64,000 bases of DNA from Aquabacterium sp. (GTDB taxonomy: Bacteria; Pseudomonadota; Gammaproteobacteria; Burkholderiales; Burkholderiaceae_C), in assembly GCF_016195855.1 (NCBI RefSeq), contig NZ_JACPYU010000012.1:124001-188000 (forward strand), written 5' to 3'. The notes beneath the pieces were generated by a model. The model ran no database searches. It was not told where the DNA came from and saw only the letters and a program-made list of their open reading frames with translations. Of this stretch, positions 1 through 64,000 are shown piece after piece; within the stretch, counting starts at the first letter, position 1, and every line of letters begins with the position of its first letter. The translations under genes and the position numbers were made by a program.

Positions 1-281
1 ATGGCTTCGATGATCAGGTCGCAACCGCGCAGCTCTTCGAGGTGCTCTTCGTAGTTGGCTTGCTGGATCAGCGCAGCGTCTTCGGTCACGCCCAGGGGCG
101 AAGGCTTGAGCTTCTTCAGGCCTTCGACAGCCTTGGTCACGATGCCGTTCTTGGGGCCTTCCTTGGCGGGCAGGTCGAACAAAACGACCGGCACCTTGCA
201 GTTGACCAGGTGGGCCGCGATCTGGGCGCCCATGACGCCGGCGCCGAGCACGGCAACCTTGCGCACATTGAATTGACTCAT
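1..281 (-). CDS. 3-hydroxyacyl-CoA dehydrogenase, N-terminal part (runs off the window)
   Basis: The visible 93 residues begin MSQFNVRKVAVLGAGVMG and form an NAD-binding Rossmann start (GAGVMG, then a hydrophobic strand ending in FDLPAK), as in the 3-hydroxyacyl-CoA dehydrogenase part of FadB/FadN-type enzymes. These oxidise 3-hydroxyacyl-CoA to 3-ketoacyl-CoA in beta-oxidation. The start at 281 has a strong Shine-Dalgarno (GGAGAG) six bases upstream. It lies 79 bp downstream of the acyl-CoA dehydrogenase on the same strand, so it is probably the third gene of that operon. The C-terminus is outside the window, so whether a crotonase domain is fused cannot be seen. Confidence 0.88.
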   Translation of the reverse strand, partial: MSQFNVRKVAVLGAGVMGAQIAAHLVNCKVPVVLFDLPAKEGPKNGIVTKAVEGLKKLKPSPLGVTEDAALIQQANYEEHLEELRGCDLIIEA

Positions 282-360
282 GTTCTCTCCTAGCAGAACT
301 TGGGAAATGGAGATGGAAAAGGGAGGCTGCAAAACAACCTCCCTTTGAACGGCCTGTTGA

Positions 361-2151
361 TTAGAACAGGGCCTCGTCCATTTCCATCAGGGGCTTCAGA
401 CCGGCCTTGGCCGTGACCATCAGGGTCTCGACTTCAGGCAGCAGCTTGGCGAAGTAGAAGCGGGCCGTGGCCAGCTTGGCGATGTAGAACTTGTCGCCGG
501 AAGCTTGCTTCTCCAGGGCGATCTTGGCCATGCGGGCGAAGAAGTACGAGTAGACCAGGTGGCCGACCACGCGCAGGTAATCCACAGCAGCAGCGCCGAC
601 TTCGTCGGGGTTCTGCATGCCCTTCATGCCGATTTCCATGGTGAAGGCTTGCACCTTCTGGCCCAGGTCAGCCAGGGGCTTGGTGAACTCTTGCATCGCT
701 TCGTTGTCGGCGTTTTCCTTGACGAAACGGCCAACCAGCTTGCCGAACTTGGTCAGCTTGGCGCCAGCGTCGCCCAGCACCTTGCGGCCCAGCAGGTCCA
801 GCGATTGCACGGTGTTCGTGCCTTCGTAGATCATGTTGATGCGCGCGTCACGCACGAATTGCTCCATGCCCCACTCGTGGATGAAGCCGTGGCCGCCGTA
901 GACCTGCTGGCAATGCGTCGTGGCATCCCAGGCGTTGTCGGTGATGAAGGCCTTCACGATAGGCGTCAGCAGGGCGACGGTGTCGTCGGATTCCTTGCGG
1001 ACGGCTTCGTCAGGGTGGTTGTGCGCCTTGTCCAGCTCGATGGCCGTGAAGTACACCAGGGCGCGGGCGCCTTCAGCCCAGGCACGGGCGGTCAGCAGCA
1101 TCTTGCGCACATCAGGGTGCACGATGATGGGGTCGGCAGCCAGGTCAGGACGCTTGGGACCCGACAGGGCACGCATCTGCACGCGGTCCTTGGCGTAGTT
1201 CACAGCGTTTTCGTACGCGACTTGGGTCAGGCCCAGGGACTGGTTGCCCACGCCCAGGCGCGCGCCGTTCATCATCACGAACATGGCGGGCAGACCGCGG
1301 TGAGGCTGGCCCACCAGGGTGCCGATGGCGTCTTCCAGAACGATCTGGGCTGTGGCGTTGCCGTGGATGCCCATCTTGTGCTCCAGGCCGGCGCAGAAGA
1401 TGCCATTGCGCGAACCCAGCGAACCGTCGGCGTTCACGTTGAACTTGGGCACCACGAACAGGGAGATGCCCTTGGAGCCAGCAGGTGCGTCAGGCAGGCG
1501 AGCCAGCACCAGGTGGACGATGTTCTCGGCCATGTCGTGTTCACCAGCCGAGATGAAGATCTTGGCGCCGGTGATCTTGTAGGTGCCGTCAGCTTGAGGC
1601 TCGGCCTTGGTGCGCAGCAGGCCCAGGTCGGTACCGCAATGGGGCTCGGTCAGGCACATGGTGCCGGTCCACTCGCCGGAGGTCAGCTTGGGCAGGTACA
1701 GCTTCTTTTGAGCGTCGGTACCGTGGGCTTCCAGGGCGGCGTGGGCACCGTGGCTCAGGCCAGGGTACATGGTCCAGGCCTGGTTGGCCGAGTTGTTCAT
1801 TTCATAGATGGCCTGGTTGATCAGCTGAGGCATGCCTTGGCCGCCCCACTCCGGATCGGCGCTCAGGCCGGACCAACCGTTTTCGGTGTACTGCTTGTAC
1901 GCGTCCTTGAAGCCATCCGGGGTCTTGACTTCGTGGGTTTCCTTGTTCAGCACGCAACCTTGGGCGTCGCCGACCAGGTTCAGGGGGGCCAGCACCTTGG
2001 AGGCGAACTTGCCGCCTTCTTCCAGCACTGCGTTGACGGTGTCTTCGTCCAGATCGGCGTAGGCCGGAATCTGCTTCAGTTCGTCAACAGCGCCCAGCAG
2101 TTCGTGCATCACGAATTGCATGTCGCGCAGTGGGGGGTTATAGGAAGGCAT
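361..2151 (-). CDS. Acyl-CoA dehydrogenase with C-terminal extension (FadE-like, 596 aa)
   Basis: This FAD enzyme catalyses the first oxidation of beta-oxidation (acyl-CoA to 2-enoyl-CoA). The N-terminal helical domain (about 1-160) is followed by the flavin-binding beta domain with MCLTEPHCGTD near residues 165-175 and KIFISAGEHD near 197-206. The catalytic-base motif IYEGT is at 441-445, with Glu443 the expected base. About 130 residues after it match the acetyl-CoA-dehydrogenase-like C-terminal extension of the roughly 600-residue family. It sits 75 bp after a TetR regulator and before a 3-hydroxyacyl-CoA dehydrogenase, which supports a fatty-acid operon. It is a paralogue of the gene at 36120. 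Chain-length specificity cannot be read from the sequence. Confidence 0.93.
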   Translation of the reverse strand: MPSYNPPLRDMQFVMHELLGAVDELKQIPAYADLDEDTVNAVLEEGGKFASKVLAPLNLVGDAQGCVLNKETHEVKTPDGFKDAYKQYTENGWSGLSADPEWGGQGMPQLINQAIYEMNNSANQAWTMYPGLSHGAHAALEAHGTDAQKKLYLPKLTSGEWTGTMCLTEPHCGTDLGLLRTKAEPQADGTYKITGAKIFISAGEHDMAENIVHLVLARLPDAPAGSKGISLFVVPKFNVNADGSLGSRNGIFCAGLEHKMGIHGNATAQIVLEDAIGTLVGQPHRGLPAMFVMMNGARLGVGNQSLGLTQVAYENAVNYAKDRVQMRALSGPKRPDLAADPIIVHPDVRKMLLTARAWAEGARALVYFTAIELDKAHNHPDEAVRKESDDTVALLTPIVKAFITDNAWDATTHCQQVYGGHGFIHEWGMEQFVRDARINMIYEGTNTVQSLDLLGRKVLGDAGAKLTKFGKLVGRFVKENADNEAMQEFTKPLADLGQKVQAFTMEIGMKGMQNPDEVGAAAVDYLRVVGHLVYSYFFARMAKIALEKQASGDKFYIAKLATARFYFAKLLPEVETLMVTAKAGLKPLMEMDEALF

Positions 2152-2226
2152 CGTGAAGCTCCTCGGTCAGAAATACGCGTTGAACAATTGAGAAACCTGA
2201 TCCAGGTGGCCAGGCGACAGGGGGGA

Positions 2227-2976
2227 TCAAACAGACGTCAGGGGTGCGGTCTGTGCGACCGAGCCCCCGACAGTAGGCGGGCCCGAAGGCCCGACCGCTC
2301 CAGACGACATCGGCGCACCCAGCGTGTAGTACTGGATGAGACGCTCGAACGCCGTGCGAGCCCGATCAATCGCATCCGGCGAGCGCAGAAAACGCGCGTC
2401 GTGGTGGAGCGACAGGATCAGGCCATGGATCTCGAACTGCATTTGCATCGGGTCGGTGTCGGCACGCAGGTGGCCCATATCGATGGCCATGCGGATCGCA
2501 CGCACCAGTGACCCGTGCCAGGTCACGACCATGCCGGCGAGCGCATCGCGCACGGGGCCCGGACGGTCGTCGAATTCAACCGCACCGCTGATGTAAATGC
2601 AACCAGAATCGATTTCGGTGGCCACCTTGGCCACCCAGTTGTCAAAAAGGGCACGCAAACGCGCCAGACCCCGGGGCTGGCGGATGGCCGGCATGAAGAC
2701 TTCTTCTTCAAAGCGCTCGTGGTATTCCCGGATGACGGAAATCTGCAACTCCTCGCGCGAGCCGAAGTGGGCGAACACGCCGGACTTGCTCATGCCGGTG
2801 ACTTCGGCCAGGGCGCCAATCGACAAACCCTCGATGCCCATCTGGGAGGCCAGGTTCAGCGCGGCCTCCAGGATGGTGGCCCGGGTCTGCTGGCCCTTGT
2901 GCGCGCCACGCCCACGCTCACGCACCACCTCGGGGGCGGGTTTGGCGTCTTGGGGCAGCAAATCGGACAAAGGCAT
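2227..2976 (-). CDS. TetR/AcrR-family regulator of the fatty-acid operon
   Basis: A 249-residue repressor. After a basic 30-residue tail comes a TetR DNA-binding domain (TRATILEAALNLASQMG, then the helix-turn-helix around MSKSGVFAHFGSREEL), followed by an all-helical ligand domain and a proline/glycine-rich tail. It is the first gene of a minus-strand set with acyl-CoA dehydrogenase and 3-hydroxyacyl-CoA dehydrogenase. A near-palindromic site lies 11-27 bp before its start, consistent with autoregulation. The same motif occurs twice before the second acyl-CoA dehydrogenase at 36120, so it may control that gene too. The ligand is inferred to be an acyl-CoA or fatty acid; nothing in the sequence proves this. 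Confidence 0.9.
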   Translation of the reverse strand: MPLSDLLPQDAKPAPEVVRERGRGAHKGQQTRATILEAALNLASQMGIEGLSIGALAEVTGMSKSGVFAHFGSREELQISVIREYHERFEEEVFMPAIRQPRGLARLRALFDNWVAKVATEIDSGCIYISGAVEFDDRPGPVRDALAGMVVTWHGSLVRAIRMAIDMGHLRADTDPMQMQFEIHGLILSLHHDARFLRSPDAIDRARTAFERLIQYYTLGAPMSSGAVGPSGPPTVGGSVAQTAPLTSV

Positions 2977-2986
2977 TCCTCGGAAT

Positions 2987-3003
2987 AAAACGAACGGTCG
3001 TGC
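2987..3003. promoter_or_regulatory. Candidate operator for the TetR regulator
   Basis: The segment contains an imperfect dyad (plus strand GAACGGTCGTGC; minus strand GCACGACCGTTC) centred at about 2997.5, just upstream of the TetR start at 2976. Its core ACGACCGTT matches the cores of the two sites at 36024-36056. Position and palindromy fit a TetR operator; binding is inferred. Confidence 0.6.
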
Positions 3004-3237
3004 TATTTTGCAAAAAAAGATGACAGCTGTGTGAGCTTTCCCAAACTTTTTTTTGTGGCATTTCTCCCATCTCGCTGCATCGCGCGTCAGCCATGCCTGC
3101 CACCGGCCAATCAGCCTAGGTAGTCACCCTGGGTGTTGCCATGTGGCCGCGAGAAACCGGTCACCCTGCACTCAAATGGTTGAGAAAGTCATGCAAGCTG
3201 CACTATCCTGTGCTCATCATCGCCTTGTGAGGGCTGT

Positions 3238-3804
3238 ATGGACGTGCTGCAACTTGACGTGTCAGGCCGTCCGCAGGCTTGGCTGTCAGCCAAGGAAGCG
3301 GCGGTTCTGTATGCCAGCAACGGTGTCGCGTGGACGCTGGGGGATCCCTTTATCGTGCTGCGCGGCGGGATCCAGCGCCGCACGGGGCAACAGTCCCGGC
3401 TCGAGCTGCACCCCATCGTGGCCGTGCATGGCGCCATGCCCAGCCGCGCCTGGCGCCAGCAGCCTGCCCTGTCCAACCCCAAGCTGTTTGCCCGCGACCG
3501 CCAGTTCTGCGCGTACTGCGGCGGGCGGTTCCACTTTGATGACCTCACGCGCGAGCACATCGTGCCCACATCACGTGGCGGGCACGATACCTGGATGAAC
3601 TGCATCACGGCCTGCCGCAGCTGCAATGGCCGCAAGGGCAACCGCACGCTCAACGAGCTGGGCTGGTCGATGTACTACCTGCCTTATGTGCCCAGCCTGC
3701 ACGAGGACATGATCCTGCGTGGCCGGCGCATCGTGGCCGACCAGATGGAGTTTCTGCTCGCCAGCGTGCCGGCGCACAGCCGGCTGAGGACAGCGCTCAG
3801 TTGA
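3238..3804 (+). CDS. HNH endonuclease family protein
   Basis: A 188-residue protein whose centre holds a zinc-supported HNH nuclease fold. CAYCGG supplies the first cysteine pair, LTREHIVPTSRGG the catalytic histidine region, and NCITACRSCNGRKGN the asparagine and second cysteine pair. The N-terminal 80 residues are a conserved accessory region of unknown role. The start is preceded by GAGGG at good spacing. It stands alone: upstream is the divergent TetR promoter region (2977-3237), and downstream it converges on the RTX gene. In Burkholderiales such stand-alone HNH proteins are common and usually uncharacterised. There is no methylase or phage gene beside it, so a restriction role is not supported. 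Confidence 0.85.
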   Translation: MDVLQLDVSGRPQAWLSAKEAAVLYASNGVAWTLGDPFIVLRGGIQRRTGQQSRLELHPIVAVHGAMPSRAWRQQPALSNPKLFARDRQFCAYCGGRFHFDDLTREHIVPTSRGGHDTWMNCITACRSCNGRKGNRTLNELGWSMYYLPYVPSLHEDMILRGRRIVADQMEFLLASVPAHSRLRTALS

Positions 3805-3815
3805 TGACCATGTGG

Positions 3816-3844
3816 GCGCGCCGAGCCGGACTGGCCTGGCGCGC
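3816..3844. terminator. GC-rich hairpin between convergent genes
   Basis: GCGCGCC (3816-3822) pairs with GGCGCGC (3838-3844) in the 48-bp gap between the HNH gene and the end of the first RTX gene. No T-tract follows on either strand, so a termination role is only a possibility. Confidence 0.3.
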
Positions 3845-3852
3845 ACACCGAC

Positions 3853-4880
3853 TCACGTCCAGTTGGCAGCGATCACACTGTTGAGTGCCGTCTGGTAGTT
3901 GGCAGGCAAGGTGGTCTGGCCCGCGGCAGGTGGGGTGAAGCTGGCCATGGCATTGACCAGGTTCTGCACATTGGCGGCCGACAGCGTCTTGGCATTGCCG
4001 CCAGCCACGATGGACTCCACCTGGTAGAGCCCGCCCAGGTACCAGCTGTTGATGGTGACCTTGTCGGTGGTGCCGATGACGCTGACCACCAGGTCGTTGC
4101 CCGATTTGGCCAGCCAGACCTGATCGGCATTGATGGCACCATCAAGCAGCAGTTGATCCTGGTTGCCCACGGTCCCGTCCGAGTCGTAGATGGTGTCGGC
4201 GCCATCACCACGCTGGAAGTGGTAGGTGTCGTTGCCGATCGAGCCATACAGGCTGTCATTGCCCAGGCCGCCGTAGATCGTGTCGTTGCCGCTGTAGCCA
4301 AAGAGCTTGTCGTTGCCACCATAGCCATACAGGGTGTTGGCGCGGTTGTTGCCGGCCATCAGGTTGCTGCCGTCGTTGCCATAGGCCGTGCGCGCAAGGT
4401 AGCTCTGCATGTACAGGCGCTCGACGTTGTCGGCCATCTTGATGCCATCACCATAGGCCCAGATCTGGTCGAGCCCGCCACCGGCCTGCTCGATCACGGT
4501 GTCGGTGTTGTCGGTGAGGTAGTAGTAGTCGTCGCCTGCGCCGCCTTCAAGCGTGTCGACGCCGTCATCACCGTAGATGAAGTCCAGCCCGTCACCACCC
4601 TTGAGGTAGTTCTTGCCGGTGTTGCCCGTCAGGTCGCAACCGGTGTTGTTGGACGTGGCGTTGATGTCGGATGTACCCGTGAGCACCAGCGCTTCGACGT
4701 TGTCAGGAGCCGTGTAGCTCACGGAAGACAGGATGGCGTCGTAGCTGATGGCGCTGTCGGCCTCGAGCTTTTCGACCACCACGTCAGCCGTGTTGTCGAC
4801 GATATAGGTGTCGTCTTCCGTGCCGCCCACCATGGTGTCGGCGCCCAGGCCGCCATCGATGGTGTCGAGGCCGGCATCAC
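3853..4880 (-). repeat. Duplicated RTX C-terminal block, copy 1
   Basis: This segment encodes the C-terminal ~340-400 residues of RTX protein 1. It matches 8987-10020 almost base for base over long runs, although the upstream modules of the two genes have diverged. The boundaries are approximate, set at the GADTM..DDTYIVDN junction. Confidence 0.8.
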
Positions 4881-7800
4881 CCACGAGGTAGTCGTTGCCA
4901 GCCAGGCCTTGCAGGTTGTCGGCACCCAGGCCGCCGTCGATCAGGTCTTCGCCGCCGGTGCCGGTCAGCGAATCGTCGCTGGCGGTGAGCTTGCGGCCCA
5001 CCGTGCCGGCATCCCAGGCCCAGCCATTGGCAAACTGGATGGCCAGGCGATCTGCCAGTGCGCGGTTGAAGTAGCCCTGCACGAGCACGCTGTCGGTGGT
5101 GCCGGCGATCTGCAGCAGCAGGTCGGCCGTGCCGGGTGTGCTCACCTGGATCTCGTTGGGCAACACATCGGCGCCGAAGATCAGGCGGTCTTGCGTACCG
5201 GCGGCATCGGAGGCATCGGCCTGGACCGTGTCCTGGCCATCGCCGCGGCCAAAGAGGTAGGTGTCGTTGCCTTGGCCGCCGCCCATCCAGTCGTTGCCGG
5301 TATCGCCATAGAGGGTGTCGTCGCCTTCCATGCCGGCGATCACGTCGTCGCCCTGGCCACCGTCAAAGGATTCGGCGGGCGGCTGGCCCCACAGGCCGTC
5401 GCCGGACACGGCCAGCTTGGTGTCGATGGCGTCGCCTGTCCAGTAGCTGCCATCGGCAAAGCGCACGGTAACGCGGTCGGCCGCAGCAGGTGTGAAGTAG
5501 CTGTCGATGTAGATCTGGTCGCTGCCACCGCGCAGGGCGATCAGCAGGGCGCCCGATGCGTTGGACACGTCGACATCGGCCATGGTGATGCCGGCGCCCA
5601 GCTCCAGCACGTCGCCGCTGGTGGCGTTGACGATGTGGTCGGTGCCGTCGCCGCGGCCGAAGAAGTAGGTGTCCTGCCCTGCCCCGCCGTCGAGCTGGTC
5701 GTTGCCGGCGTCGCCGTACAGGGTATCGTTGCCGGCGCCCGCGTTGATGGTGTCGTCACCCAGGCCGCCGTCGATCACCTCGGCGGCAGCGGTGCCGGCC
5801 AGGGTGCCGGAGGTCGCGCTCAGCTTGCGGCCGATGAGGGTGTCGTCCCAGCTGCCGCCTTCGAGGAACTCCACGCGCAGGCGGTCAGCCACGGCCACGT
5901 TGAAGTAGTTCTGCACCAGCACGCTGTCGCGGTCCTTGCCACCCTTGATGGTGAGCAGCAGGTCGCTGCCGGACTGGGCGACGTCCACGTCGGCCATGTT
6001 GATGCCGTGCGCCAGGCGCAGGGTGTCCACGACGCCGGCGGAAGCGGCTGCGCCGGCCACCACGGTGTCGGCGCCATCGCCGCGGCCGAACAGATAGGTG
6101 TCGGCACCATTGCCACCGTCGAGGACGTCGGCGCCAGCATCGCCGTACAGCGTGTCGTTGCCATCGCTGCCAGTCAGGGTGTCGGCACCCAGGCCGCCCT
6201 CTTGCCAGTCGTCGCCGGTGGTGACGGCGGCGCCATTACCCGAGCCGGTCAGGTTGTGGTCCACGGCCAGGCCATCGAGCGTGAGGCCATCGGTGAAGCG
6301 GATGACCGGGCGGTTGGCCGCGGTGATGTCGAAGTAGCCTTGCAAGGTGGCGCGGTCTTGCGTACCGCGGATGGCCACGAGCAGGTCCGAACCATTGCGG
6401 CTGAGGTCCAGGTCGCTGACGTTGACATCGGCACCCAGCTTCAAGGTGTCGCCGCCGGCATTGACGCCGCCAACCACGATGGTGTCGCGGCCATCGCTGC
6501 GCCCGAAGATGATGGTGTCGGAGCCGCCACCGCCGTCGATCCAGTCGGTGCCACCATCGCCGTAGAGCGTGTCGTCACCGGAGGCGCCGGTCAGGGTGTC
6601 CTGGCCGCCACCGCCATCGAGCACATTGGAGCCCGGCAGGCCGGTGAGGGCCTCGTTGAAGGATTGGCGCTTGCGTTGCAGGTCGTCAGCGCCCCAGCTG
6701 CTGCCGTCGTCAAAGAGCACGGTCACGCGGTAGCTGCTGGTGTCGTTGAAGTAGCCCGTCATGCGCAGCGTGTCGTTGCTGCCGTGCAGGCGGATGAGCA
6801 TGTCGCCCTGGTCTTCGAGCACGTCGACATCGGCCATGGTGATGCCCGAGCCCATCTGGATGGCGTCCGACACGCTGGTGTCTGCGCTGGCGGTGGCGTT
6901 GAGGGTGTCCTGCCCGTCACCCCAGCCGAAGTAGTAGGTGTTGTGGCCGATGCCGCCATTGAGCTGGTCGTTGCCGGCATCGCCGTACAGCACGTCGTCG
7001 CCGTCGGAGCCGTTGAGGATGTCGTCACCCAGGCCACCATCGAGCGTGTCGGCCGCGGCGGTGCCGGTCAAGGTGTCGTTGCTGCTGGTGATCTTGCGGC
7101 CCACGGCGCTCGAGTCCAGGCTGACGCCGTCGGCAAAGTCGATGCGCAGGCGTTCGGCGGCCGTGATGCCAAAGTAGTTGACCACGCGCACGCTGTCCTT
7201 GCCGCCGCGCAGCGCCACCAGCAGGTCGTTGCCGCTCTGGCTGAGGTCCACATCGGTCATGGCAATGCCATGGCCCAGGCGCAGGCTGTCGACCTTGCCG
7301 GACGTGGCGGCGCCCGCCACCACGCTGTCCTGGCCATCGCCCCAGCCAAAGAGGTAGGTGTCGGCACCGGTGCCGCCATCCAGGCTGTCGCGGCCCGCAT
7401 CGCCATAGAGCGTGTCGCTGCCTGCGCCACCGGTGACGGTGTCATTGCCAAAAGTGCCATCCAGCCAATCGTCTGTGGCGGTACCGGCCAGCGACACGCC
7501 GGTGGTGGTGAGCTTGCGCGTGATGGTGGCCGCGTCCCAGCTCAGGCCGTTTTCAAAGCGGATGGTGGGGCGATTGGCCTGACTGGCCACGAAGTAGTTC
7601 TGCAGCTTGACGCTGTCGCCACCGCCGCGCACGTTGAGGATCAGGTCGTTGCCGCTTTGCACCACGGCCACATCGCTGACGTCCATGGCGGCCGACAGCA
7701 GCAGCTGGTCGCCCACGCTGTTGACGTTGTCCACCACGATGGTGTCCTGGCCGTCGCCACGGCCGAACAGGAAGGTATCGGCACCGGCACCACCGTCGAG

Positions 7801-8802
7801 GTAGTCGTTGCCGGCCGCGCCGTACAAGGTGTCGTTGCCGCCTGCGCCGTTGAGGGTGTCCTGGCCCAGGCCGCCGTCATACGAGTCGTTGCCCGAGGTG
7901 CCGACGTAGCTGTCGGCCTGCGACGAGGTCTTGCGCAGGAAGGCGGCCATGTCCCAGCTGCTGCCATCGGCGAACTGGGCGGTGAAGTTGTACTGGCTGG
8001 GGCCCGAGAGGTAGTCCTGCACGCGCACGGTGTCGGTGCTGCCGCGCAAGGACATGACCAGGTCGCCAAAATCATTGGAGACGCTGATGTCGGCCATGGT
8101 GATGCCATAGCCAAAGCGCAGGGTGTCGGACTGGCCCGCGCCTGCCGAGGTGGGCGAGATCACCAGGGTGTCCTGGTCGTCTCCCCAGCCGAAGAAGTAG
8201 GTGTTGGCGCCCAGGTCGCCGACCAGCACATCGTTGCCGGTGTCGCCATAGAGCGTGTCGTTGCCGGCATCGCCGTTGAGCAGGTCGTCGCCCGCGCCGC
8301 CGTCGTACAGGTCGTTGCCGGTGGTGCCCGCGTAGGAGTCCTCGGACGCCGTCAGCTTGCGGTTGATGGCGGCCAGGTCCCAGCTGGTGCCGTCGGCAAA
8401 GTCGAACACCATCTTGCCGGCGTCGGAGCCGCTGGCAAAGCCTTGCACGTAGATGCTGTCGCGCCCGTTCTTGAACTTGAGCACCAGGTTGGCGGTGTTG
8501 GTCGGGTCCAGGCTGACGTCGATGTCGGCCATGTTGATGCCGGCGCCGAATTTGACGTGGTCGGCGTTGGACGCCAGCAGCCCGCCGCTGGAGACGATGG
8601 TGTCCTGCCCGTCGCCCACGTTGAAGTAGTAGAGGTCAGCGCCACTGCCGCCATCGATGAAGTCGTTGCCGGTGTCGCCATACAGGGCGTCCACGCCCGC
8701 TGCGCCGGTGATGCTGTCGTTGCCCGCACCGCCGTGGATGGTGTCATTGCTGCTGGTGCCGGTCAGGGTGTCGTCGCCGGACGTGCCTGTGATGCTTGCC
8801 AT
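3853..8802 (-). CDS. RTX repeat protein 1 (1649 aa), probable type I secreted Ca2+-binding protein
   Basis: No signal peptide is present. The protein is almost entirely RTX sequence. Nine tandem modules of about 135 residues each hold a few GGxGxDxLx nonapeptides ending in a DTYLFGRGDGQDT-like strand. Each continues with a haemolysin-related segment (DTLRLGxGI..DVDVS..GxDLLLxLRGGxDSVxVQNYF..RPxIxFADGxSWD). The last ~400 residues change character (YIVDNTADVVVEK, NVERLYMQSYLARTAYGN, VTINSWYLGGLYQVESIV) and end in a hydrophobic-rich tail ANWT, as expected for a C-terminal type I secretion signal. No catalytic domain is visible, so an adhesive, S-layer-like or Ca2+-binding surface role is the best guess. 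No HlyB/HlyD/TolC genes are nearby. It is a paralogue of the gene at 8987. Confidence 0.88.
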   Translation of the reverse strand: MASITGTSGDDTLTGTSSNDTIHGGAGNDSITGAAGVDALYGDTGNDFIDGGSGADLYYFNVGDGQDTIVSSGGLLASNADHVKFGAGINMADIDVSLDPTNTANLVLKFKNGRDSIYVQGFASGSDAGKMVFDFADGTSWDLAAINRKLTASEDSYAGTTGNDLYDGGAGDDLLNGDAGNDTLYGDTGNDVLVGDLGANTYFFGWGDDQDTLVISPTSAGAGQSDTLRFGYGITMADISVSNDFGDLVMSLRGSTDTVRVQDYLSGPSQYNFTAQFADGSSWDMAAFLRKTSSQADSYVGTSGNDSYDGGLGQDTLNGAGGNDTLYGAAGNDYLDGGAGADTFLFGRGDGQDTIVVDNVNSVGDQLLLSAAMDVSDVAVVQSGNDLILNVRGGGDSVKLQNYFVASQANRPTIRFENGLSWDAATITRKLTTTGVSLAGTATDDWLDGTFGNDTVTGGAGSDTLYGDAGRDSLDGGTGADTYLFGWGDGQDSVVAGAATSGKVDSLRLGHGIAMTDVDLSQSGNDLLVALRGGKDSVRVVNYFGITAAERLRIDFADGVSLDSSAVGRKITSSNDTLTGTAAADTLDGGLGDDILNGSDGDDVLYGDAGNDQLNGGIGHNTYYFGWGDGQDTLNATASADTSVSDAIQMGSGITMADVDVLEDQGDMLIRLHGSNDTLRMTGYFNDTSSYRVTVLFDDGSSWGADDLQRKRQSFNEALTGLPGSNVLDGGGGQDTLTGASGDDTLYGDGGTDWIDGGGGSDTIIFGRSDGRDTIVVGGVNAGGDTLKLGADVNVSDLDLSRNGSDLLVAIRGTQDRATLQGYFDITAANRPVIRFTDGLTLDGLAVDHNLTGSGNGAAVTTGDDWQEGGLGADTLTGSDGNDTLYGDAGADVLDGGNGADTYLFGRGDGADTVVAGAAASAGVVDTLRLAHGINMADVDVAQSGSDLLLTIKGGKDRDSVLVQNYFNVAVADRLRVEFLEGGSWDDTLIGRKLSATSGTLAGTAAAEVIDGGLGDDTINAGAGNDTLYGDAGNDQLDGGAGQDTYFFGRGDGTDHIVNATSGDVLELGAGITMADVDVSNASGALLIALRGGSDQIYIDSYFTPAAADRVTVRFADGSYWTGDAIDTKLAVSGDGLWGQPPAESFDGGQGDDVIAGMEGDDTLYGDTGNDWMGGGQGNDTYLFGRGDGQDTVQADASDAAGTQDRLIFGADVLPNEIQVSTPGTADLLLQIAGTTDSVLVQGYFNRALADRLAIQFANGWAWDAGTVGRKLTASDDSLTGTGGEDLIDGGLGADNLQGLAGNDYLVGDAGLDTIDGGLGADTMVGGTEDDTYIVDNTADVVVEKLEADSAISYDAILSSVSYTAPDNVEALVLTGTSDINATSNNTGCDLTGNTGKNYLKGGDGLDFIYGDDGVDTLEGGAGDDYYYLTDNTDTVIEQAGGGLDQIWAYGDGIKMADNVERLYMQSYLARTAYGNDGSNLMAGNNRANTLYGYGGNDKLFGYSGNDTIYGGLGNDSLYGSIGNDTYHFQRGDGADTIYDSDGTVGNQDQLLLDGAINADQVWLAKSGNDLVVSVIGTTDKVTINSWYLGGLYQVESIVAGGNAKTLSAANVQNLVNAMASFTPPAAGQTTLPANYQTALNSVIAANWT

Positions 8803-8875
8803 GTGTCTCTCTCAGTGCCTGTGGTGCAGTGGGCACGACGCACCCGCTTCGATGCGAATCGTGCAATGAGACATG

Positions 8876-8881
8876 TTTATA
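8876..8881 (-). promoter_or_regulatory. Possible -10 element for RTX gene 1
   Basis: TATAAA on the minus strand lies 74 bp before the start of the first RTX gene in the 184-bp gap between the two RTX genes. The -35 region is poor, so this is a weak promoter call. It suggests the gene is not purely cotranscribed with its upstream paralogue. Confidence 0.3.
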
Positions 8882-8986
8882 GGAGTTTGGCGGCGTGTGC
8901 CCTCCCCGCACTTGCCCCTAGGCCAGGACGAACGGGCGACAGCCCCCCCCGACACAGGGGGGCTCTACAACCCTGACTGGGCGCGG

Positions 8987-10020
8987 TCAGGCCCAGTTGG
9001 CGGCGATCACGCCGTTCAGGGCCGTGCTGTAGTTGCTCGGCAGGGTGGTCTGACCTTGCGCAGGCGGGGTGAAGCTGGCCATGGCGTTGACCAGGTTCTG
9101 CACATTGGCGGCCGACAGCGTCTTGCCATTGCCCCCGGCCACGATGGACTCCACCTGGTAGAGCCCGCCCAGGTACCAGCTGTTGATGGTGACCTTGTCG
9201 GTGGTGCCGATGACGCTGACCACCAGGTCGTTGCCGGACTTGGCCAGCCAGACCTGGTCGGCCTTGATGGCGCCATCGAGCAGCAGCTTGTCCTGGTTGC
9301 CCGCGGTCGTGTCCAGGTCGTAGACGGTGTCGGCGCCATCACCTCGTTGGAAGTGATAGGTGTCGTTGCCGATCGAGCCGTACAGGCTGTCATTGCCCAG
9401 GCCGCCGTAGATCGTGTCGTCACCGCTGTAGCCAAACAGCTTGTCATTGCCACCGTTGCCGTACAGGGTGTTGGCGCGGTTGTTGCCGGCCATCAGGTTG
9501 TTGCCCTCGTTGCCGTAAGCCGTGCGCGCCAGGTAGCTTTGCATGTACAGGCGCTCGACGTTGTCGGCCATCTTGATGCCATCACCATAGGCCCAGATCT
9601 GATCGAGCCCGCCACCGGCCTGCTCGATCACGGTGTCGGTGTTGTCGGTGAGGTAGTAGTAGTCGTCGCCTGCGCCGCCTTCAAGCGTGTCGACGCCGTC
9701 ATCACCGTAGATGAAGTCCAGGCCGTCACCCCCCTTGAGGTCGTTGTTGCCGGTGTTGCCGGTGAGGTCGCAGCCGGTGTTGTTGGCGGTGGCGTTGATG
9801 TCGGCGCTGCCGGTGAGCACCAGGGCTTCGACGTTGTCGGGTGCGGTGTAGCTCACGGAAGACAGGATGGTGTCGTAGCTGAAGGCGCTGTCGGCCTCGA
9901 TCTTTTCGATCACGACATCAGCCGAGTTGTCGACGATATAGGTGTCATCGTCTGCGCCGCCCGCCATCGTGTCGGCGCCCAGGCCGCCGTCGAGGTGGTC
10001 CAGGCCGGCATCGCCGTCCA
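8987..10020 (-). repeat. Duplicated RTX C-terminal block, copy 2
   Basis: Counterpart of 3853-4880. The two copies lie in direct orientation about 5.1 kb apart, so recombination between them could delete or fuse the genes. Confidence 0.8.
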
Positions 10021-13000
10021 GGAAGTCGTCACCAGCCAGGCCCAGCAAGGTGTCATTGCCCAAACCACCTTCCAACGCTTCGGGCGTGTCGGTGCCTGTC
10101 AGCTGGTCGTCCCAAGGCTCGACTTTGCGCTTGACCTCGTCGTACGTCCATTGCCAGCCATCGGCAAAGGCGATGTTCACGAACTGGTCCATGTAGCCGC
10201 CGAAGTAGTTCTGAAGCAGCACCTCGTCCGTGCTGTCCTTGAGCTTCAAGAACAGGTCACCACCTTGCCTGGTCACGGCCACGTCCGCCATGGAAATGCC
10301 AGCATCAAAGCGCAAGGTGTCGGCGCCCCCTGTGGGGTAGCCATAATCGGCCACCACGGTGTCCTGGCCATCTCCTCGGCCAAACAGGTAAGTGTCGGCA
10401 CCTTGGCTGCCGGTCAGGACGTCGCGGCCGGCTGCGCCATACAGCGTGTCATCACCTTCCATGCCGTTGAGCTGGTCATCGCCGCGGCTGCCCACCATCA
10501 TCTCTGACTGCGGCGTACCGTACTGGTAAGTGCCGTAGGCATTGAGCAAACTGTCTACGCCCTTGCCATTGAGGCTGCTGCCGTCGGCAAAGGTGATCAA
10601 TGGGCGTTGCTCAAACGGCAAGCTGACGTAGCTGACCAGGGTCACGCTGTCGCTGCTGCCTTGCACCTGAAGCAACAGGTCACTGTTTTGCACGCTCAGA
10701 TCCAGGTCACCCAAAGTGATGCCGGCACCAAAGCGCAAGGTGTCGGTGATGCCTGGGGCATCCCCCCAGCCGGCCATGACCGTGTCCTGGCCATCGCCAC
10801 GGCCGAACAGATAAGTGTCGGCGCCTTGGCCTCCATCGAGGACATCACGCCCGGCAGCACCGTACAGCGTGTCGTCGCCCTCCATGCCGTTGAGCTGGTC
10901 ATCCCCACGGCTGCCCACCAGCATCTCGGATTGCGGCGCGCCAAACTGGTAGATGCCACTGGCGTAGATCAGGTTGTCCACGCCCATGCCGTCGAGGCTG
11001 CTGCCATCGGCAAAGGCGATGAGCGGGCGGCGGTCGAAGGGCTGGCCAAAGTAGTTGCTCAACGTGACCGCGTCACTGCTGCCTCGCAGCTTGAGCAACA
11101 GATCGCCGCCTTGCACAGAGAGGTCCATATCGGCGATGCCGATACCCGAACCCAGGCGCAAGGTATCAGTGACGCCAGGCGCATCGCCCCAGCCGGCCAT
11201 CACCGTGTCCTGCCCGTCACCACGGCCAAACAGGTAGGTGTCCGCACCCTGGCCGCCGTCCAGAAAGTCGCGCCCGGCAGCGCCGTATAGCGTGTCGTCA
11301 CCTTCCATGCCGATGAGCTGGTCATCGCCACGGCTGCCCACCAGCATCTCGGATTGCGTTGTGCCGAACTGGGAAATGGTATTGCCCCAGACCAGGTTGT
11401 CCACGCCCATGCCGTTGAGGCTGCTGCCATCGGCAAAGGTGATCAGCGGACGGCGGTCAAACGATACGCCGAAGTAATTGGCCAGCGTCACGCTGCCACT
11501 GCTGCCACGCAGCTTGAGCAAGAGGTCGCTGCCGTTCTGGGCGCTGAGGGCCACGTCGGTGATGCTGATGCCCGCACCCAGGCGCAAGGTGTCGCTGGTG
11601 CCGGGGGTGTCACCATAGCCGCTGTAGGCCACCACCGTGTCCTGCCCGTCACCACGGCCAAACAGGTAGGTGTCGGCACCTTGGCCGCCGTCCATGATGT
11701 CGCGGCCAGCGTCGCCGTACAGCGTGTCATCACCCTCCATGCCGTTGAGCTGGTCATCCCCGCGGCTGCCCACCACCATCTCTGACTGCGGCGTACCGTA
11801 TTGATACGTGCTGTAGCCATTGACCAGGTTGTCCACGCTCATGCCATTGAGGCTGCTGCCGTCAGCAAAGGCGATCAGCAGGCGCTGATCGAAAGGCCAG
11901 CCGAAGTAGCCAGCCAGTGTCACGCTGTCGCTGCTGCCTTGCAGCTTGAGCAGCAGGTCATTGCCATTCTGGACGCTGAGGGCCACATTGGCCAGGCTGA
12001 TGCCCGAACCCAGGCGCAAGGTATCGATCACACCCGGAGGCTCGCCATAGCCGCTGTTGGCCATCACGGTGTCCTGGCCATCGCCTCGGCCGAACAGATA
12101 CGTATCAGCGCCTTGGTCGCCGTCCATGAAGTCGCGGCCCGTTGCCCCGTACAGGGTGTCGTCGCCTTCCATGCCGATGAGCTGGTCATCGCCACGGCTG
12201 CCCACCAGCATCTCCGCTTGTGGTGTGCCAACCTGGTAAGTACCGTAGGCATTGACCAGCGTGTCCACGCTGGTCACGTTGAGGCTGCTGCCGTCGGCAA
12301 AGGCAATCAGAGGGCGTTGCTCGTAGGGCATGCTGAAGTAGCCTGCCAGCGTCACGCTGTCGCTGCTGCCACGCAGCTTGAGCAGGAGGTCGCTGCCGTT
12401 CTGGGCGCTGAGGGTCACGTCGGTGAGGCTGATGCCGTACCCCAGGCGCAAGGTATCGCTGGTGCCGAGGTCGCCACCATAGCCGCTGTAGGCCATCACG
12501 GTGTCCTGCCCGTCACCACGGCCAAACAGGTAGGTGTCGGCGCCCTGGCCGCCTTCCATGATGTCGCGCCCAGCGTCGCCGTACAACGTGTCATCACCCT
12601 CCATGCCGTTGAGTTGGTCGTCGCCACGGCTGCCCACCACCGTCTCCGACTGCGGTGTACCGTACTGGTACGTGCCATAGGCGTTGACCAGGTTGTCCAC
12701 GTTCATGCCATTGAGGCTGCTGCCATCGGCAAAGGCGATGAGCGGGCGCAGGTCGAAGGGCTGGTTGAAGTAATTCGCCAGCGTCACGCTGTCACTGCTG
12801 CCTTGCAGCTTGAGCAGAAGGTCGCTGCCGTTCTGGATGCTGAGGGCCACATCGGCCAGGCTGATGCCCGCACCCAAACGCAAGGTATCGGCGATGCCGG
12901 GGGCGTTACCCCAGCCACCTACCACGGTGTCCTGGCCATCGCCGCGGCCAAACAGGTAGGTGTCGGCGCCTTCCCCACCATCCAGAAAATCGCGGCCGGC

Positions 13001-13132
13001 ATCACCTGACAAGGTGTCCTGGCCGGTGTCCCCGATCAGTTGATCGTCCCCGGCGCCACCGAGCATATGGTCGTCACCCGAAGTACCGCTCAAAAAATCC
13101 GCACCATCCGTACCTTGAATGAGATTGGCCAT
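8987..13132 (-). CDS. RTX repeat protein 2 (1381 aa), paralogue of RTX protein 1
   Basis: Seven tandem ~140-residue modules, far more alike than those of protein 1, each contain VGSRGDDQL, GMEGDDTLYG, a GADTYLFGRGDGQDTV strand, then DLLLKLRGSSDSVTL and RPLIAFADGSSLNG. The C-terminal ~400 residues (coding 8987 to about 10020) are nearly identical to those of protein 1 (coding 3853 to about 4880). There is no signal peptide, and the end ANWA resembles a type I secretion tail. The start at 13132 has GGGGAG upstream. Function is probably extracellular calcium-stabilised structure or adhesion; no enzyme domain is visible. The upstream 199 bp (13133-13331) holds an imperfect hairpin (13163-13201) and otherwise nothing recognised. 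Confidence 0.88.
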   Translation of the reverse strand: MANLIQGTDGADFLSGTSGDDHMLGGAGDDQLIGDTGQDTLSGDAGRDFLDGGEGADTYLFGRGDGQDTVVGGWGNAPGIADTLRLGAGISLADVALSIQNGSDLLLKLQGSSDSVTLANYFNQPFDLRPLIAFADGSSLNGMNVDNLVNAYGTYQYGTPQSETVVGSRGDDQLNGMEGDDTLYGDAGRDIMEGGQGADTYLFGRGDGQDTVMAYSGYGGDLGTSDTLRLGYGISLTDVTLSAQNGSDLLLKLRGSSDSVTLAGYFSMPYEQRPLIAFADGSSLNVTSVDTLVNAYGTYQVGTPQAEMLVGSRGDDQLIGMEGDDTLYGATGRDFMDGDQGADTYLFGRGDGQDTVMANSGYGEPPGVIDTLRLGSGISLANVALSVQNGNDLLLKLQGSSDSVTLAGYFGWPFDQRLLIAFADGSSLNGMSVDNLVNGYSTYQYGTPQSEMVVGSRGDDQLNGMEGDDTLYGDAGRDIMDGGQGADTYLFGRGDGQDTVVAYSGYGDTPGTSDTLRLGAGISITDVALSAQNGSDLLLKLRGSSGSVTLANYFGVSFDRRPLITFADGSSLNGMGVDNLVWGNTISQFGTTQSEMLVGSRGDDQLIGMEGDDTLYGAAGRDFLDGGQGADTYLFGRGDGQDTVMAGWGDAPGVTDTLRLGSGIGIADMDLSVQGGDLLLKLRGSSDAVTLSNYFGQPFDRRPLIAFADGSSLDGMGVDNLIYASGIYQFGAPQSEMLVGSRGDDQLNGMEGDDTLYGAAGRDVLDGGQGADTYLFGRGDGQDTVMAGWGDAPGITDTLRFGAGITLGDLDLSVQNSDLLLQVQGSSDSVTLVSYVSLPFEQRPLITFADGSSLNGKGVDSLLNAYGTYQYGTPQSEMMVGSRGDDQLNGMEGDDTLYGAAGRDVLTGSQGADTYLFGRGDGQDTVVADYGYPTGGADTLRFDAGISMADVAVTRQGGDLFLKLKDSTDEVLLQNYFGGYMDQFVNIAFADGWQWTYDEVKRKVEPWDDQLTGTDTPEALEGGLGNDTLLGLAGDDFLDGDAGLDHLDGGLGADTMAGGADDDTYIVDNSADVVIEKIEADSAFSYDTILSSVSYTAPDNVEALVLTGSADINATANNTGCDLTGNTGNNDLKGGDGLDFIYGDDGVDTLEGGAGDDYYYLTDNTDTVIEQAGGGLDQIWAYGDGIKMADNVERLYMQSYLARTAYGNEGNNLMAGNNRANTLYGNGGNDKLFGYSGDDTIYGGLGNDSLYGSIGNDTYHFQRGDGADTVYDLDTTAGNQDKLLLDGAIKADQVWLAKSGNDLVVSVIGTTDKVTINSWYLGGLYQVESIVAGGNGKTLSAANVQNLVNAMASFTPPAQGQTTLPSNYSTALNGVIAANWA
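10400..13080 (-). repeat. Tandem ~420-bp coding repeats in RTX gene 2
   Basis: Seven consecutive coding modules of about 140 codons share long identical stretches, such as the codons for VGSRGDDQL and GADTYLFGRGDGQDT. The copy number could change by slippage or recombination. Boundaries are approximate. Confidence 0.75.
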
Positions 13133-13331
13133 GCTGGCTCCCCTGTGTTTGATTGTGTGGGTGACAGGGGGCGCCGTTCACCGGTCTTCTTGCGCCCTGT
13201 CTTCATGTTCGGTTCGCACGCGCGCCTGTGCCTGAACACCGCACCGCGCGCAAAACACCGGGCAGCATATCAATATGGGAAATGAGGGCAAAGCCCCGCC
13301 TTGGGTGGGCCGCGCGCCCTGGCCAGGCGTG

Positions 13332-13937
13332 TCAGCGGCGCGACAACCCGTCAAAGGTGGTCGACAAAACCCATTCGATGATCTGCTCGTGGGCGTGGCC
13401 ACCCGCCTTGAGCACCCCCAGCACCGGGTCGCAGGCGCGGGCAAACAAGGTGTAGAGCACCACCTCGGCGGGCACGGACGGGGTCAGCAAGCCTTGCGAC
13501 TGGGCCTCGCCGATCCAGGCGCCCAGTCGCTCGCTCACGGCAATCAGCTGGGTCATGTAGTCCATGTCGTTGACCAGGGCGGCGCGCAGGCTGGAGTTCT
13601 GCGCCGGCAAGGAGGGCATTTCACCGGCCAGTTGCACCTCCATGGTCCAGCGGGTCACGGCCTTGAGGCGGCTGAGCGCGTCGACATGGTCTTCCTGGGC
13701 GACCTGATCGAGCAGGGCCATGGCCCGCGTCAGCAGGCGTTTCATGGCGGCGCCAGCCAGCGCTTCCTTGGAGTCGAAGTGCTTGTAGAGGCTGGCCTTG
13801 GCGATGCCGACTTCGGCCGCCACGGCGTCCACCGTCATCAGGTCAAAGCCTTTTTCTGCCAGCAAGCGGTTGACGGCATCGATGATGGCGTCTTCACGCG
13901 CCTTGAGAACCTGCTGCTTGAACGGGAGTCTGGCCAT
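13332..13937 (-). CDS. TetR/AcrR-family regulator
   Basis: A 201-residue protein with an N-terminal TetR domain (REDAIIDAVNRLLAEKG, then VDAVAAEVGIAKASLYKHFDSKEAL) and a helical C-terminal ligand domain. It begins MARLPFKQQVLKARED at 13937 and lies between the PhoD-like gene and the RTX promoter region, all on the same strand. The target is unknown. The RTX gene 200 bp downstream, or the protein's own promoter, are candidates only because of position. Confidence 0.88.
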   Translation of the reverse strand: MARLPFKQQVLKAREDAIIDAVNRLLAEKGFDLMTVDAVAAEVGIAKASLYKHFDSKEALAGAAMKRLLTRAMALLDQVAQEDHVDALSRLKAVTRWTMEVQLAGEMPSLPAQNSSLRAALVNDMDYMTQLIAVSERLGAWIGEAQSQGLLTPSVPAEVVLYTLFARACDPVLGVLKAGGHAHEQIIEWVLSTTFDGLSRR

Positions 13938-13999
13938 GGCGCATTGTAGAAGGCCTGGCGAGGCTGCTCGGCCGGCCAGGCGTATCTGCGCTCAGGCGC

Positions 14000-15589
14000 T
14001 CAGGCCTTGTGGGGCCCGGGCACGCCGCGCTCGACCACGTAGCGGGCCTGCGTGCGCAATCTGGCGTCTGGTCGCACCGGGTGCGGCGTCGAACGGAACT
14101 CGCATTGCACCTGCTGGGTTGAGACGTCCAGCAGCAGGTAGCCGCGCTCGTCGCCCCGCATGTGCAGCAAGTCCGGGTTGCTGTTGCGGACCAGGCCGGA
14201 GAGGAATTCGCTGAGCCCGCGGCTGGACACCGAGCTGGCGACGAACTCGCTGGCCACGATGGGTGAGTTCAAATCCTGCGGGTTCAGGCGCAGATTGGCC
14301 GCCACGTGGCGGTGCACATCCCCGCCCAGGCAGACGACGTCAGGGACGCGCGGCTGCGCAATGGCGGCCATGAGCCGTTCGCGCGCCGCCGGGTAGGCGT
14401 CCCAGCCATCGGCATAGACCACCGGGCCAACCGGGGTCCGGATGCCGCCAGGCGCGATTTGCGTGGGCTGGGCGATGAACTTCCAGGCGCGCTCGCTGGA
14501 GGCCAGGCCTTCGGCCAGCCAGTACTCCTGCTCGACGCCCATCAGGGTGCGCTCAGGCTGCTCGGCTGCGGCGCAGCGCCACAACGCCCGCCCGCCTTGG
14601 GGCGCATGCACCCCATTGCAGACGTGCGGGTCGCGGAACTGGCGCCCGTCGATGGTCCAGATGTCAGCCAGCATGCCCCATTGATAATGCTCGTTCATGC
14701 GCATGCTGGCACCGACCGGCGCGCGCGTGGGCGACACGGGCAGGTGCTCGAAGTAGGCCTGGTAGGCCGCCGTGCGCACCCGCAGGAAGGCGTGCTGCTC
14801 CTCCAGATCGAGCGAGGTCATGCCGGCATAGTCGTTGACGACCTCGTGGTCATCCCAGACCATCAACCAGGGGTGCGCCGCATGGCAGGCCCGCAGGTCC
14901 GCGTCGAGCTTGTAGCTGGCGTGGTGCAGACGGTAGTCGCTCAGGGTGTAATGCGCCTCGTCATCGGGAAACACATGCGGGTGCTGGCGCACCTTGGCGA
15001 ACGACGGCGCCTCGGTTTCGTAGATGTAGTCGCCCAGAAAGAGCACGAGGTCGATGTCGGCCGCCGCGATCTCGCGGTGGACGGCGTAAAAACCCGTCTC
15101 GAAGTGCTGGCAGGACGCCACGGCCATGCGCAGGCGCTCGACGTGCTCGTCTGCCGCCGGCGCCGTGCGCGTGCGCCCGATGGGGCTGATCTGGCCCCCT
15201 GCGCGAAAGCGGTAGTAATAGGTGCGCCCCGGGGCCAGGCCGCCCACGTCCACGTGCACGCAATGCGCCGACAAGGGCTCGGCCACCGCGGCGCCATAAC
15301 GCACGATCTGGTTGAAGCGCTGGTCGGCAGCGACCTCCCACAGCACAGGCACGGCGCGGGCCGGCATCCCGCCGTCGGGCGACATGGGCTTGGGCGCCAG
15401 GCGCGTCCACAACACGACGGCATCCGGCCTGGGCTCGCCGCTGGCCACGCCCAGGGTGAACACCTCGCCGGACTCGGCCCAGTTCCCGGCATCGGGCCCC
15501 TGGGCGCGTGCCACGGGGGCAAATACCCGCTGCCACGCCAGGGCTGCGGCAAGCTGGCTGAGGCGGGTAAAAAGTTGGCGGCGTTGCAT
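14000..15589 (-). CDS. Alkaline phosphatase D (PhoD)-family metallophosphatase, Tat-exported
   Basis: From the ATG at 15589 the protein has 529 residues and starts MQRRQLFTRLSQLAAA, a twin-arginine-type signal followed by a hydrophobic stretch ending ARAQ. The PhoD N-terminal domain (GVASGEPRPDAVVLWTRLAP) is followed by the metallophosphatase core: FLGDYIYE, the metal-binding WDDHEVVNDYAG, and VCLGGDVHRHVAAN near the end. The family hydrolyses phosphodiesters and phosphomonoesters in the periplasm with Fe/Ca. A longer frame reaches 15730 but would overlap the divergent PhaM gene and lose the Tat signal at the N-terminus, so the shorter start is preferred. The ribosome-binding site is weak. 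Confidence 0.87.
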   Translation of the reverse strand: MQRRQLFTRLSQLAAALAWQRVFAPVARAQGPDAGNWAESGEVFTLGVASGEPRPDAVVLWTRLAPKPMSPDGGMPARAVPVLWEVAADQRFNQIVRYGAAVAEPLSAHCVHVDVGGLAPGRTYYYRFRAGGQISPIGRTRTAPAADEHVERLRMAVASCQHFETGFYAVHREIAAADIDLVLFLGDYIYETEAPSFAKVRQHPHVFPDDEAHYTLSDYRLHHASYKLDADLRACHAAHPWLMVWDDHEVVNDYAGMTSLDLEEQHAFLRVRTAAYQAYFEHLPVSPTRAPVGASMRMNEHYQWGMLADIWTIDGRQFRDPHVCNGVHAPQGGRALWRCAAAEQPERTLMGVEQEYWLAEGLASSERAWKFIAQPTQIAPGGIRTPVGPVVYADGWDAYPAARERLMAAIAQPRVPDVVCLGGDVHRHVAANLRLNPQDLNSPIVASEFVASSVSSRGLSEFLSGLVRNSNPDLLHMRGDERGYLLLDVSTQQVQCEFRSTPHPVRPDARLRTQARYVVERGVPGPHKA

Positions 15590-15714
15590 GAAGGCGCCGA
15601 TTATGCGTTGCAACAAAGTCCAAAGCGCCACCAAAGCATCGCCAAAGCGCGACACCCGAGCCTGCCGGGGGCACAATGGTCTGGCCAATGTGACGACCCC
15701 TTCGGGAGACAGCC

Positions 15715-16524
15715 ATGCCCACACGCCCACCGAGCCCGGATCCCACCGGCGCCACTTCAGCCGACCCAGGTGCCAACCCGTTTGCCTCGCTGAGCGCTGG
15801 CATGGGCGCAGGCCTTGGCTTCTTCCAGGACTGGATGAAAGCCGCCGGCAGCGCCCTGCCCAATCTGCAAGGCGCAGCGGGTGCAGCGACGTCGGGCATG
15901 TCTGCCTGGACCATGCCGACGCTGGACCCGGCCGAGCTGGAAAAGCGGATCCAGGACCTCAAGACCGTGCAGTTCTGGCTGGAGCAGAACGCCCGCATGA
16001 TCGCCATGACCATCCAGGGCCTGGAAGTGCAGCGCATGACGCTGTCCACGCTCAAGGGCATGAATGTGTCCATGGACGCCCTGCGGGATTCGCTCAAGGC
16101 ACGCCCGCAGGCCGCCGATGCCAGCCCGCCCCCTGCACGCGCACCGGAACCCGCCGCATCGGGCTCGGATGACGCCCCGGCGGATGACGCACAGGCTGGC
16201 GCCGCAGGCCAGGAGGGCGCCGAGCTGATCAACCCCATCCGCTGGTGGGACACCCTCACGCAGCAGTTCACCCACCTGGCCTCGCAAGCGGCGCAGACGG
16301 TGGGCGACTCGGTCGGCGAGTCCATGGACCGGATCAAACAGGCCCAGGCCCAGGCGGCCGAACAAGTGGCGGAGTTCGCCGCTGCCCCGGCCAAACAAGC
16401 GGGTGCAGCGTCAGCCAAGGCCGGCACCCGAGCGGCCACGAAGTCGACCGGCAAAAAGCCAGGCGCCGGCAAGGCCAAAGCAGCCAGCAGCAAATCGGCA
16501 CGCGGCACACCGACCTCGTCCTGA
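15715..16524 (+). CDS. phaM: PhaM-type polyhydroxyalkanoate granule regulatory protein
   Basis: A 269-residue protein. The N-terminal half contains the PhaM/phasin-like segment (GFFQDWMKAAG, then DPAELEKRIQDLKTVQFWLEQN and QGLEVQRMTLSTLKGM). The C-terminal ~80 residues are a histone-H1-like alanine/lysine tail (AAAPAKQAG, KSTGKKPGAGKAKAASSK). In Cupriavidus necator PhaM activates PHB synthase and anchors granules to the nucleoid through such a tail; the same role is inferred here. It is transcribed divergently from the PhoD-like gene. The FIST gene follows 19 bp later and may be cotranscribed. Confidence 0.82.
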   Translation: MPTRPPSPDPTGATSADPGANPFASLSAGMGAGLGFFQDWMKAAGSALPNLQGAAGAATSGMSAWTMPTLDPAELEKRIQDLKTVQFWLEQNARMIAMTIQGLEVQRMTLSTLKGMNVSMDALRDSLKARPQAADASPPPARAPEPAASGSDDAPADDAQAGAAGQEGAELINPIRWWDTLTQQFTHLASQAAQTVGDSVGESMDRIKQAQAQAAEQVAEFAAAPAKQAGAASAKAGTRAATKSTGKKPGAGKAKAASSKSARGTPTSS

Positions 16525-16543
16525 TCCCCACTGAAAGCCCCAT

Positions 16544-17788
16544 GTGAGTTCACCCATGCGCTTCCTCCACGCCCACGCCATGCACCCCCGGGGTGAGCTG
16601 GCGCTGGAGTTGGTTTGGGCGCAACTGGCGTCGCAAGGCGCGCACCACATGGAGGCCACGCTGGGCTGGTGCTACCTCACCGAGGAGCTGGCCGACAGCG
16701 CTCAGACCATCCTGGCCAGCCTGCGTGAACGCCTGCCGCATGTGGCCTGGGTGGGCGCGGTGGGTGCCGGGGTGCTGGCCACCGGCGTGGAGTACATCGA
16801 CGAGCCGGCCCTGGTCGTGATGCTGTGCAACATGCCCATGAGCGACTTCCGGGTGTTCCACGGCCGCCAGCCGCTGGCGCCCAACCACCCGCTGGCAGCG
16901 CGCGAGGGCATGTGGCGCGCCCACACGGCCCTGGTGCATGCCGATGGCCATTCTCCCGATCTGCCCGAGCTGATTCAGGAACTGGCCGAGCGCACGGACA
17001 CGGGCTATGTGTTTGGCGGCGTCAGCGCGGGGCAATCCCAGAGCCTGCACATGGCGATGGACCCGCACGTGCAGGTGCACGGCGAGCCCGACGCACCGCC
17101 GCCCAGCGGCATCTGGCATGGCGGCCTGTCGGGCGTGGCCTTCAATGACCACGTGCGGCTGGTGTCCAGGGTGACCCAGGGCTGTGAGCCCATTGGCCCC
17201 AAGCGCGAGGTCACCGCGGCCCACCGCAATGTGGTCTATGAACTGGACGGCCTGCCGGCCCTGAACTGCCTGCTCAAGGACCTGGGTGTGCCGGTGACAG
17301 TGAGCGAGAGTGACTGGCACCGCGATGCCCTGCCCAAGGTGCGCGCCACCCTGGTGGGCCTGAGCGACGCCGGCAGCGACCTGCTCAGCCACGGCCCGCA
17401 CTTTGGCGCAGACACCCGCGTGCGGCACCTGGTGGGCCTGGACCCCAGCCGTTATGGCGTGGCCCTCAGCGACCTGGTGGAGCCCGGCATGCAACTGGCC
17501 TTCTGCCAGCGCCATGTGGCTGCCGCCCGCCAGGATCTGGTGCGCATCTGCGCCGAGATCCGCGAAGAATTCGACCCGGTCGACCACCCGGGCAGCTCCC
17601 CCGTTGGCGCGGTGTACGTGAGTTGCGCCGGCCGGGGCGGGCCCCATTTCGGCGCCCCCAACGCCGAGATGGACATCATCGCCCATGCGCTGGGCGACAT
17701 CCCCGTGGTGGGCTTCTTCGCCAGCGGCGAGATCGCCCGCCACCACCTCTACGGCTACACGGGCGTGCTCACGGTATTTGGCGGCTGA
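16544..17788 (+). CDS. FIST-domain signal protein
   Basis: A 414-residue protein matching the FIST N-domain (ATLGWCYLTEEL, GAVGAGVLATG, GYVFGGVSAGQ, SGVAFNDHVRLVSRVTQGCEPIG) and FIST C-domain (SPVGAVYVSCAGRGG, DIPVVGFFASGEIAR, YTGVLTVFGG). FIST modules are predicted small-ligand sensors often tied to signal transduction; this one has no fused output domain. The frame opens with GTG at 16544, while an ATG at 16556 (MRFLHAHAM) is an equally plausible start. It follows phaM by 19 bp. Confidence 0.82.
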   Translation: MSSPMRFLHAHAMHPRGELALELVWAQLASQGAHHMEATLGWCYLTEELADSAQTILASLRERLPHVAWVGAVGAGVLATGVEYIDEPALVVMLCNMPMSDFRVFHGRQPLAPNHPLAAREGMWRAHTALVHADGHSPDLPELIQELAERTDTGYVFGGVSAGQSQSLHMAMDPHVQVHGEPDAPPPSGIWHGGLSGVAFNDHVRLVSRVTQGCEPIGPKREVTAAHRNVVYELDGLPALNCLLKDLGVPVTVSESDWHRDALPKVRATLVGLSDAGSDLLSHGPHFGADTRVRHLVGLDPSRYGVALSDLVEPGMQLAFCQRHVAAARQDLVRICAEIREEFDPVDHPGSSPVGAVYVSCAGRGGPHFGAPNAEMDIIAHALGDIPVVGFFASGEIARHHLYGYTGVLTVFGG

Positions 17789-17915
17789 AACCGACACGGT
17801 TTCCCCCTTCTGTGGGCCCCCTTGTGGCTGCACCTCCCGAGGGGATTTTCAAGGCGTGAACGGCCTCGCACACTCCCGGCCGTTGTCTGCAGTTGGACAC
17901 CAGCCGGAGTACGCC

Positions 17916-18392
17916 ATGATCGCTCGCCCTGTTACCCGCCCCCGCCCCATCCCCTATGCCGAACAGGCACCGGGTGCCAAGTCCACGCGCCCCGTGAGCT
18001 GGGCGGCTTCGTCCGGCCCCGCGCCGCTGGCCGGCCTGGAGGCTGCGCCCTCCCCCCGGACCGTTGCCACCCTCCTGGCGCCGCCCGCCCCCGCCCGGCG
18101 CTCGCCGGTGCGTGTGGCCGCCAATGACGCGCCCCACCATGCGGCCCACAATGCTGTCCATGTTGCCCCCGCAGCCCCCAGGCCGACAGCCAAACAAGCG
18201 GCCGTGCCCACCACCACGGGTGCCCCCGCCAGCGGTGAGATGCTGGCCAAGTTCGTGGGGCATGGCGCGCTGAGCGTGCGCTCGTCCGTCACCGGCCGGC
18301 ACTACCGCTTCCAGGGCCATGGCGACTGCCAGAAGGTCGACAAGCACGACATGATGATGCTGAGGCGCATCCCCGATCTGATCGTCAGTTGA
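17916..18392 (+). CDS. Small protein of unknown function
   Basis: The ATG at 17916 is preceded by GGAG at ideal spacing and gives 158 residues. The first ~105 are low-complexity Pro/Ala/Arg sequence with no fold visible. The last ~50 (MLAKFVGHGALSVRSSVTGR to RRIPDLIVS) look like a compact, conserved beta-rich domain. No signal peptide or membrane segment is present. I do not recognise the family. It lies alone between the FIST gene and the oxidase gene. Confidence 0.6.
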   Translation: MIARPVTRPRPIPYAEQAPGAKSTRPVSWAASSGPAPLAGLEAAPSPRTVATLLAPPAPARRSPVRVAANDAPHHAAHNAVHVAPAAPRPTAKQAAVPTTTGAPASGEMLAKFVGHGALSVRSSVTGRHYRFQGHGDCQKVDKHDMMMLRRIPDLIVS

Positions 18393-18450
18393 CGACACAT
18401 TGAGTTGCTTGCGGCGGCCCTCTGCGCAAGGTGCCGATGGGTATAAAGTG

Positions 18451-19980
18451 ATGCCGATGGACACCACGGTCACCCCCACACCCGACGCCACTGCGGCAAG
18501 CCGCCCGCAACGACAGCAAGCAGTGGTCAAGGCCCTGCAACGCGTGCTGCCCGAGCGCAACCTGCTGTGGCGCGACGAAGCTGTCACCCCCTTCGAATGC
18601 GATGGCCTGAGCGCCTACCGCCAGCGCCCTCTGGTCGTGGCCCTGCCTGAAACCCATGAGCAGGTTGGCGCCGTGTTGCGGGCCTGTCATGAACTGGGCG
18701 TGCCCGTGGTGGCACGCGGCGGGGGCACCGGCCTGTCGGGTGGTGCCCTGCCCCACACCATGGGCGTGACGCTGTCGCTGGCCCGCCTCAACCGCATCCT
18801 GCACATTGACCCGCTGGCCCGCACGGCCGTGGTCGAGTGCGGCGTGCGCAACCTCGCCATCAGCGAGGCCGCCGCGCAGCATGGCCTGTATTACGCCCCC
18901 GACCCCAGCAGCCAGATCGCCTGCACCATTGGCGGTAACGTGGCCGAGAACGCGGGCGGCGTGCATTGCCTCAAATACGGCCTGACCGTGCACAACGTGC
19001 TGCGCGTGCGCGGCTTCACGGTCGAAGGCGAGGTGTTGGAGTTGGGCAGCGAAGCCCTGGACGCCGCGGGCCTGGACCTGCTGGCCGCCTTCATCGGCAG
19101 CGAAGGCCTGCTGGGTGTGGCCACCGAGATCACCGTGCGCCTGCTGCCCAAGCCGCAGGTGGCGCGCTGCCTGATGGCCAGTTTTGACGACGTGGGCAAG
19201 GCCGGTGACGCCGTGGCCGCCATCATCGCCGCCGGCTTGATCCCCGCCGGCCTGGAGATGATGGACAAGCCCATGACCGCAGCGGTCGAAGACTTTGTCC
19301 ACGCCGGGTATGACCTGGACGCCGCGGCCATCTTGCTGGTGGAAAGCGACGGCAGCCCCGAAGAGGTCGATGAAGAAATCGAGCGCCTGCGCGCCGTGCT
19401 GCAACAAGCCGGGGCGACCAAGCTGGACATCAGCGAAGACGAGGCCCAGCGCCTGCGTTTCTGGAGCGGGCGCAAGAACGCCTTCCCCGCCACGGGCCGC
19501 ATCAGCCCGGACTACCTGTGCATGGATGCCTCCATCCCGCGCAAGGCCCTGGCCACCATGCTGGCCGCGATCAACGAGATGCAAGGCACCTACGGGCTGC
19601 GTTGCGTGAACGTCTTCCATGCGGGCGACGGCAACATGCACCCGCTGATCCTGTTTGATGCCAATGACCCGGATCAGCTCAAGCGGGCCGAGGCCTTTGG
19701 CAACGACATCCTGCGCAAGGCCGTGCAACTGGGTGGCAGCATCACCGGTGAACACGGTGTGGGCATTGAAAAGCTCGATGCCATGTGCACGCAGTTCACC
19801 GATGCCGAGCGCGAGCAGATGCTGGCCTTCAAGGCGGCGTTCGACCCCAAGGCCATGCTCAACCCGGGCAAGATGATCCCGATGCTGGCGCGCTGCGGGG
19901 AGTTGCGGCCGGGGCCTGGCCAAGGGCTGGGGCAGACGCCGGCCTTGCGTGAGGCCCTGGCTGACCTGCCTCGGTTCTGA
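18451..19980 (+). CDS. FAD-linked oxidase, GlcD / D-lactate dehydrogenase type
   Basis: From the ATG at 18451 this is about 509 residues. It has a PCMH-type FAD-binding domain (LVVALPETHEQVGAVLRACHELGVPVVARGGGTGLSGGA, DPSSQIACTIGGNVAENAGG) and the FAD-oxidase C-terminal domain (VNVFHAGDGNMHPLI, ITGEHGVGIEKLDAM). This is the architecture of glycolate oxidase subunit GlcD and related 2-hydroxyacid dehydrogenases. GlcE and GlcF partners are not adjacent, so the substrate is uncertain. The frame stays open to a TTG at 18400. A TATAAA sits only 4 bp before the ATG at 18451, so the true start remains open. Confidence 0.85.
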   Translation: MPMDTTVTPTPDATAASRPQRQQAVVKALQRVLPERNLLWRDEAVTPFECDGLSAYRQRPLVVALPETHEQVGAVLRACHELGVPVVARGGGTGLSGGALPHTMGVTLSLARLNRILHIDPLARTAVVECGVRNLAISEAAAQHGLYYAPDPSSQIACTIGGNVAENAGGVHCLKYGLTVHNVLRVRGFTVEGEVLELGSEALDAAGLDLLAAFIGSEGLLGVATEITVRLLPKPQVARCLMASFDDVGKAGDAVAAIIAAGLIPAGLEMMDKPMTAAVEDFVHAGYDLDAAAILLVESDGSPEEVDEEIERLRAVLQQAGATKLDISEDEAQRLRFWSGRKNAFPATGRISPDYLCMDASIPRKALATMLAAINEMQGTYGLRCVNVFHAGDGNMHPLILFDANDPDQLKRAEAFGNDILRKAVQLGGSITGEHGVGIEKLDAMCTQFTDAEREQMLAFKAAFDPKAMLNPGKMIPMLARCGELRPGPGQGLGQTPALREALADLPRF

Positions 19981-20020
19981 AGCCTGCCGGCACGCCACGG
20001 CCGCACCGTTTCACTCGGCA

Positions 20021-20731
20021 TCACGCCCCGGCTGCAATCCTTTGCCTGGCCTGGTAGAGCATGTCCAGCGTGATGTGCCGCACCTCGGCCTTGCTTTGGG
20101 CCACGTGGGCCTTGAGCAGGCGCAAGGCCTCATCGGTGCGACGGCGCGTGATCGCGCGCAGGATGCGGGCGTGCTCGTCGTAGGTGGCCTCGACGCGCGC
20201 GGGCTTGGTGAAGTCCAGGCGGCGGATGATGCGGATGCGCTCGGTGATGTCCTCGTGCACGCGGATCATCTCGGCGTTGCCCGTGGATTGCACCAGCGCC
20301 GAATGAAAGGCCTCGTCGAGCTTGTCCACGGTGATGAAGGCGGTCTGACGCTCGTGCGGCTTGATGAGCCAGATGTCGGCCAGCTCCTTGAGCACGGGGC
20401 GATCCTCGGCCTCGCACAGCCGGGCCACGGCATGGGTCTCCAGCAACACGCGCAGGTCATAGAGCTGGTCGAAGGTCTCGAAATCCAGCGGGGCCACCTG
20501 CCAGCCACTCTTGGGGAACACCAGCAGGAAGCCCTCTCGCTGCAGACGCTGCAAGGCCTGCCTGAGCGGCGTGCGGCTGACTTGCACCTGGTTGGCCAGG
20601 TCGCTCTCCGAGAAGCGATCCCCGGGCAGGAGCGCGAAGTCAAAGATCAACTGCTTGATCTGCGCATAGACCCGCTCGGCCAGGGTCACATTGGGCAAGG
20701 AGGTCGGGTGGGTAAGGGCTACCAGTTTCAT
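20021..20731 (-). CDS. GntR-family (FCD/FadR subfamily) regulator of the ureide cluster
   Basis: A 236-residue regulator. The winged helix is at about 10-80 (LAERVYAQIKQLIFDFALLPG, SESDLANQVQVSRTPLRQAL) and is followed by an FCD ligand domain (YDLRVLLETHAVARL, DEAFHSALVQSTGN, ATYDEHARILRAITRR) with the metal-binding Asp/His pattern of that family. Its ATG overlaps the stop of atzH by four bases (ATGA), so it is translationally coupled to the catabolic genes and is likely their regulator. The effector may be a ureide intermediate; this is inference. Confidence 0.9.
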   Translation of the reverse strand: MKLVALTHPTSLPNVTLAERVYAQIKQLIFDFALLPGDRFSESDLANQVQVSRTPLRQALQRLQREGFLLVFPKSGWQVAPLDFETFDQLYDLRVLLETHAVARLCEAEDRPVLKELADIWLIKPHERQTAFITVDKLDEAFHSALVQSTGNAEMIRVHEDITERIRIIRRLDFTKPARVEATYDEHARILRAITRRRTDEALRLLKAHVAQSKAEVRHITLDMLYQARQRIAAGA

Positions 20732-21138
20732 GAAGACGCGCCGGGTTGGAAGGGCACCATGCTGACGTGCGCGGACACGATGCGCCAGCCTTCTGGCAGA
20801 CGCACCCAGGTCTGCGTCTGAAAACCATGCAGGTCGGTGTCGCTGCGCTTGAACTCGCACATGGCCACGGCCATGTCGGGCCCGAAGGCGGTGATGCGCA
20901 CATCATGCAGTGTGCGCGTGAAGTCGGGCGCGGGCACGGCTGCACGGTAAGCCACCAGGGCATCATGGCCCAATTGCCGGTCCTGGATGCCATAGCGGGT
21001 CACGGCCGGGTGGCGCCAGAAGTAGGCATTGAGTGCCTCGGCGTCATTGCGCATCAACGCTGATTCATAGTCCAGGAAGATGCGGGTGACTTCCTGCACC
21101 ACATCGTGCAGATTGACCTGTGCTTGCCCCAGCGTCAT
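20728..21138 (-). CDS. atzH: AtzH/HpxZ-like (DUF3225) protein
   Basis: A 136-residue SnoaL-like cone protein (IFLDYESALMRNDAEALNAYFW, TRYGIQDRQLGHDALVAYR, TWVRLPEGWRIVSAHVSMVP) of the DUF3225 family. Relatives sit in the oxalurate cluster (HpxZ) and the cyanuric-acid cluster (AtzH), where a role with carboxylated urea intermediates has been proposed. It overlaps atzF by four bases upstream and gntR by four bases downstream. AGGAGAG precedes the ATG at 21138. Context supports a helper in allophanate or biuret breakdown. Confidence 0.85.
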   Translation of the reverse strand: MTLGQAQVNLHDVVQEVTRIFLDYESALMRNDAEALNAYFWRHPAVTRYGIQDRQLGHDALVAYRAAVPAPDFTRTLHDVRITAFGPDMAVAMCEFKRSDTDLHGFQTQTWVRLPEGWRIVSAHVSMVPFQPGASS

Positions 21139-23096
21139 GCGGCTCTCCTGTCTGCATCGGCTGCGGCGCTTTGCGCCTTCACATGGGCCATGTAGGCACG
21201 CCAGCCGCCGAAGTGGCTGATGTCCTGCGCACCGGACAGGCCGCAAGGCTCGCAGATGAAGCCCTTGACCCAGGTGCCGTCGGCCAACTCGACCGAGCCC
21301 AGGCCCAGCGGTGGTGGGATCAAGGCCAGGAAGGAGCCAATGCTGGACAGGGGCAGCGCATACACCTCCAGCTCGATGGCATGCCCCTCTTCTGGCGGGG
21401 CATCGTCCGGCACGCGCGCCAGCCCTGGCTTGGGCGGAACCGTACCGGGCAAGGCATGCAGGCGATAGCGGGGCGCCGTCTGGGTGGCCGCCAGCAAGCG
21501 GGCTTGGCGCTCGACCAGTTGCCCGTGCAAGGGCATGCCACTGAGGTGGGCACCCACCACGGCCAGGGCCATCACAGGCTCGGACGCAATCGGGCAGCCG
21601 GTAGGCAGGCTCAACTCGCTGTCTGTCGCCGCAGGCAAACCGTGCCCCAATGCGCAGACATTGTCTGGGCCCTTGGCCAGCCCCTCACCCCCGGCACCCG
21701 CGATGCAAGCGCTCGCGGCCTGCCAGCACGCGCCGAGGTCCAGCAAGGCCGCATCAGCGCCACCCGGGCCGATCAAGGTGATGCCAAAAGGCAGGCTGCC
21801 TGCGGTGAAGCCCGCCGGCAAGGCCAGCGCAGACAGCCCCAGCAGGTTGACGAAGTTGGTATAGGTGCCCAGTTGCGCGTTGCGGCCGACGGGGTCGGCT
21901 TGCACGCTCGCGGTGCTTGGCATGGTGGGCGCAGTGGGCACCATCAGCACATCGATCTGGCCCCACACCGGCTGGGCCAATGCGGCCAGCTCGCGCAGGC
22001 GGTACAGGCCCTTGAAGGCAGACACCGCGTCATGCCGATGGGCGCCATCGATGATGCCGCGCACCACCGGGTTCATCGCATCTGCCTGCTGCTCGATGAA
22101 GCTGGCGATGGCGGCGTAACGCTCGGCCACCCAGGGGCCTTCGTACAAGAGCCTGGCCACAGCCGTGAAAGGCTGCATGTCCACCGGCACCAGGCTCACG
22201 GGCCAGGGCGAGCCATCGGGCTCTTTGAGCATCGCCCATTGGGCCTTGGCTTGCTCGAAGGCAGCAGCGTAGTCGGCATCACCAAAGAACTCGGGCGACA
22301 CGGGCACCCCCACGCGCAGCGGGTGCGGCAATCTGGGCAATTGCGGCGTGAAGGTGTTGAACACGGGCTGGCCCGCCATCGGGCCCTGCACCACGTGCAA
22401 GACGCGCGCGGCATCGGACGCCGTCAAGGTGAACACAGAGACGCAGTCCAGGCTCTTGCACGCGGGCAGCACGCCATGCGTGGGCACCAGGCCAGGCGTG
22501 GGCTTGAGCCCCACCAGGTTGTTGAAGCCCGCCGGCACGCGGCCGGAACCGGCCGTGTCGGTCCCCAGCGCGAAAGGCACCTCGCCACGCGCCACCACCA
22601 CGGCCGAGCCCGAGCTGGAGCCCCCGCTGACATGAGCCTCGCTGAAGGTGGAGGCAGGCGCGCCATAAGGCGAGCGCTGCCCCACCAGGCCGGTGGCGAA
22701 CTGGTCCAGATTGGTCTTGCCCACCACGATGGCACCGGCGGCCATCAGGCGGCGCACCACCTCAGCGGACTCGGCTGGCTCATGGGCGAAGGCCGGGCAG
22801 GCCGCCGTGGTGGGCAGGCCGGCCACATCGATGTTGTCCTTGACCGCAAAGGGCACGCCGTACAGCGGCAGGCTGGCAGGCGATTGCCCTTGCAAGGCAT
22901 CGAGTTGGGCTTGCAGGAAGGCCTCGCTGGCGCGGGTGATCCAGGCCGGGTCTTGCGCCATGGGCGTGGCTTGCCAGCGTGCCCACAGGCCGGCGATGAC
23001 CTGCGCAGGCGTGAGGCGGCCATCGCGGTAGGTGGCCAGCAGGCCCGCGATGGTGGCGGGGACGGCGTCGACAGGTTGAACGGTGGTGAAGGACAT
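21135..23096 (-). CDS. atzF: Allophanate hydrolase
   Basis: A 653-residue amidase-signature enzyme with the Ser-cisSer-Lys triad visible: Lys86 in AVKDNID, Ser160 in SGGSSSGS and Ser184 in GTDTAGSGR. The amidase domain (to about 450) is followed by the AtzF C-terminal domain (LPLSSIGSFLALIPPPLGLG, WVKGFICEPCG). It hydrolyses allophanate to ammonia and CO2, the last step of biuret, cyanurate and urea-amidolyase routes. Its stop overlaps atzH by four bases. The ATG at 23096 (MSFTTVQ) is preferred over an upstream TTG at 23147. The 117-bp gap before it (23097-23213) holds a short tandem repeat (23171-23194) and no clear promoter. Confidence 0.93.
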   Translation of the reverse strand: MSFTTVQPVDAVPATIAGLLATYRDGRLTPAQVIAGLWARWQATPMAQDPAWITRASEAFLQAQLDALQGQSPASLPLYGVPFAVKDNIDVAGLPTTAACPAFAHEPAESAEVVRRLMAAGAIVVGKTNLDQFATGLVGQRSPYGAPASTFSEAHVSGGSSSGSAVVVARGEVPFALGTDTAGSGRVPAGFNNLVGLKPTPGLVPTHGVLPACKSLDCVSVFTLTASDAARVLHVVQGPMAGQPVFNTFTPQLPRLPHPLRVGVPVSPEFFGDADYAAAFEQAKAQWAMLKEPDGSPWPVSLVPVDMQPFTAVARLLYEGPWVAERYAAIASFIEQQADAMNPVVRGIIDGAHRHDAVSAFKGLYRLRELAALAQPVWGQIDVLMVPTAPTMPSTASVQADPVGRNAQLGTYTNFVNLLGLSALALPAGFTAGSLPFGITLIGPGGADAALLDLGACWQAASACIAGAGGEGLAKGPDNVCALGHGLPAATDSELSLPTGCPIASEPVMALAVVGAHLSGMPLHGQLVERQARLLAATQTAPRYRLHALPGTVPPKPGLARVPDDAPPEEGHAIELEVYALPLSSIGSFLALIPPPLGLGSVELADGTWVKGFICEPCGLSGAQDISHFGGWRAYMAHVKAQSAAADADRRAA

Positions 23097-23213
23097 GCTC
23101 GGTGGCGTCTTGATGAAAGGCTGCACGGCAAAGGGAACGGAAGGCAAGGCGATGGATGAGGTGTTGTGGGAGCGAGGTTGAAGCGAGGTTGAAGTGACAG
23201 GGCTACATGGCGT

Positions 23214-23915
23214 TCACGCGGTGCGTACCGCGGCCACGGGTTCCAGCACCGAGGCCATGGCAGACAACAAGCCCTCGCTCGGCGCCGTCCAGCCCACGAT
23301 GGCGCCTTGCGCGCGGATCATGTCCAGCGCAGCTTGCTTGAAGGCGGGGAAGTAGCTCTCGGTGCCGTCCTCAACAAGCAGGCAGTCGTAGCCGCGGTCA
23401 TTGGCTTCGCGCATCGTGGTCTGCACGCACACCTCGGTGGTCACCCCCATCACGATGAGGTGGGTGATCTCGCGCACGGTGAGCGCCTCGTTCAGGCAGG
23501 TCGCATAGAACGCGCCTTTGCCGGGTTTGTCGATGACCAGCTCGCCCTCGATGGGTGCCAGTTCGGGGATGATGGCGTGACCCGGCTCACCTCGGATCAG
23601 GATGCGCCCCATGGGGCCGGCATCACCAATGCGCAATGTGGGTGCGCCCCGGTTGAGCTTGGCGGGCGGGCAGTCCGACAGGTCGGGCTTGTGGGCCTCG
23701 CGGGTGTGCACCACCCAGCCACCCATCTCGCGCCAGGCCTGCAGCACGCGCTGGCAGGTGGGCACGATGGCCTGCAGCAGGCTCACGTCATTACCCAGCG
23801 AGGCACCAAAGCCACCGGGCTCGACGAAGTCGCGCTGCATGTCGATGATGAGCAGCGCCGTGTGCCGGATGTTGAACGTGAAATCAAAGGGCTGGGCGTG
23901 AACGGTGGTGATCAT
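23214..23915 (-). CDS. Isochorismatase-like cysteine hydrolase (second ureide hydrolase)
   Basis: A 233-residue member of the isochorismatase-like superfamily with the triad Asp25 ([10 protein letters not shown]), Lys130 ([10 protein letters not shown]) and Cys163 ([17 protein letters not shown]). It shares [14 protein letters not shown] and [12 protein letters not shown] with the biuret-hydrolase homologue at 25924 but is clearly diverged. Its ATG overlaps the ABC ATPase stop (ATGA), and AtzF follows. Triuret hydrolase or another carbamoyl-urea amidase are the best candidates given this context; the substrate cannot be fixed from sequence. Confidence 0.85.
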
Positions 23916-25513
23916 GCGACCTCCGGGACAGGATGATGGTGGTGCGCACCGCCCATGAAGGCGCCGAGCACATGGCGATCGGCCTCGCGGGCATCGCACT
24001 CGTGCACGATGCGGCCCTCGCTCATGACCACGATGCGGTCGGCCAGCTTGAGCAACTCGTCCAGGTCTTCGCTGACCAGCAGCACGGCTCCACCCTTATT
24101 GCGCACGGCCATGATGCGGCTGTGGATCTCGGCCACGGCGGCGAAGTCCAGGCCGAACACGGGGTTGGACACGAGCAGCACATCGACCTGGCCATCGAGC
24201 TCGCGGGCCAGCACGGCACGCTGCACATTGCCGCCGGACAAGGAACGGATGGGGGCGTTTTCACCCTGGGTCTTGACCTTGTAGGCCGCAATCAGCTCGC
24301 GCGCCTTGTCACGCAGCAGGCTGCCGCGCATCCAGCCCATGCGGGCCACAGGCGCCTGGTCAAAGCGGCGCAGGCCAATGTTGAGTGCCACGCTCAAATC
24401 GCCCACACAGGCATTGCGCAAGGGCTCTTCAGGCAGGCTGCGCACATTCAGGCGCTGGTTCTGCTCGCGCCGCGCGTGGTAGCGCTCATCGGCCATCCAG
24501 ACCTCGCCAGATTCGCGGTCACGCTGGCCAACCAGAGCCTCCATCAACTCGCGCTGGCCGTTGCCCGACACCCCCGCGATGCCCACGACCTCGCCGCCAC
24601 GCACCTGCAGGGACAGGTCGTGCACGGCGCGCTCGCCCCGGTCACCGGCCACGCACAAGCGGTTCACGCGCAGACGCAAGGGCGCTTGGGGGAAAGGCTC
24701 GCGGGGCATGTCTTCAGCCGCCATGGACGCCGCCGTGGTGGCGCCGGCACTCAGGCCCATCATCTCGGCACCGAGCAAGGCAGGCGTGGTCTCGGCCACG
24801 CGGTGACTGCCCATGAGTTGCCCGCGGCGCAGCACGCTGACGTCGTCGGCCACTTCCATCACCTCGCGGAACTTGTGCGAGATCATGATGACGCTGACCT
24901 CACCGGCATGTGCGCGGTCACGCAAGGCGCCCAGCACCTCGTCGGCCTCTTGCGGGGTCAGCACCGAGGTGGGTTCATCCAGGATCAGCAGGCGCGGCTT
25001 GAGGAAGAGCTGCTTGAGGATTTCGAGCTTCTGCTTTTCGCCGGCGGACAGGTCCATGGGGCGGGCATCGAGGTCGAGCTTGAAGGGGGTGGTGGCCATG
25101 AAGGCTTCCAGCTCTTGCCGGACTTTGCGCCAGGGCACGATGGCGGGCAGCTCGCCCTTGGCCAGCAGGAGGTTCTCGGCCACGGTCATGCCGGGCACGA
25201 CGGTAAAGTGCTGGTAGACCATGCCGATGCCGAGGTGGCGCGCGACGACGGGCGAGGTGATGGCGTGTTCGCGGCCATCGATCAGCACGGCGCCGTCGTC
25301 GGGCAGGTGGTAGCCCACGATGGCCTTGACCAGGGTGCTCTTGCCTGCGCCGTTTTCACCGAGCAAAGCGTGCACGGTGCCTGGGCGCACGTCGATGGAG
25401 ACGTTGTCCAGTGCGGTGAAGCTGCCGAAGCGTTTGGTGAGCTGGTAGGTGGACAGGGCCAGGGCGCCTGTTTTGGGGACAGGCTGCAGGCTGGGATCGA
25501 GGGGAGCGGTCAT
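23912..25513 (-). CDS. BMP-type ABC importer, double ATPase subunit
   Basis: A 533-residue ATPase with two ABC cassettes, as in NupO/YufO-like nucleoside importers. The first has Walker A GENGAGKS, signature [12 protein letters not shown] and Walker [11 protein letters not shown]. The second has a degenerate Walker A ([10 protein letters not shown]), signature [14 protein letters not shown] and LLVSNP in place of a canonical Walker B. An unequal pair is normal for this family. The start at 25513 follows AAGGAG. It is separated from the permease genes by biuH and a 410-bp gap containing structured repeats. Its stop overlaps the downstream hydrolase by four bases. Confidence 0.9.
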
Positions 25514-25592
25514 GAGTGGCTTGCTCCTTTGGGATGGCTGGGCACGCCCGGTCTGTTTTGATGGGGATGGGGGTGCGGTGAAGACGGGGCAT

Positions 25593-25684
25593 GCCACTGG
25601 GGCGCACGGCTACGCTCATGTCCCCCGGAATGGGCATGGCCCATTCCTCCTCCTTTACTTTGCTTCGCCGTGCACCCCAGTGGC
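25593..25684 (-). repeat. Nested hairpin element, copy A
   Basis: The outer arms 25593-25610 and 25667-25684 pair over 18 bases with one mismatch that becomes a G-U pair if the minus strand is transcribed. The inner arms 25629-25635 (AATGGGC) and 25639-25645 (GCCCATT) form a second stem. The two internal-loop strands (minus strand GCAAAGTAAAGGAGGAGG and CCGGGGGACATGAGCG) match copy B closely, while both stems have different sequences. Confidence 0.75.
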
Positions 25685-25754
25685 CTACCCCTCACACCGC
25701 GGTGGGGGTGGGAGGGGTAGTTGCAGAGCGAAGGCGCTGCCAGAGCGTGTCGCT

Positions 25755-25854
25755 GCCGTGAGGCTTGGCTGGATAGCGCAGCGAAGTAAAGGGGGAGGTC
25801 AGGCGCAGCCTGGCCGGAGGACATGAGCGGAGCTGTCCAGCCAAGCCTCACGGC
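25755..25854 (+). repeat. Nested hairpin element, copy B
   Basis: The outer arms 25755-25773 and 25836-25854 are a perfect 19-bp inverted repeat. The inner arms 25800-25804 (CAGGC) and 25808-25812 (GCCTG) cap the element. The internal loops read GCGAAGTAAAGGGGGAGG and CCGGAGGACATGAGCG on the plus strand, nearly the same as copy A, which faces the other way. Confidence 0.75.
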
Positions 25855-25923
25855 CTGCTCGACCGCCAAAGCCCCCTGAGCGGAGCGTTCAAAACAGATC
25901 ATGTCCACGCACTCCAACCCACA

Positions 25924-26619
25924 TCAAAGCGACTGCAACGCCTTGATCACAGCCTTGGAATCAGACACTGCACCAAACACCCCACCCTGCATCTTGATCA
26001 TCGAGAACGCAGCCGCATGGTTGTTCGGATCGGTGGCCCCCGTACAGTCCGTCAACATCACGCACTCGAACCCACGGTCGTTGGCGTCCCGCATCGTCGT
26101 GTGCACACACACATCCGTCGTGATGCCCGTCAGGATCACGTTCTGGATACCCTTGGTGTGCAGGATCAGTTCCAGATCCGTCGCATAAAACGAGCCCTTG
26201 CCCGGCTTGTCGATGATGGGCTCCCCATCGATGGGATACAGCTCAGGAATGATGTCCCAGCCCGGCTCGCCCCGCACCAGAATGCGCCCACACGGCCCCT
26301 CATCGCCAATGCCAACGCCATTGGTCCCGATCTGGCGGGAACGCCAGCGCTTGTTCGCCGGCAAGTCACTCAAATCCGGCCGGTGGCCCTCCCGCGTGTG
26401 GATCACCAACATGCCCACTTGCCGCGCCACCGCCAGCAAAGCCTTGATGGGCTCGATCGGTGCGCGGGTCAAGGACAGGTCATAACCCATCTTGTCCACA
26501 TAGCCTCCCACACCACAGAAGTCCGTCTGCATGTCGATGATGATCAAGGCCGTGTTGGACGGGCGCAGATCGCCGTTGTATGGCCAGGCATAGGGCTGGG
26601 CATCCACATAGGTACTCAT
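25924..26619 (-). CDS. biuH: Biuret amidohydrolase (BiuH-like isochorismatase family)
   Basis: A 231-residue cysteine hydrolase closely resembling characterised biuret hydrolases along its length: [85 protein letters not shown]. The triad is Asp29, Lys138 ([10 protein letters not shown]) and Cys171 ([12 protein letters not shown]). It converts biuret to allophanate and ammonia, feeding AtzF. AAGGAG lies five bases before the ATG. It follows the second permease gene by 33 bp, which links the importer to biuret use. Related ureidoacrylate hydrolases (RutB) are less similar in the N-terminal motif. Confidence 0.85.
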
Positions 26620-26652
26620 GAACACTCCTTCAAGCTGACAAGGCAAAGGCCC

Positions 26653-27576
26653 TCAACGCGACACACCCAGCTCCATCGGCGCGCCTTGCAAGGCTTGCTT
26701 GGGGCTGCAGGTCCACACCAGGATCAACAGGGTCAGGGCATAGGGCATGGCATTGAACAAGTGGTAGCCCCAGCCTATGCCCACCGATTGCAGTGCCGGG
26801 CCCAAGGCCCCTGCACCACCAAACAACAAGGCCGCGCCCAGGCAGGCCATCGGGCGCCAGCGCGCAAAGATCACCAGGGCCACGGCGATCAAGCCCTGCC
26901 CGCTCGACAAGCCCTCGTTCCAGCTGCCCGGGTAATACAGCGACAAGGAAGCCCCGCCGATGCCCGCAATGAAGCCGCCTGCCGTGGTCGCCAGCACCCG
27001 CACCGTGTTGACCGAGTAACCCAGTGCCCGCGCTGCATCACTGCTGTCACCGGCCATGCGCACGATCAGCCCCCAACGCGTGTCGGCCAGGGCCCAGGCC
27101 ATCAAGGCCGCCAGCAACACGCCGATCGGGAACAAGGCATTGATGCGCAGCGCTGCCTGCACCTGCGCCGAATCACTCCACATGCCCAACTCGATGGACG
27201 GGATCTGCGCGGCCTGCGGCTGGATCAAAGGCTTGCCCAGATAAAAGGCCAGGCCCGCCCCCAGCAGCATCAAGGCGATGCCGGTGGCGATGTCGTTCAC
27301 ACGCGGCAGCGAGCACAAGAGTCCATGCAACATGGCCAGCAAGGCCCCTGCCACACCGGCCAGCAGCACCCCGGCCCACGGCGAGCCCGTCAGGTAGCTG
27401 CCCGCAAAGCCCGCCATGGCCGACAAGACCAGCACGCCTTCCAGGCCCAGGTTGATGCGGCCGGATTTTTCCGTCAGGCACTCGCCCAGGCTCACAAACA
27501 GAAAGGGCGTGCCCACGCGGATGGCCCCGCCCAGCACGGCCACGGCCACATCGCCCCACAAAGATGCGTCACTCAT
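26653..27576 (-). CDS. BMP-type ABC importer permease 2
   Basis: A 307-residue polytopic inner-membrane protein of the branched-chain/NupQ permease family, with about eight hydrophobic segments and the typical GLGLEG-like loop (SGRINLGLEGVLVLSAMAG) and GFIAGIGGASLSL. It overlaps permease 1 by four bases (ATGA). Together with 27573-28718 it should form the heterodimeric channel served by the ATPase at 23912. Confidence 0.9.
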   Translation of the reverse strand: MSDASLWGDVAVAVLGGAIRVGTPFLFVSLGECLTEKSGRINLGLEGVLVLSAMAGFAGSYLTGSPWAGVLLAGVAGALLAMLHGLLCSLPRVNDIATGIALMLLGAGLAFYLGKPLIQPQAAQIPSIELGMWSDSAQVQAALRINALFPIGVLLAALMAWALADTRWGLIVRMAGDSSDAARALGYSVNTVRVLATTAGGFIAGIGGASLSLYYPGSWNEGLSSGQGLIAVALVIFARWRPMACLGAALLFGGAGALGPALQSVGIGWGYHLFNAMPYALTLLILVWTCSPKQALQGAPMELGVSR

Positions 27577-28718
27577 GCAGCCTCCTGACGTGCGGCGTCC
27601 AGCGCCGCCTGCTCTCGTGCCAGGCGGGCACGACTGGTTTCATGGGCGACGCGCTCGGCGCGCACAGCCTGTTGCCTGACCATCCACTCACCCATGCGAC
27701 CACGCAGGGCTTCACTGGCCAGGATCAACACAAAAGCAAAGCCTTGCAGCACCAGCACCGACGCATCGGGCAAGTCAAGCCGGCGCTGCAGCAAGCTGCC
27801 AGCCGACCCGAAGCCACCGAACAGGATGGCCACGGGGATCACAGCAAACGGGTTGTGGCGGGCTACGAAGGACACCAGGATGCCCGTGTAGCCCAAGCCC
27901 GCGATCAGCGAAGCATTGGCGTTGGTATGTACCGCCGCCACCTCGATGCCACCCGCCAGCCCAGCACAGGCCCCACCCAGGCCACAAGCCGTGATGATGA
28001 GCCGGTGGCTGGGCAAGCCCACCAGCCGCGCCGCACGGGCATTGCCCCCCACCACCCGCGTGGCAAAACCATGCGTGGAGCCAAACAGCCACAGGCCCGC
28101 CACCACACAGGCCACCGCGCCCCACACCAGGCCCCAGTGCACCTCGTAACCCGGCAGCAGGCCCAACAGATTGCGCTCATTCAAGGGCAAGGTAGAGGGT
28201 TTGTTCAAGCTACTGGGGTCCTTCATAGGGCCCTCCACAAAGTGCTTGAACAGGCCAATGGCCAGGTAGCTCATCAGCAGGGAGCCGATGGTTTCGTTCA
28301 CGCCGCGGTATTGGCGCAGCACACCGGCCAGCGCAATCCAGGCACCACCGGCCAGTGCACTGGCCAACAGCACCAGCACGGTGCCCATGACACCCGCGGG
28401 CGGGGCAAACAGGTAAGGCAGGCCCGCACAGGCCAGCCCACCCAGCACCAGCGCCCCCTCGCCACCAATCACCATCAGGCCGGCACGCTGCGGGATCGCC
28501 ACGCACAAGGCCGTCAGCATCAGCGGTGCGGCACGCTGCAGGGTGTTCTGCCATGAGAAGGCATCACCGAAGGCCCCCTTGAACAGCAGCAGCCAGGTCT
28601 CGGTCGGGCTGGTGCCACCCAGCCACACAAAGCCGCCAAACAGCAGCACCGCGCCAGCCAACGCCAGCACAGGCAAGACCACGCTGTCGAACACCACGGC
28701 CACGCGTGAATCACTCAT
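27573..28718 (-). CDS. BMP-type ABC importer permease 1
   Basis: A 381-residue membrane protein of the NupP/YufP type, with several strongly hydrophobic segments (for example VLPVLALAGAVLLFGGFVWLG) and the family motifs ISPQRAG-like (IPQRAGLMVIGGEGALVLGG) and GGIEVAAVHTNANASLIAGLGYTG. A charged cytoplasmic tail (REQAALDAARQEAA) ends the protein. It lies 15 bp after the substrate-binding protein gene and overlaps the second permease by four bases. Confidence 0.9.
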   Translation of the reverse strand: MSDSRVAVVFDSVVLPVLALAGAVLLFGGFVWLGGTSPTETWLLLFKGAFGDAFSWQNTLQRAAPLMLTALCVAIPQRAGLMVIGGEGALVLGGLACAGLPYLFAPPAGVMGTVLVLLASALAGGAWIALAGVLRQYRGVNETIGSLLMSYLAIGLFKHFVEGPMKDPSSLNKPSTLPLNERNLLGLLPGYEVHWGLVWGAVACVVAGLWLFGSTHGFATRVVGGNARAARLVGLPSHRLIITACGLGGACAGLAGGIEVAAVHTNANASLIAGLGYTGILVSFVARHNPFAVIPVAILFGGFGSAGSLLQRRLDLPDASVLVLQGFAFVLILASEALRGRMGEWMVRQQAVRAERVAHETSRARLAREQAALDAARQEAA

Positions 28719-28733
28719 GGGGCACCCCGCTTG

Positions 28734-29852
28734 TCAGACCTTGCCGATCACACCTTCAACCAGGTAGTTCATGCCCTCCAGCGCCGGGTCGATCTGCTTC
28801 ATCGTGGTGCCCTTGGGGATCACGACCTTGCCGGTGTTGTCCTTGATCTCACCCTTGAAGATCTCGAACTCGTCCTTGAGCATGGCGGCCTTGATGGCAT
28901 CGGCCTGCTTGCGCGCGCCATCGGGCACCATCGGCCCATATGGCGAGGTCTTGACGAAGCCTTCCTTCAGCCCACCACGCAGGAAGTTGGGGTGCGGCTT
29001 GCCGGTGCGCGCCGCGTCCACGATCTGCTTGTAGGGCGTGACCCAGTTCCACTCGGCACCCGTCAGGTAGGCATTGGGCGCGAGCCTGGCTTGCGAGGCG
29101 TGGTAGCCGCACACGAACTTGCCGCGCTTGGCCGCGGTTTCGACGATGACCTTGGGGCCGTCCACGTGCATGGTGAACACGTCCACACCCTGGTCAGCCA
29201 GGCTGTTGGTGGCCTCGGCCTCTTTCACCGGCATGGACCAGTCACCCGTGAAGATGACCGAGCAGGTGATGTCCGGGTGCACCGAGCGCGCGCCCATCGT
29301 GAACGCGTTGATGTTGCGCAGCACCTGCGGGATGGGCTTGGCCGCCACGAAGCCGATCTTCTTGGACTTCGTCATGTGGCCAGCGATCACGCCGTTCAGG
29401 TACTGGCATTCGTCGATGTAGCCAAAGAAGCTGCCCACCGTCTTGGGGTGCTTGGCCGCGTCCCACATGCCGCCGCAATGCGCAAAGCGCACATCGGGGT
29501 TCTTCTTGGCCACCTCCAGGATGTGCGGGTTGAAGTAGCCGAAGGAGGTGGGGAACAGCAGCGTGGCGCCGTCCTGCGAGATCATGCCCTGCATGGTCTT
29601 TTGCACAGCCTGGGTTTCAGGCACGTTTTCTTCACCGACGATCTTGATGCCAGGCATCTTCTTGATCTCGGAGGCGGCTTCGTAGTGCGACTGGTTGTAG
29701 CCGAAGTCATCCTTCGGCCCGACGTAGATCATGCCGATCGTCAGCGGTTTCTGGGCCATCACCAGGTCGGACCAGCCCCCGAGCGCCAACCCGGCCCCCG
29801 TTGCACCGACACCCTTGATCCACGTCCGACGATTCCATTGATCCATAGCCAT
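28734..29852 (-). CDS. BMP-family ABC importer substrate-binding protein, Tat signal
   Basis: A 372-residue periplasmic binding protein of the BMP/PnrA family (IGMIYVGPKDDFGYNQSHYEA, FAHCGGMWDAAKHPKTVGSFFGYIDECQYLNGVIAGHM, KKIGFVAAKPIPQVLRNINAFTMGAR). The N-terminus MDQWNRRTWIKGVGATGAG is a twin-arginine signal ending near VMAQ. The start at 29852 has AAGGAGAG upstream; ATG at 29846 is the alternative. Known relatives bind nucleosides or purine derivatives. The linked biuret and allophanate hydrolases point to a ureide ligand here, which is inference. Confidence 0.9.
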   Translation of the reverse strand: MAMDQWNRRTWIKGVGATGAGLALGGWSDLVMAQKPLTIGMIYVGPKDDFGYNQSHYEAASEIKKMPGIKIVGEENVPETQAVQKTMQGMISQDGATLLFPTSFGYFNPHILEVAKKNPDVRFAHCGGMWDAAKHPKTVGSFFGYIDECQYLNGVIAGHMTKSKKIGFVAAKPIPQVLRNINAFTMGARSVHPDITCSVIFTGDWSMPVKEAEATNSLADQGVDVFTMHVDGPKVIVETAAKRGKFVCGYHASQARLAPNAYLTGAEWNWVTPYKQIVDAARTGKPHPNFLRGGLKEGFVKTSPYGPMVPDGARKQADAIKAAMLKDEFEIFKGEIKDNTGKVVIPKGTTMKQIDPALEGMNYLVEGVIGKV

Positions 29853-29930
29853 GCGTCTCTCCTTGCACCAGTCTGTTGCGCAACCCATCTCCCGTGCACC
29901 GCCTTGAGGCGGCGCTGACATACCGGGTGA

Positions 29931-29949
29931 TGTACAGACTGGTATACAA
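29931..29949. promoter_or_regulatory. Candidate GntR operator upstream of the importer operon
   Basis: TGTACA (29931-29936) and the near-palindrome TGGTATACAA (29940-29949) lie 79-97 bp before the first gene of the importer operon. FCD-type GntR proteins often bind TTGTATACAA-like sites, so this is a plausible target of the regulator at 20021. Confidence 0.45.
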
Positions 29950-29984
29950 GCAATGGCTATGCCTGATCCTTGGATCGCCAGGCG

Positions 29985-30833
29985 CTACGTGGTCTCCGCC
30001 TTGAAGGACTGCAAGATGCCGTCGTCGATCCAGCGGCGCAACAGGCTGGACGCCAGCATGGCCACGTCCGCTTCGGGGAAGCGCTCGGCCAGCAGGGCGC
30101 AGATGTCACCAAATGGGCGGCCCAGCAGCATGGCCGTCAAGGCCACGTCCTCCTGAGGGGTCACGCTGCGAAAATGGGGGCGCTCGTCTTGCCGCCAGAC
30201 AAGCACCCCCATCGGCGCCGGCAAGGCCTGGGCCTCGGGGACGTCTTCGCCCTGGTCCAGGGCATGCCACAGGCTCAGGGTGTTGTGCTGCATGGTCAGC
30301 ACGGCCACACAGGGCTGCGCCTCCAGCATCACCTCGCCCCAGGCCTCGGCGGGCACGGCGGCCAGATCAGCCAGGGTCGCCACAGGCTGATCGGCCGCAT
30401 CGAAGGCCCGCCGCAAAGACCAGTCCAGGCTGGCCAGCTCGGCCACCTCGGGGTGGTCGCCCGCCCCCGCCGCAGCCAGGCGGTCGCCCCCCAACCAGTC
30501 CGGCCACATCTGGCCATACCACCGCAAGTTGGCATGACGAGACGGGTGCTGCTCGATGAAGGCCAGCGCCAGGTGGTTGAACCACCCGTCACCCAGGTAG
30601 CTCAGGGTATGGCCAAAGGTGTCGCGCATGGTTTCCAGCAAGCGCGCACGGTAGGCATGGTGGTAGATGCCCAGGCGGCGTGCGCTGCTCAAGGCGCCGC
30701 TTGCTTGCACATCGGCCAGCGCGGCCGCATCGCTCGAGACATCACTGGCGACATCACCCGCCAGCACATACGCCTGCATGCGCGCCTGGATGGCCGCCAG
30801 ATCGCCGCCCGCTTCGATGACCTCGGTGTTCAT
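29985..30833 (-). CDS. bufC: BufC/HvfC-like DUF2063 protein
   Basis: A 282-residue protein with the DUF2063 N-terminal domain ([57 protein letters not shown]) found beside DUF692 enzymes. It is thought to recruit the precursor peptide to the MNIO enzyme. Its start overlaps the enzyme's stop by four bases (ATGA). It is the last gene of the bufA-bufB-bufC set. Confidence 0.85.
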
Positions 30834-31705
30834 GCCGCCTCCTTCCAGGCGCCAGCCGCCATCCGCCGCGCCTGGTCCAGCTCATTGATCAGTTCAGGCA
30901 AAGGCGGGATGTGGTCATCGCGCTCGATCATCGTGGCCACATGACCAAAGCGCCGGCATGCATGCGCATACAAGGCCCACACCGGGTCGGACACGGGTTG
31001 GTCGTGCGTATCGATGATGTGGTCGCCGTTGTGCGAATGCCCTGCCAGGTGCATCTGCTGCACACGGTGCGCGGGCATGCGGTCGATATAGCCCATGGCA
31101 TCAAAGCCATGGTTCACGCTGCTCACGTAGATGTTGTTGACATCCAGCAGCAGCAGGCAGTCAGCGCGCTCGCACACGGCAGCGACAAAGTCCCACTCGC
31201 TCATGTGCGACTGCTTGAAGTTCACGTAGCTGGAGACGTTCTCCAGCACCAGCCGCCGGCCCAGCACATCCTGGACCTGGCGCACATTGCGCACCACCAC
31301 GTCCAGCGCCTCATCGGTATAGGGCAAGGGCATGAGGTCATGCACTTGACGACCGTGCACGCCCGTCCAGCACAGGTGGTCCGACACCCACAGGGGCTGC
31401 ACGTGGTCCACCAGTTGCTTGAGCTGCTGAAGGTAGGCCCGATCGGGGCCCTCTACAGAGCCGATCGACAAGGCCACGCCATGCATGGCCATGGGGTAGT
31501 GCGCGCGGATGGCGTCGAGCATGCGCAGAGGCTTGCCGCCTGGCACCATGTAGTTGTCGCTGAGGATCTCCAGCCAGTCCACGCGTTGTGGCTGCGCCAG
31601 AAAGTCGGCGTAGTGCGCCGTGCGCAGGCCCAGCCCGAAGCCGGGCGAAGGCTGCGTCAGGCGCCCATGGGCCCAAGCGTTGTCAGCAGCACGGAACATG
31701 CTCAT
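30830..31705 (-). CDS. bufB: BufB/DUF692 multinuclear iron-dependent oxidative enzyme (MNIO)
   Basis: A 291-residue TIM-barrel protein of the DUF692 family ([84 protein letters not shown]). The Asp/His/Asn/Glu residues in these motifs form the di- or tri-iron site. MNIOs oxidise cysteines of precursor peptides; with a bufferin precursor they make copper-binding heterocycles. It lies 17 bp after bufA and overlaps bufC by four bases. The start MSMFRAADN at 31705 is chosen because the longer frame has no family similarity. Confidence 0.92.
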
Positions 31706-31722
31706 GATCGCGCCCGCCCGCT

Positions 31723-32010
31723 TTACTTGGCGTCGATATCGCCGATGGTGCCGCCCTTCATGAAGCAGGCCTTGGCATCCAGCGCCTTGAAGCCATGGCC
31801 CTTGCAGGCGTTCTGGCCCTTGCACGCATGTTCAGCGGTCTTGCAATCGCTGTTGCCCTTGCAGCTGTGCACGCCGTAGCAATGCACCTTGTCGCTGGCG
31901 GCCACGGCGCCCCCCATGCTGCCTGCAGGGGCGTCAGCGGCGAACACGGCGGTGCTCAGGGCCATCAGGGCGGCAGCGGCGGCCAGGGAAGCGGAAGTAC
32001 GTTGGGTCAT
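31723..32010 (-). CDS. bufA: Bufferin-type metallophore precursor (BufA-like)
   Basis: A 95-residue exported peptide. The signal peptide [20 protein letters not shown] ends near VFAADA. The mature part carries six cysteines in spaced pairs ([35 protein letters not shown]), the pattern of BufA1/DUF2282-type precursors. Cysteines are expected to be modified by the MNIO enzyme and the product to bind copper in the periplasm. It is first in the bufA-bufB-bufC operon. No DoxX-like BufD is present. Copper response is inferred from the family. Confidence 0.88.
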
Positions 32011-32019
32011 GTTGATTTC

Positions 32020-32116
32020 TCCGTAAGGTCAGGTGTTGAAGTGATTCCCCGGCAGCTTTGTTCGCCGGGGACATTGAGTAGTCGACGAGACCGCCCAGTC
32101 CTTACACCCTTACGGA
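32020..32116 (-). promoter_or_regulatory. bufA leader with long-range inverted repeat and hairpin
   Basis: TCCGTAAGG (32020-32028) and CCTTACGGA (32108-32116) are perfect 9-base complements. The copy near bufA covers part of its Shine-Dalgarno (CGGAG). Inside, TCCCCGGC (32046-32053) pairs with GCCGGGGA (32064-32071). On the minus strand GTAAGG occurs twice at the far end (32099-32116), so an ECF-type promoter there is possible. Whether the arms act in RNA or as DNA sites is not known. Confidence 0.45.
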
Positions 32117-32123
32117 AAAATCT

Positions 32124-32816
32124 TCAGCCTGGATTCACGCGCAGGTCTTCCAGCAAGGTGCCGTACATCAAACAGGCCTCGTCATGACCCGGCTCACGCC
32201 AGGGTTCGGCCAGCCCGGCTTCGTACCATTGCTGCATGGCGGGCAGGGCCAGCAGGCGCTGCACATAGGCCTGCGCCAGTGGCGACAAGGTCAAGCCATA
32301 GGTCTGGATGCGGAAAGCCACAGGCGCATAAAAGGCATCCACCGCGGTGAAGGCCGCACCTGCCAGGTAGGGCCCGCCAAAGCGCGTCAGCCCCTGACGC
32401 CAGAGCTCATCAAGCCGGGCCAGATCAGACTGGATGCGGGCCAGGGCAGCCTCATCCAACTGAACGCGCAGGCCACAGTTCATCGAGCAGACCTCGCGGA
32501 GCTCACCAAAGCCCGAGTGCATCTCGGCTGCCGCACAGCGCGCCCAGGCACGGGCATCGGCCCGCTCGGGCCAGACACCGGCGTGGCGCTCGGCCAGGTA
32601 TTCGGCAATGGCCAGCGAATCCCACACCACCTCGCCCGCCTGATGCAGGCAAGGCACCTTGCCGGTGGGAGAAAACGACCTGAACGTGGCCCAGTTGGGC
32701 CCGGCCGCGAAAACCTGCAGGTGCTCCTGGAAGGGCAGCCCCAGTTGCTTGAGCAGCACCCAGGGGCGCAGGGACCACGATGAGTAGTTCTTGTTGGCGA
32801 TGAAGAGGTCGTACAC
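32124..32816 (-). CDS. Glutathione S-transferase family protein
   Basis: A 230-residue protein starting with GTG at 32816 (VYDLFIANKNYSSWSLRPWV), preceded by GGGAG. The N-terminal thioredoxin-fold domain has the Ser-Ser-Trp-Ser catalytic region and the cis-proline/Asp-Ser motif (GKVPCLHQAGEVVWDSLAIAEYLAE). The C-terminal helical domain follows (FTAVDAFYAPVAFRIQTYG). It conjugates or reduces substrates with glutathione in the cytoplasm; the substrate is unknown. It is upstream of bufA on the same strand, so read-through into the bufferin operon is possible. Confidence 0.87.
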   Translation of the reverse strand: MYDLFIANKNYSSWSLRPWVLLKQLGLPFQEHLQVFAAGPNWATFRSFSPTGKVPCLHQAGEVVWDSLAIAEYLAERHAGVWPERADARAWARCAAAEMHSGFGELREVCSMNCGLRVQLDEAALARIQSDLARLDELWRQGLTRFGGPYLAGAAFTAVDAFYAPVAFRIQTYGLTLSPLAQAYVQRLLALPAMQQWYEAGLAEPWREPGHDEACLMYGTLLEDLRVNPG

Positions 32817-32896
32817 ACCAGCTCCCGAAGTTGTTGCGCTTCGGGCAGAGCTTAGCGCGCTCTGGTTCGGACCGCACCTTGGCGCGGGCACGTTCT

Positions 32897-33580
32897 TTAT
32901 TGCTGCCGGCCCTGCGAAGCTGCCGCAGCCGCATCAGCGGTGCTCGCCAGGCGCGCTGTTTCAGCCGCCGCACGCTTGCCGCGTGCCTGCGCATCGGGCT
33001 CGGCGTCATTGAGCAGCCCCGTCAGGATGCGCTTGGCTTCGGTGAGGTCCATCTCGCCATTGGTGATGCGCACCGGCAGCTCACCGATCAGTTGCTCGGC
33101 CAGCTCCTTGCGACGGGCCTTGTCCGGCGACTGGGACATGCCCTCCCACAGCTCCAGCTGCTTGTTGAAGCGCAGGAAATTGACCAGGCGCGTGAGCTCG
33201 CGATCGGGGTCCCCTGCCTGCTGCGAGACGCCCTTGAGCATCTGCCACTCCAGCGCAGAAACGAACGATGGCCGCTCCTTGACGGGGCCCACGATGGGCT
33301 TCAAACCAGGCTGCTTCTCCAGCTCCTTGGCCGCCTCCTGCTGGCGCTCCTGCATCACCTTGGTCTCGACCTCAATCTGGGCTGCCGTCATCGTGCTGCT
33401 GGCCGGCACCTGCGCGGCCATGGCCTGAGAAGCGCCCGGCGAGGCGTCGGTCACGCGGCCGGCGTCTTCCGGACTGGGCGAGCGCGACCACCACATCGCC
33501 GCTGCCGCCACCACCGCCACGGTGCCTGCGACCGCAACCCACTTCATGTTCGAATTGTTTTCCAGATGAACTTGTGCCAT
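32897..33580 (-). CDS. Membrane-anchored protein of unknown function, possible lipase-associated factor
   Basis: From the ATG at 33580 (MAQVHLENNSNMKWVAV) the protein has 227 residues. One N-terminal membrane segment (about 13-33) is followed by a Pro/Ser/Ala linker and a highly charged, helical periplasmic part (KVMQERQQEAAKELEKQPG, LVNFLRFNKQLELWEGM, RRKELAEQLIGELPVRI). The topology and helical content recall lipase chaperones or phospholipase accessory proteins. The neighbour at 33793 is a secreted lipase, but no diagnostic chaperone motif was seen. The lipase terminator at 33732-33762 separates the two. Confidence 0.65.
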   Translation of the reverse strand: MAQVHLENNSNMKWVAVAGTVAVVAAAAMWWSRSPSPEDAGRVTDASPGASQAMAAQVPASSTMTAAQIEVETKVMQERQQEAAKELEKQPGLKPIVGPVKERPSFVSALEWQMLKGVSQQAGDPDRELTRLVNFLRFNKQLELWEGMSQSPDKARRKELAEQLIGELPVRITNGEMDLTEAKRILTGLLNDAEPDAQARGKRAAAETARLASTADAAAAASQGRQQ

Positions 33581-33731
33581 TTTCAGACCTGTCTGTTTGC
33601 AACGATGACGTCCAGCCCAGTTTGATCGGACACGCCCCACGGGTTCCTGAGCAGTAACCCGAAATCGGGCCCTTGCCCCCCGAGAACGAGCGGGAATGCA
33701 AGCCGACACACACCGAGGCCACGCGCCAAAG

Positions 33732-33762
33732 AAAAAGCCCACCCGGGCAAGCCGGGCGGGCT
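33732..33762 (-). terminator. Rho-independent terminator of lipase gene 1
   Basis: On the minus strand AGCCCGCCCGG pairs with CCGGGTGGGCT (one G-U) around a short loop and is followed by TTTTTCTTT. It lies 31 bp after the lipase stop codon. Confidence 0.85.
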
Positions 33763-33792
33763 GAACATCAACTACTCAGGATCGAAAAGCGA

Positions 33793-35604
33793 TCAGTAAG
33801 AAGTCGGTGCGGGCGGGTTCACGGTGAACGAGTAGGTCTGGCCCGAGCCGGACATCATGGCCGACAGGATGGCCGAGATGAAGCAACCCTTGACTTGCGG
33901 GAAGGTGGTGGTGCCAGAGAAGTTCAGGCCGTTACCCAGCGCAGACACAGGACCGTCGAAGTCCAGAGGGAAGGCCACGGGCGTGACCGTCTTGCACTCG
34001 CCAACAGGGATACCCGACACCGAGGTGATCGAGATGTCAGCGTAGGCCTTGCCATGCACGTGCAGCTTGCCAGCGTTGTCCAGCGAAGCGGTGCCGGTGG
34101 TGGCGCCGTTCGGGGTGACCTTCATGCCGATTTGCGAACCGATGCCGATGATCTTCAGCGATTGCTTGAAGTCAGGCACGCTCAAGGTACCGTTGAGGGT
34201 CTTGGCGGTGATGTCGGTCGTGGCCGTGAAGGTCGAGGCAGCCGGCAGGTACACGGTCTGGCCCAGGGTCTTCAGACCAACGGTTGCGGTCAGCGGCCAG
34301 GCGTCCAGCTTCACGATGAAGTTGCTGCCAGGCGCGGTGTTGGTGTTGGTGGGCGTGGGGTAGCCAGTGGTGTTGGTCGCGCAGGAGCTGGGAGCAGCCT
34401 TGCCGGCAAAACGGTCGGCCATCCAGGCCAGCGCCTTCGGAGCAGCCTGGAACTGGGTCACGATGTGCTCGCTGGGGTACAGGTCGAACTGGACCTTGCC
34501 GCCATTGGCGCAGTAGTAGCGCTTGAGGTCGATGTCCTGAGCCAGGGGGATGAACTCGTCAGCCTTGCCGTGGTACTGGTACATCGGCACGGTCAGTGCG
34601 CTCTTGCCCAGGTTCTGCTGGTTCAGCGTGGCTTCGACGGCCGGCACGCCCAGGATGTCGTCCAGGGTGATACCGGTGGGGTCAACCGTGAACTGCGACA
34701 GGGTCTTGTTCTGCAGATCGAACAGGGCCGTGAACACGCATTCGGTCTTCAGCTTGGCGATCTGGGCCTTGCCGTCAGCGCTGGCCAGCAGGTTGAAGTT
34801 CTTGCCGATGGTGCCGGGGTATTGCACGCCCAGGCCAGCCACGCCGGAAGCCAGGAAGGCGGCGCCCAGGTTGCCGTCCAGGAAGTGGGCGGCAGCGATG
34901 AAGTTGGCGGGGATGCCACCAGCGGCCACACCGGCCACCTTCAGGTCAGGTGCGTAGGTGGACAGCACTTCGGCAGCCCAGGCAGCCGATTGACCACCTT
35001 GCGAGAAGCCCCAGATACCGACCGGTGCGGTCGCGGAGATGCCAACCGAAGGAATCGCGGTGGCGGCCTTGAAGATGTCCAGAACGGCATTGCCTTGCGA
35101 CTGGCCGGACAGGTAGGTGGACTCGGTGCCAGTCAGGTAACCAGCGTAGTCGGACACCAGCACAGCGTAGCCAGCCTTCAGGGCGGCGTTGATGTTGGCG
35201 TTTTCATATTCGTTGCTGCCAGCGGCGAACTGACGCGAAGGGGCGCAATCCTGAGCCAGGCCTTGCGTGCCCACGGCGTACAGGATCACGGGACGAGCGC
35301 CCGTGCCCGACCAGGCGGTCGTGGGCACCAGCACGGTACCGGACACGGCGTTGGGCTTGCCGAGCGAGTCAGTGGACTGGTACAGCACGTTGAAGGCCTT
35401 GGTGGCCGGGGCGCCGGCGCCCAGGTTGACCGTGGCAGGACGGTACTGGATCAGGTCGCCATGGGCGCCGCCCAGAACGGCTGGGTTGGTGTAGAAAGTG
35501 GCGTCGGAAGGACCAACGACGGGGGCGGCATAAGCAGACGACACCGCCAGGGCGATGGCGGCCAGGGGCACGCTCAGAACGGTCTTGCGCAGGGTACGGA
35601 TCAT
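33793..35604 (-). CDS. Secreted lipase 1 (LIP family, alpha/beta hydrolase)
   Basis: A 603-residue exported protein. The signal peptide MIRTLRKTVLSVPLAAIALA is cleaved near AYA-AP. The alpha/beta-hydrolase domain of the secretory-lipase family occupies roughly 50-410, with nucleophile Ser201 in GFSQGGQ, Asp349 in HGKADEF and His380 in YPSEHIV. After a Pro/Thr/Asn linker a beta-rich C-terminal domain of ~190 residues of unknown role ends in TYSFTVNPPAP. GGAGAG precedes the ATG at 35604. It probably hydrolyses triacylglycerols outside the cell. It is a close paralogue of the gene at 38224, including its upstream control region. Confidence 0.88.
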   Translation of the reverse strand: MIRTLRKTVLSVPLAAIALAVSSAYAAPVVGPSDATFYTNPAVLGGAHGDLIQYRPATVNLGAGAPATKAFNVLYQSTDSLGKPNAVSGTVLVPTTAWSGTGARPVILYAVGTQGLAQDCAPSRQFAAGSNEYENANINAALKAGYAVLVSDYAGYLTGTESTYLSGQSQGNAVLDIFKAATAIPSVGISATAPVGIWGFSQGGQSAAWAAEVLSTYAPDLKVAGVAAGGIPANFIAAAHFLDGNLGAAFLASGVAGLGVQYPGTIGKNFNLLASADGKAQIAKLKTECVFTALFDLQNKTLSQFTVDPTGITLDDILGVPAVEATLNQQNLGKSALTVPMYQYHGKADEFIPLAQDIDLKRYYCANGGKVQFDLYPSEHIVTQFQAAPKALAWMADRFAGKAAPSSCATNTTGYPTPTNTNTAPGSNFIVKLDAWPLTATVGLKTLGQTVYLPAASTFTATTDITAKTLNGTLSVPDFKQSLKIIGIGSQIGMKVTPNGATTGTASLDNAGKLHVHGKAYADISITSVSGIPVGECKTVTPVAFPLDFDGPVSALGNGLNFSGTTTFPQVKGCFISAILSAMMSGSGQTYSFTVNPPAPTSY

Positions 35605-36119
35605 GTGTCTCTCCATGTGAAGCTTGGCGATTTATCGAACGCCAACAATCGGTTAACTGTCACCGTTAGTCTCTCGAACTGTTGCAGGCTGAACGAATAG
35701 GGTTTTTGCGCGACTGGCGGGAAATCCACCCCAAACCCCGTGATCGCGGGAGATACAAAACGCCCCAATCGGCTTGGGTTCCCCCTCTCCCCCGAGAGGG
35801 TTAACCCAGAAAAAGCCCCCTTCTAACCCCCTCAAAAAGCCTGTCCGACAAGCGCCTGCGCGCCCCATCCGGACAGCGCCAAACCGCACCACAAACCGCC
35901 CACCGCGCCGCGAAACAGCCCCTTTGATTCAGGGGGACACACAGGCTGAAGTGCCAAAACCCGCACGATCGTGCGCAATGACTTGCCACAAGCGGCCGAC
36001 TCTGGGGTATAAACGCGTCCTGATTCGAACGACCGTTTGAAAAGAACGATCGTTCTAAAAGCAACCATTCCCCCAACAGCGCCACTCGACTCTGGCGCCC
36101 GACCGAACCGAGGTGACAT
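35605..36119. promoter_or_regulatory. Divergent control region of lipase 1 and acyl-CoA dehydrogenase 2
   Basis: The 515-bp region holds no gene. Near lipase 1 it shares an upstream block with lipase 2: GGTTAACTGTCAC at 35651-35663, lying 47 bp from the start codon in both genes, and TTGGGTTCCCCCTCTCCCCC at 35774-35793, 170 bp away in both. CCCTCTC/GAGAGGG (35783-35800) makes a small hairpin. Near the dehydrogenase it holds the twin TetR sites at 36024-36056. Confidence 0.65.
36024..36056. promoter_or_regulatory. Twin TetR-type operators upstream of acyl-CoA dehydrogenase 2
   Basis: Site 1 has core AACGACCGTT (centre about 36032.5) within 36024-36042. Site 2, AGAACGATCGTTCT (36043-36056), is a perfect 14-bp palindrome centred at 36049.5. 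The centres are 17 bp apart and share the core of the site at 2987-3003, so control by the TetR at 2227 is likely. Confidence 0.65.
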
Positions 36120-37940
36120 ATGCCGCAGTACAAGGCCCCTTTGCGCGACGTGCGCTTCCTGCTCAACGAAGTGTTTGACTACAGCGCGCACTACGCCCAG
36201 CAGCCCAATGCCGAAGACGCGACCCCCGACATGGTTGACGCCATCCTGGAAGGCGCTGCCACCTTCTGCGAAGAAGTGCTGGCCCCGCTGAACCTGTCGG
36301 GCGACCAGGAAGGCTGCACCTTCAAGGACGGCGAAGTCACCACCCCCAAGGGCTTCAAGGAAGCCTACGCCGAGTACGTGGCCGGCGGCTGGCAAGGCAT
36401 CTCCCACCCCAAGCAGTACGGTGGCCAGGAGCTGCCCATGTCGCTGAACCTGCTGAAATCGGAAATGATGGGCACGGCCAACTGGTCGTTCACCATGTAC
36501 CCCGGCCTGAGCCTGGGTTGCATGAACACCATCTTCCAATTCGGCACCGAAGCCCAGAAGAACACCTACATGCCCCCGCTGGTTTCCGGCGAGTGGACGG
36601 GCACCATGTGCCTGACCGAACCCCAGTGCGGCACCGACCTGGGCCAGGTCAAGACCAAGGCCGAGCCTCAGGCTGACGGCACCTACAAGATCACCGGCAC
36701 CAAGATCTTCATCTCCGCTGGCGAACACGACCTGGCCGAGAACATCATCCACATCGTGCTGGCCCGCCTGCCCGACGCCCCCAAGGGCACCCGCGGCATC
36801 TCGCTGTTCATCGTGCCCAAGTTCCTGGTGAACAAGGACGGCTCGGTGGGCGAGCGCAACACCGTGGCCTGCGGCGCCATCGAGCACAAGATGGGCATCC
36901 GCGCGTCCGCCACGGCCGTGCTGAACTTCGACGGCGCCACCGGCTTCATGATTGCCGAGCCCAACAAGGGCCTGGAAGCCATGTTCACCTTCATGAACAC
37001 CGCCCGCATCGGCACCGCCGTGCAGGGCCTGGCTCACGCCGAGCTGTCGTACCAAGGCTCGCTGCCCTACGCCAAGGAGCGCCGCTCCATGCGCGCCTTG
37101 TCGGGCAAGAAGGACGGCGACCAGGTGGCCGATGCCCTGATCTGGCACGCCGACGTGCGCCGCATGCTGCTGACGCAACGTGCCGTGGCCGAAGGCGCCC
37201 GCTCGATGATCTACCACGCTGCCAAGCTGGCCGACAACATGGTCGCGGGCGTGGCCGAAGGCAACAAGGCCAAGTACGAAGAGTTCGACGACCGCCTGGG
37301 CTTCTACACCCCCATCCTCAAGGGCTTCATCACCGAGATGGGCCTGGAGTGCGCCAACATCGGCATGCAGGTCTTTGGTGGCCACGGCTACATCAAGGAG
37401 CACGGCATGGAGCAAATCGCCCGTGACGCGCGCATCTCCACGCTGTACGAAGGCACCACCGGCATCCAGGCACTCGACCTGCTGGGCCGCAAGGTGCTGC
37501 TGCAGACCCGCGGCAAGTGCATCAAGGAATTCACCAACGAGATGATTGCCCAGGCCAAGCCCCACCTGCTGGACGGCGGCCCCATCGGCAAGATGGCTCG
37601 CCTGGCCTTCAAGCGCGCCATCCAGTGGAAGATGCTGACCCTGCGCATCATGCTGCGCGCCGCCAAGGACCGCGATGTGGTCAGCGCCGCCTGCAACGAC
37701 TACCTGATGTACTCGGGCTACGCCATGATGGGCCACTTCTGGCTCAAGCAGGCCCTGGTGGCCAACGAGAAGCTGGCCAAGGGTGGCAAGGACTCCGCCG
37801 AGTTCTACAAGGCCAAACTGCAAACGGCCGAGTTCTACTTCGACCGCCTGCTGCCGCGCGCCGATGGCCACAAGAAGGCCATGCTGGCACCCACCAGCTC
37901 GCTCATGCAGATGGACAAGGAACACTTCAGCTTCGTCTGA
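36120..37940 (+). CDS. Acyl-CoA dehydrogenase 2 with C-terminal extension (606 aa)
   Basis: A FAD-dependent acyl-CoA dehydrogenase with the same architecture as the gene at 361. It has an N-terminal helical domain, MCLTEPQCGTDLGQVKTKAEPQ and KIFISAGEHDLAENIIHIVLARLPDAP in the flavin domain, and the catalytic-base motif LYEGTTGIQ near residue 442. The ~600-residue family extension follows. GAGGTGA precedes the ATG. It lies between two secreted lipase genes and is preceded by two operators matching the fatty-acid TetR site, so it probably oxidises fatty acids released by the lipases. It ends at a strong terminator. The substrate chain length is unknown. Confidence 0.93.
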   Translation: MPQYKAPLRDVRFLLNEVFDYSAHYAQQPNAEDATPDMVDAILEGAATFCEEVLAPLNLSGDQEGCTFKDGEVTTPKGFKEAYAEYVAGGWQGISHPKQYGGQELPMSLNLLKSEMMGTANWSFTMYPGLSLGCMNTIFQFGTEAQKNTYMPPLVSGEWTGTMCLTEPQCGTDLGQVKTKAEPQADGTYKITGTKIFISAGEHDLAENIIHIVLARLPDAPKGTRGISLFIVPKFLVNKDGSVGERNTVACGAIEHKMGIRASATAVLNFDGATGFMIAEPNKGLEAMFTFMNTARIGTAVQGLAHAELSYQGSLPYAKERRSMRALSGKKDGDQVADALIWHADVRRMLLTQRAVAEGARSMIYHAAKLADNMVAGVAEGNKAKYEEFDDRLGFYTPILKGFITEMGLECANIGMQVFGGHGYIKEHGMEQIARDARISTLYEGTTGIQALDLLGRKVLLQTRGKCIKEFTNEMIAQAKPHLLDGGPIGKMARLAFKRAIQWKMLTLRIMLRAAKDRDVVSAACNDYLMYSGYAMMGHFWLKQALVANEKLAKGGKDSAEFYKAKLQTAEFYFDRLLPRADGHKKAMLAPTSSLMQMDKEHFSFV

Positions 37941-37978
37941 TCGCACACACGCACACGGCCTCCCGCCGTGTCGCCTCA

Positions 37979-38012
37979 AGCCCGCCACGGCCTCCAGCCC
38001 GGCGGGCTTTTT
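37979..38012 (+). terminator. Rho-independent terminator of acyl-CoA dehydrogenase 2
   Basis: AGCCCGCC (37979-37986) pairs with GGCGGGCT (38001-38008), followed by TTTTT. It lies 39 bp after the stop codon. Confidence 0.85.
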
Positions 38013-38042
38013 CATGGGCCTGACCGGATCGCTCGGCCCATG

Positions 38043-38077
38043 AAAAAGCCCCGGGGCGCCTTGCGCTCACCCCGGGG
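38043..38077 (-). terminator. Rho-independent terminator of lipase gene 2
   Basis: Two CCCCGGGG blocks (38049-38056, 38070-38077) pair and are followed on the minus strand by CTTTTTC. A larger perfect 17-bp inverted repeat (38004-38020 with 38035-38051) joins this and the opposing terminator. Confidence 0.8.
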
Positions 38078-38152
38078 AACAGGAGCGTGGAGAAAAAGTA
38101 CAGGGGTCGGGCCGGCCGCCACACGGGGCTTCACAGCAGGCGCCACGGAGAA

Positions 38153-38176
38153 GTGACAGTTAACCAGGCGTTCGAT
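38153..38176 (+). repeat. Relic copy of the lipase upstream motif
   Basis: GTGACAGTTAACC (38153-38165), one base, then GGCGTTCGAT (38167-38176), repeats the lipase 1 upstream sequence (minus strand 35663-35634) with a 6-bp deletion between the two blocks. It points toward the 3' end of lipase gene 2, antisense to it. Confidence 0.6.
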
Positions 38177-38223
38177 GTCGCCGGCCCGATGGTTCGGCCA
38201 TGTCAGCCGATCAGCTCAGCCCA

Positions 38224-40029
38224 TCAGTTGTCCACCGGGGCCGGTGGCGTGATGGTGAAGGTGAACTGCTGGCCACTGCCAGACACCAGCGCGGTCAGGA
38301 TGCCCGAGATGAAGCAGCCCTTGATCTGCGGGAAGGTGGTCGAGCCCTTGAAGATCAGGTTGCCATTGCCAAAGGACGCGATGGGGCCGTCGAAGTCCAG
38401 CGGGAAGACCACGGGCTCGACCATCTTGCACTGCCCGAAGGGGATGCCCATCAACGAGGTGATGGTGATGTTCATCGGCACCGAACCGTGCACGTGCAGG
38501 ATGCCGTCGTTGTCCAGCGAGACCGTGCCCGTCATGTCGGCAGCCGGCTTGATGCTCATGCCGGTCGAGAAAGGGATGCCGATGATCTTGACCGGGTAGG
38601 CGAAGTCAGGAATGTTGACCTGGCCCACGATCTTCTTGGTCGACAGGTTCACGTTGGCCGTGAAGGTCGAGGTGTCGGGCTCAGGGAAGTCCTGCATCAG
38701 GGTCTTCAGGTGCACATTGGAGGCCAGCTTCCACTTGTCCATCTTGACGATGAAGTCGCCGCCGTTCGGGGTGGCGTTGGTGGAGGTGGGGTCACCCTTG
38801 GTGGTCGAGCAGGTGCTGGGCGCAGCGGTACCGGCGAAGCGATCGGCCATCCACGACAGGACCTTGGGCGCGGCCTGCGTCATGGTGGCGATGTGCTCGC
38901 TGGGGTAGAGGTCAAAGGCCACCGGCGTGCCCAAGGCGCAGTACTTCTTCTTCAGCGCCATCTCCTGGTCCAGCGGGATGAACTCGTCAGCCTGGCCATG
39001 GAACTGGTAGAGCGGCACATTGATCTTGGTATTGCCCAGGTTCTGCGCATTGAGGGTGTCGGCCACGGCGGGCACACCCAGGATGTCGTCCAGCGTGGTG
39101 TTGGCCGGGTCATTCGTGTACTGAGACAAGGTCTGGTTCTCGTGCTCGAACAAGGCCTGGAACACGCACTCGGTCTGCAGCTTGCTCAACTCGGCCTTGC
39201 CAGACGCGCTGGCCAGCAGGTTGAAGTTGCGGCCGATGGTGTTGGGGTACTGCACGCCCAGGCCCGACACGCCGGACGCCAGGAAGGCAAAGCCGATGTT
39301 GCCGTCCAGGTTGCGTGCCGTGCGCATGAAGTCGCCCGGCACGCCACCGGCCGCCACACCCACCACCTTCAACTCAGGGGCGTAGGTGGACAGCAGTTCA
39401 CCCGCCCAGGCCGCCGTCTGGCCACCTTGCGAATAGCCCCAGATGCCCAGCTTGGACGTCATCGAGAAGCCCACCGAGGGGATGTTCGTGGCCGCGCGGA
39501 ACAAGTCCAGCACGGCCTGCCCCTGCGACTTGCCCGACAGGTAGGTGGCCTGCTGACCATTGAGGTAGCCAGCGTAGTCCGACACCAGCACGGCGTAGCC
39601 GGCCTTCAGCGCGGCCACGATGTTGGCGGCCTCGTAGTCCTTGCCCACTTCGAACTGCCGCGAAGGCGAGCAGCCACTGGCCAGGCCATGGGTACCGATC
39701 GCATAGACCAGCACCGGGCGGGTGCCGCCACCGGCGTAAGCCGTCGTCGGCACGATCACCGTGCCGGACACCGCATTGGGCTTGTTGAGCGAATCGGTCG
39801 ATTGGTAGACAACGTTGAAGGCCTGGGTCGACGGTGCCCCCGTGCCCAGGTTCACCGTCGTGGGGCGGTACTGGATCAGGTCACCGGCCTTGCCGGACAG
39901 GCCGGCGGGCACGTTGTAGAAGGACGCATCGGATGGGCCGACGGGCGCGGCCCAGGCTGACGACACCGCCAGCGCCAGGACGGCCACAGGCACGGTCAGG
40001 ACGGATTTGCGAAGCAAGTTGTTGATCAT
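38224..40029 (-). CDS. Secreted lipase 2 (LIP family, alpha/beta hydrolase)
   Basis: A 601-residue paralogue of lipase 1. The signal peptide MINNLLRKSVLTVPVAVLAL is cleaved near AWA-AP. The nucleophile is Ser200 in GYSQGGQ, with Asp in HGQADEF and His in YPSEHIA about 150 and 180 residues later. The C-terminal beta-rich domain ends QFTFTITPPAPVDN. GGAGAG lies before the ATG at 40029. The shared upstream motifs suggest both lipases answer to the same regulator. The TetR at 40360 is transcribed divergently and is a candidate. A terminator follows at 38043-38077. Confidence 0.88.
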   Translation of the reverse strand: MINNLLRKSVLTVPVAVLALAVSSAWAAPVGPSDASFYNVPAGLSGKAGDLIQYRPTTVNLGTGAPSTQAFNVVYQSTDSLNKPNAVSGTVIVPTTAYAGGGTRPVLVYAIGTHGLASGCSPSRQFEVGKDYEAANIVAALKAGYAVLVSDYAGYLNGQQATYLSGKSQGQAVLDLFRAATNIPSVGFSMTSKLGIWGYSQGGQTAAWAGELLSTYAPELKVVGVAAGGVPGDFMRTARNLDGNIGFAFLASGVSGLGVQYPNTIGRNFNLLASASGKAELSKLQTECVFQALFEHENQTLSQYTNDPANTTLDDILGVPAVADTLNAQNLGNTKINVPLYQFHGQADEFIPLDQEMALKKKYCALGTPVAFDLYPSEHIATMTQAAPKVLSWMADRFAGTAAPSTCSTTKGDPTSTNATPNGGDFIVKMDKWKLASNVHLKTLMQDFPEPDTSTFTANVNLSTKKIVGQVNIPDFAYPVKIIGIPFSTGMSIKPAADMTGTVSLDNDGILHVHGSVPMNITITSLMGIPFGQCKMVEPVVFPLDFDGPIASFGNGNLIFKGSTTFPQIKGCFISGILTALVSGSGQQFTFTITPPAPVDN

Positions 40030-40359
40030 GTCTCTCTCCAGATAAACAAGGCGGCTTATCAGGCCACCGACAATCGATTAACTGTCAACGTCAGTCTGAA
40101 GAACTGGCACATCAGAAACGCAGAGGGTTTATGCCGAGCTGTCAGGCAATCACCCCGAAACCCCCGTAAATATGGGACCGGCTTCAATTCAAACCCTTAT
40201 TGGGTTGCCCCTCTCCCCCAATAAGGGTATGCGATATTCTGAAAATCGCCCTTTTCCATTCACAATCCAATCAATATAGTTACGCAGCGTAATTGTTCCT
40301 GCGCTGCATCAACGTACTCGAATCGTCGTCATTTCGTCCTGCGCCGGTACGGCCGTTAT
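40030..40359. promoter_or_regulatory. Divergent control region of lipase 2 and a TetR gene
   Basis: The 330 bp hold the second copy of the lipase control block (GATTAACTGTCAA at 40076-40088; TTGGGTTGCCCCTCTCCCCC from about 40200), a perfect 12-bp inverted repeat (40193-40204 with 40217-40228), and a candidate TetR promoter and operator at 40275-40292. No gene is visible. Confidence 0.65.
40275..40292 (+). promoter_or_regulatory. Candidate -10 box and operator of the TetR gene at 40360
   Basis: TATAGT (40275-40280) looks like a -10 box with a weak TTTTCC -35 box 17 bp upstream. The palindrome TTACGC-A-GCGTAA (40280-40292) overlaps its end, a good position for autorepression. Confidence 0.5.
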
Positions 40360-41100
40360 ATGAAGTCCCCTACTCCCACCACCAGCAGTTCCCGCGTCTA
40401 CCGCGGTGCCACGGCTGAAGACCGGCGCCAACAGCGCCACGAGCGCCTTCTGGAGGCCGCCTTCGAGAGCTTCGCCCGGCATGGCATCACGCGCACCACG
40501 ATGCGCGACATCTGCGCCGTGGCCCGCCTGACGGACCGCTACTTCTACGAGTCCTTCCGCAACACGGACGACGCCTTCGACGCCGTGTACCAGTGGCAGA
40601 AGGGCCAGTTGATGGCGCGCCTGACCGGCGCCATGCAGGAAGCGCCGCGCAGCCTGATGGAGCTGGCCAGAGCCGGGCTGCGGGCGTTTTACGAGTTCAT
40701 GAAGGAAGACCCGCGCCGGGCGCAGGTGCTGCTGATCGACGCGTTCAGCGCCAACCAGCAGACGCTGGCCAAGTCACGCGCGGCCATGAGCCAGTACGCC
40801 ACCCTGGTCAACCAACTGGCGCAAGAGCTCTACCCCCACATGCGGCAGCAGGACTTCAACATCGAGATGATGACCTCGGGCTTGCTGGGCATGACGCTGC
40901 AAGTGGGCATCAACTGGGCGCAAGGCGGCTACCAGCAGCCCATTGAAGAGGTGCTGGCGTACAACCTGTATGCCTGGCAGGGCCTGGAGGCCTGGATCGG
41001 GCGGATGATTTCAGACGCCAAGGAAAAAGACCTGCGCCGGCGCGCCACGGACCCCAAACCCGGCGAGTTCGGTGTACCGCCCGGCCTGACCAACGATTGA
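40360..41100 (+). CDS. TetR/AcrR-family regulator, divergent from lipase 2
   Basis: A 246-residue regulator with a TetR DNA-binding domain (RHERLLEAAFESFARHG, RTTMRDICAVARLTDRYFYESFRNTDDAF) and a helical ligand domain (LMELARAGLRAFYEFMKEDPRRAQVLLIDAFSANQQT). It belongs to the same subfamily as the regulators at 41439 and 44346, all sharing DRYFYE or SRYFYE and the (K/Q)EDPRRAQ-type motif. Position suggests control of lipase 2 and of itself. It ends at a terminator. Confidence 0.9.
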   Translation: MKSPTPTTSSSRVYRGATAEDRRQQRHERLLEAAFESFARHGITRTTMRDICAVARLTDRYFYESFRNTDDAFDAVYQWQKGQLMARLTGAMQEAPRSLMELARAGLRAFYEFMKEDPRRAQVLLIDAFSANQQTLAKSRAAMSQYATLVNQLAQELYPHMRQQDFNIEMMTSGLLGMTLQVGINWAQGGYQQPIEEVLAYNLYAWQGLEAWIGRMISDAKEKDLRRRATDPKPGEFGVPPGLTND

Positions 41101-41118
41101 GCCCCACGCGGCCCCAAG

Positions 41119-41160
41119 AAAAGGCCCCCGAGCTTCTTGATGGAGGCTGCGGGGGCTTTT
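41119..41160 (+). terminator. Rho-independent terminator after the TetR gene
   Basis: GCCCCCG (41124-41130) pairs with CGGGGGC (41150-41156), followed by TTTTCTTTT. It lies about 20 bp after the stop codon. Confidence 0.85.
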
Positions 41161-41438
41161 CTTTTGGCCGCCCATTCCATACCGCCCTGTTTGCGCCGCA
41201 TTAAATGGTGGGTTTAGAGGCCACGCCACCACCTGTGGCCCCAAGCCTGGGCACGCCGGCCAAGCCCAGGATTAACGGACATCGACAAATAATCGGCGAG
41301 ATCACAAACCAAAACACCTGCGCCAGCCGTGTGCATGCGCCTGAAGTTTTGAATGCGCAGATATTCTTATTGATCTGATGAAACACTTCACCAGATCAGG
41401 ACGCAGACATCCCAACGCTGGCGCACGCAGCCCGCGGA
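41161..41438. other. Intergenic region between convergent TetR genes
   Basis: About 280 bp with lower GC than its surroundings. Neither an open frame with family similarity nor a clear hairpin or promoter was found. Confidence 0.5.
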
Positions 41439-42116
41439 TCACGCCAAAGAGGCGCCTTCCCCCTGGGAAGAGAGCCACTGGTGCAGCCCGGACCACGCGT
41501 AAATATTATGGTCCACCAGAATATCAACCGGGGTATCAAACTGCCGTTGAGACCAGACGGTGGCGGTGTGAATCACCATGCCGACAAAACCACCCACCAC
41601 CAACTCCACATCCAGCGGGATGCTGAGTTTCGGGTAGCGCGCGCTGAAGCGCCCGCGCAGCAGGTCAGCATATTGACTGACACGTGCATTCAGATTATGT
41701 GGATTGGTCAGGCCGGTGGTCACGGCATCCACCAGCAGAATTTGAGCACGGCGCGCGTCTTCCTTGATATATTCAAAAAAGGCTGTCAAGCCCGCCCGGG
41801 TTTGCAATATCGGGTCATCGGCTTGTTGTGCCACTTGCAACATGATGCGCGCCGCCACGTCAGCCGATAATTGCTTGTGAACGGCTAGGAATATCTCGTC
41901 AAGCGTCGCAAAATGCTCGTAGAAATACCGGTCATTCAAACGGGCCTGCGCGCAGATCAGGCGCATGGTGCTGTTGCGCCAACCTTGTCGCCCGAAGACG
42001 TCAAGCGCGGCCTCGATCAGCCGCTCGCGCCGCTGGGCCGCACGCTCAACGGCAGAGGCCCCGCCGTAGCGGCGTGCGGTGTTCACAACAAGAGGGTCGT
42101 CGGACTGCTGGGTCAT
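41439..42116 (-). CDS. TetR/AcrR-family regulator
   Basis: From the ATG at 42116 (MTQQSDDPLVVNTARRYGG) the protein has 225 residues. It has a TetR domain (RRERLIEAALDVFGRQGWRNSTMRLICAQARLNDRYFYEHF) and a helical ligand domain (AGLTAFFEYIKEDARRAQILLVDAVTTG). It is a paralogue of the regulators at 40360 and 44346. Longer starts up to 42158 are possible, and no good ribosome-binding site decides between them. The esterase gene at 42214 is upstream on the same strand, so the two could share a transcript. Confidence 0.87.
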   Translation of the reverse strand: MTQQSDDPLVVNTARRYGGASAVERAAQRRERLIEAALDVFGRQGWRNSTMRLICAQARLNDRYFYEHFATLDEIFLAVHKQLSADVAARIMLQVAQQADDPILQTRAGLTAFFEYIKEDARRAQILLVDAVTTGLTNPHNLNARVSQYADLLRGRFSARYPKLSIPLDVELVVGGFVGMVIHTATVWSQRQFDTPVDILVDHNIYAWSGLHQWLSSQGEGASLA

Positions 42117-42213
42117 GGCGGGCTCGGGAGGCATGGGCCGCATCTTAGAGAGGATCACCCAATCGGGCGACCCTCGTTAAACCCAGCGGGAACAATGTCC
42201 GCCAGTTGGCCCG

Positions 42214-43203
42214 TTAGTTAGCCCAGTGGCGCTTCATGAACTCGGCCTGGCGGTCCAGCGCCTTGACGGAGCTGGGCATCAGGCTGGCATGCGCCTGGAA
42301 CACGTGCCAGCGCTTGAGGTAGATCTCCAGCTCGGACGTGCGCCCTGCGGCGGTGGCAGCCTCGACCGCCCAGACGGCGTTGTCGTAGAGCACCTCGTCG
42401 TCACCGACCTGGATCAGCGAGGGGGGCAGCCTGGACAGGTCCTGCTCAAGCGGATTCGCCAAGGGGTGGTCGGCTGGCACCTTCAGGGCCCGCTCGACGT
42501 CCTCGCCCCAAGCCAGACGGATCATCGGGTCGCGCGACTCGCGCTCTTTGTGCGTCGAATGGGGCAGCGGGTGCAGGCTGAACGCGGGCGACATCATCAC
42601 CAGTGAAGCGGGGCCCGGCATGCCGGCCTTCATCGCGGCAATGGCGGTCATGAAGGTCAGGTTGCCACCGGCCGAGTCGCCGGCGATGGCGATGCGGCTG
42701 GGGTCGAAGCCCTCTTTCAACAACTGGCGGTAGCAGGCCACGCAGTCGTCCAGTTGCGCCGGGAAGGGCGCTTCGGGGGCCAGGCGGTAATGCGGCACCA
42801 GCACCAGCGCGTCGGTCAGGGCCGACAGGCGGCGCGTGATGCTGCGGTGGGTGCGCGGGCTGCCCGCCACAAAGGCACCACCGTGCAGGTACAAGATGGC
42901 GTGACGCGGCTTTTTCGACTGCCCCTTGGGCGTGATGCGCTCCACGGGGATGTGGTCGATGCGATCGGCCTTCACCTGTGCACGACCGTCTTGCGGCATC
43001 AGCGCCGAGCCGATGGCCAGCGAAGCCCGCTGCACCGCAAACGGCCAGGGCGGCCCCAGGAAGGGCTTGAGGCTGACGCGCAAGGCGATGCGCATCGCCG
43101 CGGCAACCAGCGACTCCTGCAAACCAGCGGGGGGCTGGTAGCGACGGATGACCGGGTGGGCCTGTGCCTGTTGGGCACCTGAATCGATGTTGGCAGCCGA
43201 CAT
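42214..43203 (-). CDS. HSL-type alpha/beta hydrolase (esterase)
   Basis: A 329-residue carboxylesterase of the hormone-sensitive-lipase family. The oxyanion motif HGGAF is at 107-111 and the nucleophile Ser177 is in GDSAGG. The acid lies in QVGDDEVLYDNA (about 265-274) and His300 in RWHVFQAH. An N-terminal cap of about 90 residues precedes the core. There is no signal peptide, so it is cytoplasmic. It follows the SDR gene by 75 bp and is probably cotranscribed with it, suggesting joint handling of an ester or alcohol substrate. Confidence 0.9.
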   Translation of the reverse strand: MSAANIDSGAQQAQAHPVIRRYQPPAGLQESLVAAAMRIALRVSLKPFLGPPWPFAVQRASLAIGSALMPQDGRAQVKADRIDHIPVERITPKGQSKKPRHAILYLHGGAFVAGSPRTHRSITRRLSALTDALVLVPHYRLAPEAPFPAQLDDCVACYRQLLKEGFDPSRIAIAGDSAGGNLTFMTAIAAMKAGMPGPASLVMMSPAFSLHPLPHSTHKERESRDPMIRLAWGEDVERALKVPADHPLANPLEQDLSRLPPSLIQVGDDEVLYDNAVWAVEAATAAGRTSELEIYLKRWHVFQAHASLMPSSVKALDRQAEFMKRHWAN

Positions 43204-43278
43204 TGGTGAACTCCTGTCAAAGCGACAAAGCCGGACGCACAGGCCCGGCTTGATGGATCTCAGATCACGCCGGGCCGA

Positions 43279-44121
43279 TCAGCCCAGCATGCCCTTTTTG
43301 GCGAAGAAGGTGGTCATGGGTTGGTACCAGGAGCCGCACACGCGCACCAGCAGGTCCAGGAACTTGGCGTCCGGGCCCACCACCACGCGGCGCTTGTTGC
43401 CCTCCACGGCACGCAGGATCTGCAGCGCGGCGCTCTCGGCGCTGGTGGTGTTGAGCAGCTTGTCGAACTTGTCCTTGGCGGCCTGCGCGCTGCCACCGGT
43501 CTTGGCCGTGATGCTGTGGTCCATCTTGGCGTCGCGGGCGATGTTGGTGCGGATGCCGCCCGGGTGCACGCAGGTGGCGCTCACGCCGCAGTTCTCGATG
43601 TCCAGCTCCTGGCGCAGCGCTTCCGTAAAGCCGCGCACGGCGAACTTGCTGGCGTTGTAGGTGCCTTGCGTGGGCAGGGCCAGCAAGCCGAACAGGCTGG
43701 AGGTGTTGATGACATGGCCTTCACCGGCCTTCTTCAGGTGCGGCAGGAAGGCTTGCGTGCCCCACACCACGCCCCAGAAGTTGATGCCCATGATCCACTC
43801 GAAGTCCTTCGGGCTCACGGTGTCCAGGAAGGCACCCAGGGCCACGCCGGCATTGTTGAAGACCAGGTTGACCTTGCCATGATCGGCCGCAGCCTGATCG
43901 GCCCAGGCCGTCACGGCTTCGCGATCGGCCACATTGACCTTGGCCGTGGTGACCTTGACGCCCAGCTTGCTGGCCATCTGCGCCGTTTCCGCCAGACCGA
44001 CTTCATTGACATCGCTCAGCGCCAGATGGCAACCACGCCGCGCCAGCTCCAGTGCCAGCGTGCGGCCCATGCCCGAAGCGGCGCCGGTGATGGCCGCCAC
44101 CTTGTTCTTGAAGTTTTTCAT
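43279..44121 (-). CDS. Short-chain dehydrogenase/reductase
   Basis: A 280-residue classical SDR with the cofactor motif TGAASGMG at 12-19, NNAG, catalytic Ser in INTSSLFG and the YNASK pair with Tyr and Lys. LSDVNE after strand 2 places an Asp where NAD is usually preferred. The C-terminus (VCGSWYQPMTTFF) matches SDRs linked to lipid or hydrocarbon metabolism. It is transcribed divergently from the TetR at 44346 and forms an operon with the esterase at 42214; that TetR is the likely regulator. Confidence 0.9.
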   Translation of the reverse strand: MKNFKNKVAAITGAASGMGRTLALELARRGCHLALSDVNEVGLAETAQMASKLGVKVTTAKVNVADREAVTAWADQAAADHGKVNLVFNNAGVALGAFLDTVSPKDFEWIMGINFWGVVWGTQAFLPHLKKAGEGHVINTSSLFGLLALPTQGTYNASKFAVRGFTEALRQELDIENCGVSATCVHPGGIRTNIARDAKMDHSITAKTGGSAQAAKDKFDKLLNTTSAESAALQILRAVEGNKRRVVVGPDAKFLDLLVRVCGSWYQPMTTFFAKKGMLG

Positions 44122-44310
44122 GTCTCTGCTCGGTCCGTTTTGTCGTCGTCAGGAAAAGAAAGCGCCTGCGTGGCCTGTTTGCCCCACTCAAGTGAAGGTC
44201 CTTGCGTCAAACCGGGCATTCACCACATTGGCGTTGTCACGAACGTAGGGCAAGATGCCGCCTTGCTTGGCGCAAGTTTGCTGAACCATTGCCTCATCAA
44301 ACCCGTTATT

Positions 44311-44346
44311 TTGACAATGGTCAATTTCAGAAATAGTATTTGACAA
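44311..44346 (+). promoter_or_regulatory. Sigma-70 promoter giving a probable leaderless TetR mRNA
   Basis: TTGACA (44311-44316), a 17-bp spacer and TAGTAT (44334-44339) make a near-consensus promoter whose start point falls at the A of the ATG at 44346. No Shine-Dalgarno sequence precedes that ATG. Confidence 0.65.
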
Positions 44347-44368
44347 TGCCCGTTTCCAGAAATAGGGT
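44311..44368. repeat. Two 29-bp direct repeats over the TetR promoter and start codon
   Basis: Unit 1 (44311-44339) and unit 2 (44340-44368) match at 22 of 29 positions: both start TTGACAATG and contain CAGAAATAG. Unit 1 includes the dyad TTGAC-AATG-GTCAA. They could be paired operators that block both transcription and the start codon. Confidence 0.6.
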
Positions 44369-45044
44369 TATCCCTGAAACACCCTCCACTCCGGGGACTA
44401 CCGGGCGGCGTTATGGCGGCATCGACCCCGAAGAACGCCAGCGCCAGCGCAAGGCCAAGCTGATCGAGGCGGGGCTGGTGGTGTTTGGCGAGCAGGGTTA
44501 TCACAACTCGACCGTGCGGGACGTGTGCAAGCAGGCGCAACTGACCTCGCGCTACTTCTACGAGAACTTCGATGGCATGGAGGCGCTGTTCAAGGCCGTG
44601 TACACCTCGGTGAACCGCGAGCTGATGCAGACCACCATCATGTCGCTGGCGAGCTGCCAGCCTGACCCCGAGAAGCTGGCCGAGGCGGCCTTGCGCAACT
44701 TCCTGGAGTTCATCCGCCAGGACCCGCACCGCGCCCGCGTGGCCCTGATCGACGCGCTCAATGTGGGCGAAGGCATGAACATGCTGGCCGACAAGGCCTC
44801 GCAGGATTTCGCCCACCTGATCGCCGGCTTCATGCACCAGATGTTCCCCAAGCTGGACGCCCAGGGCAGGCTCAACTTCAAGATGCTGGCCAATGGCCTG
44901 GTGGGCGCCAACACGCGCATCGCCACACAATGGGTGGCCGACCGCTGCAAGGCCCCGCTCGAAGACGTGCTGGCCAATACCCTGACCCTGTTCAAGGCCT
45001 GCATCGGCTACGCGCGCACGCTGGAAGCCGAGCTCAAGGACTGA
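44346..45044 (+). CDS. TetR/AcrR-family regulator, divergent from the SDR-esterase operon
   Basis: A 232-residue regulator (MPVSRNRVIPETPS). The TetR domain (RQRKAKLIEAGLVVFGEQGYHNSTVRDVCKQAQLTSRYFYENF) is followed by a helical domain (ALRNFLEFIRQDPHRARVALIDALNVGEG). It is a paralogue of the regulators at 40360 and 41439. It shares a 224-bp divergent promoter region with the SDR gene and is the natural candidate for its control. The ATG at 44346 is favoured over the TTG two codons earlier because it coincides with the predicted transcription start. Confidence 0.9.
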   Translation: MPVSRNRVIPETPSTPGTTGRRYGGIDPEERQRQRKAKLIEAGLVVFGEQGYHNSTVRDVCKQAQLTSRYFYENFDGMEALFKAVYTSVNRELMQTTIMSLASCQPDPEKLAEAALRNFLEFIRQDPHRARVALIDALNVGEGMNMLADKASQDFAHLIAGFMHQMFPKLDAQGRLNFKMLANGLVGANTRIATQWVADRCKAPLEDVLANTLTLFKACIGYARTLEAELKD

Positions 45045-45071
45045 AGCCCCGGACGTGGCACCCGGATACGC

Positions 45072-45097
45072 CACGGGGCAGCCAGAGCCGCCCCGTG
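45072..45097. terminator. Hairpin between convergent genes
   Basis: CACGGGGC (45072-45079) pairs with GCCCCGTG (45090-45097) between the TetR gene and the solute-binding protein gene. No T-tract follows, so it is only a possible terminator. Confidence 0.35.
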
Positions 45098-45137
45098 TGG
45101 GTGTCAAGCTGATGCGTTCATCAGCTCAAATCAGGCC

Positions 45138-46184
45138 TCAACCTTCTTCGGAAGGCGAGCTGCACTCGGCTTCAGCCGGCGTGGCAGCGCAACGCACCTT
45201 CTTGATCACCTTCAGGCCCTGCTTGTTGTAGACGCCCTTGCCTGCGATGTCGATGCGCGACTCGCGCAGGATGGCGCTGTACTTCTTGACGTGATCCGGC
45301 GCGACCTCGATCCAGGTCCCGGCGGGGATGCTGGCGTCGGCGTTCTGGATCAGCTTCATGGCGCGGTCGAACTCGGAGACCCAATGGTCACGCGACTTCT
45401 CGCCAAAGCCAGCGGGGAACTTGGCCTGGTTGAGCACGACCTGATACGTCAGGATCATCAAGGGGAAGCGGGCAATGCCCCCCTTGGCGCCCAGGCCCTT
45501 GCTCAACTCCAGCGGCTTGTAGGCCAGCGTGGGCGCGGCGATCATGTCCACCTCGCCACCATTGAACTTGGCCGACAGGTTGTTGATGTCAGCGGCCACG
45601 GGCTTGCCGCCCACGCGCTGGATCATCATGGCCTGAGCCTGGTCATACTCCAGCGCGGCGATCTTCTTGCCAGCCAGGGCCTCGACCGAGTCGATGGCCC
45701 GGTTGTTGACCATCGGGTAAGCGGCGCCCAGCGGGAAGATGCCACCGATTTCATAGTTGCCCTCCACCATCAGCTTGGCAGCCTGGGGCGAAGAGAAGGT
45801 CTGCACAACCTTGCGCACAACCTCGTAGCTGGCGGGCAAGTCCACCTTGCCATCACGCACCACGGTGGTGGCGCCCAGTGTGTCGATCGACCCGGCCACG
45901 CCATTGAACTGGCGGGTGCGGAAAGCCGTGGCCATCAGGGCATCGCATTTGCCGGCGCGGAACTCGTCCACCGCCACAGCCTCGTTGACGTAGGCCTTGA
46001 GCTCGACCGTCACGCCGTTCTTCTGCATGGCCACGGCATAGTCCTTGGCCATGTTGAAGGCATCACCGCTGGCACCAATGATGTCGAACACGCACATCGT
46101 GTTGGCAGCCTGGGCAGACAGGGCGACTGCGCTCAGCGCCAGGGCGGCGCCAACGTACTTGACAGCCTTTGCTTGGAATTTCAT
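45138..46184 (-). CDS. Putative periplasmic solute-binding protein (DUF6091/DctP-like)
   Basis: A 348-residue exported protein. The signal peptide MKFQAKAVKYVGAALALSAV is cleaved near AQA-AN. The mature part has the two-lobed binding-protein pattern seen in TRAP DctP relatives (CVFDIIGASGDAFNMAKDYAVAMQKNG, FRAGKCDALMATAFRTRQFNG, VDMIAAPTLAYKPLELSKGLG). AGGAGAG precedes the ATG. No transporter membrane subunits are adjacent, so its partner is unknown; a role with a remote permease or as a free sensor is possible. Confidence 0.8.
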   Translation of the reverse strand: MKFQAKAVKYVGAALALSAVALSAQAANTMCVFDIIGASGDAFNMAKDYAVAMQKNGVTVELKAYVNEAVAVDEFRAGKCDALMATAFRTRQFNGVAGSIDTLGATTVVRDGKVDLPASYEVVRKVVQTFSSPQAAKLMVEGNYEIGGIFPLGAAYPMVNNRAIDSVEALAGKKIAALEYDQAQAMMIQRVGGKPVAADINNLSAKFNGGEVDMIAAPTLAYKPLELSKGLGAKGGIARFPLMILTYQVVLNQAKFPAGFGEKSRDHWVSEFDRAMKLIQNADASIPAGTWIEVAPDHVKKYSAILRESRIDIAGKGVYNKQGLKVIKKVRCAATPAEAECSSPSEEG

Positions 46185-46491
46185 CTATCTCTCCTGTGTA
46201 GGGGGACGGCCGCACGGCCGCAGTGGTTGCATCAGGCCTGGTTCAGGTCGACGCCGGCGGATGCTAGGGGCCACCCCGGCAGCGATGTAACGACTTACAT
46301 TCGCTTGCAGCAAAGACGCTGCGCCGCAGGCCACGTGCCCATCGGGCAATCCAGGCATCCTCCCAGGGCCAGGCGAGGCATCGCGGCCGAACCACTCCGT
46401 TACACAAGTGACGGGCCTCGCCGTGTTTGATACCTCGGGTGTTCGCCCCACAACACACGATGCAATAATTCTCGATCACGCCCCGCATCAC
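46185..46491. promoter_or_regulatory. Divergent promoter region with a 16-bp palindrome
   Basis: The 307 bp separate the solute-binding protein gene (minus) and the acyltransferase gene (plus). ATGTAA-CGAC-TTACAT (46285-46300) is a perfect dyad about 100 bp before the binding-protein start and 190 bp before the acyltransferase. No gene is visible. Confidence 0.5.
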
Positions 46492-47565
46492 ATGGACAAC
46501 GCACCCCAACAGAACCGCAACGACAATTTGCAGATGCTGCGCTTCTTCGCTGCGGCGTTTGTCTTGCTGACCCACATCACCTTCTACATCCACGAGCGGG
46601 TCGACAGCACCATCGGGGTCTGGCACGTGGGAGAGGTGGGCGTCCCCATCTTCTTTGTCATCAGCGGCTTCGTGATGCACCTGTCGGCGGCCCGGATCCC
46701 ACTGAACAGTGACGGCGCGAGGATCTTCATGCACAGGCGCGTCTCGCGCATCTTTCCCCTGTACTGGTTGATCACCATCGTGAAACTGTGCATCGCGTTT
46801 GCGGTACCCGCCGCGATCCTGCACAACGCCCCGGACCTGCTTCACAGCCTGGGCTCACTGGTGCTGTTCCCGATGTTCAACAGCGAGGGGCAGATCCGCC
46901 CCATCCATGGGGTCGCTTGGACCTTGCTGCACGAGATGCTGTTCTATTACATCTTCGCGCTGGCCATGGTGTTGCGCCGCTCGCCCTATGTGTTCAGCTC
47001 GGTGCTCATCACCGGCATGTGGGCCGCCGGCCTGTTCATCCAGCCAGAATCTGCCCTCGCCTATGTGTGCACAGACCGCATCAACCTGATGTTCGTGGCG
47101 GGCATGAGCCTGTCGGCCTGGATCAAGTCCGGACGCGCGATCCCCCGTGCGCTGGGGCTGTTGATGCTGGCGGTGGCCTTTGCTTCGTTGCAGGGTATGG
47201 ACGGGGCCGTCTTTGCCTTCATCCACGGCTACAACATCGATGCCGCGCTGATCGTGATGGCCGCCATGGCGCTGAGCCTCAATGCCCTGCCCCCGCTCAA
47301 GCGCCTGCTGGTCTCGCTGGGCGACAGTTCTTACTCGCTGTACATGCTGCACCCCATCCTGGCGCCGGCCATCTGCGTGCTCCTGCTGAAGCTGAAGATC
47401 AGCTCGCCCTACATCATCGTTCCTGTTGCGTTCGTGGCATGCGTCACAGCAGCCAACTTGCTGTACAGGTATATTGAAAACCCCCTCAATGAACTGGCCA
47501 AACGGCATCTGGGCAAGGTGTTCCTGAAGTCCCGCCCAAGCCACGTGGCCGCCAAAGGAAGCTGA
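46492..47565 (+). CDS. Acyltransferase-3 family membrane protein
   Basis: A 357-residue polytopic membrane protein (about ten hydrophobic segments) of the OafA/acyltransferase-3 family. It shows the N-terminal pattern LQMLRFFAAAFVLLTHI with the conserved Arg and His, VGVPIFFVISGFVMHLSA, and RRVSRIFPLYWL. Such proteins transfer acetyl or other acyl groups to envelope glycans. The ATG at 46492 (MDNAPQQNRNDN) is chosen because the longer frame to 46408 adds unrelated sequence. Its stop overlaps the SGNH gene start by one base, so the two are coupled. Confidence 0.88.
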   Translation: MDNAPQQNRNDNLQMLRFFAAAFVLLTHITFYIHERVDSTIGVWHVGEVGVPIFFVISGFVMHLSAARIPLNSDGARIFMHRRVSRIFPLYWLITIVKLCIAFAVPAAILHNAPDLLHSLGSLVLFPMFNSEGQIRPIHGVAWTLLHEMLFYYIFALAMVLRRSPYVFSSVLITGMWAAGLFIQPESALAYVCTDRINLMFVAGMSLSAWIKSGRAIPRALGLLMLAVAFASLQGMDGAVFAFIHGYNIDAALIVMAAMALSLNALPPLKRLLVSLGDSSYSLYMLHPILAPAICVLLLKLKISSPYIIVPVAFVACVTAANLLYRYIENPLNELAKRHLGKVFLKSRPSHVAAKGS

Positions 47566-48311
47566 TGGCTGACACTCTGACCCGCATCCTGCAAGGGGCA
47601 CTGGCTTGTGCGCTGATGGGCTCGACGGCCCTGTCCCAGGCTGCGGATTGCGACAAGGGCAAGAACTGCCTGTTCGTGATTGGCAACTCCCTGACTCGCC
47701 ATGGCCCTTCATCAGCGATTGGCTGGCAAGGTGAATGGGGCATGGCCGCCAGCGCCGCCGACAAGGACTACGTGGCGCAATTGCTGAAACTGTTGAACCA
47801 GGATGCGGCCGGCGCATCATGGGCTGCACACAAGGAAGACGGCGGCGAACTGGAACGCCACCCGGCCCTCTATCACGTTGCGGACGAGACAAGCCGCCTG
47901 GCCCGCCAATCGGCTCTTGTGGTGGTGGAGGTCGGCGACAACGTGGACACCGGCAAGACGCCCCTGCCCATGTTTGCCCAAGCCTACTCGCAAAGTCTCG
48001 AGGCCTTGAAGCCTGAAGCCGGCGTACTGGCTTGCGTGAGCACCTGGTGGCCCTCGGCTGAAAAAGACCAGCTCATCAAGGAGCGCTGCGAAAAGGCCGG
48101 AGGGGTGTTCGTGGACATCTCCAGCATCGCCCGATCACCCAAGAGCATCGCGCGCAATGAGCGCACGATTGCGCATGACGGCGTGGGCGCTCACCCCGGG
48201 GACGCCGGCATGAAGGCGATCGCCAACAAGATCTTCACCGTGGCGGGGCCACGCCCAAGCGCGGACAAGGCGGCACAGCCCGTCAAGACACCGGGCAAGA
48301 AGCAGCCCTGA
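47565..48311 (+). CDS. Exported SGNH/GDSL-type hydrolase
   Basis: A 248-residue protein with a signal peptide (cleaved near SQA-AD) and SGNH blocks: IGNSLTRHGP with the likely nucleophile Ser, VVVEVGDNV, and GVGAHPGDAGMKAIA with the His of the C-terminal block. Such enzymes act as O-acetyl esterases or acyltransferase partners on glycans. AAAGGAAG lies just before the ATG, which overlaps the acyltransferase stop (TGATG). In many OafB-like proteins the two domains are fused; here they are coupled genes. Confidence 0.78.
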   Translation: MADTLTRILQGALACALMGSTALSQAADCDKGKNCLFVIGNSLTRHGPSSAIGWQGEWGMAASAADKDYVAQLLKLLNQDAAGASWAAHKEDGGELERHPALYHVADETSRLARQSALVVVEVGDNVDTGKTPLPMFAQAYSQSLEALKPEAGVLACVSTWWPSAEKDQLIKERCEKAGGVFVDISSIARSPKSIARNERTIAHDGVGAHPGDAGMKAIANKIFTVAGPRPSADKAAQPVKTPGKKQP

Positions 48312-48329
48312 CAGGCGTCAGGCTCGCGC

Positions 48330-48530
48330 TCATTTCGTACCGGGCGCAGGCTTGCGCCCAGGCACCGCGCTCTTGCTCGCATACGTCACCTGATGCTCGG
48401 CCAGGTAGTCCCGGATCATCTGCCGCACCACCTGCGATGGCGTGAGGTCCTGGCTGGCGCACAAGGCCTCGAATGCGGCCTTCTTGTCAGGGTCGATCAG
48501 CAGCGTCAGGCGAGCGGTTTTGGATTCCAT
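48330..48530 (-). CDS. Small ribbon-helix-helix (CopG-like) protein
   Basis: A 66-residue protein starting MESKTARLTLLIDPDKKAAF at 48530. It has a short beta strand with alternating residues (ARLTLLID), then two helices (KKAAFEALCASQD, TPSQVVRQMIRDYLAEH), as in RHH DNA-binding proteins. A basic tail follows. There is no toxin gene beside it, so it is more likely a stand-alone regulator than half of a toxin-antitoxin pair. Confidence 0.75.
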   Translation of the reverse strand: MESKTARLTLLIDPDKKAAFEALCASQDLTPSQVVRQMIRDYLAEHQVTYASKSAVPGRKPAPGTK

Positions 48531-48572
48531 GATGGCGCGCAAGGGTAAGTCAAAAGCATTGTAGGAGCCCGC

Positions 48573-49313
48573 TCACGCACGGCGCAGGCTTTGGGCGATG
48601 TGGGCGAAAGCGGCTTCCAGCTGGCTCCAGGCCGCATCCGGCAAGCCGGCCGGACGGGGCGCCGGCAAGGCCTCATGCAAATGCCCCTTGCAGGCGAACA
48701 CGGTGGCGTTGTCTGCCTCGGGCTCGACCACGACATGCACCTCGCCCTTGAAGGCCGCGTGAACGCGGGCCACGTAGGTGTCGAAGTGCGGGTGCCTGTA
48801 ATGCAGGTTGACCACCAGGATGCCGCCGGGCTGCAAGGCCTCGTAGCAGTGCTCGTAAAAGCGCTGCGAGCACAGCCTGGCCGGGATGCCACTGACCTCG
48901 AAGCCGTCCACCAGCAGCACGTCGTACTGTTTGGGCGGGCGCCGCACGAACAGCGCGCCGTCCCCCTGCAGCACCTTGAAGCGGCTGTCGTCCTGAGGGA
49001 TCAGGAAGGCATCGCGCAGCGCCACCACATGGGGGTTGATCTCCACCACCACGAGGCGGGCGCGAGGCAGGTAGCGGTAGCAGAACTTGGCCATCGAGCC
49101 GCCGCCCAGCCCGATCATGGCGATGTTGTCGGGCCTGGGGTTGAACAGCAGGAAGCCCATCATCGTGCGGGTGTACTCCAGCACCAGGGCGTCGGGCTGC
49201 ATCAGGTTCATGCTGCTTTGGATGGCCGAGATCGAGAAGTACAAGGACTTGGATCCCAAGGTCTCCGAGACAAAGGGTTTGACGAACTCGTCGGGGTCGG
49301 TGGTGTCAGGCAT
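48573..49313 (-). CDS. Spermidine-synthase-fold protein
   Basis: A 246-residue Rossmann-fold protein with the spermidine-synthase/SAM-methyltransferase pattern: MIGLGGGSMAKFCYRYLP (cofactor loop), LVVVEINPHVVALRDAF (acidic end of strand 2), VLQGDGALFVRR and YDVLLVDGFEVSG. The usual N-terminal beta domain is reduced. It may be an aminopropyltransferase or a relative with another role. No SpeD or SpeB homologue is nearby. It is transcribed divergently from the MpaB-like gene across palindromic sites. Confidence 0.82.
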   Translation of the reverse strand: MPDTTDPDEFVKPFVSETLGSKSLYFSISAIQSSMNLMQPDALVLEYTRTMMGFLLFNPRPDNIAMIGLGGGSMAKFCYRYLPRARLVVVEINPHVVALRDAFLIPQDDSRFKVLQGDGALFVRRPPKQYDVLLVDGFEVSGIPARLCSQRFYEHCYEALQPGGILVVNLHYRHPHFDTYVARVHAAFKGEVHVVVEPEADNATVFACKGHLHEALPAPRPAGLPDAAWSQLEAAFAHIAQSLRRA

Positions 49314-49354
49314 CCGGATTCAGGCTATACAACTTTAATTTGCCTTTGATTATC

Positions 49355-49387
49355 ATCACATTAACATGTAATGTGATCAATTGATCA
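49355..49387. promoter_or_regulatory. Overlapping palindromes in a divergent promoter
   Basis: ATCACATTA (49355-49363) and TAATGTGAT (49369-49377) form a perfect 9-bp dyad with a 5-bp spacer. TGATCAATTGATCA (49374-49387) is a perfect 14-bp palindrome that overlaps it. They sit between the spermidine-synthase-like gene and the MpaB-like gene, 42 bp before the former's start. Confidence 0.6.
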
Positions 49388-49520
49388 ACGCAAGTTGACA
49401 AGCCATCCAAGCTTGAACGACGGCCAGCGGCCACCACCGCGAGACAAATCGTCCGAAGTGACGATCGTGATTCAGCGCCCGTTGCTCTAGCGTGTGACCC
49501 TCACCACCACGACGGGCTGC

Positions 49521-50537
49521 ATGATGAGCGAGCATCCTTCCACAGGCGCCTCCGGGTGCCCCATGAGCACGCCCGACGCGGGTGGCGGCCAGCGGCACCG
49601 CCGCCTCCTGGGCCTGTGGCGCAACCCCTCTGTTCGACGCGAGATCGCCGCCCTCGACGCCCAGCGCGACTGCCAGCGCATCGTGCACCTGCTGACGGCC
49701 TATGAGTTCCCCGCCGACATCCAGCGCGCCACCGAGCTGGCCCTGTTCCACACCTATGGCAGCCACTCGATCTCCGCGCTGCTGGACCGCACCGGCCAGT
49801 TCAGCAAGCTGGGCCAGAAGCGCTACGACGACACGCGCCTGCTGATCGCCCAGTTCATGGAAAGCGGCTGGGCATCCGACCCGGGCCAGCGCTCGATCGC
49901 GCAGATGAACCACATCCACGCGCACTACCGCATCGACAACGAGGACTTCCTCTTCGTGCTGTGGACTTTCATCGACTTCCCCTTGCGCTGGCTGGACGCG
50001 TTTGGCTGGCGCCGCGTCACCGCGCACGAGCGCCAGGCCTGGTTCCATTACTGGGTGGAGATTGGCCGGCGCATGCGGCTGCAGCACATCCCCGGCAGCC
50101 CGGAAGCCTTCGATGCCTTCGTGCAGGCCTACGAGGCCCGCCAGCTGCACCACACGCCCGCCAACGAACGCGTGGCCCAGGCAACCATCGCCATCATGGC
50201 GGCCTGGCTGCCCAAGCCCTTGCGTGGCGCGGTCGCCCCGGTGGTCCGTACGCTGGTGCCAGCTCGTTTACTGCCAGCCATCGGCATGCACGCCCCGTCG
50301 CCTGTGCTCAAGGCCTTGGTCCACGGGGCGCTGAAACTGCGGGCGCTGGCCAAGCGCGGGTTGCCGTGGGAGGCTTACCCCACCATGCTGGCGAACACGC
50401 GCAACCGCACCTACCCGGGCCAGTGCTACCGCATCGAGGAACTGGGGCCACCATTTGCGCACCGACTTCAGGCCGGCAGCGAGGATCAGGGTGAGCTTGA
50501 GGGTGAAGCGCAGGCCCAGGTCAAGCGGGCAGGTTGA
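49521..50537 (+). CDS. MpaB-type oxygenase family protein (DUF2236)
   Basis: About 338 residues with the DUF2236/MpaB pattern: ADIQRATELALFHTYGSHSISALL, KLGQKRYDDTRLLIAQF, HAHYRIDNEDFLFVLWTFIDFP and ERQAWFHYWVEIGRRM. It includes His and Arg residues that bind haem in latex-clearing-protein relatives. Members of this family are b-type haem oxygenases or of unknown role. The frame opens at GTG 49494; ATG 49521 or 49524 gives a start without the extra residues, but no strong ribosome-binding site decides. It stands alone. Confidence 0.78.
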   Translation: MMSEHPSTGASGCPMSTPDAGGGQRHRRLLGLWRNPSVRREIAALDAQRDCQRIVHLLTAYEFPADIQRATELALFHTYGSHSISALLDRTGQFSKLGQKRYDDTRLLIAQFMESGWASDPGQRSIAQMNHIHAHYRIDNEDFLFVLWTFIDFPLRWLDAFGWRRVTAHERQAWFHYWVEIGRRMRLQHIPGSPEAFDAFVQAYEARQLHHTPANERVAQATIAIMAAWLPKPLRGAVAPVVRTLVPARLLPAIGMHAPSPVLKALVHGALKLRALAKRGLPWEAYPTMLANTRNRTYPGQCYRIEELGPPFAHRLQAGSEDQGELEGEAQAQVKRAG

Positions 50538-50567
50538 CCCTGCCGCTCAGGTGCAAAGCACCAAGGG

Positions 50568-51575
50568 TCAGACCTTCACACCCGCCTGCATGGCCTGCTG
50601 GTCCGCGTGGTAGCTGCTGCGCACCATGGCGCCCACGGCAGCGTGCGTGAAGCCCATCTTGCGGGCTTCTTCCTCGAACATCTTGAAGGTGTCCGGGTGC
50701 ACATAACGGCGCACCGGCAGGTGGTGGCCTGAAGGCGCCAGGTACTGGCCGATGGTGATCATGTCGATGTCATGCGCGCGCATGTCGCGCATCACCTGCA
50801 GGATCTCTTCGTCGGTTTCACCCAGGCCGACCATGATGCCGCTCTTGGTCGGGATATCCGGGTGCAGGGCCTTGAACTTCTTGAGCAGGTTCAGGCTGAA
50901 CGCGTAATCACTGCCTGGGCGCGCTTCCTTGTACAGGCGCTGCGCGGTTTCCAGGTTGTGGTTCATCACATCGGGCGGGGCGGCCTTGAGGATCTCCAGG
51001 GCGCGCTCGTCGCGGCCACGGAAGTCAGGCACCAGGATCTCGATGCGCGTGGCGGGCGATTGCTCGCGGATCTGCTTGATGCACTCCACGAAGTGGCCGG
51101 CACCGCCATCACGCAGGTCATCGCGGTCCACGCTGGTGATGACCACGTACTTGAGCTTGAGGGCGGCAATCGTCTTGGCCAGGTTGGCCGGCTCGTTCAC
51201 GTCCAGCGGGTCAGGGCGGCCGTGGCCCACGTCGCAGAAGGGGCAACGGCGCGTGCACTTGTCGCCCATGATCATGAAGGTGGCCGTGCCGTGGCCAAAG
51301 CACTCGCCGATATTGGGGCAGGAGGCCTCTTCGCACACCGTGTGCAGCTTGTGCTCGCGCAGGATGCTCTTGATCTCGTAGAAGCGTGTGCTGGGCGAGC
51401 CTGCCTTGACGCGGATCCACTCGGGCTTGCGCAGCACTTCTTCCGCGGGCACCACCTTGATGGGGATGCGGGCCGTCTTGGCCTGGGCTTTTTGCTTGGC
51501 GGAAGGGTCGTAGGCGGGCGCGGGGGCCTGGGTCAGGCCTTGTGCAGGATCAGCGGGGGTGTTTTCTGTGGACAT
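50568..51575 (-). CDS. lipA: Lipoyl synthase
   Basis: A 335-residue radical-SAM enzyme that inserts two sulfurs into protein-bound octanoyl groups. The auxiliary Fe-S cluster ligands are in [12 protein letters not shown], the SAM cluster in [13 protein letters not shown], and the closing serine region is RSSYHA near the C-terminus. The start [13 protein letters not shown] at 51575 is followed by a family-typical Ala/Lys-rich N-terminal arm. It lies 164 bp downstream of lipB on the same strand, the usual pairing. Confidence 0.96.
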
Positions 51576-51739
51576 GGCAAGGCTTGATTTCAACGCCCGG
51601 CTTTTGGCCGGGCCATCTGCCACTTTAGCCGATTGGGGCCCGCGACGGGCGAAAGCCCCGGTGTGGAAAGCCGCAGGCCGGTGAATCAAGCACAAGGATG
51701 GCGCACGTGGGGGCGCCGCTGCGGGCACCCACCGTGTGC

Positions 51740-52426
51740 TCAGGGCGCCAGCCGAAGGTCGAGCTGATGCGCCTGCACGGCCGCGACTTCATCCCAACCC
51801 ACGTCCACACCGATGCTGGCCAGGTCCACGGTGCGCAAGCCCTGGTAGCCGCAGGGGTTGATGCGGCCGTAGGGGCTCAGGTCCATGGCCACATTGAGCG
51901 CCATGCCGTGGTACGTGCAGTGCCGGCTGACCTTGATGCCCAGGGCGGCGATCTTGCCCAGGCCCTTGAAGGGGTCGCGCGGGTCAGCGGGGGTGCTGAG
52001 CGCAGCGTGGGCAAAAGGGTCGTCCAGCCGCACGTAGATGCCCGGCGCGCCAGCCACGCGGTGCCCCGTCACCCCGAAGTGCGCCAGGGTGCGGATGATG
52101 GCTTCTTCCAGCCGGTATACATACTCCTTGACGAAGTAACCGCGGCGCTGGAGGTTGAGCAGCGGGTAGGCCACGACCTGACCCGGCCCGTGGTAGGTCA
52201 CCTGCCCGCCCCGGTTGGTCTGCACCACGGGGATGTGGTCGGGGCCTTCGGGGTTGAACAGCACGTGGTCAGCCTTGCCGGCCAGGCCTTGCGTGAAGGT
52301 GGGCGGGTGCTGGCACACCCAGATTTCATCGGGGGTGTCCGCGGTGCGGGTGTCGGTGAAGGCCTGCATGGCCGCCATCGTGGGGGCGTAGGGCACCAGG
52401 CCCAGGTTCTGGATGATCGTGCTCAC
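51740..52426 (-). CDS. lipB: Octanoyltransferase
   Basis: A 228-residue enzyme that moves octanoate from acyl carrier protein to lipoyl domains, the step before LipA. It shows the family motifs [33 protein letters not shown], a lysine in [20 protein letters not shown] and the catalytic cysteine in NPCGYQGL. It is 51 bp after dprA on the same strand. Confidence 0.96.
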
Positions 52427-52477
52427 AGGCGCATTTTGACACCCCAGCCCCCAACCACGCCGGAAAGCGGGCGCCGC

Positions 52478-53650
52478 TCAGGCCAAGCCCACGCGCTGGA
52501 ACAACTGCCCCGGCAACCGGGCGACCTGCCCCATCAACTCCAGCTCCAGCAGGCGGGCGCCCAGGTCGGCCGCCCCCCAGCCCGTGCGAGCCGACAGCGC
52601 CTCCTGGCTGACCGGGTCATAGCCCATGGCGGCCAGGATGGGGTCTTCGTCTGATGTGACCGATGTTGCCTGGTCCTGGCAGGTGTTGGCGTCGGCAGAG
52701 GACGCGTTTGCCGCAGCGCCCAAGGCCGAGCTCTCCAGGTGCAGCTCTTCCAGCACGTCCTGCGCGGTCTCGACCAGCTTGGCGCCTTGCTTGATCAAGG
52801 CGTGGCAGCCACGCGCATGCGGCGAGTGGATGGAGCCAGGGATCGCGAGCACCTCGCGCCCCATCTCGGCCGCCAGGCGCGCCGTGATCAGGGAGCCGGA
52901 CTGCACGGCCGCCTCCACCACCAGCGTGCCGCGCGTCAGGGCAGCGACCACGCGGTTGCGCTTGGGGAAATTGGCCTGCAGGGGCTGCGTGCCCAAGGTG
53001 AACTCGCTGAGCAGCAGGCCTTGCTCGGCCAGGCGGTGGGCCAGGGCCTGGTGGGCCTTGGGGTAGACGCGGTCCAGGCCCGTGCCCACCACCGCGATGG
53101 TGCTGCCCAGGCCGCCGTCCAGCGCACCTTCATGGGCGGCACCGTCCACGCCCAGCGCCAGGCCCGAGACCACGGTCACGCCGGCCTGGCTCAAGGCCTT
53201 GGCAAAAGCGTAGGCGTTGTCTCGCCCTTGCGGGCTGGGGTGGCGGCTGCCCACCACGGCCACCGCTGGGCGCGCGAGCAGGTCCAGCCGGCCTTGGGCA
53301 AACAGCAGCAAGGGCGGGTCCGCCGCCTGCAGCAGCATCTGGGGATAGGCGGGATCAGCCAGACTCAGCACCTGCCTCGCCATGCGGCCGCTGGCCAGTT
53401 GCGGCGACTGCGCCAGCCACGCCAGGGTGGCCTCCACCTGCTCGTCCAGGCCTTCGGGCTCCTCGCCCAGCGCGGTGCGCTCGCGTTTGCTCACCAGGGC
53501 CACCAGCGCCGCTTCGGGTGCGGCAAACACGGCCTGGGGCGAGCCCAGTGCGGCCAGCAATTTGCGCGCACAGCCCGGCCCGACATGCGGCGTCAGCACC
53601 AGGCGCAGCCAGGCTCGCAACTCTGCCCGCGCCATGTCCTCCCGTTCCAT
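52478..53650 (-). CDS. dprA: DNA-processing protein DprA
   Basis: A 390-residue protein that loads RecA on incoming single-stranded DNA during transformation. An N-terminal SAM-like region is followed by the Rossmann-type DprA core (AVAVVGSRHPSPQGRDNA, VVSGLALGVDGAAHEGAL, TIAVVGTGLDRVYPKAH, FPKRNRVVAALTRGTLVVEAA, SGSLITARLAAEMGREVLAIPG). A winged-helix C-terminus (DPVSQEALSARTGWGAADLGARLLELELMG) ends the protein. ATG 53650 has better Shine-Dalgarno spacing than ATG 53635. It is separated from the upstream LysM gene by a terminator. Confidence 0.94.
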   Translation of the reverse strand: MEREDMARAELRAWLRLVLTPHVGPGCARKLLAALGSPQAVFAAPEAALVALVSKRERTALGEEPEGLDEQVEATLAWLAQSPQLASGRMARQVLSLADPAYPQMLLQAADPPLLLFAQGRLDLLARPAVAVVGSRHPSPQGRDNAYAFAKALSQAGVTVVSGLALGVDGAAHEGALDGGLGSTIAVVGTGLDRVYPKAHQALAHRLAEQGLLLSEFTLGTQPLQANFPKRNRVVAALTRGTLVVEAAVQSGSLITARLAAEMGREVLAIPGSIHSPHARGCHALIKQGAKLVETAQDVLEELHLESSALGAAANASSADANTCQDQATSVTSDEDPILAAMGYDPVSQEALSARTGWGAADLGARLLELELMGQVARLPGQLFQRVGLA

Positions 53651-53680
53651 TTTCTTGATCCGTATGCAAAACAGTAAACA

Positions 53681-53713
53681 AAAGGGCAGATTGGGAAACC
53701 CAAATCTGCCCTT
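53681..53713 (-). terminator. Rho-independent terminator of the LysM gene
   Basis: Arms 53682-53695 and 53699-53713 (AAGGGCAGAT with ATCTGCCCTT) form a long hairpin followed on the minus strand by TTTTG. It lies about 70 bp after the LysM gene. Confidence 0.8.
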
Positions 53714-53783
53714 ATTTCGCCCTTGAGGCACGGCGGCACCAGGGCCGCTGAAGCTCAGACCACCGAGGGCCTGAGGACGCCCA

Positions 53784-55013
53784 TCAGGGCTGCGTGAAAC
53801 GGTCACCCGGCTTGACCGGGTCCTTGACGTTGAGGATCAAGGCGTAGGACACGCGGTCGAACACGCGGAACACGAACAGCAGGCCATGGCGCTCGTCAGG
53901 CAGGTTCATCACGGCCCTGTCATCGCTGGTCTTGTCGCGCATGGTGACACCCGCACGCCACAGCGCCAGCACATGGCCACGCTCCATGCCGTCCTTGGCA
54001 CCCTTGTTGAGCGCCACGATCTGGCTTTGGCCAGCGGTCAGGGCATCACCGTAGATCGACACGATCTGGCCAGACAAGTCCTGGGCCGGCGCGTGCGGCA
54101 CCATGTTGGTGTACTCACGCGGGGGCACCGGGGCCAGGCGATCACCCACGGCGGACTCCTGGCGCAGGCTGGTGATGGTGAAGGTGGAAGGGATGACCAC
54201 CTGGCCGCCGTCCGCACCGGTGCCTTCCGCGCCGTCGCGGGTCATGGTGGCCGTGCCAACATACTGCGCTTCGTAGCCCAGCACCTCACGGGTAGCCGGG
54301 TCGCGCAGGGGCTTGGGTTCGCGGAACAGGCGCCAGTCACGGCGGCCGCCCAGGTCACCGCGCACGTAGGCGGTTTCACCACGCGACAGCACGACACGGC
54401 CCTCCTGGGTGGCCACCACGCGGGGCGCCTGCAGCAACTCTTCGCTGGTGTCGAACACCACGGCTTCGTTGAAGAAGGGCTCCAGCAGGTGCACGCGCAC
54501 GCTGCTGATGGCGTCGTCCAGGCTGCCTTCACGCACGCGCGGCGACAGCTTGACGGTACCGTTGGCCCCCACCACCGGCTCGCCCACACGCAGGCGGGCG
54601 CGGCCATTGCTCTTGTCCAGGTACAGCATCTGCCCCGGGAAGATCAGGTGCGGGTTGCGGATCTGCTGCATGTTCATGCCCCACAGTTCTGGCCAGCGCC
54701 AGGGGGTCTTGAGGAACAGGCTGGAGATGTCCCACAGCGTGTCGCCGCGCTTGACGGTGTAGGTGTCGGGCGCGTTGGGCGACAGCTCGGACAGCGGCAC
54801 ACCGGCTTCGGCCACCTTGGCCGCCGTGGCTTTTTGTTGTGGGGTGATGGGGTAGTTGGGGAAACCTTCGGCCTGGGCAGCCGTGGCCAAACTACCTGCC
54901 AACACGCCCAGCGCGGCAAGCGCCGATACACTCAGGGCACGGGTCCGACTCACAAGGGCGGGGCCGCCTGCCTGCGTGAACCGAGCCATACAGGACAGCG
55001 ATCGCTGGGTCAT
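53784..55013 (-). CDS. LysM peptidoglycan-binding protein
   Basis: A 409-residue exported protein. A long basic N-terminus leads to a hydrophobic signal (ALSVSALAALGVLAGSLATAAQA). One LysM domain (YTVKRGDTLWDISSLFLKTPWRWPELW, HLIFPGQMLYL) follows at about 85-135, then ~270 residues of beta-rich sequence conserved in betaproteobacteria but without known function. The start MTQRSL at 55013 is preferred; ATG at 54989 is the alternative. Position divergent from def and upstream of dprA is typical for Burkholderiales. It probably acts at the cell wall. Confidence 0.88.
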   Translation of the reverse strand: MTQRSLSCMARFTQAGGPALVSRTRALSVSALAALGVLAGSLATAAQAEGFPNYPITPQQKATAAKVAEAGVPLSELSPNAPDTYTVKRGDTLWDISSLFLKTPWRWPELWGMNMQQIRNPHLIFPGQMLYLDKSNGRARLRVGEPVVGANGTVKLSPRVREGSLDDAISSVRVHLLEPFFNEAVVFDTSEELLQAPRVVATQEGRVVLSRGETAYVRGDLGGRRDWRLFREPKPLRDPATREVLGYEAQYVGTATMTRDGAEGTGADGGQVVIPSTFTITSLRQESAVGDRLAPVPPREYTNMVPHAPAQDLSGQIVSIYGDALTAGQSQIVALNKGAKDGMERGHVLALWRAGVTMRDKTSDDRAVMNLPDERHGLLFVFRVFDRVSYALILNVKDPVKPGDRFTQP

Positions 55014-55236
55014 GAATACAGTCTCCAATTACCGTTCAAAGAGATTCCCGCAGACAGGGATACCTCATATTCGGCAAAATCTGGTCAATGATCATTTGAT
55101 TCTGCCCGCAAAAGCTGCGCAGTCGCAACGAAAATTGCCCCGTGTTACCGGTGGTTGCCGGCCCATTGCTGATTCAGCCGTTGCGCCGCTTCCACAACGA
55201 TATTGTTGATATCCCTCGCTGAGACAAGAGTAGACC

Positions 55237-55755
55237 ATGGCCCTGCTGCCCATCCTGACCTACCCCGACAACCGCCTGCACACGGTGGCCAAGCCTGTTG
55301 CCCAGGTAGACGATCGCATCCGCCAGCTGGTCGATGACATGCTGGAGACCATGTACGACGCCAAGGGCGTGGGTCTGGCGGCCACCCAGGTGGACGTGCA
55401 CGAACGCGTGGTCGTCATCGACACCAGCGAAGAGCGCAACAAGCCCCTGGTGCTGATCAACCCCGAGATTTTCTGGGCCAGCAAGGAGATGCTGGTGTGG
55501 GAAGAAGGCTGCCTGTCCGTGCCAGCCATCTACGACAAGGTCGAGCGCCATGTGCGCGTGAAGGTGCGTGCGCTCAACCGCGACGGCCAGACCTTCGAGC
55601 TGGAAACCGACGAGGACCTGCTGTCGGTGTGCGTGCAGCATGAACTCGACCACCTGCTGGGCAAGGTGTTCGTGGAATACCTCTCGCCGCTCAAGCGCAA
55701 CCGCATCAAGGCCAAGATGCAGAAGAAGGCCCGTGAAGAACGCACGACTGCATGA
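55237..55755 (+). CDS. def: Peptide deformylase
   Basis: A 172-residue metalloenzyme that removes the N-formyl group from new proteins. All three motifs are intact: [16 protein letters not shown] (metal Cys) and QHELDHLLG (metal His pair and catalytic Glu). Its stop overlaps the fmt start (ATGA), as in most bacteria. It is divergent from the LysM gene across 223 bp. Confidence 0.97.
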
Positions 55756-56741
55756 GCATGAGCAAGCTCAAAGTCGCGTTCGCCGGCACGCCTGAATTCG
55801 CCAGCGAAGCCCTGCGCGCCATCCTGGCTGCGGGCTTTGAGGTGCCGCTGGTGCTGACCCAGCCTGACCGCCCCGCTGGCCGCGGCATGAAGCTGCAGGC
55901 CTCGCCTGTCAAGCAACTGGCCCAGCAGCACGGCATCACGGTGGCGCAACCCCACAGCCTGAAGCTGGACGGCAAGTACCCTGACGAGGCCAAGGCCGCA
56001 CACGAGGCCCTGCTGGCCGCCGCGCCCGACGTGCTGGTGGTGGCCGCCTATGGCCTGATCCTGCCGCAGTGGACATTGGACTTGCCCCGCCTGGGCTGCC
56101 TCAACATCCACGGCTCGCTGCTGCCACGCTGGCGGGGTGCCGCCCCCATCCACCGGGCCATCGAAGCCGGCGATGCCGAAACAGGCATCACCATCATGCA
56201 GATGGACGCGGGCCTGGACACGGGCGACATGCTGCTGATCGAGAAGGTCGCCATCCAACCCGAGGACACCACCGCTACGCTGCATGACCGGCTGGCCGCG
56301 CTCGGCGGGCGCCTGATTGTCGAGGCACTGGAATGCGCCGCCTGCAATGGCCTGAAGCCCACGCCTCAGCCCAAAGAGGGCGTGAACTACGCGCACAAGA
56401 TCGAGAAGGCCGAAGCCGCCATCGACTGGTCGCTGCCCGCCGCCCAGATCGCGCGCCGTGTGCGCGCCTTCGACCCCTTCCCCGGCACAACCTTCCAGTG
56501 GCCCGGCGAAGAAGGCTCGGCCGCCCCCATCAAGGACACCATCAAGTTGTGGGCCGCAGACCTGGTGCCGGACGCCAGCGGCACGCCCGGCCAGATCCTG
56601 CAGGCGCAGGGCGACACCCTGGTGGTGGCCTGCGGCCAGCAGGCCCTGGCCTTGCGCGCATTGCAAAAACCGGGGGGCAAGCGCATTTCTGCACGTGATT
56701 TCCTGCAAAACGCAAGGACCATACCGGCTTCCCTGGCTTGA
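55752..56741 (+). CDS. fmt: Methionyl-tRNA formyltransferase
   Basis: A 329-residue enzyme that formylates initiator Met-tRNA. The N-terminal transferase domain has [11 protein letters not shown], the catalytic Asn/His/Asp region [25 protein letters not shown] and [11 protein letters not shown]. The C-terminal OB-like domain follows ([21 protein letters not shown]). The four-base overlap with def couples translation. A start two codons later (MSKLKVAF) is also possible. Confidence 0.97.
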
Positions 56742-56765
56742 ACTTTCCGGCCGGGCACCCATCTA
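56737..56765 (+). promoter_or_regulatory. Sigma-32 heat-shock promoter of htpX
   Basis: CTTGAAC (56737-56743), a 14-bp spacer and CCCATCTA (56758-56765) match the sigma-32 consensus (CTTGAA, 13-15 bp, CCCCATnT) closely. The -35 box overlaps the fmt stop codon. The start point should lie near 56772, about 50 bp before htpX. Confidence 0.8.
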
Positions 56766-56822
56766 AAAGGCTGCCACCATGAGGTGGTGTGTTTCCATTC
56801 GCGGGTCAGGAGGCCCGACAAG

Positions 56823-57665
56823 ATGTTCAACATGATGAAAACCGCCATCCTGATGGCGGCGATCACTGCCCTGTTCATGGCCATCGGCGGCATGATCGGT
56901 GGCCGTACCGGCATGATGCTGGCCTTGGTCGTGGCCCTGGGCATGAACTTCTTCAGCTACTGGTTCAGTGACCAGATGGTGCTCAAGATGTACAACGCCC
57001 GCGAGGTGGACGAGACCTCCGCGCCGCGTTTTTACGCCATGGTCAAGGAGCTGGCCCAGCGCGCCCAGCTGCCCATGCCCCGCGTCTACCTGATCGACGA
57101 GGCCGCGCCCAACGCCTTTGCCACGGGCCGCAACCCCGAGCATGCCGCCGTGGCCGCCACCACCGGCATCATCAATGTGCTGACCGACCGCGAACTGCGC
57201 GGCGTGATGGCACACGAGCTGGCCCACGTCAAGCACCGCGACATCCTGATCAGCACCATCAGTGCCACCATGGCCGGCGCGATCTCCATGCTGGCCAACT
57301 TCGCCGCCTTCTTTGGTGGCCGTGATTCGGAAGGCCGCCCCGCCAACCCGATCGCCGGCATCGCTGTGGCCATCCTGGCACCGCTGGCCGCCAGCCTGAT
57401 CCAGATGGCGATCAGCCGGGCCCGCGAGTTCGAGGCCGACCGAGGCGGCGCCGAGATCAGCGGCGACCCACAAGCCCTGGCCAGCGCGCTGGAGAAGATC
57501 CACCGCTATGCCCAAGGCATCCCGCTGGAAACGGCCGAAGCTCACCCCGAGACCGCCCAGATGATGATCATGAACCCGTTGTCCGGCGGCGGGCTGCGCA
57601 GCCTGTTCTCCACGCACCCGGCTACCGAAGAGCGTGTGGCGCGCCTGATGGCCATGGTCCATTGA
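56823..57665 (+). CDS. htpX: Membrane zinc metalloprotease HtpX
   Basis: A 280-residue inner-membrane protease that degrades misfolded membrane proteins under heat or envelope stress. Two N-terminal membrane segments (about 3-22 and 27-47) precede the zinc motif HELAHVKH. Two more hydrophobic segments follow, and [12 protein letters not shown] supplies the third zinc ligand Glu. The start [10 protein letters not shown] at 56823 matches family N-termini; the longer frame from 56784 does not. A heat-shock promoter lies just upstream. Confidence 0.96.
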
Positions 57666-57842
57666 ACATTCAATCGTTACGCAGCATGACAATGGGTGTG
57701 ACACTCTTCACGCCCGGTGCCACCCTGGCACGGTCTTGGGGCACCACCCCCTGATTTGAGGGTCAAGCCCGACAGCACCCGTCCGATACACCGACAACGC
57801 GCTCCGCCTCGCAGGCGGGCTGCGCCATGTCAAGGACACTGG

Positions 57843-60800
57843 ATGCTGATCGACATTCGCAAGACCGAAGAAGAATCGCAATGGCTGCACCGCTGTGCCT
57901 GGGCTGTGCTCGCCATCGGCTTGCTGTTCAGTGGCGTGGCCTGGTGGCGTGCCAGCGACCGCATCCAGAAAACCGCCGACGCCACTTTTGCCCAGCAGAC
58001 CGGCGACGTCACCGAACACCTCACCCAGTTGCGCGACCACTACCTGGACGTGTTGCGCAGCTTTCAGGCCATGTACCTGGTGGACCACAAGGTCAGCCGC
58101 ACCAATTTCCACCAGCACTTTCTCAATCTGAGCGTCTCGGCGGACTACCCCGCCTTCATGGCCATCCAGTACGCGCAGACGGTCACGCACGCCGACCGGG
58201 CCGCCTTCGAGGCCGCGATCCGCGCCGATCGCAGCATGGACGCAAGCGGCTACCCGGGCTACGAGATCCTGCCGCCGGGCCAGCGCCCCCAATACCTGCC
58301 GGTGGTCTACAACGAGCCCATGACGCCCAACCACACCGTGTTGGGCTACGACATGGCCTTTGAGGCCACGCGCCGCGAGGTGATGGAGCGCGCCCGCGAC
58401 AGCGGCCTGGCCCAGGTATCCGCGCCCCTGCACATGCTGCAAGACCAGGGCGACAACCTGGGCGTGCTGGTGCGCCTGCCCGTCTACAAGCCTGGTGCCC
58501 GCGTGAACGACACCGCCAGCCGCCGTGACGCCTTCGTGGGGTTGATCAGCGGCGTCATCCGCGCGTCGACCCTGATGAAGCAGGTCGCCAGCAGCAAGGA
58601 CTGGCACAAGCTGCATTGGGTGGTCAGCGACATCGGGCCCAGGCCGGATACGGCGCAAGCCGATGCGCAACAGCTGTTCGACAGCGCGCAGCACATGAAC
58701 CAGGGTTACCGCCGCACGAGCGAGATCGACCCGGCAGACCAGCGCAGCACCCAGATTGAATGGGGCGGGCGCCAATGGCAGATGAGCTTCGTGCGCGAAC
58801 CCGTCCGCGCCATGACCCAGGCCTACCCACTGGCCCTGCTGCTGGGCGGCATCTTTGCGTCGGTCGGCCTGTGGTGGGCCATCCGCAATGCGGCCAACCG
58901 GCATGCACTGGCCGCCGCCATGGCGCTGGAGCTCAGCCAGAAGGCGCTGGACAGCGAGCGCCGTTTGCGGGCCTTGCTGGACAACACCGTGGACGGCATC
59001 CTGACGCTGAACCCCTCGGGCAAGATCCTCAGCGTGAACCGCGCGATCTGCCTGATCTTCGGCCAGAGCGAGGCCGACATGGTCGGCCAGCACATGGGCA
59101 TGCTGCTGCCCGCCGCCAGTGCGCACCCACAGCAAGGCGTGGACGCCTTCCTGCAGGCCCAAGCCGTCGGCATCGATGGTGTGGGGCGCCGCGTCGAAGG
59201 CGTGAGAGCCTCGGGCACACGGTTTCCGGTGGACATGGCCGTCAGCAGCATGGCGCTCAACGGCCAGACCCAGTTCATCGTTGTGCTGCGCGATCTCTCG
59301 GCACAGGAGTCCGCCGAGAAAGCCATCCGCGAAGCCCAGCGCCAGCTCAATGAAGTCGACGAGATGCGCCGCGTGATCGTGCACAACGCACCCTACGCGA
59401 TCTTCGTGCTCAACACGCAGGGCGTGATCCAGACGGTCAACCCCGCCGGAGAGAAGATGCTGGGCGTCAAGGCGCAGGATCTGGTCGGGCGCTGCACGGC
59501 CCGCCGCTTCTTCGATGCCGACCAGGTGGCCGACCGCGCCCGCTTGCTGGCCTTGCGCCTGAATGAACCCGTGCGGGAGCTGGATGTGCTCACCCACCTG
59601 GCCCACGAATCGCCCGGCCTGCCCAGCGAGTGGACCATGCGCCGCGACGATGGCAGCTTCCTGGTGGCCGAGATCACCGTCACGGAACTGAGCAACGAGT
59701 ACGGCCTGCTCAGCGGCTACCTGGCCATGGCCTACGACGTCACCTCGCGTCACGATGCCGAGAACCAGTTGCAGCACATGGCCCAGCATGACGCGCTGAC
59801 CTCGCTGCCCAACCGCAACATGCTGCAAGAGCAGCTCAAGGCCTGCATGAACCAGGCCGAGCGTTACGGCCGCCACATGGCCATGATGTTCCTGGATGTG
59901 GACCGCTTCAAGAAGATCAATGACGGCCTGGGGCACAACGTGGGCGACAGCGTGCTCATCGAGATCGCCCGCCGCCTGCGCACCGGCATGCGCACCTCGG
60001 ACATCGTGGCCCGCCTGGGTGGTGACGAGTTCGTGATCCTGCTGCCGCAGATCGCGGCCGTGGAAGACGGCGAGCGCGTGGCCCAGAAGGTGCTGGACCT
60101 GTTTACCGACCCGCTGCGCATCGGCGCCCACGAACTGCGTGTCACGCCCAGCATCGGCCTGGCCATCTACCCGGAGCACGGTGCCGACACCGTCACGCTT
60201 ATGCGCCACGCGGACCTGGCCATGTACCAGGCCAAGAACAATGGCCGCAACCGCGTGCAGGTCTACAGCGACAAGATGCAGGCCCCGTCGGCCGAAACGC
60301 TGGTGCTGGAGAACGACCTGTACAAGGCGCTGGAGCGCGACGAGTTGCGCCTGCACTTCCAGCCTCAGTTCGACTGCGCCACCGGCCGCATCAGCGGCGC
60401 CGAGGCCCTGCTGCGCTGGGAGCACGGCGGCAAGCTGGTGCCGCCATCCGACTTCATCCCGATGGCCGAAGAAACGGGCCTCATCGTGGCCATGGGCGAG
60501 TGGGTGCTGCGCCGCGCCTGCATCATGGCGCAGCAATGGCGTGAGCGCTCGGGCTGGCCACTGCGCGTGGCCGTGAACCTGTCGGCCGTGCAGCTGGATC
60601 AGGCCGACATCCCTGGCCTGGTGGCGCAGGTGCTGAAAGAAACAGGCCTGCCACCCACGGCGCTGGAGCTAGAGATCACCGAAAGCGTGGTGGTGCGCGA
60701 ATCACTGCGCGCCGCCGACATCCTGACGCAGTTGCGTGCAGTGGGCGTGAGCATCGCCATCGACGATTTTGGCGTCGGGTACTCCAGCTTCGCCTACCTG

Positions 60801-61169
60801 CGCGAGCTGCCCGTGGACCGCCTCAAGATCGACCGCAGCTTCCTGTCGTCCATCCCCTCGTCGCCCGGCGACAGCCGCCTGGTGGCCGCCCTGATTGCCA
60901 TGGGGCACAGGCTGGAAGTGGGCATCGTGGCCGAAGGTGTCGAAACCCCCGAGCAAGCGGCCTTCCTGGTCACACATGGCTGCGACGAGGCCCAGGGCTA
61001 CCACCTGGGCCGCCCGATGAACGAGGCCGCGTTCGAGGCCCTGCTGATGGAGCACAGCCGCGAACAGGCGCTCAAGCCTGCACCCACACCCGAGCCCCAG
61101 CCTGTGGCGACCGAGGCCAAGCCCGCCGACCCCGATCTGGCGCCTGCAGACCCGACGCTGATCGTCTGA
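57843..61169 (+). CDS. CHASE-PAS-PAS-GGDEF-EAL cyclic-di-GMP signalling protein
   Basis: A 1108-residue membrane sensor. TM1 (about 18-38) and TM2 (about 318-340) flank a periplasmic CHASE-type domain (FQAMYLVDHKVSRTNFHQHF, YPAFMAIQYAQTV). Two PAS domains (about 365-480 and 505-625) follow. The diguanylate-cyclase domain has intact GGDEF near residue 725 and the phosphodiesterase domain has intact EAL near 853, plus DDFGVGYSSFAYL and later motifs, so both activities are possible. A Pro/Ala-rich tail ends the protein. AAGGA precedes the ATG. It should control biofilm or motility in response to an external ligand. Confidence 0.94.
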   Translation: MLIDIRKTEEESQWLHRCAWAVLAIGLLFSGVAWWRASDRIQKTADATFAQQTGDVTEHLTQLRDHYLDVLRSFQAMYLVDHKVSRTNFHQHFLNLSVSADYPAFMAIQYAQTVTHADRAAFEAAIRADRSMDASGYPGYEILPPGQRPQYLPVVYNEPMTPNHTVLGYDMAFEATRREVMERARDSGLAQVSAPLHMLQDQGDNLGVLVRLPVYKPGARVNDTASRRDAFVGLISGVIRASTLMKQVASSKDWHKLHWVVSDIGPRPDTAQADAQQLFDSAQHMNQGYRRTSEIDPADQRSTQIEWGGRQWQMSFVREPVRAMTQAYPLALLLGGIFASVGLWWAIRNAANRHALAAAMALELSQKALDSERRLRALLDNTVDGILTLNPSGKILSVNRAICLIFGQSEADMVGQHMGMLLPAASAHPQQGVDAFLQAQAVGIDGVGRRVEGVRASGTRFPVDMAVSSMALNGQTQFIVVLRDLSAQESAEKAIREAQRQLNEVDEMRRVIVHNAPYAIFVLNTQGVIQTVNPAGEKMLGVKAQDLVGRCTARRFFDADQVADRARLLALRLNEPVRELDVLTHLAHESPGLPSEWTMRRDDGSFLVAEITVTELSNEYGLLSGYLAMAYDVTSRHDAENQLQHMAQHDALTSLPNRNMLQEQLKACMNQAERYGRHMAMMFLDVDRFKKINDGLGHNVGDSVLIEIARRLRTGMRTSDIVARLGGDEFVILLPQIAAVEDGERVAQKVLDLFTDPLRIGAHELRVTPSIGLAIYPEHGADTVTLMRHADLAMYQAKNNGRNRVQVYSDKMQAPSAETLVLENDLYKALERDELRLHFQPQFDCATGRISGAEALLRWEHGGKLVPPSDFIPMAEETGLIVAMGEWVLRRACIMAQQWRERSGWPLRVAVNLSAVQLDQADIPGLVAQVLKETGLPPTALELEITESVVVRESLRAADILTQLRAVGVSIAIDDFGVGYSSFAYLRELPVDRLKIDRSFLSSIPSSPGDSRLVAALIAMGHRLEVGIVAEGVETPEQAAFLVTHGCDEAQGYHLGRPMNEAAFEALLMEHSREQALKPAPTPEPQPVATEAKPADPDLAPADPTLIV

Positions 61170-61245
61170 TCTTCCGAGCATCCTGAGTGCCGTCGGCGCG
61201 GCGTGGCATCTCTACAATGCCGCACCGCACCCGCGTGGCCCTGCC

Positions 61246-62811
61246 ATGCCTGATGCCGACGCCGACATGACCGCCATCCTCGCTTCCAACGCCAAGCCCC
61301 TCACCTCGCTTCTGGACGACAGCCGCACGGCCGCCGCCCTGCTGGTGCTGCACCTCCTGATCTGGACAGCCCTGCCGCTGCTGGTTTCGCGCAACCTGCC
61401 GCTGGACGTGGTCGAGGCCCTGGCCTGGGGCCGCGAGTGGCAATGGGGCTATTACAAGCACCCGCCGCTGTCGGGCTGGCTGGCCGAGATGGCGCGCCTG
61501 GGGCCCTCGAACTGGAGCTTGTTCCTGCTGGCGCAACTCATGGTGACAGGCGGCATGGCGGCCAGTTGGGCACTCGGGCGCGAGCTGCTGGGCACGCGCC
61601 TGGCCACGCTGGGCCTGATGGCCACGGAGGGCATCCACTACTTCAACATGTCCAGCACCGAGTTCAACGCCAATGTGGTGCTGTTCCCGCTGTGGGCGGG
61701 CGCCTCGCTGTGCGGCTGGCGCGCGCTGCGCAGTGGCAAGCTGGGCTGGTGGATGGCGCTGGGCTTGTGCTGCGGGCTGGGCACATTGGGCAAGTATGTG
61801 TTCCTGCTGCTGCCGGCCTGCCTGGTGCTCTACACCTGGATCAACCCGGTGGCACGCCAGGCCTGGCGAACCGCCGGCCCCTGGGCCGCCGCCGCGGTGT
61901 TCCTGCTGGTGATCGCGCCGCATCTGAAGTGGGCCATCGATCACGACTGGGCCACGCTGCACTACGCCCTTGGCCGCGGCCACAGCGATGAACTGGCGCA
62001 ACAAGGCAGCTGGCGTCAGGAGTTCATCCACTTCGTGCTCGCCCAGGCCCTGACCTTGCTGCCAGCCTGGGGCCTGTTGCGCACCCTGGGTGCCAGCCGG
62101 CCCACACAGCGCCCTGCGCACGAGCGCGGGCTCTTGTTCACGTTGGCCCTGGCCCCCTTGCTGCTGATCATGCTGGCGGCCACCTTGGCACAGGCCCAGA
62201 TGCTGCACATGTGGGCCTCGCCCTTCTTCCTGTGTGCGGTGCCACTGTGGCTGGCCTGGCGCCAACCGGCCGCGCTGAACACATCGCGCTTCACCTGGGC
62301 TTGGTCAACCTGGATGCTGATCACGGTGGTCATCTTCGCCAGCACCGCCTTGCTGGGCCCGCAAAAGAAGCACAAGCTGGACCGCACCAGCTACCCGGGC
62401 CAGGAGATCGCCGCCATCCTGACGGCCAAATGGCACACCCAGACCGGGCGGCCTCTGTCCATCGTGGCGGGGGAAGAGTTCGTGGCCGGCACGGTGGCGC
62501 ACTACAGCGCTGACCGTCCCTCGGTGTTCTACGACGCCGATTTCAGCGAATCACTGTGGTTGCGCCCCGAGCAGGTCACCCAGCAAGGCGCGGTGTTCGT
62601 GTGGCCGCTCAGCCGCGGTGAGGTTGACGTGACCACACTGCCCATGGACAGCCGCGAGCAGGTGGCCCCTTTGCTGGCGCGCTACCCCCGCCTTCAAATC
62701 CAGCCCACCTTGCTGGTGAACACACACTGGATGGGCAAGCCCTATACCGTGGCGGTGGCCTGGGCGATCCTGCCGCCCTCACCGCCGGCTCAGAACTTCT
62801 CGGCGCGGTAG
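61246..62811 (+). CDS. GT39/ArnT-like membrane glycosyltransferase
   Basis: A 521-residue polytopic membrane protein (about 11 hydrophobic segments) of the PMT_2 (dolichyl/undecaprenyl-phosphate mannosyltransferase-like) family. The first periplasmic loop holds LPLDVVEALAWGREWQWGYYKHPPLSGWL with the conserved acidic and HPP region. A soluble C-terminal domain (EIAAILTAKWHTQTGRPLSIVAGEEFVAGT) follows. It probably transfers a sugar from a lipid carrier to an envelope glycan or protein. Its last 22 bases overlap the convergent MshQ-like gene. Confidence 0.86.
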   Translation: MPDADADMTAILASNAKPLTSLLDDSRTAAALLVLHLLIWTALPLLVSRNLPLDVVEALAWGREWQWGYYKHPPLSGWLAEMARLGPSNWSLFLLAQLMVTGGMAASWALGRELLGTRLATLGLMATEGIHYFNMSSTEFNANVVLFPLWAGASLCGWRALRSGKLGWWMALGLCCGLGTLGKYVFLLLPACLVLYTWINPVARQAWRTAGPWAAAAVFLLVIAPHLKWAIDHDWATLHYALGRGHSDELAQQGSWRQEFIHFVLAQALTLLPAWGLLRTLGASRPTQRPAHERGLLFTLALAPLLLIMLAATLAQAQMLHMWASPFFLCAVPLWLAWRQPAALNTSRFTWAWSTWMLITVVIFASTALLGPQKKHKLDRTSYPGQEIAAILTAKWHTQTGRPLSIVAGEEFVAGTVAHYSADRPSVFYDADFSESLWLRPEQVTQQGAVFVWPLSRGEVDVTTLPMDSREQVAPLLARYPRLQIQPTLLVNTHWMGKPYTVAVAWAILPPSPPAQNFSAR

Positions 62812-64000
62812 ACGTAGGGGCTGCGCAGGGTGCCAAATGTCATGCGCGCGCTGGGGTCCTTGTCGTAGCTGCTCGAACAGGATGTGGTCCCGAGATAACC
62901 GCTCACCGCATTCAGGGGTGCGCCAGCGGTGCTGGTGGCGGTCACGCAATTGTTGTCGCTGGCCCCCAGCTTGATCGCGACGTTGGACGCCACACTCGCA
63001 CTGAGCATCACCGAGCCAACGCCATTGGACAAGGTGGTGCTGGCGTTCTTCGCGGTGGGCCTGGGCAAGGCGCTGGACGCGATCGTGCCCGTATTGAAAT
63101 TGATGGCCGTGCACACGTCATCGGTATTGGTGACGAAGGCCGAGCCGTTCCAGTACTGGGCCGTGAGTTGCATGGACGCGGGCGACACCGACGTGGCCTG
63201 CCCGTCGGACAGTTTCAAGACGCCGTAGCGCAGCTTGGTGGCGGCCGAGTCGCACGAGGTGGTCCCCGCGGCCGCCACGCCATTGCATGTCGTGATGTTG
63301 GCGTCACTCGATGTCACCCGCACCACGAAGGACTCGTAGCTGGGCGGCGCGGCCGACACCGAAGACAGCCCGGCTGGCCGTGTTGACGTGACCGAGGCGG
63401 CGCTCAGCGCGTATTCACCGCCACTGGCCGTGCCGTGTGTCAGGTCGCTGGCCCAGGTAGGCGCCGTGATCGTGAGCGGGTTGATCGTGGCGGCACCGCT
63501 GTTCAACTGCGAGAAGGTGAAGGTCGGCTTGTTGGGCGCACTCGCGGTCAAGCGGGTCATGCGGTTGCCCAGGGCATTGATGGCATCGATGGTCACGCCA
63601 TAAGTCAGCGGCTGACCAAAGTAGGTGAACTTGCTGTTGCACGCCGGCGTGATCGTGTGCACGGCCGTGTAGTGGTGCGCGATGAAGCTGGGGGTGGTGG
63701 CGCTGGCCGTGTTGGCAATGTTGCAGCCATACTTGCCACTGGACAACACGTTCGAAGACGATGCGGGGACGCAGTCACTGCCAGCGACATCACCCGACCC
63801 CGAATTGGCCACGTAGGTGGTGTCCGTGACGGCGCCGGCCGGAATGGTCAGCGGGCCGAAGTCGGTGTAGTTGAAGCTGTTGCCGCTGGCCACCCCGGAC
63901 ACAGCCGCACCGAAGCTGCCGCTGAACGAGCCCCCTGCAATGACCACTGATTTCCAATCGGTCATGCCGGTTGTCGTGAGGGCTGGTGTCCCGGTATAGG
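62790..64000 (-). CDS. MshQ-like DUF6701 protein, C-terminal part (5' end outside window)
   Basis: The frame is open to the window edge (upstream residues YTGTPALTTTG before the internal Met at 63965), so only the C-terminal ~403 residues are seen. They form a secreted, Ser/Thr/Ala-rich beta protein with paired cysteines (GSDCVPASSSN, TTCNGVAAAGTTSC, GTTSCSSSYDKDPSARMTFG) and an ending RSPYVYRAEKF, as in MSHA-biogenesis MshQ and other DUF6701 proteins of type IV pilus clusters. More msh/pilus genes probably lie beyond 64000. Confidence 0.75.
   Translation of the reverse strand, partial: YTGTPALTTTGMTDWKSVVIAGGSFSGSFGAAVSGVASGNSFNYTDFGPLTIPAGAVTDTTYVANSGSGDVAGSDCVPASSSNVLSSGKYGCNIANTASATTPSFIAHHYTAVHTITPACNSKFTYFGQPLTYGVTIDAINALGNRMTRLTASAPNKPTFTFSQLNSGAATINPLTITAPTWASDLTHGTASGGEYALSAASVTSTRPAGLSSVSAAPPSYESFVVRVTSSDANITTCNGVAAAGTTSCDSAATKLRYGVLKLSDGQATSVSPASMQLTAQYWNGSAFVTNTDDVCTAINFNTGTIASSALPRPTAKNASTTLSNGVGSVMLSASVASNVAIKLGASDNNCVTATSTAGAPLNAVSGYLGTTSCSSSYDKDPSARMTFGTLRSPYVYRAEKF

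Follow-up and report, generated by a model that had tools for sequence, protein, structure and literature searches.

Between an isochorismatase-like gene and an ABC transporter ATPase gene, the window (the whole stretch of 64,000 nucleotides of Aquabacterium sp. DNA that was analysed) carries two oppositely oriented hairpins, each about 100 nt long, which we propose to be one copy of a dispersed, non-autonomous mobile element. With moderate confidence, we suggest that the two hairpins of this element face apart, that they fold as single-stranded DNA, and that their internal loop is read by a putative transposase-like enzyme. The hairpins belong to a family whose members recur as dyads, have stems that covary while the loops are nearly fixed, and share one strand polarity; sites with and without the element occur, and one genome (G543) contains near-identical units. 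The parts of the unit in the window, with the two flanking genes, are:

23912..25513, minus strand: flanking gene, ABC transporter ATPase (Pfam PF00005, E 1.5e-45)
25552..25898, no strand assigned: whole unit, from one outer inverted-repeat arm to the other (our delimitation; ends provisional)
25552..25561, no strand assigned: left outer arm of a 10-bp perfect inverted repeat, TCTGTTTTGA
25589..25688, minus strand: hairpin 1, sense strand minus (covariance-model match C17:149589-149688; sense-strand fold z -6.9)
25613..25627, minus strand: hairpin 1, 3' loop strand, sense CGGGGGACATGAGCG (from letters and alignment)
25628..25646, minus strand: hairpin 1, inner stem-loop, variable (from letters and fold)
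25647..25663, minus strand: hairpin 1, 5' loop strand, sense GCAAAGTAAAGGAGGAG (from letters and alignment)
25689..25755, no strand assigned: spacer of 67 nt between hairpins 1 and 2, with small inverted repeats of its own
25756..25853, plus strand: hairpin 2, sense strand plus (covariance-model match C17:149756-149853; sense-strand fold z -7.0)
25781..25797, plus strand: hairpin 2, 5' loop strand GCGAAGTAAAGGGGGAG (from letters and alignment)
25798..25814, plus strand: hairpin 2, inner stem-loop, variable (from letters and fold)
25815..25829, plus strand: hairpin 2, 3' loop strand CGGAGGACATGAGCG (from letters and alignment)
25889..25898, no strand assigned: right outer arm of the 10-bp perfect inverted repeat, TCAAAACAGA
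25924..26646, minus strand: flanking gene, isochorismatase-like hydrolase (Pfam PF00857, E 8.2e-45)

Within each hairpin, a purine-rich internal loop of 17 + 15 nt separates a long outer stem from an inner stem-loop of 17-19 nt; across the family, the outer stem measures 22-26 bp in 152 of 200 copies. The loop strands, read in the sense direction, show very few differences between the two hairpins of the window (GCGAAGTAAAGGGGGAG / CGGAGGACATGAGCG in hairpin 2 versus GCAAAGTAAAGGAGGAG / CGGGGGACATGAGCG in hairpin 1), and two of these differences, A for G and G for A, face each other. The outer and inner stems are unlike in sequence, yet both are still paired. Both hairpins fold far better than shuffled sequences on either strand (z -5.9 to -7.0; none of 200 shuffles equal), and the 361-nt region around the pair gives a z of -7.8 when folded as DNA and of -6.6 for its minus strand folded as RNA. 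Covariance-model matches, the letters themselves and the comparison with shuffles confirm the nested, oppositely oriented hairpin pair that had been proposed at this place from the sequence alone. The same sequence-only reading had considered a ribosome-binding site and start codon in the conserved strand, which we reject, as the bases that follow ATGAGCG form the variable stem and the Shine-Dalgarno-like bases covary with the opposite strand. Two terminator-like sites lie near the pair and are distinct from its hairpins. The ABC transporter ATPase gene is flanked by two isochorismatase-like genes (window 23214-23999 and 25924-26646).

The copies of the element are numerous in related bacteria. 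Using a covariance model (R1) built from 60 copies, with all genome-search counts being lower bounds, we found at least 13 copies in the source genome, and matches in at least 21 of 42 genomes of the genus, at least 58 of 120 genomes of the family and at least 13 of 397 genomes of the phylum, nine of the latter in the element's own family and four in one family of another order. Four rich genomes contain at least 64, 48, 33 and 29 copies, and a pattern scan of the named genomes gave at least 119 stretches. Among the 80 matches listed, the titles are mostly from Burkholderiales and Rhodocyclales, with one labelled Lysobacterales. The search of relatives that had been suggested along with the original reading thus yields further copies, and changes in their stems keep the pairing. 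The family has no name in Rfam either, in line with the earlier statement that none could be recognised: nothing scored above any gathering cut-off, and the 10 matches up to E 5 were all to microRNA models (the best one from animals), far below the cut-off, so that membership of an Rfam family was rejected. Carriage by viruses or plasmids was likewise rejected, with zero exact pattern matches to the element in viral contigs and no plasmid match for the window stretch. The core of the element was not found in the open-licence paper texts searched; a 15-mer search of such texts led to a single paper, on autophagy, and keyword searches of the literature returned papers on REPs and REPINs and the Beta-proteobacterial repeat element (BRE; PMC3110155) as the nearest candidates.

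The stems of the family change in sequence and remain paired. Of the 31 pairs in the 60-row alignment, 27 have changed on both sides, and 96.8% of the cells pair, versus 65.3% in shuffles and 36.5-42.5% when the partners were slid. Sites within the genus were taken as orthologous on the basis of the genes beside them; there, up to 13 of 22 stem pairs have changed on both sides, and the 32 loop bases of pattern-matched copies show 0-2 differences; here, as in the whole collection, gathering copies by their loop pattern creates a bias towards conserved loops, and the comparison left out the window's own minus copy (one loop base off) and the module-bearing copies described below. The contrast between nearly fixed internal loops and changing, paired stems that was first noticed in the window extends to the family. 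At orthologous sites the element separates the requirement that the stem must pair from the requirement that the loop must be fixed, and therefore makes the recognition code directly testable. Conservation extends to a GGG(T/C)G block of the outer stem.

The internal loops are conserved, as the sequence-only reading had it, and they are not simply unpaired. Where orthologous sites differ at two loop bases, these bases face each other, with A.G replaced by G.A or A-T by G-C. Among 172 pattern matches, the combination GA/GG occurs 120 times and the swapped combination GG/AG 23 times, while the unmatched GA/AG occurs three times; GCGAGG is accompanied by ACACGAG in five of six cases. Three other genomes have Watson-Crick pairs in place of the tandem G-A pairs (GCGAAAT/ACATTCGC in G518 and G532, GCGGCAT/ACAGCCGC in G484). 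Because the loop covaries internally and admits such replacements, it is read as a partly non-canonical helix around a AAAGGAGGAG / GGGGGACA core.

The hairpins are arranged in a preferred orientation. Out of 42 neighbouring pairs less than 500 nt apart, 39 are (-,+), two are (+,-) and one is (-,-). The spacer measures 43-62 nt in 34 of the 39 (-,+) dyads of the named genomes, compared with 67 nt in the window, and the spacers listed have no sequence in common across genera. Single hairpins are frequent as well: the 117 clusters in named loci include 75 singles, two (+,-) and one (-,-), so that 78 clusters lie outside (-,+) dyads. The genomic location was counted for 80 clusters, after leaving out 28 at contig edges and nine inside predicted frames, with gene calls derived from codon-position GC. 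Gaps between divergent genes are depleted (3 of 80 clusters versus 48 of 192 control gaps; Fisher, nominal p 1e-5), gaps between convergent genes hold 24 of 80 clusters versus 35 of 192 controls (nominal p 0.04), and co-directional gaps hold 53 of 80 versus 109 of 192.

Two types of stem, A (GGGG(C/T)GnTCTG) and B (GGGTG(G/C)CCG), are often partners in dyads of several genera, which gives the impression of a unit with two distinct ends; with these classes defined post hoc, 14 of 47 dyads in other genera are clearly A+B. In the source genome, contigs C10 and C15 (L220 1771-4140 and L221 2439-6728) each show an A-like (-) hairpin followed by a B-like (+) hairpin, 2.2 and 4.1 kb apart, with genes in between, one of them for a flavin reductase. 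These pairs are possibly dyads that have been stretched around cargo genes.

The clearest sign of movement comes from genome G543, in which the same A + B dyad, with a spacer of about 46 nt, is present at 14 of the 16 loci examined, each time in different flanks; the remaining two loci hold one truncated A and one divergent B. Over the 22 bases of the stem arm, the median identity is 1.00 within the 15 A stems and within the 15 B stems of this genome (classes picked by an 11-base pattern with at most two mismatches), versus 0.50 among the 13 copies of the source genome and 0.45 between loci of the named genomes. Judged from these sequences, one unit looks to have been multiplied recently in G543, while the copies of the source genome look old, because their median identity is hardly above that between loci of named genomes. 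Degenerate inverted ends were seen by eye, with no statistic attached, in several of 15 G543 loci, and the ends vary between copies. Neither a clean target duplication nor a sharp end was seen at the sites inspected; none is obvious at the C13 site or, by eye, in G543, and the ends there are not fixed.

Presence and absence at orthologous sites are also in line with a dispersed element. Within the genus, some genomes have the pair at the window's position in the related operon and others lack it; in many genus genomes the pair lies in the permease-ATPase gap instead, and G004 has no hairpin in that gap (33-nt pattern matches within the ABC gene, which mimic hairpins by chance, were ignored in this comparison). 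Several of these loci (L168, L176 and similar ones in the genus) have three extra genes between the isochorismatase-like and ABC ATPase genes, read from their translations as a substrate-binding protein, a permease and an ATPase, which are absent from the window. At the C13 site, the element is absent in G012, G016, G017 and G038, and a one-arm remnant is left in G019; such sites with and without the element report presence or absence only, gain and loss not being separated by a tree. At the same C13 site, G009 (L300, which carries the module described below) and the source genome (L225) have a similar outer stem, with the core inverted as if it had been flipped in place.

The two strands of the hairpins are not equivalent. 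On the sense strand, the outer stems of 199 distinct copies contain 3897 Watson-Crick pairs, 332 G.T pairs, 20 A.C pairs and 129 other mismatches, 108 of which are purine-purine; the stem register was picked by Watson-Crick count, which is strand-neutral. Because each G.T is an A.C on the opposite strand, only the sense strand is kept foldable. This polarity is independent of host transcription: the G.T:A.C ratio is 80:8 in hairpins that are antisense to both flanking genes (n=56) and 116:4 in co-oriented hairpins (n=51), the latter having more G.T than the antisense set, and with copies related to each other any binomial p-values are nominal. With a role in the neighbouring mRNA, one would expect the ratio to be reversed in the antisense set, which it is not.

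This result bears on the first alternative that we considered, a structured RNA serving the host, which would be transcribed with or beside genes, and would protect, cut or end the mRNA, with a host protein or RNase binding its loop. Such an RNA would account for the strong fold, for the large excess of G.T over A.C on the sense strand and its greater frequency in co-oriented than in antisense copies, and for the position downstream of genes with few copies in divergent gaps. We nevertheless consider it unlikely, as it conflicts with the unchanged polarity of the antisense copies, with the orientation of single copies in co-directional gaps (12 sense, 20 antisense), with the (-,+) dyad, in which one hairpin is always antisense, with the 21 congeneric genomes, out of 42, that gave no match, and with the uniform units of G543. 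Directly behind the hairpin, a T-run is present on the sense side in only 1 of 200 copies, which also speaks against such an RNA, and on the antisense side in 5 of 200; an intrinsic terminator was rejected on these counts. Among the three guesses that the sequence-only reading had made about the nature of the pair, the REP-like mobile palindrome is best supported, while the structured RNA and the processing site in the operon transcript do not agree with a polarity that is independent of the direction of the flanking genes.

RNA and single-stranded DNA would both account for the excess of G.T over A.C. A second alternative is that the element is mobile and its folded strand acts as RNA, for instance as the template or guide used by a reverse transcriptase or a guided recombinase. 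This reading would draw on the same movement and polarity evidence, and a tolerance of G.T about 16 times that of A.C is expected of G-U pairs in RNA. Against it, no promoter of the element's own was found in window 25450-26000; the lack of shared sequence in the listed spacers and of a partner gene among the neighbour-protein clusters viewed adds to our doubt, and we rate this version slightly below the host RNA.

The element resembles several known systems. REPINs are units of two inverted hairpins with a short spacer, of which singles also occur, and are non-autonomous, small, dispersed extragenic palindromes (PMC3116915); movement by a transposase that acts on the single-stranded hairpins has been proposed (PMC3116915, PMC6006769). 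The likeness to REPINs and BIMEs lies in the inverted hairpin dyad as the repeated unit, seen in the 39 of 42 (-,+) pairs and at the 14 G543 loci. In contrast to the short REPs described elsewhere (PMC2817692), the hairpin measures about 100 nt, well outside a palindrome of 20-40 nt, and has a conserved internal loop between variable stems. A conserved stem, as in REPs, is not seen in the source genome (median identity 0.50), although in G543 the median rises to 1.00 when A stems and B stems are each compared among themselves. A GTAG-type head near the base is rare in 200 copies (GTAG 5, GGAG 11, GTGG 6, CGTC 3), and flanks aligned at the stem end have no position above 0.25 bits. A RAYT/Y1 transposase was rejected as the mover: 11 genus genomes have both it and the element, with 11 expected, and within the family it is present in 6 of 10 copy-rich genomes and in all 10 of 10 that are element-free. 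The element is therefore organised like a REPIN and falls outside that group, having another hairpin, no GTAG-type head and no RAYT link. Genome G450, which has no element match, contains 20 Y1 transposase matches, many equal in score, and looks like a case of IS200-like expansion.

MITEs share with the unit a length of about 350-400 bp and a non-coding, non-autonomous nature, and the inverted ends seen by eye in G543 and the 10-bp outer repeat of the window may correspond to the terminal inverted repeats of MITEs. Unlike in MITEs, the ends vary between copies, and the conserved sequence sits in the interior hairpins. In integron attC sites, the folded single strand is the substrate, and the stems are paired and free in sequence. 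The stems of the element are likewise paired and free in sequence, and its folded single strand may be the substrate as well; no cassette arrays were seen with it.

An identity with the BRE of Bordetella and relatives appears improbable to us. The BRE is described as a repeat of about 90 bp from Comamonadaceae and one Rhodocyclaceae genome (PMC3110155); it is mostly intergenic and suspected to be mobile, and its length and host groups overlap with those of the Burkholderiales hairpins studied here. By the same description, BREs form tandem repeats with no or few nucleotides in between and are well conserved along their length (PMC3110155). Set against that description, the present element has opposed dyads and variable stems, head-to-tail arrays are absent (just one of the 42 neighbouring pairs is co-oriented, at a distance of 404 nt), and no Bordetella title is among the 80 matches listed.

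Least probable of all, in our view very much so, is that structure is under no selection and that the arms are kept alike by templated (quasipalindrome) correction at a neutral palindrome: at one orthologous site with seven copies, nearly all stem changes hit both arms and wobble intermediates are absent, and the core inverted between orthologs is what palindrome-driven mutation would produce, but such correction should erase the mismatched loop, which is instead nearly fixed and covaries inside, and a G.T:A.C ratio of 332:20 would need one favoured strand.

Eleven hairpins carry a nested module of 68-70 nt with covarying hairpins of its own, located between GG(G/A)GGA and C(A)TGAGCG or a near variant (L040, L080, L140/171, L141/179, L169, L190, L232, L269/276/300, L281/287/306, L339/371 and L375). 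A copy of the module occurs in another context in L085. The 69-nt module of G543 has exactly the same letters in L375, an A hairpin, and in L371, a B hairpin. Two explanations are considered: a second mobile element that uses the loop as its landing site, or an exchange of cores between copies.

We hypothesize that the mobile element works as follows. In each hairpin, it is likely the purine-rich strand that folds alone, as single-stranded DNA rather than RNA, and the conserved internal loop is the predicted recognition site of a putative transposase-like enzyme that would act in trans. Units would move as non-autonomous hairpin dyads. After insertion, the stems may drift and yet stay paired, probably through selection on the hairpin and perhaps through templated repair between the arms. 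The core may sit in either orientation within the stem, and may carry the extra hairpin module at one exact loop position. The neighbourhood of the element did not point to a mover: clustering of 604 predicted proteins within 3 kb gave no recurrent transposase gene beside it among the 25 most widespread clusters viewed, and nine neighbour proteins assigned by Pfam are all ordinary (ABC transporter, GGDEF, aldehyde dehydrogenase, LysR, biotin carboxylase, LigB, PP-loop, YidC and flavin reductase). More tentatively, we speculate that the element represents a new class of mobile element, in which a purine-rich loop between free stems would be the code, a non-RAYT enzyme would read one folded strand, and the same loop would be the exact landing site of the nested element of about 69 nt; we regard this extended proposal as possible, though clearly less probable than the mobile dyad itself.

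The comparison of G.T with A.C in co-oriented and antisense copies provides a simple test that sets a host-mRNA role against an intrinsic single-strand role, and it can be applied to dispersed repeats. The element, which is absent from Rfam, occurs in about half of the genomes sampled from a large bacterial family, and it points to a putative enzyme acting on it.
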